The translations under genes and the position numbers were made by a program. From an uncultured Schlesneria sp. (GTDB taxonomy: Bacteria; Planctomycetota; Planctomycetia; Planctomycetales; Planctomycetaceae), in the NCBI GenBank assembly GCA_903840265.1, contig CAIMFH010000078.1, positions 1-35,446 of the forward strand: a stretch of DNA of 35,446 bases, read 5' to 3'. Below the pieces are notes generated by a model. It was not told the DNA's origin and did not search any database. It saw only the letters and a list, made by a program, of their open reading frames with translations. Every line of letters begins with the position of its first letter. Within the stretch, counting starts at the first letter, position 1. This document shows positions 1 to 35,446 of the stretch, one piece after another.

Positions 1-762
1 CAGCCGGTAATAGGGCAATTAAACATCGGTGGAACAAGCAAGACCGTGTTTAGTTCCCAATCCACGTTCTACGGAATCGGCGGCGCTCGAAATGCAGTTG
101 AACACGGCGGCCTGAATGTCGGATTTGTCCTGTACGGTGTGCGCAATGATGAAGCCGCAACGCTGTTTCGCGAACTTGGGAATGAAGCTGGCGTTATTGC
201 CCACCTCCACGATTTGATACCGGGAATCCAAAACTACGGTACGCCCCTCGTACTTTGGTCCCTCATCATTTACGAGACTCTCCAAGGCAGTGCCTGGCTA
301 TCGCAAGTCGATAGCATCACGGAGAACCCGGCAATGCACTCTAATCCGTTTACGGCATCGGTTGAAACCCTGAAACGTCTTCTCGCCCGCAACTTAAGCC
401 GCGGAGGGCAACTAGAAGATCCCACGCCCGTCGCTACCAAACAGGCACCGAAGAGGAGTACGGAACGGGGCGAAGGCCGGGCGAAGCTAATTGCGGCACT
501 GACGAAGCACCACGAATATGCTGACAGCGGCTGCCTTAACACAGAGCCCATCGGCAACAACGGGTTGGCCCGAATGGCGGACGTTTCTGCATCAACCGCA
601 TCGGAATTCTTCAACAAGGAATTCAATGGACTTACGAAGTATCGGGCGATTTGCGCCGACAAAACTGGACTTGTTGCGGCACTGAAGCTGCTCAATCAAG
701 AATTCTCACCCCATCTTCTATTCGGAGCGAAGCCGCTAGGCGAAGGTGACAGCGACGAATAA
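1..762 (+). CDS. Hypothetical protein with HTH-like C-terminus (5' end probably outside the window)
   Basis: I do not recognise this family. The frame is open from base 1. The first in-frame start visible is a GTG at 46 without a convincing Shine-Dalgarno, so the gene may begin before the window. From the GTG it would give 238 residues. The N-terminal half looks globular, with a GIGGARNAVEHGG segment near residue 10. The middle (about 110-150) is charged and probably a linker. Near residues 170-195 the segment GLARMADVSASTASEFFNKE has the spacing of a helix-turn-helix (helix, small-residue turn, Ser/Thr-rich recognition helix), which suggests DNA binding. The acidic C-terminus ends at 762. 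It lies upstream of a DUF4365 gene on the same strand, 184 bases apart, with a weak hairpin between them. The coding call is fairly safe; the function is unknown. Confidence 0.6.
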   Translation, partial: QPVIGQLNIGGTSKTVFSSQSTFYGIGGARNAVEHGGLNVGFVLYGVRNDEAATLFRELGNEAGVIAHLHDLIPGIQNYGTPLVLWSLIIYETLQGSAWLSQVDSITENPAMHSNPFTASVETLKRLLARNLSRGGQLEDPTPVATKQAPKRSTERGEGRAKLIAALTKHHEYADSGCLNTEPIGNNGLARMADVSASTASEFFNKEFNGLTKYRAICADKTGLVAALKLLNQEFSPHLLFGAKPLGEGDSDE

Positions 763-777
763 CTGAGGCGTTCGATC

Positions 778-806
778 ATTCGGGGTGGCGTGGCGAATAC
801 CCGAAT
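778..806 (+). terminator. Weak hairpin after the first gene
   Basis: ATTCGGG (778-784) pairs perfectly with CCCGAAT (800-806) across a 15-base loop, starting 16 bases after the stop codon of the first gene. There is no T-tract, so a role as an intrinsic terminator is only possible. Confidence 0.3.
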
Positions 807-946
807 AACCTCTTGACTGCGCGAATCGCAGCTTCGTTCGAAGTTTTAGAGCGAATCTCATGCTGTTCGACATCTTGTTGCCGAACGCTGGGCCAACGGT
901 GATACAGACGGCACTTCGCGGTCAGTGACTGTTGGAGCAGAGAATA

Positions 947-1483
947 ATGGAAACGCAATCCGTCGCCGACCTAAGAGCTCGGCATAGTCAGCAACTCATT
1001 CGAAACATGCAACAGGAATCCGCGATTATCCTAGATAATGAAAGTAGGGAACGAGCGCTCGTCGGCGAAGTCATTTCGACAGTGGCACTCGCAGGCCAAA
1101 TCTGCCGTGAGTTAAATGTGAGCGACAAGGGGATCGATATGGAAGTCGAGTTTAAGGACGATGGCCATGAAGCGACTGGAAAGAAACTTTACCTGCAATT
1201 GAAGTCTGGTGATTCGTACTTGCGGAAACGGATGAGCGATGGCGCGGCGTTATTCCAGATCACGAAGGAGCGCTACGTCAAATACTGGATGAACCAGATG
1301 TTTCCGGTGTTGCTCGTAATCCGGAGTTCCGATGGCGAAGTCCGTTGGATGGAAATAAGAGACTGGTTGAAGAAGCACAGCGAGAACGGAACGAAGCCTA
1401 TAAAGCAAATTCTCTTCCATGGGGAACGATTTGACGTAATGAGCGTGCGGAGATGGCGAGATCGGATCCTGACTCAGACGTAA
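947..1483 (+). CDS. DUF4365 domain protein (PD-(D/E)XK nuclease-like)
   Basis: A 178-residue protein with the pattern of DUF4365: an early GE motif (E41), GID at 62-64, the QLKSG core (Q84, K86), an aromatic KYW segment near 112-114, then a hydrophobic strand (PVLLVI, 120-125) and a W-containing tail. The order E...GID...QxK resembles the Mrr/PD-(D/E)XK nuclease core, with D64 and the QxK pair as the likely metal site. Members of this family are often seen near mobile or defence genes, but the substrate is unproven. I chose the ATG at 947 because GGAG lies about 9 bases upstream; a TTG at 932 would add five residues. The family call is good; the nuclease activity is inferred. Confidence 0.75.
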   Translation: METQSVADLRARHSQQLIRNMQQESAIILDNESRERALVGEVISTVALAGQICRELNVSDKGIDMEVEFKDDGHEATGKKLYLQLKSGDSYLRKRMSDGAALFQITKERYVKYWMNQMFPVLLVIRSSDGEVRWMEIRDWLKKHSENGTKPIKQILFHGERFDVMSVRRWRDRILTQT

Positions 1484-1531
1484 GGTGATGAAAGTCGAGC
1501 GCGATCCCGAGCGCGTAAAGCGTGCGAGCGC

Positions 1532-1618
1532 ATGGACCAGATGCGTGAGGAGATCCGTAAGAGGGTCGGGACGGTGGATTTCGCAGTCGATTCGATTCGT
1601 GAATATCGCGACCGATGA
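1532..1618 (+). pseudogene. Antitoxin-like remnant (VapB-type C-terminus)
   Basis: A 28-codon frame starting at ATG 1532 encodes MDQMREEIRKRVG followed by a segment ending DSIREYRDR. This tail resembles the C-termini of small VapB-type antitoxins that precede PIN toxins. It ends in an ATGA overlap with the PIN fragment that follows, the usual arrangement of a toxin-antitoxin operon. The frame continues open upstream to the TAA at 1481 with no start codon, and another frame offers an ATG at 1488 (MKVERDPERVKRAS), so a frameshift may have broken a longer antitoxin. The identification rests mainly on context. Confidence 0.4.
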
Positions 1619-1830
1619 GCCTCTTCGTTCTTGATACCTTAGTCGCCGTCAAATGGGCGCTCCCGGAATCTGGATTGGTCGCAGTCCTCACGCTTCGGAA
1701 CGCTATCCGTCACCGAATCCACGAGATCATTTTCCCTGCCTCGGTTCGCCGTTCTGCTATTCGAGCAGGCTACATTCATGACGGACAGCTAAGGCAGGTC
1801 CTTGCTGAACGGCGGCCTCGATTGTCGTGA
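1615..1830 (+). pseudogene. Truncated PIN-domain toxin (VapC-like remnant)
   Basis: The frame begins MSLFVLDTLVAVKWALPES, very close to the first strand and helix of VapC PIN ribonucleases, which normally read VLDTSVAVKW. After about 40 residues (IHEIIFPA) the similarity becomes patchy: a short RAGYIHDGQLRQVLAE piece recalls the next PIN helix, but the acidic residues expected in between are missing and the frame stops at 71 residues. Intact VapC proteins are about 130-150 residues. It overlaps the antitoxin-like remnant by ATGA. I read it as a toxin gene inactivated by an internal deletion or frameshift. Confidence 0.55.
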
Positions 1831-1833
1831 GAA

Positions 1834-2685
1834 CTAACCGCTCGGCGGCGAATTCGGCGCAAATCCGCCGCTACCGTAGCCTGTTCCCGGCGGTTGAAAT
1901 TGAATATTGCTCGGTATCGACGGGTTGTCAGCGAGACCAACCTCGACAGCCAGTCCACCTCTCGTGGCGGGAATGTCATTGTCTGTATCTCGAAGCCACC
2001 TTTGGAGGTGAAACCATGCATCGCGTGCGGCAGAGAGAAACTTGGGCCAGTGCGTGTCGTAGAAGTCGCCCACGAGTTCGTGACGGCCCGCAAATTGAAC
2101 GTCCCAAGGAGTATACTTCGGCTGATCGCCGCCGTCATTCTCATCGGATTTCAGTTGCTGAAAGCAGAAAACTGGCATCCCTCCATCGACACTAATCGGC
2201 ACAATGCGCGAGTGAATAAACTGCGTTCTTCTGTCGTATGATGTTGCCAAGTCTGGGAAGTTGATCTTTAGCCATTTACTCCCTGATCCTTTCTTAAGTT
2301 TGGTACACGGAGCGTCTGAAAATGCACTCCCCAACGTGTCGATGGCGGCTCCAATGTTCCACCAATATGACGCAGTCAGCTCGTGTATTTCAAGTAGTCG
2401 AGCCCCTATGTCTGCGGTCAACTCCACCTCACATGCCCGTTTGAGAGAAGAGAGTGCTTTGAATGCGTGATAAAGTCGTATAAGCGCGGTGTAGTGGCTG
2501 CCTGCAAAGTCCATCCACTCTGCGGGAACGCGTGAGTACCCGGCGTCAGGTAGGCGACGTTGGAAGACGTGCGTTGCCCATACAGTCGAATAGGGCTCGA
2601 TTACTGTGACAAGCGCGTCAGCAGCCGTGCGAACTATTTCGCGTTCCAGTGGATCGCCGTGCCGACCAAGGAGGTTTATGCTCAT
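1834..2685 (-). CDS. Hypothetical helical protein with HEPN-like R-x4-H motif
   Basis: A 283-residue protein not assigned to a named family. ATG 2685 is chosen over ATG 2697 because GGGAG sits five bases before it. Residues 64-125 look entirely helical (LYHAFKALSSLKRACEVEL, then ASYWWNIGAAIDTLGSAF), and residues 152-158 read RRTQFIH, giving R153-x4-H158. This is the spacing of the catalytic R-x4-6-H motif of HEPN ribonucleases. The C-terminal 40 residues are rich in Gly, Pro, Ser and Asn (ending GGFAPNSPPSG) and probably disordered. The gene is divergent from a second R-x4-H protein at 2962-3747. HEPN membership is inferred from motif and helical context only. Confidence 0.6.
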   Translation of the reverse strand: MSINLLGRHGDPLEREIVRTAADALVTVIEPYSTVWATHVFQRRLPDAGYSRVPAEWMDFAGSHYTALIRLYHAFKALSSLKRACEVELTADIGARLLEIHELTASYWWNIGAAIDTLGSAFSDAPCTKLKKGSGSKWLKINFPDLATSYDRRTQFIHSRIVPISVDGGMPVFCFQQLKSDENDGGDQPKYTPWDVQFAGRHELVGDFYDTHWPKFLSAARDAWFHLQRWLRDTDNDIPATRGGLAVEVGLADNPSIPSNIQFQPPGTGYGSGGFAPNSPPSG

Positions 2686-2961
2686 TTTGTCTCCCATGCA
2701 ATACGATCAAGTATCATTCGAATCGGAAGTTTCAAGCAGGATGCACTTTTGGCATCCGTTTACTGGCGACGTCCCGGAATTCGAGAATATCGCGTATATG
2801 GCTCTCTGGCTACAGCCGTAGCAAGCCGGCAATCGGCGGTCGGCATTGTAAATGCCGCCAGCATCTGTCGACGGTCGCCAACGCAGCCTGTACATTGAGA
2901 TCATATGTGCCACAATGTGTTGCAAAATGGCGATCGACAACATAACGGATGAGCTAGACTG

Positions 2962-3747
2962 ATGCCAATAACACCGAAACGTCACTTTGACGAAGACATC
3001 GCGCGCGCCAAAGCAATTGCGGTCCATGCAAAGACACTTTTGTCAACGACTCCATTTGAGGAACTCCTACGCGACGACCTCCTTCGAAGCGCGTGGATGT
3101 TTGCAGTCGGAGCAATGGATGCATACTTCTGCGACGCTTACGCCCACTTTTTGGCAACAACACTTCAAGCCAAAAGCCTGCAGCCCACGGTCGTATTGCC
3201 AGCATTCATAAACAAGATCAAGATTCCGATCGGGTCGATACTGTCTCCATACGCCAATAGACCGAACTGGCGTTGGCGGATGGCCGCAAAAGCAATGATG
3301 GAGCGTGACAATGTTTTGGACTTGGAAAAGGTAACGAAACTCTTCAATCCATTTTTCCCAGACGGTCAGAACAAGAAGCTGTTTGCGGAAGTGCTGGACG
3401 TATGGATTCAATTGCCCGGAGCGACGGCTCATCTGTTTGGTATCACAGGAACCGTATTCGCAGCAGTGTTGAACGGTCACGCGAAGGACCAGGCAAGAAA
3501 AGACGCCGCAAAGTACTTCACAAAGCGAATTAGTTCGATAATTCAAAGACGCCATGACTGCATTCACAACTGCGACCGTCCCAAGACATCTCCGCAACCA
3601 GTGGGGAGTGCAGGATCCGTTCAGAACGTCATACGCGATGTCCGATTCACCGTTGAGCGGTGTGATGCGCATTTCGATTCGGAATATGCAGCCTTCCTTA
3701 CGCGAATTGGCTGCACATCCGTAACTCGGAATCAATTGGGCTATTGA
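2962..3747 (+). CDS. HEPN-domain protein (RiboL-PSP-HEPN-like)
   Basis: A 261-residue protein. The N-terminal segment around residues 43-63 (SAWMFAVGAMDAYFCDAYAH) matches the helical start of RiboL-PSP-HEPN-type proteins, which often read 'aalEaYl'. Residues 196-203 are RRHDCIHN, giving R197-x4-H202 followed by N, the typical HEPN catalytic motif with the basic residue just before. The tail (215-250) is a further helix. HEPN proteins act as RNases in toxin-antitoxin, Abi and RNA-processing systems; here the partner is unknown. No nucleotidyltransferase (MNT) gene is adjacent. The gene is divergent from the R-x4-H protein at 1834-2685 with 276 bases between starts, and convergent with the outer-membrane protein gene downstream. 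Confidence 0.65.
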   Translation: MPITPKRHFDEDIARAKAIAVHAKTLLSTTPFEELLRDDLLRSAWMFAVGAMDAYFCDAYAHFLATTLQAKSLQPTVVLPAFINKIKIPIGSILSPYANRPNWRWRMAAKAMMERDNVLDLEKVTKLFNPFFPDGQNKKLFAEVLDVWIQLPGATAHLFGITGTVFAAVLNGHAKDQARKDAAKYFTKRISSIIQRRHDCIHNCDRPKTSPQPVGSAGSVQNVIRDVRFTVERCDAHFDSEYAAFLTRIGCTSVTRNQLGY

Positions 3748-3799
3748 TGTTCAACATCGCGGTCAACTTGGCAATTGTGATCACGTCATTCGAGCCATT

Positions 3800-5476
3800 C
3801 TAGTACCGCAGCGTCGACTGCAAATAGAGCAACTCAGCGTTGCCACGTGGTGAGACAGTATTGATGTAGTCGCCGTAGAAGAATTGGAAGTAGCCCAGTT
3901 CGACGCTGAGGTTGGTCGTCACGTTGTAGGTGGCGAGCAGGTCGAGTTCGGTGCCGATGTTACTGCCTCGGTTTGTCGCGGCGGGGAATGGCTGGCCGGT
4001 GACTGTGTAGAGGCGATCGTTCGTGTTGGCGAGTTGGAAGAAGTGTTGAGCCACTTGCAGGCTCAGTTTTTGAGTCGGCTTCAACTGGAACCGCCAGTTG
4101 ATGTCGCTCAGGTTCTGTCGCGCCAGGTTGTCGATCAGACCCATGTAGGCATGGACCAGGCCGTAGTATTGAAAGAAAGTGTTATTGACCTTGTCGTTCG
4201 GGTTGCCATCGCCAGTGGCGTAGTCGTAGAAGCCCCACAGTGTCGGTTCCCACATCACCTTCTTCCATTGATGGCCCAGTCCCGTGACGAAGAAACCGGC
4301 CTGCACGCTATTTCCGTTGTCGTTACCGAACTGATAGCCCCCTTCGAAGTCGGTCAGCCAGGCGCGAGTTCCGTCGTCAACGTTGAATGTTCCCGCCCAG
4401 CGGTGTCCGTAGGTGTATCGATTACCGACAGGAAATCCGGCCCCGCCCGGAAATGAACCGTCATAGTTCGCCCATAGGAGATAGGTGTCGATCGTGTGGT
4501 TCTTGATCCCCTTGTAGGTGGCATAGCCACCTCCGAAGATGATGTTGTGGTTAGGTGGGTCGAACCTGTTGTCGAGGTAATCGACTCCATACCTGAGTCC
4601 GATCCCGCCGCCGTTGCCCGGTGTGGCCGTGTTCACCGGATTCGTTAGCCAGGCGTCCAAGTCCCAATCGACGCCGGGGCTGTTGAGCCTGATCCCCTGG
4701 AAGTTGCGGCGAGTGTTGGCCCAGTCCAGCGGCGAAATCAGCCGTTGAGAACCAAATGAAAGTTCTTGTCGACCGACTCGAAACCAGATGGGCTTTTCAT
4801 CTCGCTCCAGTACCTTCAGGTCGAGAAAGGCGTTCTGAAGGTCCCAGTGATTGGCATCGATCCCGGTCACCGGCAAGTCGTTGTTGTAGATGTCGGCATT
4901 GATCATCTCGATGTAGGCTCGCACCCAGTCCGAGTGCTTCAGGTCGAAGTATTGTCTCCAGCGGACCAGATCATAGACCGATCGGCCGGGCAGAACGAGT
5001 GGAGGCCGCAGTCGGTTGGCTTCGTCCATAAACCGCCAACGAATCTCGCCACCGACAGAGAGTCGCGTCTCTTCGGCCGCTTCCCACGGAATCAGGCTGC
5101 CCAGAGGGACATCCTTGAAGTCCTCGCCCAGCAGCGGCTTGTGATTCGGATCCTTCTTGTAGCTGAAATCATTGTCAAAGAAGCACAGCTTCCACGGCTG
5201 CGGGGGTGGTTTTGGTGCCGCAGGCTTGGGAGCGGCCGCCTGCGGCGCGGGATAGCTTGTTTGCTGAGACACAATCATCGCCGGCAAGCCGGCATCGTCG
5301 GCAACGATGACCGCGTCTGCGGGTGTTGGTGGCAGGGCGATCTCGCCTTCCCGCGATATGGCGGGGTTATCGAGGACATCGGTTAGTGACGACGCCACCG
5401 GTTCGATCGCCAGGGCCATCCCGGCCAAGCCGAGATAGAGACTCCACACGACGACGCTGATCGGCAACCACTTCAT
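3800..5476 (-). CDS. Alginate-export-family outer-membrane beta-barrel, last gene of the nitrate operon
   Basis: A 558-residue precursor. Start at ATG 5476 is set by AAGGA seven bases upstream and gives a signal peptide (MKWLPISVVVWSLYLGLAGMALA). ATG 5515 and a frame reaching 5623 are possible but lack this signal. After the signal comes an Ala/Pro/Lys linker (about residues 75-93), then a long barrel region. The segment GRQELSFGSQRLISPLDWAN is characteristic of the alginate-export (AlgE-like) barrel family. The C-terminus ends LYLQSTLRY, with the terminal aromatic residue expected for an outer-membrane barrel. It is on the nitrate-operon strand, 189 bases after narK, so it may be an outer-membrane channel for nitrate or nitrite rather than alginate; that role is inferred from position only. 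Confidence 0.8.
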   Translation of the reverse strand: MKWLPISVVVWSLYLGLAGMALAIEPVASSLTDVLDNPAISREGEIALPPTPADAVIVADDAGLPAMIVSQQTSYPAPQAAAPKPAAPKPPPQPWKLCFFDNDFSYKKDPNHKPLLGEDFKDVPLGSLIPWEAAEETRLSVGGEIRWRFMDEANRLRPPLVLPGRSVYDLVRWRQYFDLKHSDWVRAYIEMINADIYNNDLPVTGIDANHWDLQNAFLDLKVLERDEKPIWFRVGRQELSFGSQRLISPLDWANTRRNFQGIRLNSPGVDWDLDAWLTNPVNTATPGNGGGIGLRYGVDYLDNRFDPPNHNIIFGGGYATYKGIKNHTIDTYLLWANYDGSFPGGAGFPVGNRYTYGHRWAGTFNVDDGTRAWLTDFEGGYQFGNDNGNSVQAGFFVTGLGHQWKKVMWEPTLWGFYDYATGDGNPNDKVNNTFFQYYGLVHAYMGLIDNLARQNLSDINWRFQLKPTQKLSLQVAQHFFQLANTNDRLYTVTGQPFPAATNRGSNIGTELDLLATYNVTTNLSVELGYFQFFYGDYINTVSPRGNAELLYLQSTLRY

Positions 5477-5665
5477 CACTCGGTCCTTCGAGTTCGCATT
5501 CGATTCAACTGGCATTGTGTCTATCGAACACGACAGGTGCGCAAAGTAACTGTGGACTGCCGCATACTTTCCCTGCGGCCGATCGATACGGACGCTTGTA
5601 CGGATTATTCCGGTTGTGGGCACCTGTGATGAGTCCCTGATTTTCGACCGGAAGAATCTGCCGAA

Positions 5666-7012
5666 TTAAGCAGTCGCGCCGGCTAGTTCGAGCCCCTCCG
5701 ATGTTGGCTGTGGCTTCTGCAGCTTCATCGCATCCGCTTCCACTTCCGGTGAGAACCAAACTGCGAGTGCCGCGGTCGAACTGATCGTGATAATGCCTCC
5801 CAGCAACATCAATGCGGCTGGCCAACTCATGCCTCCTTTGAACAGGAAGCCTGCGGCCACCGCCCCGATGTTGCCCCCTGCCCCGACAATACCGGCTACC
5901 GAGCCGAGAGACTGTCGATTGACGAACGGGACCACGGCATAGGTCGCTCCGTTCGACATCTTGACGAACAGTCCCAACAGCAGCATCGAAGGCACGGCCA
6001 GCCAGATGACGTTCATCGAGGCGAACAGCATCAGGCAGAGGCCTTCGCACAGCACGACCGCGAACATCCAGCGGACTCGCCCTTTCAGCCCCCACTCGGC
6101 ATTGCAGCGATCGCTGATGTAACCGCCCAAGGCTCGTGCGAACAGGTTCATCATGCCGAACGATGCCGCGGCGGCACCGGCCCAGTACAGATCGAGCTGG
6201 AAGTAGTCGGTGAAGTAAAGAGCGGCGATGTTGTCCAGCGTCAATTCCATCCCGAAGCAACAGGCATAGATCAGCGCCAGTGCCCAGACTCGGTAGTCAC
6301 TTGCCGCGGCGAGAAAGCTTCCCTTGGATTGTTTGACGGCCGGCATCGCTCCCGATTGGCGAAGGGTACTGAAGTTGCCTTCCGGGGTGTCCTGCGTCAG
6401 AAAATAGTAAGCGATCCCCGTCAGGAAGCAGAGGATTCCTGACAGCAGCATCGCCGCACGCCAACCGAGGGCATCGCTAAAACCACACAGCGTGACAAAG
6501 CCCGCGAAGACCAATGGCATGACCATCTGCGTGACGCCGCCGCCCAGGTTTCCCCAACCGGCGGTCGCCGCGTTGGCTGTGCCGATACAGTTTGACGCAA
6601 ACATTTGCGATGTGTGATACTGAGTGATGACGAACGAAGCTCCGATGACACCGATCAGGATGCGAAACAGCAGGAACGATTCGAAGCTGTTCGCGAAGCC
6701 GATCATCATGACTGGGATGGAACCCAACGTCAGCAGCCACGTATAGGACAATCGGGGGCCAATTCGATCGCACAGCCAGCCGATTCCCATGCGAGCCAGA
6801 ATCGTGATGGAGACCGAACCGATGATGCACCAGCCAACCTGGTCCTTGGTCAGCGCCAGTTCTTTTCGAACGATCGGCATCAGCGGTGCGATGCCGAACC
6901 ACGCGAAAAAGCACAAGAAGAAGGCGAACCACGTCATGTGAAACGCACGCATTTGCGGCGTCTTCAGGCTGAACAGGTCGATGCGAGTGGCCTTGCCTGG
7001 AGAGGTGTACAC
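5666..7012 (-). CDS. narK: Nitrate/nitrite MFS transporter (NarK/NasA type)
   Basis: A 448-residue major facilitator with about twelve hydrophobic segments. It carries both nitrate-signature motifs of the NNP family: GWGNLGGGVTQ near residues 152-162 and GAGGNIGAV near 377-385. Arginines in helices 2 and 8, expected for anion binding, are plausible (FRILIGVIG near 117). GTG 7012 is the likely start: AAAGGA lies about eight bases upstream and the first ATG would trim a normal N-terminus; the longer upstream frame would run into nasA. It begins 26 bases after nasA and should import nitrate, and perhaps export nitrite, across the inner membrane. The C-terminal tail is cytoplasmic and polar. Confidence 0.92.
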   Translation of the reverse strand: MYTSPGKATRIDLFSLKTPQMRAFHMTWFAFFLCFFAWFGIAPLMPIVRKELALTKDQVGWCIIGSVSITILARMGIGWLCDRIGPRLSYTWLLTLGSIPVMMIGFANSFESFLLFRILIGVIGASFVITQYHTSQMFASNCIGTANAATAGWGNLGGGVTQMVMPLVFAGFVTLCGFSDALGWRAAMLLSGILCFLTGIAYYFLTQDTPEGNFSTLRQSGAMPAVKQSKGSFLAAASDYRVWALALIYACCFGMELTLDNIAALYFTDYFQLDLYWAGAAAASFGMMNLFARALGGYISDRCNAEWGLKGRVRWMFAVVLCEGLCLMLFASMNVIWLAVPSMLLLGLFVKMSNGATYAVVPFVNRQSLGSVAGIVGAGGNIGAVAAGFLFKGGMSWPAALMLLGGIITISSTAALAVWFSPEVEADAMKLQKPQPTSEGLELAGATA

Positions 7013-7038
7013 GATTCGAATCCTTTGCTGAGATGGGG

Positions 7039-9294
7039 CTAAATGCGAATGAGACGGACCGCGCACGCCTTGTAAGACGGCTGGCGCGAGTAGGGGTCGA
7101 ACACGGCATCGGTCAGTTGATTGGCCGCGTCGTAGTGCATGGGGATAAAGACCTGGCCGGGTTGCACTGTGTTGGTGACAAACGCACGGGCGCGGACTCG
7201 ACCGCGTTGCGATTCCACAGCGATCCACTCATGAGGCTGAATGCCCGCTTCGCGAGCATCGCGCGGATTGACTTCGACGTAGATCGATTCGGGACTGAGC
7301 TTGTTCAGCACCGCCGACTTGCCTGTGCGAGTTTGCGTATGCCACTGCACCGCCGTGCCGCGACCTGTCAGCAGGATCATCGGATAGTCTTTGGTCGGCG
7401 GCTCGGGCATGGGCCGTGGCATCTCGAACAGCAGCTTCGCTTTGCCGTCGGCGTGGTAGTAACGGCCATCTTCGAACAAGCGACGCTGAGTCAAGTCGCC
7501 TGATGGTGTACTGTCAGCAGCCTCTTCGTCAGGCCTCTTCGCTGCGGGCTTCAAGTCATCAGCGCCAGCGACGTAGGGCCACTGGATGCCACCTTCGTTG
7601 TCCAGATGCTGATAGTCCTTGATGCCGGTGAAGTCGCAGGGTTGCCCCGCGCTGAGTCGCTTCAAGATCTGGAACGCGGCTTCCGGTGATTTCCATTCAC
7701 GAAACAGGCTTTCGCAGCCCCAGTGATGGGCGACGAGACGCATGATCTGGAAGTCCGCCAATGCTTGGCCGGGGGCCGCTGAGACTTTCTTGATCACGCC
7801 AAAGCGGCGTTCCGAGTTGATAAACGTTCCGTCCTTCTCGCCCCACGCCGCGGCTGGCAACACCAAGTCGGCCTCGCGAGCCGTCTCGGTGGTCGAGTAC
7901 ATGTCTTGCACGACCAGAAAGTCGAGTCGATCCAGAATGTCTCGACATTGATTCTGATTGATCCAGGAATGAACGGGGTTCGTGGCCACGACCCATAGCC
8001 CCTTGATCTTGCCTCTCAAAATTCCTTCGAGAATTTCCGGATAAGCCCAGCTGTTGACGCTGGGGATGTGGTTGACATCGATCTTCAGCAGATTGGCAAC
8101 GGTGGCACGGTCTTCGGCCTTCGTGAAATCTCGGCCACCCAGTAGCCCGGTCGTGTTCGAGAACAGTCGCGAGCCCATCGCGTTGCATTGGCCGGTAATC
8201 GAGTTCGCACCCGTCCCCGGCCGACCCATGTTGCCCGTGATCAGTGCCAGATTGATCAGACTCTGAGCCGCTCGCACTCCCTCGTAGCTCTGGTTCACGC
8301 CCATCGTCCACCAGAACGAGACGCGTGGTCGCTCGTGAATGGTGCGAGCCACTCGATGCAGGCTTTCAATCGTCAGGCCCGTTTTCTCAGCCACGATTTC
8401 GGGAGTGAACTGCTTCACATGAGCGGCGAATTCGTCGAAGCCGTTGGTGTGAGCAGCGATATAGTCGTGATCGATCCAACCGTTTTCGATCAGGATGTGA
8501 GCCAGCCCATAGAACAGTGCCAGATCGCTCTTTGGTCGAATCGCCAGATGCTGCGTCGCGTTCATCGCAGTTTCGGTGCGTCGCGGATCGACGACGATGA
8601 TTTCCGGCTTCCGTTTGTTGCGCATCACCCGTTCCCACAGGATCGGGTGAGCGATGCAGACGTTGGCTCCCACGAAGATCATGCAATCGGACTCTTCAAA
8701 GTCCTGGTACGTATAAGGCGGTGCGTCGAATCCAAACGATTGCTTATAGGCGACGACTGCGGTCGCCATGCACTGGCGAGTGTTGCCGTCGCCATGAATC
8801 ATTCCCATTCCAAACTTGGCGACCGCCCCCAGCAGCGCCAGTTCCTCTGTGGCGAGCTGCCCCGTCCCTAGCCAGGCGACCGATTCGGGCCCGTGATCGC
8901 GCTGGATTTGCTTGAAACGCGAGCAGAAGGCGCCCATCGCGACATCCCAGTCGACCGGCTCCAGATTACCTTTCTGATTGCGTAGCAGCGGCGTCGTCGC
9001 GCGTTCGGACGAATGCAAGACATTCAGTGCCTCCCATCCTTTGGGGCAGGCCATTCCCAAATTAACGGGATAGTTTGTGTTCGGTGTCAGCCCGACAGCC
9101 GCACCGTCCTGAAGATGAATGTTCAGGCTGCAGCCGGTCGAGCAGAAGCCGCACGTCATCGGTGTGGTCGCGTTGGGTTTGCTTCGGTCTGGAACCACTC
9201 CCAATCCGAATCCACCAGGACTCAGCAGCATCTCGCGCGTGTAGCGTCCATCTCGCTGGTGCAGCAGGTCGGCGAACGGAAGTTTGATGGCCAT
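7039..9294 (-). CDS. nasA: Assimilatory nitrate reductase, molybdopterin catalytic subunit
   Basis: A 751-residue member of the molybdopterin oxidoreductase family. The N-terminal [4Fe-4S] ligands are C48, C51, C55 and C83 (CGFCSTGC, then ACPKG). C175 in NTRQCMATA is the probable Mo ligand, as in NapA/Nas enzymes. The C-terminal beta-barrel domain ([18 protein letters not shown] and following) binds the dinucleotide cofactor. There is no twin-arginine signal, so the enzyme is cytoplasmic and assimilatory. Start ATG 9294 has AAGGAG eight bases upstream. It lacks the C-terminal [2Fe-2S] Bfd-type domain of some NasA proteins, which fits a separate electron donor: the Fe-S/anchor fusion encoded 13 bases upstream. 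It reduces nitrate to nitrite, which NirBD then uses. Confidence 0.93.
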
Positions 9295-9307
9295 CGATCC
9301 GACTCCT

Positions 9308-11026
9308 TCAGGTTCGCAGGCTACCGGGCATCCGCATCGCGACGGCCGCTGTGAAGAACAGCGTGCGTTCGACGAATTCGCCGATGACAGATAAGGTGAA
9401 CGAGGCCAGACACAGACCGACGATGACCGCGGGGCTCATCGAGTGAGACGCGCTTCCCCACGTTTGATTCAGCAGAATGGCTGGCAACGCGATGCCACCG
9501 ACAAGGCCGCACAAAAACCGGATGCGAGTCCAGACTCTTAATTCACCGACCATGAGTCGCGCTGAACGATTGAGAGGTGTCGTCTGCTTGCTGAACAAGT
9601 GACCGAACAAAGCCACTTCGTAGAGCAATTTTGCGGCGGCGACGATGACCAGGGCCAGACATAAGCTGCTGCCGTACGCGACCATCAACTGCTGGATGCT
9701 GGCAGGCTGCTGCAGATCAACAGCTAAGACGGAAACTGTCAGGACCGTCGACAACCCGAGCCACAACGTCGTCAATGAGAACTTCAGAAACGTCCGAGGG
9801 CCGATCCAGAACGGTCGCTGCGTGCAGTGATAAATCATAATCGAACAGAGGACACCCGCGAGTCCCGCGGTCACCACGGCGCAGGCCAACCCAAACACCC
9901 AGGGGGCTCCCTGCTGTTCGGGCCACAGCCACAGCACCGCGGCGTAGATTGCGGCAAACTTGGCGAAGGCACCAAACGCGACGATTTCGCGACTAAGCCA
10001 ACTGGTCCATAGGCCCAGCACCGCGCGATAGGCGAGCATCGGCCGGCCCAAGTGCATGGTGCTGGCGGCGAGAGCCAGTAGTCCAAAGCCGAGCGCACTC
10101 GCCGTTTGAACGGGCAGCACCAGCGAGAACAACGTTGAACCCTGGGCATAAACTTGCAGGATCTGCCCGACCAGGAACGCTCCCACGGACAACTGGGTCA
10201 GCACCAGCATGACAATGAGCGGGGTATGCGCATGTTCCGCGTGGACTGCGAAATAATCTGCCGGCAAGAAGTTCCGCGGAAACGGCTTCGACGACTTATA
10301 GTTCGTCGTTGGCTGCGTGTACTGAGGGTCAGGGGCACCAGGCAGAAAAGGATTCGCTTCACAATCGGCCGCAACATCGGCCTTCTTCACGACCGCGATG
10401 CGAATCGCTTCATGAGGACAGGCCTGCACACAGGCGGGAGCCTCACCGACAGCCAATCGCTGGCTGCACATATCGCACTTGCGAACGATGCCTCGCTTGG
10501 CGCTGTACTTGGGGACTTCATAAGGACAGGCCAGAATGCAGTACTGGCAGCCGAAGCATTGATCGTCCAGGTGCTTGACGATGCCCGTGACCGGATCCTT
10601 TTCGTAGGCTCGCGTTGGGCAGACATTCATGCACGCTGGATCAAGACAGTGATGGCAGGCCGTGGTCACGTGTTGCAACACGGGCAGAGTCACCGACCCA
10701 CCGTGCAGCAGTCCCACATCACGCCAGGTTTCGTCTTCGTCGAGGCCATTCAGCGAGTGACACGCCGTCACGCAGGCCTTGCAGCCCGAGCACCGATCCA
10801 GGTCAACTTCGAATGCGTATTGCTCGCCCGGTCCAGGCGGTGACGCGGGCAGCAGTGACGAGTAGTAGCGTGCCTGCTGGGGCTGGCTGCTTCCCGAATG
10901 GAATTGCGAGAATCGTTCGACTGCCGTCAAATCCTGCTGGTCTGCCAGGAGCTCTTCCAGGAACGAAGGCATCGACGAAGTCGTTGTCCGTTCGGCATGA
11001 GTCAGTGGGAGAGCAACAGAGGACAT
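9308..11026 (-). CDS. DmsB-DmsC fusion: four-cluster ferredoxin joined to a membrane anchor
   Basis: A 572-residue fusion. Residues about 70-215 contain four [4Fe-4S] sites of the DmsB type: C79/C82/C85/C89, C124/C127/C132/C136, C157/C160/C163/C167 and C184/C187/C199/C203. Residues about 268-572 hold some eight hydrophobic helices like the DmsC anchor, the quinol-oxidising subunit of DMSO reductase. In DMSO reductase these are two proteins; here they are one. The gene sits between nirBD and nasA in the same operon (gaps of 68 and 13 bases), so it most likely passes electrons from the quinone pool to NasA. That partnership is inference. The 70-residue N-terminal extension is polar and of unknown role. 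No strong Shine-Dalgarno is visible before ATG 11026. Confidence 0.87.
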
Positions 11027-11094
11027 GGCTATTTATCGGTTCTCAAAATGACTGTTGAAACGGTCAGCTTTTTTGGGGGTGGCGGTCTGGTCGA

Positions 11095-14076
11095 TCAAGC
11101 AGGTGCGCAAGTGGTGCAAGCGGTTCCACACAGGCGCTGCTCAATGGCGGGGACGGTGGCCAGTGCATCGGCGTGTGGTAGCAACAGGAAGACATCGTCG
11201 TCCTGCAGCCGAACAGGGTAGGTCCTGATGCTGTAGTCCTCGCCGCTTAAGCACGAGCCGTCTTGCAGCGAGAAGTGTTTCTTGTGGAAAGGACAGGCCA
11301 CCTTGGGGACGCCGCCGACATCGCCGATGATCCCTCGAGAGAGCGCGAACTCTTGTTTGTGAGGGCACATGTTGTCGGTCGCATACCATTCCTGGCGGCT
11401 ATCGAAGTTGAAGACCGCGATCTGGGCATGGCCGTGCTTGATCGTCGCCCCACCGTTGACCGGAAATTCCGAAGCCGATCCGACTCGAACCCAGGTTGGT
11501 TCCGCTTCTTCTGTGGTTTCGTCGAGCGTCTTGCCGTTGAGCAGCGTGAGTTGACCGAGGGGAACCGTGTCGTCTAACCATGGCGCGGGATGAGGTTGTC
11601 CCCGTTCCGAGACGAATTCGATCGTGGGTTCAGTCTCGTCTGTATTCACAAACTGTTGGAACAGTCGTCGCTTTTCAGGGTCACGGACAACAGCTGCCCA
11701 TTCACATTGATAGGTGTCGACGACGAACTGCATCTGACGATCCAGGTCTTCGCACAAACCAAGTTTGTCGCGAATGATCACGTCGCGCAGGTGTTCCAGG
11801 CCCCCTTCAAGCTTCTCGAGCCAGACCGATGTTCTCGTCAGTCGATCTGCCGTCTGCACGTAGTACATCAGGAAGCGATCGATATAGCGGGTGGCGGTCT
11901 CTTCATCTAAATCGGCAGCCAGCAGATCGGCGTGACGTGGCTTCGAGCCTCCGTTGCCGCAGACATACAGGTTGTAACCCGCCTCGGTCGCGATCAGCCC
12001 GAAGTCTTTCGACTGAGCTTCGGCGCATTCACGCACACAACCGGAAACAGCCCCCTTCAGCTTGTGGGGTGAGCGCAGTCCCTTGTAGCGGTTCTCGATG
12101 CGGATCGCGAAGCCGACAGAATCCTGCACACCGAATCGGCACCAGGTGGAACCAACGCAGCTCTTCACGGTTCGAAGTGACTTGCCGTAGGCATGCCCGC
12201 TCTCGAAACCGGCGTTGACGAGTTCTTCCCAGATAGAGGGGAGTTGATGGACTTCGGCCCCAAACAAGTCGATTCGTTGACCACCCGTGATCTTCGTGTA
12301 GAGGTTGTATTTCCGACCGACCTCACCCAGGACGATCAATTTTTCAGGAGTGATTTCGCCGCCGGGGACTCGCGGAACAACCGAATAGGATCCGCCCCGC
12401 TGGATGTTGGCCAGGAAGCGGTCGTTGGTGTCCTGCACCGTCGCCTGTTCGAGGATGTCTTCGTTCCACAGGCTCGCCAGGATCGAAGCCACGGCCGGCT
12501 TGCAGATTTCGCAACCGTGTCCGACGCCCTGTTCTTGAACGACCTCGCTAAAGGTTCGATAGCCTTTAATCTTGATGACGTGAAACAGTTCCTGTCGCGT
12601 AAACGCGAAGTGTTCGCACAGCGACGTGTTGACTGTCTTGCCAGCTTTCTTCAGTTCGCTGTTGAGGATGTCAGTGACCAGCGGGATGCAGCCGCCGCAA
12701 CCGGTGCCGGCACGTGTGCAACTCTTCAGTTCACCGACAGTGCAAACGCCGCCTGCGATAGCCGTGCAGAGGTTCGCCATCAAGACATTGTTGCACGAGC
12801 AGATCTGAGCGGTTGGATCCAGGTCGCCCACGCCGCTGGAACTCGCTCCTCCTTTGGGACCCAGCAGAAGTTCGCTTGGCGACACGGTCAACGGCTTGTC
12901 GGACTTGCAGGTCATCAGCAATCGACCGTAATCATTGGCGTCGCCCACTAGGATGCCACCCAGCAGTTTCTTGCCGTCCAGGGAAACGAGGATCTTCTTG
13001 TAGACTCCTTCAAACGGATCTTCGAAGACGATCGCTTTGGCTTGAGTCGCATCGGCTTCGTGATTGCCGAAGCTGGCGACATCGACTCCCGTCAACTTCA
13101 GCTTCGTCGACATGTCCGCGCCGTTGAAGGCTCGCGATTGTCCACACAGGTTGGCCGCGACGATTTCCGCCATTTCATAACCGGGTGCGACCAGTCCATA
13201 GACCATGCTGCGATGCAAAGCGACTTCGCCGATGGCAAAAATATCGGGATCGCTGGTTCGCAATTGATCGTCGACCACAACTCCGCCGCGTGGTCCCACC
13301 TTCAGGCCGCTGGCTTTGGCGAGATCGTCTCGCGGCACGATCCCCGCGGAAACGACAACCATATCGACTGCGAGTTTCGAACTATCTTTGAATTGGAGTC
13401 CTTCAACTTGGCCATTACCAAGCACCTCTGTCGTGTCTGCATCCAGGTGAACGTGGATTCCCAATGTTTCGATTTTCGAAACCAGTGTTTTGGAGGCCTT
13501 ATCGTCGAGCTGCCTCGCGAGGACTCGAGGGCCCAGGACAACGACATGCGTTTCCAGCCCGAGATCGTAAGCGGCCTTGGCGGCTTCCAGTCCCAACAAT
13601 CCGCCACCGATGACGGCACATCGCTTGGCCTGCAGAGAGTATTCGATGATGTGGTTCAGATCTTCGATCGTGCGATAAACGAAGACTCCTCGATTCTGGA
13701 TGCCTGGTATCGATGGCACGAACGGGTACGAGCCTGTCGCCATCACACAGATGTCATAATCGATCTGGACCCCTTTTTGGGAACGGACGGTTTTCGTCTC
13801 ACGGTTGAGTTCGCAAGCGCGATCGCCGATGTGAAGTTCAACGCCGTGTTCGAGATACCATTCCTTGCGAGCCAGCATCAGTTGCTCGGCATCACGGTGC
13901 GCGAAGAAGCTGGTCAGGCCCACACGATCGTAGGCCGCGCGTGGCTCTTCGCAGAACGTCACGACTCGGAATTGATGTGCGGTATCGAACTCGACGAGTC
14001 GCTCACAAAAGCGATGTCCAACCATGCCGTTTCCGATGACAACGATCGTCTTGCGGGCGAAGTTTGCTGCGATCAC
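11095..14076 (-). CDS. nirB: Siroheme nitrite reductase NirB fused to a Rieske NirD domain
   Basis: A 993-residue fusion of the NADH-dependent nitrite reductase subunits. FAD- and NAD-binding glycine motifs are GNGMVG (15-20) and GGGLLG (157-162). A Bfd-type [2Fe-2S] site is formed by C426, C428, C460 and C463. The siroheme/[4Fe-4S] ligands are C640, C646, C680 and C684. The C-terminal 130 residues are a NirD-like Rieske domain with all four ligands: C904/H906 and C928/H931. Many bacterial NirD proteins, such as that of E. coli, lack them. The protein ends in a Cys-rich tail (CGTACTTCAPA). The GTG start at 14076 has GAGGAA about nine bases upstream. It is the first gene of the nitrate operon and reduces nitrite to ammonium in the cytoplasm. 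Confidence 0.93.
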   Translation of the reverse strand: MIAANFARKTIVVIGNGMVGHRFCERLVEFDTAHQFRVVTFCEEPRAAYDRVGLTSFFAHRDAEQLMLARKEWYLEHGVELHIGDRACELNRETKTVRSQKGVQIDYDICVMATGSYPFVPSIPGIQNRGVFVYRTIEDLNHIIEYSLQAKRCAVIGGGLLGLEAAKAAYDLGLETHVVVLGPRVLARQLDDKASKTLVSKIETLGIHVHLDADTTEVLGNGQVEGLQFKDSSKLAVDMVVVSAGIVPRDDLAKASGLKVGPRGGVVVDDQLRTSDPDIFAIGEVALHRSMVYGLVAPGYEMAEIVAANLCGQSRAFNGADMSTKLKLTGVDVASFGNHEADATQAKAIVFEDPFEGVYKKILVSLDGKKLLGGILVGDANDYGRLLMTCKSDKPLTVSPSELLLGPKGGASSSGVGDLDPTAQICSCNNVLMANLCTAIAGGVCTVGELKSCTRAGTGCGGCIPLVTDILNSELKKAGKTVNTSLCEHFAFTRQELFHVIKIKGYRTFSEVVQEQGVGHGCEICKPAVASILASLWNEDILEQATVQDTNDRFLANIQRGGSYSVVPRVPGGEITPEKLIVLGEVGRKYNLYTKITGGQRIDLFGAEVHQLPSIWEELVNAGFESGHAYGKSLRTVKSCVGSTWCRFGVQDSVGFAIRIENRYKGLRSPHKLKGAVSGCVRECAEAQSKDFGLIATEAGYNLYVCGNGGSKPRHADLLAADLDEETATRYIDRFLMYYVQTADRLTRTSVWLEKLEGGLEHLRDVIIRDKLGLCEDLDRQMQFVVDTYQCEWAAVVRDPEKRRLFQQFVNTDETEPTIEFVSERGQPHPAPWLDDTVPLGQLTLLNGKTLDETTEEAEPTWVRVGSASEFPVNGGATIKHGHAQIAVFNFDSRQEWYATDNMCPHKQEFALSRGIIGDVGGVPKVACPFHKKHFSLQDGSCLSGEDYSIRTYPVRLQDDDVFLLLPHADALATVPAIEQRLCGTACTTCAPA

Positions 14077-14218
14077 GATCGGAGTTCCTCGAGACAGTCG
14101 AAGGCTTGGTGATTCGAGGCCCAGGGAGCCACGAGAACCATCTCGAATGCAAAGGGTGAGCCCGGTTCGTATCCGTCAACGACGGCGAAGATCTAAACTT
14201 CGGAGTGCGGAAGGGCTG

Positions 14219-14236
14219 AGTGTGGAAGGTCACACT
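14219..14236. promoter_or_regulatory. Inverted repeat, possible operator of the nitrate operon
   Basis: AGTGTG and CACACT form a perfect six-base inverted repeat separated by six bases (GAAGGT). It lies about 145-160 bases upstream of the nirBD start, a plausible activator site. The binding protein is unknown; the neighbouring FixJ-type regulator is the natural suspect. Confidence 0.35.
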
Positions 14237-14543
14237 TGATGGTGTTCCGCGTCACAAGAGCATTCCCGAAGCAAGGCCTCCGTGATCACCTTCGGTACTG
14301 CAAATCTGCTGGCATTCGTGGCAACCGTCTGCCGGATTTGCGTGCATTGGTCGCCCTTCGAAGGCTTCAAATTGATCGAAATACATTCCGACAATATGCG
14401 CGGAGCGAGCTAGATTCTTCGGTATTTACTGGACGAGATTAAGGCCCATCGCGCATCGGAAACCGCGGGGAGGTATGCAGTTTGCTACCAGCGGATGAGG
14501 GCCGTACTTTTTCCTCCCATAACCAAGTTTGATGTCCGATTGG

Positions 14544-14576
14544 CCGGAGTTCGTTTGACTCAACGTTGATCTCCGG
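14544..14576 (+). promoter_or_regulatory. Nested palindrome before the sensor kinase
   Basis: CCGGAG (14544-14549) pairs with CTCCGG (14571-14576), and between them lies the perfect palindrome TCAACGTTGA (14560-14569). The structure ends 37 bases before the kinase ATG, so it could be an operator or a leader hairpin affecting expression of the two-component pair. Confidence 0.35.
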
Positions 14577-14613
14577 TCAAGCAAAGTGTTCGTGACCGGT
14601 GACTTCGATCGTG

Positions 14614-16428
14614 ATGACACACGAAACAAATCTGAATCGCAAAGTTGATCGCGAGAATCCGGCCCGGCAACTGGGTCGACAGTCTTGGTACGCCTTAGGA
14701 TTGGTCGCAGGGTTGATCGTTCTGCATCAATGCTTGCTGCAGCCAGGTCTGAACCTGCTGACTTCAGACGCGCCCGTCATCAATATTGCCGGTCGACAAC
14801 GAATGCTTTCGCAAAAGCTGGCCAAGGCGGCGCTTGCACGAGTAACCGCACAGACACCGGACGAACGAGAACTGCGACGGCTGGAACTGAAAACCACGCT
14901 CGACGAGTGGCGTGATGCGCATGACAAGCTGAAGGCCAACCGCGCAGACGTTTTCTTCAGTGCATCAAGATCTCCGGAGATCGAACAAGGGTTCCGCGAA
15001 CTGGAACCGCATTACGTGGCCATGGTGAAAGCTGCGGAAGAACTCGCGTCGGAATCGCAGAACGTGATGCTTCCAGAGGCTCTCAGCAGTTTGCTAAAGC
15101 ACGAGCCAGAGTTTTTAAGTCGGATGCATGCGCTGGTGGGAAGCTATCAGGAGGCTGCACGCCAACACGTGCGACAATTGCAACGGCTCGGTTTGATCAT
15201 CATGGGAGTGATCCTTCTGACCCAGATCGGCTTGCACTTGTTCGTTGTCCGGCCTGCGGTGCAATTCGTGGGACGCGAGATCGAGCAGACCGAGGTGCAA
15301 TACCAGGGGTTGGTCGAATCGATGACGGATGGACTAGTCGTGTTTGATCCGTCGGGGACAATCGAGTTTGCCAATCGTCGATTCGGAAGCTTGCTGGGTT
15401 ATGGTGCCGAAGGCTTGGCCGGCAAACCAGCTTCCCTGTTTATCGCCGATCCCGATCGACGCCGGTTTAGTGCGATGCTGTTCGATCCGCATCTGGAAAC
15501 AGAGCCGGTCGACCTGGTGATGCGGCACGTCGATGGACGCCTGATCGAGACGATGATTTCGCCACAGCGATTGCGCGATCATCTTGGTGTCTCCCGAGGG
15601 TTACTGCTGATCGTGACGGACGTGACGTCGCGCAAGGCGATCGAACACCGCAGCCGCGAGCTTCTCGATCAATTGGCTCATGCGGATCGCCTACGAGCGA
15701 TGGGCGCGATGGCCGCGGCACTGGCTCACGAAATCAACCAACCGCTCGGCGCGATTGCCAATTATGCCGAAGGTTGTTTGACGCGACTGTCCGGACCGCC
15801 GATCGATTCGCAGGACTTCGTTTTACCGCTCGAAAAAATCTTGCGAGCCACGCACCGCGGTGCGGAGATCATTCGACGCGCCCGCGGGTTCGTCCGGCTT
15901 CGGCCTCATCGGATCACGCAAGAATCGATTAACAGTCTGGTGCATGAAGTCGAAGAGATGTGCCGGCCTGAAGCGCGTCGCCGAGGCATCTCATTGGAAC
16001 TGCAGTTGGCCACAGAGCCGTTGACGATTCCTGTCGATGCCATCCAGATTCAACAAGTGCTGACAAACCTGATTCAGAATGCGTTCGCAGCGATGGATCA
16101 AGTCGAACCTTATCGCCGTCGCATTAGCTTGACGACGGGTCTGGCATCGACGGGTCAGGTGGAAGTCACCGTCGCCGATACCGGTCCAGGTATTCCGGCG
16201 GATGGAGCAGAAGCGTGGTTTGAGCCGTTCATGACGACTCGCGAAGAGGGAACCGGAATGGGTCTGGCCATCGCCCGCAGTATCGTCGAGGCGCATGGAG
16301 GCCGGATTTGGGCCGAAACGAATGGTGAGGGGGGCGCGCTGTTTCGTTTCACGCTGCCACTCGAATCTCCCACGGTCGATGTATCGGGAGAGAGCTTGCC
16401 CTTGATGGAGGCCGTCAGCCATGTCTGA
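14614..16428 (+). CDS. Sensor histidine kinase: NarX/PilJ-type sensor, PAS, FixL-type kinase core
   Basis: A membrane kinase of about 604 residues (positions below count from a GTG at 14599, five residues upstream of the ATG at 14614). TM1 is about 30-48 and TM2 about 197-217, enclosing a periplasmic helical domain. Right after TM1 is INIAGRQRMLSQKLAKAAL (61-79), matching the PilJ/type IV pili transducer domain and the P-box of NarX, whose Arg binds nitrate. A PAS domain covers about 233-343. The H-box is LAHEINQPLGA with H377; the ATPase has an N-box (TNLIQNAF), DTGPGIP and GTGMGLAIARS. The core is FixL-like. It overlaps the regulator gene by eight bases and is divergent from the nitrate operon, so nitrate or nitrite sensing is a reasonable inference. 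Confidence 0.88.
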   Translation: MTHETNLNRKVDRENPARQLGRQSWYALGLVAGLIVLHQCLLQPGLNLLTSDAPVINIAGRQRMLSQKLAKAALARVTAQTPDERELRRLELKTTLDEWRDAHDKLKANRADVFFSASRSPEIEQGFRELEPHYVAMVKAAEELASESQNVMLPEALSSLLKHEPEFLSRMHALVGSYQEAARQHVRQLQRLGLIIMGVILLTQIGLHLFVVRPAVQFVGREIEQTEVQYQGLVESMTDGLVVFDPSGTIEFANRRFGSLLGYGAEGLAGKPASLFIADPDRRRFSAMLFDPHLETEPVDLVMRHVDGRLIETMISPQRLRDHLGVSRGLLLIVTDVTSRKAIEHRSRELLDQLAHADRLRAMGAMAAALAHEINQPLGAIANYAEGCLTRLSGPPIDSQDFVLPLEKILRATHRGAEIIRRARGFVRLRPHRITQESINSLVHEVEEMCRPEARRRGISLELQLATEPLTIPVDAIQIQQVLTNLIQNAFAAMDQVEPYRRRISLTTGLASTGQVEVTVADTGPGIPADGAEAWFEPFMTTREEGTGMGLAIARSIVEAHGGRIWAETNGEGGALFRFTLPLESPTVDVSGESLPLMEAVSHV

Positions 16429-17065
16429 ACAGGTACCGACAGTCTTCATCGTGGACGATGATCCGGATATGCGGGAGTCGCTGGAATATCTGTTGGCGTC
16501 ATTGGCGATCCCCACCAGAGCCTACGGTTCTGCGAATGCATTCCTCGCCGAGTTCCAATCCTGGCAGGCCGGCTGCCTGGTCTGCGATGTCCGCATGCCG
16601 GATCTCAGCGGCCTGGACTTGTTCGAACGCCTGCGGGCCATGGGCAGTCACCTCCCCGTGATCCTGATGACCGCCTATGCCGACGTGCCGATGGCGATTC
16701 GAGCCCTTCAGGCGGGCGTCGTCGAATTTATCGAGAAGCCGTTTAATGCCCATGTGATGTTGGAGCGAATCCAGCGCGCGTTGGCTCAGGATGGCGAACG
16801 ACGTGCTTCGGCTGCGACCTGGGAAGAATTCGCCTGCGGTATTGCTGAATTGACTGACAAAGAAAAGGAAACGCTGGGCCTGCTTCTCGATGGGGCATCC
16901 AACAAAGTCATGGCCGCGCGACTCGATATTTCCGAGCGGGCCGTCGAAATGCGACGAGCATCGGTGATGAAGAAGCTGCAGGTGAATTCGCTCGCCGAGC
17001 TAATCCGACGCGTGACTCAGTTCGAACTGCTGTTTCCGCAGAGCAAGCCGATCGGTCGAACGTAG
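16421..17065 (+). CDS. FixJ-family response regulator
   Basis: A 214-residue regulator. The receiver domain (about 6-122) has the acidic triad D12/D13/D14, phospho-acceptor D56 (CDVRMP), T84 and K106 (EKPF). Residues about 140-205 form a LuxR/GerE-type helix-turn-helix with LTDKEKETLGLLLDG and the recognition region SNKVMAARLDISERAVEMRR. Its ATG overlaps the end of the kinase gene (ATGTCTGA), so the two are translationally coupled. FixJ-type regulators bind inverted repeats and activate transcription; the nearby nitrate operon is the likely target. The C-terminus is slightly longer than usual (FELLFPQSKPIGRT). Confidence 0.93.
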   Translation: MSEQVPTVFIVDDDPDMRESLEYLLASLAIPTRAYGSANAFLAEFQSWQAGCLVCDVRMPDLSGLDLFERLRAMGSHLPVILMTAYADVPMAIRALQAGVVEFIEKPFNAHVMLERIQRALAQDGERRASAATWEEFACGIAELTDKEKETLGLLLDGASNKVMAARLDISERAVEMRRASVMKKLQVNSLAELIRRVTQFELLFPQSKPIGRT

Positions 17066-17087
17066 CCCCGCTACCGAAGCCCAGGTG

Positions 17088-17111
17088 AGCCGCGCTGCGT
17101 CAGCACGCGGA
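17088..17111 (+). repeat. Palindromic intergenic repeat, copy 1
   Basis: A 24-base element that can fold on itself (CCGCG...CGCGG with CTG...CAG inside). An inverted copy at 17209-17232 agrees at 22 of 24 positions. It lies 23 bases after the response-regulator stop and may serve as a terminator for that gene. Confidence 0.6.
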
Positions 17112-17208
17112 CTCTTCGCTACTGAGTTGCTAGTGGCTGCGTCATCGCAAGAGAGTATTGTGATGACATCGAGCGATGAGTTGATTTCACCGTTTCGTGT
17201 CAATCGGG

Positions 17209-17232
17209 TCCGCGTGCTCACACAGCGCGGCT
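17209..17232 (-). repeat. Palindromic intergenic repeat, copy 2 (inverted)
   Basis: The reverse complement matches copy 1 at 17088-17111 at 22 of 24 positions; the differences are in the loop, so the stem is kept. It sits 37 bases beyond the queA stop, in the convergent gap. Flanking bases of the two copies are not alike, which suggests a discrete repeat unit. Confidence 0.6.
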
Positions 17233-17268
17233 CTCCTAGTGACTGGGAAGCCCATCGAGCACGGTCTT

Positions 17269-18324
17269 CTAGACGATCAACATCGCATCACCATAACTGA
17301 AAAATCGATACTTCTCCGCAATCGCGGTCTGATACGCCTCGCGTATCAGGTCAACCCCGGCGAACGCACTCACCAGCATCAGCAGCGTGGACTTGGGGAG
17401 ATGAAAGTTTGTCAGCAAGACATCGACTCGACGAAACTGGTACGGAGGTCGAACGAACAAACGTGTTTCACCGCTCCAGGCCTGCAGCGGAGTGTTGACT
17501 GCCGCCGCTGATTCGATCGTCCGCAAGCTGGTCGTCCCGACGGCGACCACTCGGCCACCTGCTGTCCGAGTCGATTCGATTTTCTCCACAGCAGAACTTG
17601 GCAGCTCGCACCATTCCGAATGCATCTGGTGCTCAGCCAGGTATTCGACTGCGACAGGGCGAAACGTTCCCAGACCGACGTGCAGCGTGACTTCCGTGCG
17701 TGTGATCCCCGCTTGCTGACATTGGTTCAGTAGCTCTGGTGTAAAATGCAACCCGGCCGTGGGGGCGGCGACAGATCCGGGGTTCGACGAGAATACGGTC
17801 TGGTAGCGGTCCCAATCGTTGGCATCGGGTGTCTTGCGGTCGAAGTACGGGGGCAGCGGCAACGTGCCGAATTGCTGAAGCAAATCGACCACTGTCCCCT
17901 GTTGGTTTGGCACGAAGATGAACACACCGTCGGCTTCGCGCGCCGCCAGTTCGAGTCGCAGTTCGGCTCCCTCTGCTGAGGTCACCGCGACCGATTCCCC
18001 GATTTGAAGGTATCCGCGCGTCTGCCCGATCAGTTTCCAGGCCCCTCGGTCATCGCTGCCGAGATATAATCCTTCCCACTTTCCGCCCGTGCCCACTCGA
18101 TTTCCGACCAACCGAGCGGGAAGCACTCGCGTGTTGTTCAAGACCAGGCAATCATGTGCGGCCAGTAAGGTCGGAAGGTCGCGGATGGACCGGTGAGTAA
18201 TCTGCTGCGTGTCGCGATTCACAACCAGCAATCGCGATGCATCCCGCGTAGGGAGAGGCACTTTGGCGATCAAATCCTCGGGCAGCGAATAGTCGTAGGT
18301 GGAAAGTCGATCAAAGTCCTGCAC
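17269..18324 (-). CDS. queA: S-adenosylmethionine:tRNA ribosyltransferase-isomerase
   Basis: A 351-residue protein matching QueA along its whole length: YDYSLPEDLIAKVP at the N-terminus, DCLVLNNTRVLPARL near 57-71, VAAPTAGLHFT near 190, the EVTLHVGLGTFRPV block, HSEWCELP, VAVGTTSLRTIES and the C-terminal TNFHLPKSTLLMLVSAFAG. It transfers and isomerises the ribosyl group of AdoMet onto 7-aminomethyl-7-deazaguanine in tRNA, the penultimate step of queuosine synthesis, in the cytoplasm. The start is a GTG at 18324. It stands alone on the minus strand, divergent from the glycosyltransferase gene and convergent with the response regulator. Confidence 0.96.
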   Translation of the reverse strand: MQDFDRLSTYDYSLPEDLIAKVPLPTRDASRLLVVNRDTQQITHRSIRDLPTLLAAHDCLVLNNTRVLPARLVGNRVGTGGKWEGLYLGSDDRGAWKLIGQTRGYLQIGESVAVTSAEGAELRLELAAREADGVFIFVPNQQGTVVDLLQQFGTLPLPPYFDRKTPDANDWDRYQTVFSSNPGSVAAPTAGLHFTPELLNQCQQAGITRTEVTLHVGLGTFRPVAVEYLAEHQMHSEWCELPSSAVEKIESTRTAGGRVVAVGTTSLRTIESAAAVNTPLQAWSGETRLFVRPPYQFRRVDVLLTNFHLPKSTLLMLVSAFAGVDLIREAYQTAIAEKYRFFSYGDAMLIV

Positions 18325-18450
18325 GATTGGCCTATGAAAGTCGATGTAACAAGCTTGCTGTCTGTTCCAGATGTTACAACGGACGGCGTCTAACCTAAAC
18401 CCGCCGGAACGCGGGAATCTCGCGGAACCTGATCGAAACGAAGTCTGCTC

Positions 18451-19572
18451 ATGACCGCGATCCCAAAACCTGTTCCTATCGCTTTCTGCATTACCGAGTT
18501 GGATCGGGGCGGTGCCGAAAAAGCGTTCACCGAACTGGTGCTGGGTCTGGACCGGCAGTTCTGGAATGCTCGGGTGTTTTGCCTCGGGCCACAGGCTTAC
18601 TTCGCTGAAGTGCTGGAAGCGAATGGAGTCGGCGTGATCTGTTTCAACGGGCGGGGTGCCACGACCTTTCCCGGAGTCCTATGGCGATTGACTCGCGCCT
18701 TGCGACAGTTCCGCCCGGCCCTCATGCAGACATTTCTGTTCCACGGGAATGTGATCGGACGCCTGGCAGGCCGCCTGGCGGGTGTTCCCTACATCGTCGC
18801 GGGGATTCGCGTCGCCGAACATCGTTGTCACTGGCACGTACGACTGGATCGCTTGACGAATTTTCTGGTTGATCACAATGTCTGCGTCAGCCAGGGGGTG
18901 GCGGATTTTTCGGTTCAAGAGGCCGGATTGAACGCTCGCAAGGTCAGCGTCATTCCAAATGGTGTGGACTTCGCCACTTACGCAAATGCCAGCGCGACCG
19001 ACTTGTCGCAGCTCGGTTTGAAGAGTCAATTCCCGGTCATGATCACGGTCGGTCGGCTCGAAGAACAGAAGGGTATTCCATTTCTATTGAACGCCGTGAC
19101 AACGGTTTTGCAGCAGCATCCCGACTGCCAATTTCTAATCGTGGGCGATGGCCCCGAGCGTGCCTCTCTAGAGGCTCTGGCGTCGTCGCTGGGGATTCGC
19201 ACGTCCATCCACTTCGCAGGCCATCGTGGGGACGTTCCTGGGCTCCTGAAGGCTTCTGATCTGTTCGTGCTCCCCTCGTTGTGGGAAGGGATGCCAAACG
19301 CCCTGCTGGAAGCGATGGCGGCGGGTCTGCCAGTGATCGCCACTGCGGTGGAGGGCTCGCGCGAAATCATCGAATCCGACGAGTCAGGTCTACTCGTGCC
19401 CGCCGCAGATCCATCCGATCTCGCAAGGGCAATCTTACGGGTTTTGAATCAACCCGATCTGGCCGCACGTCTTTCTTCTGGTGCGCAAAGTGCTGTTGTA
19501 AAACAATTTACGAACATTGCTGCAATAGCAGCATATGATCATTTGTATCGTCAATTGATTTCAACTCACTGA
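18451..19572 (+). CDS. GT4-family glycosyltransferase
   Basis: A 373-residue GT-B fold glycosyltransferase. The N-terminal domain begins PIAFCITELDRGGAEKAF, the acceptor-side glycine loop typical of the family. The C-terminal domain has VGRLEEQKG, FLIVGDGPERASLE, and the EGMPNALLEAMAAGLPVIAT block containing the E-x7-E pair that contacts the nucleotide sugar. No membrane segment or signal is visible, so it acts at the cytoplasmic face, probably in cell-surface glycan or exopolysaccharide synthesis. The acceptor and sugar cannot be told. It is followed by a hairpin at 19597-19618 and then by mraZ; no operon partner is evident. Confidence 0.88.
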   Translation: MTAIPKPVPIAFCITELDRGGAEKAFTELVLGLDRQFWNARVFCLGPQAYFAEVLEANGVGVICFNGRGATTFPGVLWRLTRALRQFRPALMQTFLFHGNVIGRLAGRLAGVPYIVAGIRVAEHRCHWHVRLDRLTNFLVDHNVCVSQGVADFSVQEAGLNARKVSVIPNGVDFATYANASATDLSQLGLKSQFPVMITVGRLEEQKGIPFLLNAVTTVLQQHPDCQFLIVGDGPERASLEALASSLGIRTSIHFAGHRGDVPGLLKASDLFVLPSLWEGMPNALLEAMAAGLPVIATAVEGSREIIESDESGLLVPAADPSDLARAILRVLNQPDLAARLSSGAQSAVVKQFTNIAAIAAYDHLYRQLISTH

Positions 19573-19596
19573 TTTTCACATCGCAAACCCCTCTCC

Positions 19597-19618
19597 GAAG
19601 ATTTTTTCCAAAATCTTC
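19597..19618 (+). terminator. Hairpin after the glycosyltransferase gene
   Basis: GAAGATTTT and AAAATCTTC form a perfect nine-base stem around a TTCC loop, 25 bases after the stop codon. The stem is AT-rich and there is no long T-tract, so it is a plausible but weak terminator. Confidence 0.5.
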
Positions 19619-19728
19619 AATCTCTTGTCCTGTAAGTAGCTGCGCGTCGTCAGTCCATCACAGCCAACCCCTTGGCCAAATGTCATGCTTGATTCACCCG
19701 GTGCGATTGGTAAAGTCTCCCCCATCGG

Positions 19729-19753
19729 TGGGGAACAGTGGGGAAAGTTGGTG
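19729..19753 (+). promoter_or_regulatory. Three phased MraZ-type binding repeats
   Basis: TGGGG at 19729-19733, TGGGG at 19739-19743 and TGGTG at 19749-19753 are spaced exactly ten bases apart, ending four bases before the mraZ ATG. This matches the known MraZ operator of TGGGN units separated by five bases, and predicts autoregulation. The last unit also covers the ribosome-binding region. Confidence 0.8.
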
Positions 19754-19757
19754 GTAA

Positions 19758-20186
19758 ATGGCCCTGACGGGTACGTATCTGCGAACGCTGGACGAGAAGA
19801 AGCGTGTCGCAGTCCCTAAGCGGCTACGAGATGATTTTGGCCATACCGATCTGAACAGTTTGATGATTGCCCCCGGCACCGCGAAATCGTTGGTAGTCTA
19901 TTCACCTCAAGGGTTTGAAGCGTTCGCTGCGAAGTTGGCGGCTGGTGGAAGTCACCAGAATTATCTGCGCCTTTTTTATTCATCTGCGGAGCGTGTTGAT
20001 TTGGACGGTCAGGGCCGGATGCGGATCCCTGATCGGCTGGCGGACTACGCCGGTTTGAAGCGTGAGGCGTACCTGTTGGGTGTGCAAGACCATGCCGAAT
20101 TGTGGGACAAGGAAGCTTGGGATTTGTTCGTCACGACGCATACGCCGGCATTCGACGAGTTAGCGGTCAAAGCGATGGGTGGTTAG
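19758..20186 (+). CDS. mraZ: Transcriptional regulator MraZ
   Basis: A 142-residue protein with two MraZ/AbrB-like repeats. Each has the DxxxR signature: LDEKKRVAVPKRLRDD near residue 11 and LDGQGRMRIPDRLAD near residue 75. MraZ forms a ring-shaped oligomer that binds TGGGN repeats upstream of its own gene and controls the division/cell-wall cluster; such repeats are present immediately before this start codon. It is the first gene of the dcw remnant, separated from rsmH by 400 bases, an unusually large gap for this pair, which are normally close together. Confidence 0.95.
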   Translation: MALTGTYLRTLDEKKRVAVPKRLRDDFGHTDLNSLMIAPGTAKSLVVYSPQGFEAFAAKLAAGGSHQNYLRLFYSSAERVDLDGQGRMRIPDRLADYAGLKREAYLLGVQDHAELWDKEAWDLFVTTHTPAFDELAVKAMGG

Positions 20187-20333
20187 GGGAAGTCCCCCTT
20201 AAATGTGGCGTCACACCGGGAGCGGATTGGATAATGGTCGGAATCGTCGCTTGGCCACCGGGCTTCGCGGTCGAACAAGGCTCACATGGACGGAGCCTTG
20301 AGCGGAGAGATCTCGCGGCAGCTTGATCATCCG

Positions 20334-20401
20334 CAAGTCATTCGCCCACATGGCGAAGTCGCAGGGGGGGAAGGGATGCTCACCCCGCGGCGAATGACTT
20401 G
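20334..20401 (+). repeat. Perfect 13-base inverted repeat with a 42-base loop
   Basis: CAAGTCATTCGCC (20334-20346) and GGCGAATGACTTG (20389-20401) are exact reverse complements. The loop can itself pair G-run to C-run. As RNA this would be a stable two-part stem in the mraZ-rsmH leader. Confidence 0.7.
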
Positions 20402-20420
20402 GTAATTAAAGGACAGAACG

Positions 20421-20452
20421 AAGGCTCGGCCAGGAATTCCTGACCGAGCCTT
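20421..20452 (+). terminator. Palindrome, terminator-like, between mraZ and rsmH
   Basis: AAGGCTCGG at 20421-20429 pairs with CCGAGCCTT at 20444-20452; inside is CAGGAATTCCTG, with a single mismatched pair between the two stems. It is followed by TGTGCTTT. The stem is strong enough to end transcription after mraZ, about 235 bases downstream of its stop. Confidence 0.6.
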
Positions 20453-20586
20453 TGTGCTTTCCAGAGGGGATCTTCGGCCCCGACTGGCCCAAGTGGTCTA
20501 TCCAAATCCCCATTTCGAATTTATAAGACAGTCACTCCCCGGCAGTTGTTGTCAAAAACTTGAGCGAATTTCTGTAAAGAGTCCGA

Positions 20587-21486
20587 ATGACGGAAAGGAA
20601 TACGGCGGTTCATACGCCGGTCTTGTTGCGAGAAGTCATACGAGGCTTGGAGTTACGTCCAGGTTTGATCGTTGTAGACGGGACTGTCGGTGCCGGGGGC
20701 CATTCGAGGTTGATCGCAGCACAGATTGGTGACGATGGCCTGCTGATTGGATTGGATCGTGATCCCATGATGCTAGGTCTGGCAGCAGCCGTGTTGCCCG
20801 TGTCGGATCGGGTGGTGCTGAAGCATGCGAGCTATGTCGAGCTTCCGAAGGTGATTCAAGAGCTGGGTTTGCAGTCGGTCGATCGGGTGTTGCTGGATTT
20901 GGGATTGTCGTCAGATCAGTTGGCAGACCGCTCGCGTGGTTTCGGATTCACGGCAGACGGGCCGCTGGATCTCAGGTTCGATACGAGCCGCGGAAAACCA
21001 GCTAGCGAACTGTTGGCGCAGGCGAGCGTCCAAGAAATCGAGTCGTGGTTGTCGGAGTTTGGTGAGGAGTTGGAAGCCGCCAAGATCGCCAGATACCTGG
21101 TCGCCAGAGCAGGAACAAACCCGATTCGAACGGGACTTGATCTGGCGAACGGCGTGGCCGAGGCGTTAGGGGTGAAGCGGCGAGATCCTGGTGATAAGCA
21201 TCCTGCCACGCGCACGTTTCAGGCACTACGAATTGCAGTCAATCAAGAATTGGAACATGTCCGACGCGGAATTGAAGACGCGGTTTACGGCTCGCTAAAG
21301 CCAGGTGGACTGGCCGCCATCATTTCATTTCATTCGTTGGAAGATCGCATCGTCAAACAGGAATTTCGCCGAGCAGATCGCTGGGAATCGTTGACATCGA
21401 AGCCAGTCGTGGCTTCGCATCAGGAACAACGAGTCAACCCTCGCAGTCGTTCGGCCAAGCTTCGAGTGGCGCGAAAATTAGGTTGA
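20587..21486 (+). CDS. rsmH: 16S rRNA (cytosine-1402-N4)-methyltransferase RsmH
   Basis: A 299-residue protein matching RsmH (MraW) throughout: HTPVLLREV at the start, the AdoMet loop DGTVGAGGHS (36-45), LIGLDRD, DRVLLDLGLSSDQL, the GPLDLRFD block, HPATRTFQALRIAVN, and ISFHSLEDRIVKQEF near the C-terminus. It methylates C1402 of 16S rRNA in the cytoplasm. ATG 20587 is the natural start, with AAAGAG about seven bases before it. It follows mraZ in the dcw cluster and is separated from the LysM gene by a short gap holding a hairpin at 21504-21526. Confidence 0.96.
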   Translation: MTERNTAVHTPVLLREVIRGLELRPGLIVVDGTVGAGGHSRLIAAQIGDDGLLIGLDRDPMMLGLAAAVLPVSDRVVLKHASYVELPKVIQELGLQSVDRVLLDLGLSSDQLADRSRGFGFTADGPLDLRFDTSRGKPASELLAQASVQEIESWLSEFGEELEAAKIARYLVARAGTNPIRTGLDLANGVAEALGVKRRDPGDKHPATRTFQALRIAVNQELEHVRRGIEDAVYGSLKPGGLAAIISFHSLEDRIVKQEFRRADRWESLTSKPVVASHQEQRVNPRSRSAKLRVARKLG

Positions 21487-21503
21487 GTGGATGTTGACGA
21501 GAC

Positions 21504-21526
21504 GTTAGAGCGATGCCAGCTCTAAC
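21504..21526 (+). terminator. Hairpin between rsmH and the LysM gene
   Basis: GTTAGAGC (21504-21511) and GCTCTAAC (21519-21526) form a perfect eight-base stem with a seven-base loop, 18 bases after the rsmH stop. No T-tract follows, so partial termination or mRNA stabilisation is as likely as full termination. Confidence 0.4.
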
Positions 21527-21572
21527 AACTTCGATCAATTGCAGTTCGGGACGGGCAGGATGTCGGTCCTCA

Positions 21573-21588
21573 CGAGGAAGGAGCCTCG
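21573..21588 (+). promoter_or_regulatory. Ribosome-binding site held in a hairpin loop
   Basis: AAGGAG (21578-21583), the Shine-Dalgarno of the LysM gene, is the loop of a five-base stem CGAGG/CCTCG (21573-21577 with 21584-21588). It fixes the start at ATG 21592 and may tune translation. Confidence 0.5.
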
Positions 21589-21591
21589 ATC

Positions 21592-23388
21592 ATGACGCGT
21601 GAAACTAAAGCGGGTCTGTTGATGATTCTGATGCTGGGCGGCGTGTTCGGCTTCATGGTCTATAAGCGGATGCAACACCCAGCGGCAGCAATGGCGCAGC
21701 AGATCACTCCCGAAGAGGAATCGATCGCGCAGTCGAAAGAATCTGCCGATCCGTTCCAAACCGAGGAAGTGGATCGACAACCAAATCGCGTGGTCACCGC
21801 AGCCGCCACGACGCCGGCACGAATTCCCGAGGAGGACTTCGCCCCTGCTGAATCACGAGCCGCGAAAAGCTCGGCCAGCGCCAAAGATTCATTCGAACAG
21901 TTTCAGTCGACCAATCGCTCCAAGCCCAAACTGCCGACATCGATCGAAGACGACTTCGACAACGAACGCAAGGCCCCTGCTAACGTAGAAACCAAGCAAG
22001 TTCCTGCCCGTGTTGTAGAAGCAGCTCGCAAGGAGAAAGAAGAATCCTTCGATCCGTTCAGCGGCGACAATTCGGCACCCGCCGAGACCGAAACAGAAAC
22101 TCCGCAGATCGCAACGACCAGCGAGGCGGATCCATTCGATACTCCCGCCATCAAGTTTGATACGAAAGCGAACGACCGCGCCGCGGAAGTGCCGGTCCAA
22201 CCCAAGACGAACGTTGCGGCCAGAAAGAATGAGTCGAACGATCCATTTGGCGACTCGACGGCCGCTTCCAACGATGGCTTCGAGGCACCAGTTGCTCTGA
22301 AAGAAGCCCCTCGAGAAATGGAACGTCAGCGAGAGTCCGATCCATTCGGAACAGACTCCGATCTGGAAGTGCAGCGCCCCACCAAATCAACTCCGAAACG
22401 AGAAGAATTCACTCCTCCCGCAGACACGCGGCGAGAAGTGATCCTCGAAGAAAAGCAGGCGGAGATCGCCGAATTTGAAGTGCAGGTTCCCTCGAACGCG
22501 CGTGGATTGTCTTCGTCGAACGCGTTCAGTCCGTCGGATGCGGAACCCGCGAAGTCGTCGGTACCAACGTTGACGATTCCTTCGCGTGACGCGACGCCAG
22601 TTCGCGAGCAGTTGCCCACTCGCAATGTCGTTCCGATCCGTGAAGCGGCACAGCTCGCTCAGGACGACCGCTTCGGTGGTTTCGCCCCTGCAACGGCCAA
22701 GGACCGCACCGCAAACGCATTTGAGGAACAGCGCCCTGCGGCTCCAACAGCGTCCAGTGCTCCTCCCGTTGAGCGGCGAGTGACGCGACCTGCCCCAGTG
22801 ACCCAAATCGACGAAGACTTCAGAACCTCGAGCGCTCGGCCTCTGGTCGCGGGCGATAGCTATGACATCGAGCCCGGCGATAACTTCTGGACGATTTCGC
22901 GAAAGAAGTACGGCACGGGTCGCTATTTCATGGCGCTCGCTCAACACAACTCGCAAATCATTCCCGATCCCAAGCGAATGAAACTTGGTGTCAGCATCTC
23001 GACTCCGTCCGCTGAAGTCCTGGAGCGAAGCTACGCACAATTCATTCCTAAGACGGCGACCGTCGATCCGGTCCAGACGGCGAGTATCTCGCCGGTCGTC
23101 AGTTCGGCAAGCAGCACCAAGGTGACTGTCGCCGCCGCCACAGATGAAGCCGAATCGGGGTTCTTCATCGCCGACGACGGAACACCGATGTACCGCATCG
23201 GCCGAGAAGACACTCTCAGCGGTGTGGCGCAACGGCACTTGGGGCGCTCGTCACGCTGGACGCAGATCTTTGAACTAAATCGCGATGTCCTTCCAGACGG
23301 AAATTCCCTCAAGATCGGGTCCGTTTTGCGACTTCCCGCCGACGCCAGCCGCGTTGACGTGGTCGAACGAGGTCGCACGTTCCGATAG
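21592..23388 (+). CDS. Membrane-anchored protein with two LysM domains and a DPF-motif linker
   Basis: A 598-residue protein. An N-terminal membrane segment (AGLLMILMLGGVFGFMVY, 7-24) anchors it. Residues 25-420 are a long, charged, Pro/Ser/Ala-rich and probably disordered region containing five DPF motifs (53-55, 154-156, 180-182, 217-219, 250-252). Two LysM-type domains follow: about 423-472 (YDIEPGDNFWTISRKKYGTG) and about 532-582 (YRIGREDTLSGVAQRHLG). LysM binds N-acetylglucosamine glycans such as peptidoglycan, so the protein probably spans from membrane to wall. Its place between rsmH and the ftsL-like gene suggests a division or wall role. The orientation, with the domains outside, is inferred. 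It is translated from a strong Shine-Dalgarno. Confidence 0.88.
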   Translation: MTRETKAGLLMILMLGGVFGFMVYKRMQHPAAAMAQQITPEEESIAQSKESADPFQTEEVDRQPNRVVTAAATTPARIPEEDFAPAESRAAKSSASAKDSFEQFQSTNRSKPKLPTSIEDDFDNERKAPANVETKQVPARVVEAARKEKEESFDPFSGDNSAPAETETETPQIATTSEADPFDTPAIKFDTKANDRAAEVPVQPKTNVAARKNESNDPFGDSTAASNDGFEAPVALKEAPREMERQRESDPFGTDSDLEVQRPTKSTPKREEFTPPADTRREVILEEKQAEIAEFEVQVPSNARGLSSSNAFSPSDAEPAKSSVPTLTIPSRDATPVREQLPTRNVVPIREAAQLAQDDRFGGFAPATAKDRTANAFEEQRPAAPTASSAPPVERRVTRPAPVTQIDEDFRTSSARPLVAGDSYDIEPGDNFWTISRKKYGTGRYFMALAQHNSQIIPDPKRMKLGVSISTPSAEVLERSYAQFIPKTATVDPVQTASISPVVSSASSTKVTVAAATDEAESGFFIADDGTPMYRIGREDTLSGVAQRHLGRSSRWTQIFELNRDVLPDGNSLKIGSVLRLPADASRVDVVERGRTFR

Positions 23389-23553
23389 GAGTTGTTGCGA
23401 GTCTCTGCGCTCCCGCTTTGTCTTGGAGCTCGGAATGTCGGCGGATGCATGGCGAGATCGTTGGCCCTGAAAGGCCGGTGATCCTCTTCACGATCTGCCG
23501 TGTTTCCGTGGGTATCGGCTCGCTTGTCGGCTGAGACTCAGGGAATTGCGGTG

Positions 23554-23889
23554 ATGTTCTTTCGCTTTGGTGCAGCGCTGATCCTGATCGTCTCCGTGGC
23601 CCTGACGGGAACCGCGCTGGAGACGCAGAATCTATCGCTCAAGCGATCGCTCAGCCAGCAGCAGTACCGCATGGAAGTCCTGCTGGAGAGCCAGGCGAAA
23701 CTGCGGTTGGAGACCCAGCGATTGGGTGCCCCCGCAAAATTGTTCGATGCACTCGAACGCGGCGACGCCTCGCTCTATCGGCCCCCCAAACCGCAACGGG
23801 CCGATCAACGACGAGCCCCCCTGCTCAACTGGAACAACGCGAACGGCGATAGCCGCAAAACCGCGGTTCGCGATCGGGCTCCAGAATGA
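23554..23889 (+). CDS. FtsL-like single-pass division protein
   Basis: A 111-residue protein with a short cytoplasmic N-terminus, one membrane helix (about 5-23, FGAALILIVSVALTGTALE) and a following heptad-rich helix (about 24-60, KRSLSQQQYRMEVLLES...), then a basic Pro-rich tail. This is the architecture of FtsL, and the gene lies in the FtsL position, directly before the FtsI-type gene with an ATGA overlap. FtsL sequences are too divergent for the name to be certain. ATG 23554 is preferred, since it starts just before the membrane helix and has AGGGA about ten bases upstream; ATG 23500 would add 18 residues of unlikely sequence. Confidence 0.65.
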   Translation: MFFRFGAALILIVSVALTGTALETQNLSLKRSLSQQQYRMEVLLESQAKLRLETQRLGAPAKLFDALERGDASLYRPPKPQRADQRRAPLLNWNNANGDSRKTAVRDRAPE

Positions 23890-25640
23890 GTGTGACAACC
23901 TCTCCGTCTGCGACATCGATCATCAGGCGTGCCCGGTTTGTGGTGACGCTGTTTGGGATCGCATGGACAGTCCTGGCGCTGCGGTTGATGCAGCTGCAGT
24001 GGTGGCAGGAGGGTCGTTTTTCGGATCGAGCCGAGCAACAGCGCGAGTATGCCGAAGAGATTCCCGCGCGTCCGGGAGACATTGTCGATCGACAGGGTCG
24101 ACTCGTCGCAACCACGTTGACGCTGCGTAGTTTGTTCATCGTCCCACGACGAATCAGTCAGCCGTGGACTGTCGCCAATGCGCTCTCGAGCGCGCTGGAT
24201 CTTCCCGCGGATCAGCTCTTCGAAAAGATTGGCGAGCGGCGCGATCGACAGTTCTTGTGGGTGAAGCGAAGGTTGACCTCGGATGAAGTCGAGAAGATCA
24301 AGGCGCTCAAGTTGCCTGCCGACTCGTGGGGCTTCCGCGACGAGTATCGTCGCGAGTATCCGCAAGGTGTCGTCGCCGCGCACGTGCTGGGACTGCGGGA
24401 CATCGATGGGGTGGGACGCGGTGGGATCGAAGAGGGATTGGACAAAGTCCTCAGTGGCGAAAAAGGACGTCGCAAGCTGGCTCGAGATTCTCGCGGTCGC
24501 GTGATCGAAATCCTGGACGATATCGAGCATCCCCCTTCGCCCGGGCAAAACGTGCAATTGTCACTCGATCTCGTCGTACAACTGTTCGCCGAGCGGGAAC
24601 TTGACGCGGTCATGAAAGAATGGAAGCCGGAAAGCTGCAGCGCCATCGCTCTCGATCCCAAGACTGGCGATGTGTTGGCGATGGCGACCCGGCCTACATT
24701 CGATCCCAATCATCCGGAACGAGCGGCACCGGCCGAATGGAAGAACCGCGCGATTGCGGACATCTACGAACCCGGCTCAACATTCAAGCCGTTCGTAGTC
24801 AGTTACGGATTGGATCAGCAAGTTCTTCGCACAGACGACAAGTTCGACTGCGAGAACGGCCTCTATCGTATGGGCCGGCGTCAACTCCATGATCATCATC
24901 GCTATGGGACACTCAGCCTGACGGATGTATTGGTGAAATCCAGCAATATCGGCATGGCAAAAGTTGGCGAACGTCTGACGAACGAACGTCTCTTCGAAGC
25001 GGCCACCCTGTTCGGATTTGGTCGGAAGACCGGCATCGAGTTACCAGGTGAACTCCCTGGAATCCTGCGACCTCTCAAGCAATGGACGACTTACTCCACG
25101 GGGTCGATCCCGATGGGGCATGAACTGGCGACGACGCCGTTGCAACTCATCTCGGCACACGCGGCACTGGCGAATGGCGGCCTGCTGGTCCGACCCAGAA
25201 TCGTGCTGCCGCATCAGCAGGACTCGACGGCAGCAATCAGGCAGCTCAGTGAACAGACCGTTTCACCGGATGTGGCCAAATGGATCATCGATGTCCCGAT
25301 GCAGGAAGTCGTGACACGCGGCACGGGCAAAAGGGCTCGTATCCCCGGATACAATGTCTTCGGTAAGACGGGGACGGCGCAGTGCATTTCACCGAACGGC
25401 GGCTATGTTCACGGCAAATACATCAGTTCGTTCGTCTGTGGTGCCCCGGTCGAAGATCCGCGCCTGTTGGTCCTGGTCGTCGTGAACCAGTCCTCGGTCG
25501 GTGGCGAAACATTCGGTGGTCGAGTCGCCGCCCCCGCCGCCGCCAACATTCTCAAGCAGTCGCTGGTCTATCAGCGCATCTCGCCCGATCAGCACTTGCT
25601 GGATGCCGCCGCCAACTGGAAGGAAGACCCGGCGGAATAA
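23886..25640 (+). CDS. ftsI: Division-type penicillin-binding transpeptidase (FtsI/PBP2 family)
   Basis: A 584-residue class B penicillin-binding protein. One membrane helix (about 17-37) is followed by a dimerisation/pedestal domain beginning with RPGDIVDRQGRLVA and a transpeptidase domain with S298-T-F-K301 (EPGSTFKPF), S352-S-N354 and K494-TGT (FGKTGTAQ). It forms peptide cross-links in peptidoglycan outside the inner membrane. The start overlaps the ftsL-like stop (ATGA), so they are translated together. Position in the dcw cluster favours FtsI over the elongation PBP2. Full catalytic motifs imply an active enzyme, notable in Planctomycetes, where peptidoglycan was long doubted and FtsZ is generally absent. 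Confidence 0.9.
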   Translation: MSVTTSPSATSIIRRARFVVTLFGIAWTVLALRLMQLQWWQEGRFSDRAEQQREYAEEIPARPGDIVDRQGRLVATTLTLRSLFIVPRRISQPWTVANALSSALDLPADQLFEKIGERRDRQFLWVKRRLTSDEVEKIKALKLPADSWGFRDEYRREYPQGVVAAHVLGLRDIDGVGRGGIEEGLDKVLSGEKGRRKLARDSRGRVIEILDDIEHPPSPGQNVQLSLDLVVQLFAERELDAVMKEWKPESCSAIALDPKTGDVLAMATRPTFDPNHPERAAPAEWKNRAIADIYEPGSTFKPFVVSYGLDQQVLRTDDKFDCENGLYRMGRRQLHDHHRYGTLSLTDVLVKSSNIGMAKVGERLTNERLFEAATLFGFGRKTGIELPGELPGILRPLKQWTTYSTGSIPMGHELATTPLQLISAHAALANGGLLVRPRIVLPHQQDSTAAIRQLSEQTVSPDVAKWIIDVPMQEVVTRGTGKRARIPGYNVFGKTGTAQCISPNGGYVHGKYISSFVCGAPVEDPRLLVLVVVNQSSVGGETFGGRVAAPAAANILKQSLVYQRISPDQHLLDAAANWKEDPAE

Positions 25641-25656
25641 GCTCACCCCACTGCTC

Positions 25657-25682
25657 GTCATTCACGCCTGCGCGTGATTGAC
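25657..25682 (+). terminator. Hairpin after the FtsI-type gene
   Basis: GTCATTCACGC (25657-25667) pairs with GCGTGATTGAC (25672-25682) with one mismatch and a CTGC loop, 17 bases after the stop. No T-tract follows. It opens with GTCATTC, like the repeat at 27748, so it may be a member of a dispersed palindromic family. The rest of 25683-25924 shows nothing else I can support. Confidence 0.45.
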
Positions 25683-25924
25683 GGAACCGATCAAACTTCG
25701 CCGCTCGGACCGTGCTCCGGCAAACTTGATTTAATCGTGCGACCCCTCACCAGATCTGCCCGATCCGCAGGATTTCACAGCTTTCGAGTTATTGCCGTGG
25801 GGCTAGCGGCAGATTCCGCCGATTCCTTACCCGATAGATCATCGTGCGCGCCGACATTCGACAGGGGAGCCTTGTTCCCACTGACGACTGTTGGTGCCGA
25901 TCACTTATGAGGAAGGATCAAATC

Positions 25925-26797
25925 GTGCATCAGGATCAACGAATTGGGTTGGCTCTAGCAGTCTTGCTGCTCGGGGCTGCTGGTGCGTTTTTCTTTCGTC
26001 ACGATCCCAAACCAGCCGGTTCATCGGGCGCTCACTTGAAGACCGGGGCGGAACTGGACGCTCGAATTGCAGAGAAGTCGATTTCCCCTTATCTCCAATC
26101 GACTGATCGTGGAACATCCGCGAAGAACGTGTCGGATCGCCAGGGTGCAGACGACGGCCTGCCTCGATTGGATACGCCCGATTTTTTCACTGAAGGTGGG
26201 CGAATCTCCAACTCAGATGCCGGGTTGCAGGAACTTGCACCGATTCCCTTCCCTGACACGAATGGTGGAAATTCCGCCTCATCTCAGGGATCGGGAACGG
26301 CGAAGTCTTCGGTCGGGTCGGATCGAACCCATCTTGTCCAGAAGGGCGAGACTCTCTCATCGATCGCGGCGAAAGAGCTCGGAAGTTCAGGTCGATTCGC
26401 AGACTTGTTCGAAGCGAATCGCGATCAATTGAAAGACGCCAACGATGTCCGGGTCGGCATGATCTTGCGCGTTCCCACACGCGGCGGCACTCGCGCGGCG
26501 GACTCTGCGGTATCGAAACCAAAAGGTCGAGAGAGCGGCGCGCCGACGCTGCTCCCTGGAAACCCGAACCGTCCCGACGTGAGTGAACTGCCGGTGATTA
26601 CCGTTGATCCGGATCAACAACCTGATCAACGTTCATCAGATCCAAATGCCACGAAGAAACTGTTCGAACCGGCCAAGCGTCATCCATTGGGCGTGAAAGT
26701 GCCCGGCACACAATCCAGCCAGGTCGAACCTGCCAAACCAGCGCGAAAGCTAAGCCAGCTTCCTCCAAAGGACGCTGGCGGTAAAGTGGCTCGCTAG
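25925..26797 (+). CDS. Membrane-anchored LysM protein 2
   Basis: A 290-residue protein starting at GTG 25925, chosen because AGGAAGGA ends seven bases upstream; an ATG at 25907 overlaps that site and would add six residues. Residues about 8-25 (GLALAVLLLGAAGAFFF) form a membrane anchor. A disordered linker follows (about 26-130), then a standard LysM domain, THLVQKGETLSSIAAKELG through MILRVPT at about 140-190, and a Pro/Lys-rich basic tail. It binds peptidoglycan-type glycans by family. With the first LysM protein it brackets the ftsL-ftsI pair, so both may serve the same wall machinery. It is separated from ftsI by 284 bases and could have its own promoter. Confidence 0.82.
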   Translation: MHQDQRIGLALAVLLLGAAGAFFFRHDPKPAGSSGAHLKTGAELDARIAEKSISPYLQSTDRGTSAKNVSDRQGADDGLPRLDTPDFFTEGGRISNSDAGLQELAPIPFPDTNGGNSASSQGSGTAKSSVGSDRTHLVQKGETLSSIAAKELGSSGRFADLFEANRDQLKDANDVRVGMILRVPTRGGTRAADSAVSKPKGRESGAPTLLPGNPNRPDVSELPVITVDPDQQPDQRSSDPNATKKLFEPAKRHPLGVKVPGTQSSQVEPAKPARKLSQLPPKDAGGKVAR

Positions 26798-26961
26798 TCG
26801 AGCGGCAGTACATTCTCCAAGCTGACGCGTGGCTATACTCTGTGCAGTGCTGATCATGCACTCATTGGTGCTCATGTCCGTATGTGGCTGCATCTACAAC
26901 CGCGACTTGTACTTTCGCGACGCGGCGAATTGGCGTCGGGCAGCCTGAATTCGCGCCCTCT

Positions 26962-26990
26962 TTGCATCCCATTGTCCGACGCGCTAGAAT
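26962..26990 (+). promoter_or_regulatory. Sigma-70-like promoter of the superoxide dismutase gene
   Basis: A -35 element TTGCAT (26962-26967), a 17-base spacer and a -10 element TAGAAT (26985-26990) precede sodA by about 70 bases. They match the consensus TTGACA/TATAAT at four and five positions. A GGAG Shine-Dalgarno lies nine bases before the sodA ATG. Confidence 0.6.
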
Positions 26991-27062
26991 ACGCGCCGCA
27001 ATTCGCGAATCCTCGATCGTCGCGAGATCCCCGTTACCTCGATCCAGCCTGGAGAAACAATT

Positions 27063-27674
27063 ATGGCCTTTACGCTGCCTGCCCTGCCCTACGCCATTGA
27101 TGCGTTGGCCCCTCACATTGATGCCAAGACGATGGAAATTCACCATACCAAGCATCATCAAGCGTATATCAACAACGCGAACAAGGCGTTGGAAGCACAT
27201 CCGACTCTGGCTGCCAAATCCGTCGAAGCGTTGATCTCGGATCTCGCTTCGGTTCCGGATGACATCCGCACTGTTGTCCGCAACAACGCCGGTGGTCACT
27301 ACAACCACTCGTTGTTCTGGACTGTCCTGGGACCAAACGCCGGTGGCGAGCCGACTGGTGCTTTGGCTGCCGCGATCACCAGTGCCTTCGGATCATTCGC
27401 GACCTTCAAAGAGAAGTTCGCTGCCGCGGCTGCCGGACGATTCGGTAGTGGCTGGGCCTGGCTTGCCGTCGATAAGGGCAAGGTCGTGGTCGAAAGCTCG
27501 CCAAATCAAGACAGCCCCTTGATGGAAGGGCGAACACCGATCCTGGGATTGGATGTTTGGGAGCACGCCTACTACCTGAACTACCAAAACCGTCGTCCAG
27601 ATTACATCACGGCCTTCTGGAATGTCGTCAACTGGAATGAAGTTTCTCGTCGCTTTGCAGAAGCTTCGAAGTAG
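27063..27674 (+). CDS. sodA: Superoxide dismutase, Mn/Fe family
   Basis: A 203-residue cytoplasmic enzyme of normal length. The four metal ligands are H27 ([12 protein letters not shown]), H82 ([10 protein letters not shown]), D164 and H168 ([18 protein letters not shown]). The GGHYNH block with glycine and the pattern around the second Fe/Mn-discriminating site favour manganese, but iron or cambialistic use cannot be excluded by eye. It converts superoxide to peroxide and oxygen. There is no signal peptide. It has its own promoter upstream and a strong terminator hairpin downstream, so it is transcribed alone. Confidence 0.95.
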
Positions 27675-27694
27675 TCATTGATTTCAGGTATCAG

Positions 27695-27731
27695 AATAAC
27701 CCTCGGCCGCGATGAGTTGCCGAGGGTTATT
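27695..27731 (+). terminator. Terminator of sodA
   Basis: AATAACCCTCGGC (27695-27707) pairs perfectly over 13 bases with GCCGAGGGTTATT (27719-27731) around an 11-base loop, 20 bases after the sodA stop. CATTCTTTG follows. It is the strongest hairpin in the window. Confidence 0.85.
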
Positions 27732-27747
27732 CATTCTTTGATATCCG

Positions 27748-27773
27748 TCATTCCCGCGCAAGCGGGAATCCAG
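27748..27773. repeat. REP-like palindrome
   Basis: GTCATTCCCGC followed by GCAA and GCGGGAATCCA forms an eight-base perfect stem (27750-27757 with 27762-27769). This exact style of short palindrome is a widespread dispersed intergenic repeat in many bacteria. It lies in the convergent gap between sodA and the WD40 gene. Confidence 0.6.
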
Positions 27774-27832
27774 CGAGTCGGAGGGACGGTGTCGAGTGCG
27801 AATGAACGAATCGTGTCGCATGGAAACTGCGA

Positions 27833-28912
27833 TCAACTGCGCACCTTGGTTTCGTGAATTTGCTGCACATCGATACGGTGCGTTTCTTTGCCGGTGCGAA
27901 GATCGTAGACGCGAACGTTGTGTTCGAGTCCCGCGACTGCCAGCGAATTGCCGTCGGGAGAAAACCGCAAATTCATGACCATCGACGGATTTTCAATCAC
28001 GTATCTCACTCGCTGATCCTCAAGATCCCAGACCACGATTCGCCGAGTCATGGCGTCGCCCCATGCCGCGACAGTTCCGTTTGACGTGACATCAATCGCA
28101 GCAATTCCACTCGTGCCGTACGCCCCTGCGGGGCCGCGCCAACGCTCCGTATTGCTGGCGATGTCCCATATTCGCAGGATTCCCTCGCCCGCCATGCAAA
28201 TCACGCCGCTGCCATCGGATAAGAATGCTGCCGCCGCAATCGGGATATGATCGTCATCTTCGATTTCGCAGAGCAGCTCCCCCGAATCCGTGTCCCAAAC
28301 TCCAATCGATCCATCGGACCAGACACACAGAAAGCGGTGGCCGTCGTTGGAAAAGTGAAGCCGGTAAATCGGCTGATTGATCAAATGCGGCAGAGCTTTC
28401 GCAAGACTGTGGCGGGGATTGCACAAATAAATTGCGCCATCAATAGCGGAACCCGCCATCCACTGTCCATCGCGGCTAATTGCCGTCGCCCTAAAGCGGA
28501 CCTTTGGAGTGACAAGCTCCGTGGCGGCCGCGGTTTCCAAATCAACCCACCAGAGTTCGCCTGAACGAGTCGCTGCCACGATGCTTTTTCCGTCTGGTGA
28601 CAACGTGGCATGGTTGAGAGAATCCTTCAGGATTTCGGACCAGGACGGAACATAGCCCTGACCTCCGAGTTGATGTACGGACAACCGATGCGCTTCGCTG
28701 CCGAATGTACGCGATGCGACCAGCAACGTTTTCCCATCCGCTGACCAGTCAACGTGATTGACCGTCGTCATCGACGGGCGATGTCCGCTGGTCTTGAATA
28801 ACGGGTTCTCCAGACACCGAGAAAACTCGGGCTCGTCCGCCATCAGCAACCCAAAAGCCAGCAGGATGGCGATGCCCACGCCAGCGATTACCTGTTCCCG
28901 AAACAGTCGCAT
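27833..28912 (-). CDS. WD40-repeat protein with N-terminal membrane anchor or signal
   Basis: A 359-residue protein. Residues about 8-25 (VIAGVGIAILLAFGLLMADE) are hydrophobic and act as a signal or anchor, so the rest is probably periplasmic. The remainder has beta-propeller repeats with SPDGKSI/SVDG-type and WD-type ends: VDWSADGKTLLVAS, LSPDGKSIVAATRSGELWWVD, VWDTDSGELL, IWDIASNTERW, VWDLEDQRVRY and RFSPDGNSLAVAGLEHNVRVYDLRTGKE. Seven blades are likely. WD40 propellers are binding scaffolds; the partner is unknown. ATG 28912 has GGAGAT eight bases upstream. It is convergent with sodA and divergent from the SDR gene across an AT-rich gap. Confidence 0.85.
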   Translation of the reverse strand: MRLFREQVIAGVGIAILLAFGLLMADEPEFSRCLENPLFKTSGHRPSMTTVNHVDWSADGKTLLVASRTFGSEAHRLSVHQLGGQGYVPSWSEILKDSLNHATLSPDGKSIVAATRSGELWWVDLETAAATELVTPKVRFRATAISRDGQWMAGSAIDGAIYLCNPRHSLAKALPHLINQPIYRLHFSNDGHRFLCVWSDGSIGVWDTDSGELLCEIEDDDHIPIAAAAFLSDGSGVICMAGEGILRIWDIASNTERWRGPAGAYGTSGIAAIDVTSNGTVAAWGDAMTRRIVVWDLEDQRVRYVIENPSMVMNLRFSPDGNSLAVAGLEHNVRVYDLRTGKETHRIDVQQIHETKVRS

Positions 28913-29308
28913 TGAGAGATCTCCAAAAGCCTGCGGGCCCTTTGCTCTACATCATAAGACAACATCGTATCTGATTTTTCCACAAATAACAGACATTTCG
29001 TCTGTTATTGGATGTGTTTTTGTTATGTCTGTGATTTAAGTATTTATTGCTAAAATGTTTGTGGTGTTTAACAATCTAAAAAAGACGCAATACTTCAACG
29101 CAGAAAAAATCGAAACAGATCACATCAATTGTGGTTGTTAAGTGACGCGCTCGTCTCTGCTATGCCCATATAGACGTACGACGGCTTTCGCTCTTACACG
29201 CTAAATCTCAACTTTTGGAATTTCGTGTCGATTTTTCTGTGTGGTCCCGCGTACCGAGGATCGCTAGGCTTCCGTTGAATTGTCTGATTCAGAACCGGAG
29301 CGGCAGCC
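28913..29308. promoter_or_regulatory. AT-rich divergent intergenic region
   Basis: This 396-base stretch between the WD40 and SDR genes is visibly richer in A and T than the flanking genes, with runs such as TTTTTG and AAAAAAG. It should contain both promoters. It holds a perfect palindrome (28985-29009) and a further ACAGAC-type site at 29025-29032. No convincing protein gene is seen. Confidence 0.6.
28985..29009. promoter_or_regulatory. Palindrome AATAACAGAC/GTCTGTTATT, likely operator
   Basis: A perfect ten-base inverted repeat with a five-base centre. Its core ACAGACAT recurs once more in inverted form as ATGTCTGT at 29025-29032, which argues for a DNA-binding protein rather than a terminator. 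Confidence 0.45.
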
Positions 29309-30064
29309 ATGTTTACGCGGATTTCCGATCACTACAAAAACAGCACGGCGGTCGTGATTGGAGCGGGTGGAATCGGTGACGCAATAGTTCAACTACTGTC
29401 CGGCCAGGTCGCGAAATTAGTTGTGGGGGATCGAGATCAGCGTCTGTTGGATGCCCTCACCCCTCAAGTTGGAACCGAGCTGGTTCGACGCAAAATTGAT
29501 GTCAGCGATGCGGCTTCCGTTCGTGATTTCTTTGCGTATTGCAGCCAACACGCGGGTTCCCCTCAGTTCTTGTTCTACACAGCGGGAATCTTGAACCTGG
29601 AATCGCTCGCCGACACGACCCCTGCACTTTGGGACACAGCGGTCGACATCAACTTGAACGGCGCCTTCTACTGCACGCACGCGGCAATGGAGCTGATGAT
29701 TCCGCAGCAGCAAGGCAGCATCCTGCTCTTGGGATCGATCGCCGGAACCAGGGCCCGTTCGGGGTCTCGAGTGAATCCCGTTTACAATACGACGAAAGCG
29801 GCGGTGTCAGCATTCGTCAACGCGGCAGCCATGCAGCTACGCCCTCATGGCGTCCGCATCAACTGTATCTCGCCAGGCCCCACGGCCACCGCCATGATGG
29901 ACCTGCAGCCGAAGCAAGTCCACGCGGCCATCAGCGAAATCGCGCTGGATCGTCGCCAGAATAGCCCCATCGAAGTCGCCGAATTGGCACTGTTCGTGGC
30001 CGCGCACGGCCGTTTCACGGGAGAAGATGTGGGACTGGGTGGCGGTGCAGGACTCGGCGGATGA
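29309..30064 (+). CDS. Short-chain dehydrogenase/reductase
   Basis: A 251-residue SDR. The cofactor loop is GAGGIG (18-23); D41 at the end of the second strand (VVGDRD) points to NAD(H) rather than NADP(H). The classical NNAG motif is replaced by YTAG (90-93). The catalytic residues are S143, Y159 and K163 (YNTTK), followed by the ISPGPTATAM segment. The substrate cannot be told from the sequence; SDRs with this profile include acyl- and polyol-oxidising enzymes. The end VGLGGGAGLGG is glycine-rich and slightly unusual for the family. GGAG lies about nine bases before ATG 29309. The gene is divergent from the WD40 gene and convergent with the hypothetical gene at 30123. Confidence 0.9.
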   Translation: MFTRISDHYKNSTAVVIGAGGIGDAIVQLLSGQVAKLVVGDRDQRLLDALTPQVGTELVRRKIDVSDAASVRDFFAYCSQHAGSPQFLFYTAGILNLESLADTTPALWDTAVDINLNGAFYCTHAAMELMIPQQQGSILLLGSIAGTRARSGSRVNPVYNTTKAAVSAFVNAAAMQLRPHGVRINCISPGPTATAMMDLQPKQVHAAISEIALDRRQNSPIEVAELALFVAAHGRFTGEDVGLGGGAGLGG

Positions 30065-30100
30065 TTTATTCTTGCACGCGGTCACTATGCCAAATGAGAT

Positions 30101-30124
30101 GACCTCGACTATTACAGTCGAGTC
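30101..30124. terminator. Bidirectional hairpin between convergent genes
   Basis: CTCGACT (30104-30110) and AGTCGAG (30116-30122) form a perfect seven-base stem around ATTAC, extended by GA/TC across a bulge. It lies 36 bases after the SDR stop and abuts the stop codon of the minus-strand gene, so it may terminate both. Confidence 0.55.
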
Positions 30125-31268
30125 AGCCAGGCGTCGCCTCTACTGGGACTGGCCATAGCGTGATCGGCCATGGCGAACTCCGCGACAATCGCACCGCATC
30201 TTCGTAGTGCCGCACGAACAGCAATCCATCCTGCGCCGGCAATTCATGGAGATCCAAATCTCCGGCATGCCGCCATTCGCGTTCCACGGACCAGTCCGTT
30301 CCCGGCGAAGAACTCGGTGAGGATGTGAACTGAAAGAACGGTCGGTCTCCTTCCCCCAAAGATTGCCAGGTCGCTTCATTTCCGTAGATGACCGGTCTAG
30401 CACCGCGCTCCTGCAACCATCGTTGGCGGATACAGATGCCGTACGGTTCAAAGTCCCAACGCGAGCGATGAGTCTGAAACTTGCGAAGTGGCGGTAGATC
30501 CAGCAGCGGCACAGCGGTCAGGCAAACGACCGCGTGCCCGCCACGGATCATGCGCGAGGCGGCCAGCAGTTTTCGCTGCGTCACGATTCGTTCGAGTGCC
30601 GCGATGGCGCAATGATCGGCTTCGCCAGCGTCATCCAGGAGCGAGTCAATGTAATCAGGAACGGACTGACTGGGCCATGGTCCTGCGCAGGCACGAGTCG
30701 TATGCGATAGAAACGTCCACTCGTCAGGCGACGGCTGCGGCACAAGTTCGCAGATGGACGGTTTCTCATCTTGCGAATCGTTGGAGGGACCAAAAGACAA
30801 CTGACCGTCGCCCGACGGCGACCAGAGCGTTGCGCCTCTCCCAATTAGATCGTCTCGAACGGCTCGCGGGTGCGTATCTGGCAAGTCCACGATCTCGACA
30901 GGGCCATTCCGGGCTAACCGCTCCTGCAATGCGCGGTGGATATTTCCATTGGTTCGCACTTGGAGTGCAAGCACGAGATCGGCCGTCGCTAAGAGGGCCC
31001 GATCTGGCGGAGGAATCGCGCCCTCTTCATTGACCCATCCGTTTTCCAAACCCGCACTGATTGTTGCTTCTTCGATCGGGATCCGTAACCGCTCGGCCCC
31101 TCGACGCACGAAGTCAGTCCCTGCGGCACCCTCCGCCACGACGAGTAGATCGCCTGATTCCTGAATTCGTCGCAATGCAGCCCGCAATCCGCACAGCCAC
31201 GTTGCCTGGGGATCAATCAGGCGAGGCAGCCGCGACATGACAATGGCAATGCGTCGTGGTTCTGACAT
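30123..31268 (-). CDS. Hypothetical protein with Rossmann-like start and EREWR-type C-terminal motif
   Basis: A 381-residue protein from ATG 31268; an ATG at 31346 is also possible, and neither has a clear Shine-Dalgarno. I do not recognise the family. The N-terminal part (RIAIVMSRLPRLIDPQ, then DLLVVAEGAAGTDFVRRGAE) looks like a nucleotide-binding alpha/beta fold. The C-terminal third has YGICIRQRWLQERGARPVIYG and, later, WSVEREWRHAGDLDL, a combination also seen in DUF2971-like and other proteins of poorly known function in genomic islands. A reading frame upstream of 31268 continues to 31811 but overlaps the HEAT gene on the other strand and is unlikely to be used. It is divergent from the HEAT gene and convergent with the SDR gene. 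Confidence 0.55.
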   Translation of the reverse strand: MSEPRRIAIVMSRLPRLIDPQATWLCGLRAALRRIQESGDLLVVAEGAAGTDFVRRGAERLRIPIEEATISAGLENGWVNEEGAIPPPDRALLATADLVLALQVRTNGNIHRALQERLARNGPVEIVDLPDTHPRAVRDDLIGRGATLWSPSGDGQLSFGPSNDSQDEKPSICELVPQPSPDEWTFLSHTTRACAGPWPSQSVPDYIDSLLDDAGEADHCAIAALERIVTQRKLLAASRMIRGGHAVVCLTAVPLLDLPPLRKFQTHRSRWDFEPYGICIRQRWLQERGARPVIYGNEATWQSLGEGDRPFFQFTSSPSSSPGTDWSVEREWRHAGDLDLHELPAQDGLLFVRHYEDAVRLSRSSPWPITLWPVPVEATPG

Positions 31269-31505
31269 GACAGCGATGTTCGTTGATGGGTTTGTGGCCA
31301 GATCAGAATATCGTTGGATTTCCAAAGAATCAGCTCTGCTCGACATCGCACGGCCACGAAAGAGATCGCAGATGTGCCCTGATCGCGAGCGTGGATTCCC
31401 ATTTCCGACCGCGGGCTGAAATTGGGAAAGCACTTGCCTATAATCCCGCGTATCGTCGGCTGATGCAGTCTCGCGGCCGCGCTGTTTTGATTTTCTGGCG
31501 ACACA

Positions 31506-32501
31506 ATGACTAATACGACTGATTCTGGTTCCTCTTCGCAGGTCCCACACCCCGAATTGTCTGACGATCTGCCGCCAGTTCAACCTCCTTCTGCGGGCTT
31601 TATCGTTCAACTGTTTGTGGTGCCAGGGATGATCGTGGCCGCGGTCGTTCTGGTTTGGTTCGCATTCGGGCGAATCGCCGCCGTCGAGCAAGACTGGCGA
31701 TCGCTGACTGAAGAATTGCAAAGCCCGAACGGACATATTCGCAACCGGGCGATGTATGGATTGTCGCAAGTCTTGGAACAAGATCGGCGTCGAGGCCAAG
31801 ACGGGCAACAACTCGCTTCGAATCGAGAGATTGCGTCGTCATTGGCCGATCAGTTGACGCGTGAACTCAAGTCGAATTCCAGTTCTCGCGAAAGCCTGTC
31901 AATCCAGGAGTACCTGACGCGTGCCGTCGGATTGCTGGACGTACCAGAAGTCACCATGCCTCCATTGCGACAAGCGCTGGAACCGACGCGCGATGTCGAA
32001 ATCCGAAAAAGCGGCGTGGCATCGATTGCCTTGATCGCCGGACGCGCACTAGAGAAAGGGACACCTCTGGACGATCCCGAAACCGTCGATGCGCTCGTCA
32101 AGTTGTCTGCGGATAACCTCCCTCTGATGCGGCAAACGGCAGCGTTCGCTTTAGGCTTGTTTCAGTCCGACGCCGCCAAGCAGCAATTGCGAGTCCTGCT
32201 GGGTAATGACGATTGGAAGACGTGCGTCAACGCGGCCATCGCCCTCGCGAGGAACGAAAATACGGATGGGTTAGGCGTCTTCAAGCAAGCCCTGATGGCG
32301 AAGCCACCGGAAAAAGCGGAAGAACAAGTGGAGTACTCGATGATCCTGGCCAACTCGTTAAGAGCCATTGCCAAGCTGGGCCCCAAAATGAGTGAGCCCG
32401 ATCGAGCCGAATTCCGCGAGATCTTAAAGCCACTGATCAACAATCACGCGGATGTCCGAGTCCGGGTCGACGCACAGAACGCGCTGCTGTCGCTGAAGTG
32501 A
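31506..32501 (+). CDS. Single-pass membrane protein with HEAT-like repeats
   Basis: A 331-residue protein. A Pro-rich, acidic N-terminal tail of about 33 residues is followed by one membrane helix (about 34-56, IVQLFVVPGMIVAAVVLVWFAF) and a helical region. In the latter, units such as IRNRAMYGLSQVLE, RDVEIRKSGVASIALIAG, LPLMRQTAAFALGLFQSD, WKTCVNAAIALARNENTDG and ADVRVRVDAQNALLSL have the HEAT pattern. HEAT arrays bind proteins; no partner is known. The 3' end overlaps the start of the decarboxylase gene (GTGA), so the two are co-translated and may work together, though no functional link is obvious. ATG 31506 has only a weak Shine-Dalgarno. Confidence 0.78.
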   Translation: MTNTTDSGSSSQVPHPELSDDLPPVQPPSAGFIVQLFVVPGMIVAAVVLVWFAFGRIAAVEQDWRSLTEELQSPNGHIRNRAMYGLSQVLEQDRRRGQDGQQLASNREIASSLADQLTRELKSNSSSRESLSIQEYLTRAVGLLDVPEVTMPPLRQALEPTRDVEIRKSGVASIALIAGRALEKGTPLDDPETVDALVKLSADNLPLMRQTAAFALGLFQSDAAKQQLRVLLGNDDWKTCVNAAIALARNENTDGLGVFKQALMAKPPEKAEEQVEYSMILANSLRAIAKLGPKMSEPDRAEFREILKPLINNHADVRVRVDAQNALLSLK

Positions 32502-34051
32502 GCCGCTTTGAAATGATGGATTCGCCAGCAGATCTCGAATCACAGGCCGCTCGCGAACGCATTCGTGTCGCCTACGATCCTGAACTGTTGCGAACGGCGG
32601 GGCAGCGATTCATCGAGACGCTGTCGGCGCATCTGGCTTCGGTTCAGGCCAGCGAAGGTCGAGTTCTCAACTGGATGGCTCCTTTAGAAAACATCGCTCG
32701 CGCCGGCGTTTTGCGAGACTCCGCCAGCGATTCGACAGACCCCACCGAATTGGTCTCGCGATTCGAACGGCTCATCCAGGAGATGCTGGCGCGAGGACAA
32801 AATCTGCATGACCCGCGCTACGTGGGCCATCAGGTTCCTGCTTCCATCCCACTCGCCGGTCTGTTCGATGCCATCGGCTCTGTGACAAACCAGGTCATGG
32901 CCGTCTACGAGATGGGGCCATGGTCTACCTCCGTCGAACTGGCGATGGTCGACAAACTAGCCAGTTATCTCGAGTGGAAACACGGTGACTACGCGGGTTT
33001 CGTCACGCATGGCGCATCCCTGGCAAACCTGAATGCCCTCCTCACGGCTCGAAATGTCGCCCTGAAGAACTGCTGGTCGGCAGGGTTAAGCCATTCGACT
33101 CAACAACCTGTGATCGTCGTTCAAGGAGACATTCACTACAGCATCGCGCGGGCCGCAGGAATCTTGGGCCTGGGAACTGAGCAGGTGATTAAGGTGGCCC
33201 TCGATCACCGCCGTCGCATGAACACGGAAGAGCTCGCTCGCGTTCTCACATCATTCCGAGACGAGGGGCGAACAGTCATCGCTGTCGTCGCGTGTGCCTG
33301 CTCCACGTCCATCGGCGCATTCGATCCCCTGAATGAGATCGCGGATATTTGCGAGCGACATCAGGTCTGGTTGCACGTCGACGCCGCCCACGGTGGATCG
33401 GCGTTGATCAGTCCGCGGCATCGCCATTTAGTCGCGGGACTTGAACGAGCTGACAGCTTGGTCTGGGATGCGCATAAGATGTTGTTTGTCCCCGCGCTCT
33501 GCGCCTTCCTGTATTTCAAGCAGAAGAAGCATAGCTATCTGGCATTTGAGCAGAACGCACCTTACCTGTTCGACCCCTCGGCCCCCGGTTTGGCAGACTA
33601 TGACCTCGGGTTGCGAACCGTGGAATGCACGAAGCGAGCGGCCGCGTTTGGTTTGTGGGGAGCTTGGTCGCTCTTCGGTGCCCAACTGTTTACCGACCTC
33701 GTCGATGTCACCTTCGATCTCGCCCAAGTATTCTTCCAGAAATTGAGCGCCGCCCCTGACTTCGAACCTCTGCACGAACCACAGTGTAATATTGTCGCCT
33801 TTCGCCACATCCCACCAGAACTTCAGGGTGAGACACCCGCCATCATTGGCGAATTCCAGCGACGTCTGCGTCGTCAGGTCATCGAATCCGGGGAGTTCTA
33901 TCTCGTCGCGACCAATCTGAATGGCACCGACGCCTTGCGAGTCACACTAATCAACCCGCTGACCACGCCCCAGCACCTGGATCTCTTACTGGAAACGCTG
34001 CGTCGCACGGGCAAGAAGATTCTCTGCCTGAGCGAATCAGCATCAGACTGA
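32498..34051 (+). CDS. PLP-dependent group II decarboxylase (AADC/GAD-like)
   Basis: A 517-residue pyridoxal-phosphate enzyme of fold type I. The PLP site includes HYS (213-215) for ring stacking, D295 and H298 in HVDAAHGG, and the Schiff-base K327 in WDAHKMLFVP. These are group II decarboxylase features (aromatic amino acid, glutamate or cysteine-sulfinate type). The substrate cannot be fixed by eye. The N-terminal dimer arm (about 27-105) is present. The start is either GTG 32498, which overlaps the HEAT gene stop (GTGA), or ATG 32513; I prefer the overlap. No signal is present, so it is cytoplasmic. It is convergent with the cyclase gene, with 34 bases between stops and no evident terminator. 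Confidence 0.88.
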   Translation: MSRFEMMDSPADLESQAARERIRVAYDPELLRTAGQRFIETLSAHLASVQASEGRVLNWMAPLENIARAGVLRDSASDSTDPTELVSRFERLIQEMLARGQNLHDPRYVGHQVPASIPLAGLFDAIGSVTNQVMAVYEMGPWSTSVELAMVDKLASYLEWKHGDYAGFVTHGASLANLNALLTARNVALKNCWSAGLSHSTQQPVIVVQGDIHYSIARAAGILGLGTEQVIKVALDHRRRMNTEELARVLTSFRDEGRTVIAVVACACSTSIGAFDPLNEIADICERHQVWLHVDAAHGGSALISPRHRHLVAGLERADSLVWDAHKMLFVPALCAFLYFKQKKHSYLAFEQNAPYLFDPSAPGLADYDLGLRTVECTKRAAAFGLWGAWSLFGAQLFTDLVDVTFDLAQVFFQKLSAAPDFEPLHEPQCNIVAFRHIPPELQGETPAIIGEFQRRLRRQVIESGEFYLVATNLNGTDALRVTLINPLTTPQHLDLLLETLRRTGKKILCLSESASD

Positions 34052-34085
34052 AATCGGTCTCATTCCGCCTGTTGCCGACGACGAC

Positions 34086-34970
34086 CTACTCGGACTTCGG
34101 CAATACGGCGAAGATTCGAGTCGGACCACCGGTCCCGTTCGTGATCTTGATGGGGGCCACGATCAAGAAGAAATTGCGAGATGGCAGTTTCTCAACGGCC
34201 GCGACGTTCTCCAATCCGTACCGCCCTGCTCCGTTGATCACGTGGTGTACGATGAAGTCTTTCGACGGACCGTGGTCGATGCTGAGCGTATCAATACCGA
34301 TGCCGCGAATATCACGCTCTTTGATCAGCCAGCGCGCTGCCTCGGCCGAGAACCCCGGAAAATGCATCTTGCCCATCACGTCCTGATTGCGATATCGCGC
34401 GTTGCTATCCCAGAACCGATTCCAACCGGTTTTCAACAGCACAATCGCGCGACGCGGAATCGGACCATGCTCTTTTTCCCAAGTGGCGACGTCCGATACC
34501 GTCAGCCGATAGTCAGGATCCGATTCGGCCGCGGTCGTGATGTCGATGACAACTCCGGCAGCAAACAGATCTTCATCAGCGATCTGATCCAACGTCACCT
34601 GCCCCTTCTCAAAATGGCAAGGGGCGTCGATGTGCGTGCCAAAGTGTTCAGGCATGGCGAACGCTTTTGACGACACGCCGTTCTTCTCTAACGTGGCAAT
34701 CGTCTTGAGTTGAAATGGCTGATAGTCATCCCCCGGCCAAAATGGACTCTTCTCATCGAGTCCATGAGTCAAATCGACCAACCGAGCATCGCCTGTTGCC
34801 AACTGACCGAGAGTAACGCCAAGCACCGAGTCTCTCTTCCCCTTTTGGTCGGAATCCACTTGTCCCTGGCTGACGTTGGCCAAATACATGAGACCGAACA
34901 GCCCCAGCGTCAAAGCCTCAAGAGGCCTCCATGGTGGCGTTGCGGACGTGACCGAGAACTTTTGCGACAT
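34086..34970 (-). CDS. Cyclase family protein (KynB/formamidase-like)
   Basis: A 294-residue protein of the putative-cyclase/kynurenine-formamidase family. The metal motif HFGTHIDAPCHF (H109, H113, D115, H119) is intact, and VDLTHGL...PFWPGD before it is typical. An N-terminal hydrophobic segment (about 17-36, LEALTLGLFGLMYLANVSQG) is a signal or anchor, so the enzyme likely works outside the cytoplasm. Most KynB proteins lack one. ATG 34970 is preferred because GAGGAAG lies about eight bases upstream; a TTG at 34988 falls just before that site. Hydrolysis of an amide or lactone is expected by family, but the substrate is unknown. It follows the small gene at 35014-35250 on the same strand by 43 bases. 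Confidence 0.88.
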   Translation of the reverse strand: MSQKFSVTSATPPWRPLEALTLGLFGLMYLANVSQGQVDSDQKGKRDSVLGVTLGQLATGDARLVDLTHGLDEKSPFWPGDDYQPFQLKTIATLEKNGVSSKAFAMPEHFGTHIDAPCHFEKGQVTLDQIADEDLFAAGVVIDITTAAESDPDYRLTVSDVATWEKEHGPIPRRAIVLLKTGWNRFWDSNARYRNQDVMGKMHFPGFSAEAARWLIKERDIRGIGIDTLSIDHGPSKDFIVHHVINGAGRYGLENVAAVEKLPSRNFFLIVAPIKITNGTGGPTRIFAVLPKSE

Positions 34971-35013
34971 GATCGAGTGCTTCCTCAAGTAATCGCCACA
35001 GATCGAATGGGCA

Positions 35014-35250
35014 TCATGCTACGAACGCCGGTTTCGGCATGCCACCGATCCAGTCAGGCGGTGAGAATTGTGAGGCAAGAGATGTGACCACCACGCCTCC
35101 GGCCTTCCACTCATCGTCTCCCACTCGATGGTGCGTGACAGCAACGTCGGCAACATCCGTCTTGGCAACATTCGAATCGGATGACAGACGCAGGACTTCC
35201 GTCGATATTGCCTCCCGGATCGGTGAATCAATGAGGCGTTTCGTCAACAT
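35014..35250 (-). CDS. Small hypothetical protein upstream of the cyclase gene
   Basis: A 78-residue frame from ATG 35250, with GGGAGG about nine bases upstream, a better ribosome site than most of its neighbours. The protein begins MLTKRLIDSPIREAISTEVL, has an acidic, Val-rich middle and ends DWIGGMPKPAFVA. No membrane segment, Cys motif or known domain is visible. Being 43 bases before the cyclase gene, it is probably co-transcribed. A frame from 35277 adds nine residues but has no start signal. Reality is supported by the ribosome site and spacing only. Confidence 0.5.
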   Translation of the reverse strand: MLTKRLIDSPIREAISTEVLRLSSDSNVAKTDVADVAVTHHRVGDDEWKAGGVVVTSLASQFSPPDWIGGMPKPAFVA

Positions 35251-35446
35251 TCGATGAGACCTCCCGTGAGCGCCCAATCGTCCGTGTAAAGATTTTTATT
35301 CCATTCGCAATCGCTTGTGGCTGCGGTAGTTATGCACTGCCTCTAGGGTTGCCGTGTCAAGAAATGTGAACACGAAAATCGCTTGGCATTCAATCTGCTT
35401 TACATCATGTTCATCCTGCGAAACACAAGACGACACCAAACCACAA

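Follow-up and report, generated by a model that had tools for sequence, protein, structure and literature searches.

Two divergent genes, referred to here as A and B, lie toward one end of the window, a 35,446-nt stretch that makes up an entire contig (C78) of a 7.49-Mb genome assembled in 204 contigs. Both open reading frames (ORFs) were present where the first-pass annotation had placed them, with 264 bp between them. The features of the region are as follows.

932..1483, + strand: DUF4365 protein (PF14280, E value of 1.2e-21), another defense-type gene of the same spot
1487..1830, + strand: VapBC-like remnant, of which 1487-1696 aligns at 85% to the syntenic locus L086; far edge of the variable interval
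1834..2697, - strand: gene A, a 287-aa HEPN-like protein of a family without a name (invariant motif and AlphaFold2 model)
2212..2232, - strand: motif RRTQFIH of A (R157-x4-H162 in ORF numbering; invariant R155, R156, and H161 in alignment numbering)
2698..2961, no strand: A/B intergenic region, 264 bp, divergent; no gene for protein X (see below) detected
2962..3747, + strand: gene B, a 261-aa protein homologous to RiboL-PSP-HEPN (PF18735) proteins
3547..3567, + strand: motif RRHDCIH of B (residues 196-202; the motif proper is R197-x4-H202)
3800..5623, - strand: alginate-export porin gene (PF13372); conserved edge of the variable interval, with synteny to L086 from 3802

Read by eye, the segment from 1487 to 1830 resembles a VapB antitoxin gene with a truncated VapC of the PIN type after it. 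The DUF4365 protein had weaker matches to the Aga_REase-PNTD and PDC-M02A models, and two of the 15 same-genus genomes had a match to its gene, the window's own genome being one of them. The RRTQFIH motif occupies residues 156 to 162 of the 287-aa ORF (the earlier numbering, 152 to 158, corresponds to a start at the second Met), and RRHDCIH lies in B exactly where it was first placed. Pfam matched no nucleotidyltransferase in A, in B, or in two ORFs upstream, nor in any of the six window ORFs scanned at 46-7228; the adjacency typical of HEPN-MNT pairs is thus missing, as the first-pass annotation had remarked. No R-M genes adjoined A or B on the contig portion examined. Because the contig stops 1.8 kb beyond A, an operon on the far side of A may have been lost.

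A variable interval between conserved edges

By its porin gene (91%), G711 was the closest of 15 same-genus genomes. Its DNA (L086) aligned with the window over 3802-9500 at about 89 to 90% and over 1487-1696 at 85%. Between these edges, G711 carried genes for an esterase, a second porin piece, a TIR protein (PADLOC TIR-TM, E value of 1.3e-56), a 351-aa protein with no assigned family, and an AAA_15 ATPase; neither A nor B was in this interval. The A/B interval is a turnover spot for defense-type genes. The variable interval of G711 also holds a partial porin copy (L086:11300-11697, about 340 bp at 89%), perhaps a recombination trace at the spot.

Conservation and position of the R-x4-H motif

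The bare R-x4-H motif is no evidence of a HEPN site here, because it was present in 15 of the 27 nonoverlapping window ORFs of at least 100 aa, and shuffling (5,000 shuffles) produced it in 43.6% of cases for A and 43.2% for B. What exceeds chance is the conservation and position of the motif, not its presence. Of three R-x4-H motifs in A, one is conserved: in an alignment of 67 rows (9 of 73 listed hits, mostly short fragments, were omitted and 3 loci were added), the only invariant columns were G115, R155, R156, and H161 (numbering without the first Met). The 55-row alignment of B relatives had R197, D199, and H202 among its invariant columns, with R197 and H202 present in all 55 rows.

The HEPN motif sits at the end of helix 3 or where the loop to helix 4 begins (PMC3710099). 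In both AlphaFold2 models, the motif falls at the C terminus of core helix 3, in keeping with the helical setting proposed from the sequence. For A (mean pLDDT of 82.9), the predicted core helices span residues 58-89, 96-127, 147-160, and 208-237, with a beta-hairpin after the motif; H161 lies just past helix 147-160, ahead of helix 208-237, which fits the helix-3-end position. Position 119, located in helix 96-127 (predicted helix 2), is D in 64 of 67 rows and E in the other 3. For B (mean pLDDT of 85.7), the predicted core helices span residues 3-25, 31-73, 173-205, and 217-248, and an insert of about 100 residues (74-172) separates helices 2 and 3. Residues 197 to 202 are inside helix 173-205 of this model, in line with the helix-3-end position and an insert as in HEPN proteins. 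The invariant R and H and their position in the models thus agree with the proposal that both proteins are HEPN-like.

Families of A and B

Relatives of A numbered 32 by single-sequence search and 73 by profile, and a Pfam domain was found in none of them; HEPN models matched none of the 32 members scanned. A Foldseek search with the A model returned nothing at an E value of ≤0.001 and ranked 2hsb, a HEPN structure, fourth (E value of 1.1), and HEPN proteins, HepT among them, made up 9 of 50 VIA rows. A looks like a HEPN-like family without a name, as judged from the motif and the model. The predicted disordered tail of A ends in PPSG. Across the alignment, 58 of the 67 rows had SG within the last 14 residues of this tail (window 1834-1960), usually in the form PPSG, and this conserved peptide is perhaps a docking peptide.

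B matched the Pfam HEPN_RiboL-PSP model over residues 13-203 with 19 bits (E value of 0.0014). Because this score is below the gathering score of 28.4 bits, we report B as a homolog of PF18735 members and not as a member. At an E value of ≤0.001, B had 1,116 relatives, and among the 120 of these that were listed, 17 had a precomputed PF18735 assignment; full-length relatives with PF18735 were 51 to 56% identical to B (P0023, 55% over 100%). The HEPN_RiboL-PSP model matched 48 of the 55 aligned relatives at an E value of ≤0.1 (best value, 6.1e-07). Foldseek returned nothing for B at an E value of ≤0.001 and no HEPN protein among its best 50 rows.

Neither A nor B had a solved HEPN relative by sequence, a model in PADLOC and NCBIfam, or a match among plasmids; PHROGs gave only weak matches, to families without a known role. 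The named relatives of both proteins were planctomycetes, so that the host, too, is very probably a planctomycete. Viral contigs held three B loci, on three contigs that came up again in a second search, and no A locus, and GTDB contigs held one A locus, on what is, judged by length and coordinates, the same contig as that of G601. A was found in 5 of 170 genomes at the family level, in no new place, and B in 7 of 45 genomes of the family of G527, with no new locus lacking X. B was broken or truncated in L018 and L055, and A in L017 and L046, as expected for transient defense genes.

Co-occurrence of A and B

Only the window's genome carried both genes, in the phylum sample (392 genomes; A in 5 and B in 4) and likewise in the class sample (397 genomes; A in 6 and B in 24); these samples overlap, and for most genomes six first-look candidates were scored, which leaves room for misses. 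Since the two families occur together in no other sampled genome, A and B are probably two separate defense genes. The suggestion that they form one two-component RNase or defense unit, such as a heteromer of two HEPN proteins under a shared divergent promoter, draws on their adjacency, their divergent orientation at a distance of 264 bp, and the HEPN-like character of both. These counts of one genome in 392 and one in 397 speak against it, as do the different neighbors elsewhere: X beside B relatives in 19 of 27 loci, and R-M or other genes beside A relatives. Given the counts and the replaced interval in G711, we discarded a single A-B system as highly improbable, and the two-component reading falls away. 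Of what the first-pass annotation named as grounds for abandoning its proposal, the lack of co-occurrence elsewhere was found in the genomes sampled, and the folds in the models are compatible with HEPN. Its view that A and B are unrelated to each other is supported at the sequence level (profile-profile probabilities of 0.6% and 0.3%). A common origin was considered and rejected, as the profile comparison was not significant, though the motifs were in register.

Genomic neighborhoods of A relatives

The link to defense suggested at the outset is supported by the neighborhoods, as relatives of both A and B adjoin defense genes elsewhere. Three of the six contexts of A relatives had type I R-M, DISARM-like, or SIR2-like genes next to A, a raw rate with no random-gene control (a G238 fragment with a stop was omitted from the count). 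In L015 (G016), a type I specificity gene, a NucS_C/DUF5655 gene (PDC-S18), HsdR, and A follow one another on one strand, and HsdR and A overlap by 4 bp. The single-strand array in L014 (G137) comprises genes for a DrmD-like helicase, a DrmMI/type IIG-like methylase, A, a 314-aa ORF, a PDC-S68 RecD-like protein, and a DruE-like helicase. A SIR2-like gene (PADLOC E value of 1.3e-7; below the Pfam cutoff) lies just upstream of A on the same strand in L016 (G003). Among the genes scanned or read, no recognized defense neighbors were seen at L002/L044 (G601), L045 (G432), or the truncated L046 (G538). In L045, a 402-aa ORF without a known family (8000-9208) lies 12 bp upstream of the A relative and is a possible partner of it.

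A small acidic protein upstream of B relatives

A gene for a small acidic protein, X, closely preceded B in the same orientation at 19 of the 27 B loci.

L047-L052, L054-L065, and L043; same strand as B: X-B loci, by match to the X profile; none in the window

The X model was built from six upstream ORFs. The gap between X and B was 11 to 63 nt in 18 loci, and that in L055 was inflated by a stop that breaks B; the weakest X was that of L061 (37 bits). As aligned, X is 95 to 114 aa long, with a median pI of 4.37 (4.06 to 5.21) versus a pI of 9.4 for the window's B. Pfam gave no meaningful match for the X sequences tested (4 of 4). X was present in 10 of 168 class genomes, every time directly upstream of B, and most of these loci also supplied the X alignment; X without B was not seen in these 168 genomes. 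The window's genome had no X, and neither X nor a remnant of it was detected in six frames of the window.

In the B tree, from which L055 and L043 (broken or partial B) were dropped and in which L018, L012, L013, and L011 formed long branches, the 17 X-bearing rows grouped together (support of 87/85). The window's B fell in a separate 15-row group (98/97) along with L053, which lacks X. Among B relatives without X, L011 directly followed HmaB/HmaC-like genes, L053 followed CHAT and caspase-helicase genes, and L012 and L013 were on two prophage-like contigs. From these sequence data, X-B is a candidate HEPN toxin-antitoxin module without MNT. No description of such a module was found in the available parts of PMC3710099 and PMC12839542, and we call X-B undescribed because the literature searched did not yield it.

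Interpretation of the A/B locus

We consider it probable that A and B were acquired independently, each as a HEPN-type RNase effector, and now sit next to each other in a variable defense spot that extends from the porin gene to the VapBC-like remnant, B being a solo RiboL-PSP-HEPN relative and A belonging to a HEPN-like family that can be an accessory of restriction-type operons. Each protein would pair the R and H of helix 3 in a metal-independent RNase site and would be held inactive in healthy cells. Upon the sensing of infection or of a failed DNA-level defense, RNA would be cut and growth stopped. The RNase activity, trigger, targets, and control suggested here for A and B are carried over from the HEPN superfamily.

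For B, the X-B loci bring up an orphaned toxin, whose lineage lost the antitoxin-like X and in which B is tolerated, attenuated, or otherwise controlled. The same-strand position of X 11 to 63 nt upstream in 18 loci, plus L055, the failure to find X in the window's genome, and the pairing of an acidic X (median pI of 4.37) with a basic B (pI of 9.4) are all in its favor. We nevertheless hold it to be unlikely, since the predicted catalytic residues of the window's B are intact, no X remnant was detected in the window, and the window's group (98/97), with contexts known for 2 of its 15 rows, is separate from the X group (87/85) and holds the X-less L053. The lack of X therefore looks like a trait of this lineage. 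For A, the corresponding doubt is whether the protein is HEPN at all or belongs to another helical family, in which the invariant RR-x4-H would be structural or would serve a nonnuclease role. This, too, seems improbable given that R156 and H161 are among only four invariant columns in 67 rows, that the helix-3-end position and the helix-4 position agree with HEPN, as the helix-2 acid may, that HEPN proteins made up 9 of 50 VIA rows, and that a hairpin right after the motif is described for the Csx1 HEPN domain (PMC3710099).

A bolder reading, speculative and in our judgment rather doubtful, would recognize two new HEPN systems. A would define a new HEPN family, in which a Csx1-like hairpin follows the active site and the disordered tail, with the conserved PPSG peptide at its end, docks the protein to restriction machineries (type I R-M and DISARM-like) as a fail-safe RNase; X and the B relatives would form a non-MNT toxin-antitoxin pair, of which the X-less branch, including the window's B, would have been redeployed as a solo effector of defense operons.

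HEPN genes in defense operons are already known, B is a homolog of a described family, and the A family is undescribed as far as the searches made extend. The candidate X-B module is the most novel by-product, yet it is absent from the window. The current view is that HEPN RNases coupled to restriction systems act as the second, suicidal line of phage defense. The A family would add one unrecognized by the libraries tested; because it travels with several restriction-type operons, it would offer a handle on how RNases are coupled to DNA-level defense. X-B, if true, would be a HEPN toxin controlled without a nucleotidyltransferase, and X-bearing and X-less branches could be compared inside one family.

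Comparison with known HEPN systems

In Roquin, HEPN domains lie on either side of the ROQ region. The RiboL-PSP-HEPN family (PF18735; "Ribo L-PSP-HEPN" of Anantharaman et al. 2013, PMC3710099) resembles B in keeping R-x4-H and in a core that aligns over residues 13-203. It differs in the contexts given for it in the available part of that source, namely, L-PSP fusions or ParB operons; B has neither, and its relatives pair with X. HEPN-MNT (HepT-MntA) systems and the X-B loci of B relatives share a small gene just upstream of the HEPN gene, whereas X has no MNT or other Pfam match (4 of 4) and the window has no X.

Stand-alone HEPN genes have been described as backup effectors of BREX and DUF499 systems (PMC12839542). 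The B relative L011, directly after HmaB- and HmaC-like genes, resembles these DUF499/Hma (BREX-related) effectors as they appear in the part of PMC12839542 available; the window's B, in contrast, has no such neighbors.

At least 16 HEPN clades are linked to R-M operons of the PrrC/PrrI type, and R-M-linked HEPN RNases have been proposed to be kept inactive and released when restriction fails (PMC3710099). A resembles these in its position directly after HsdR in L015 and after the DrmMI/IIG-like methylase in L014. Unlike them, A lacks a fused ABC ATPase and a Pfam HEPN match and has the hairpin and the PPSG tail.
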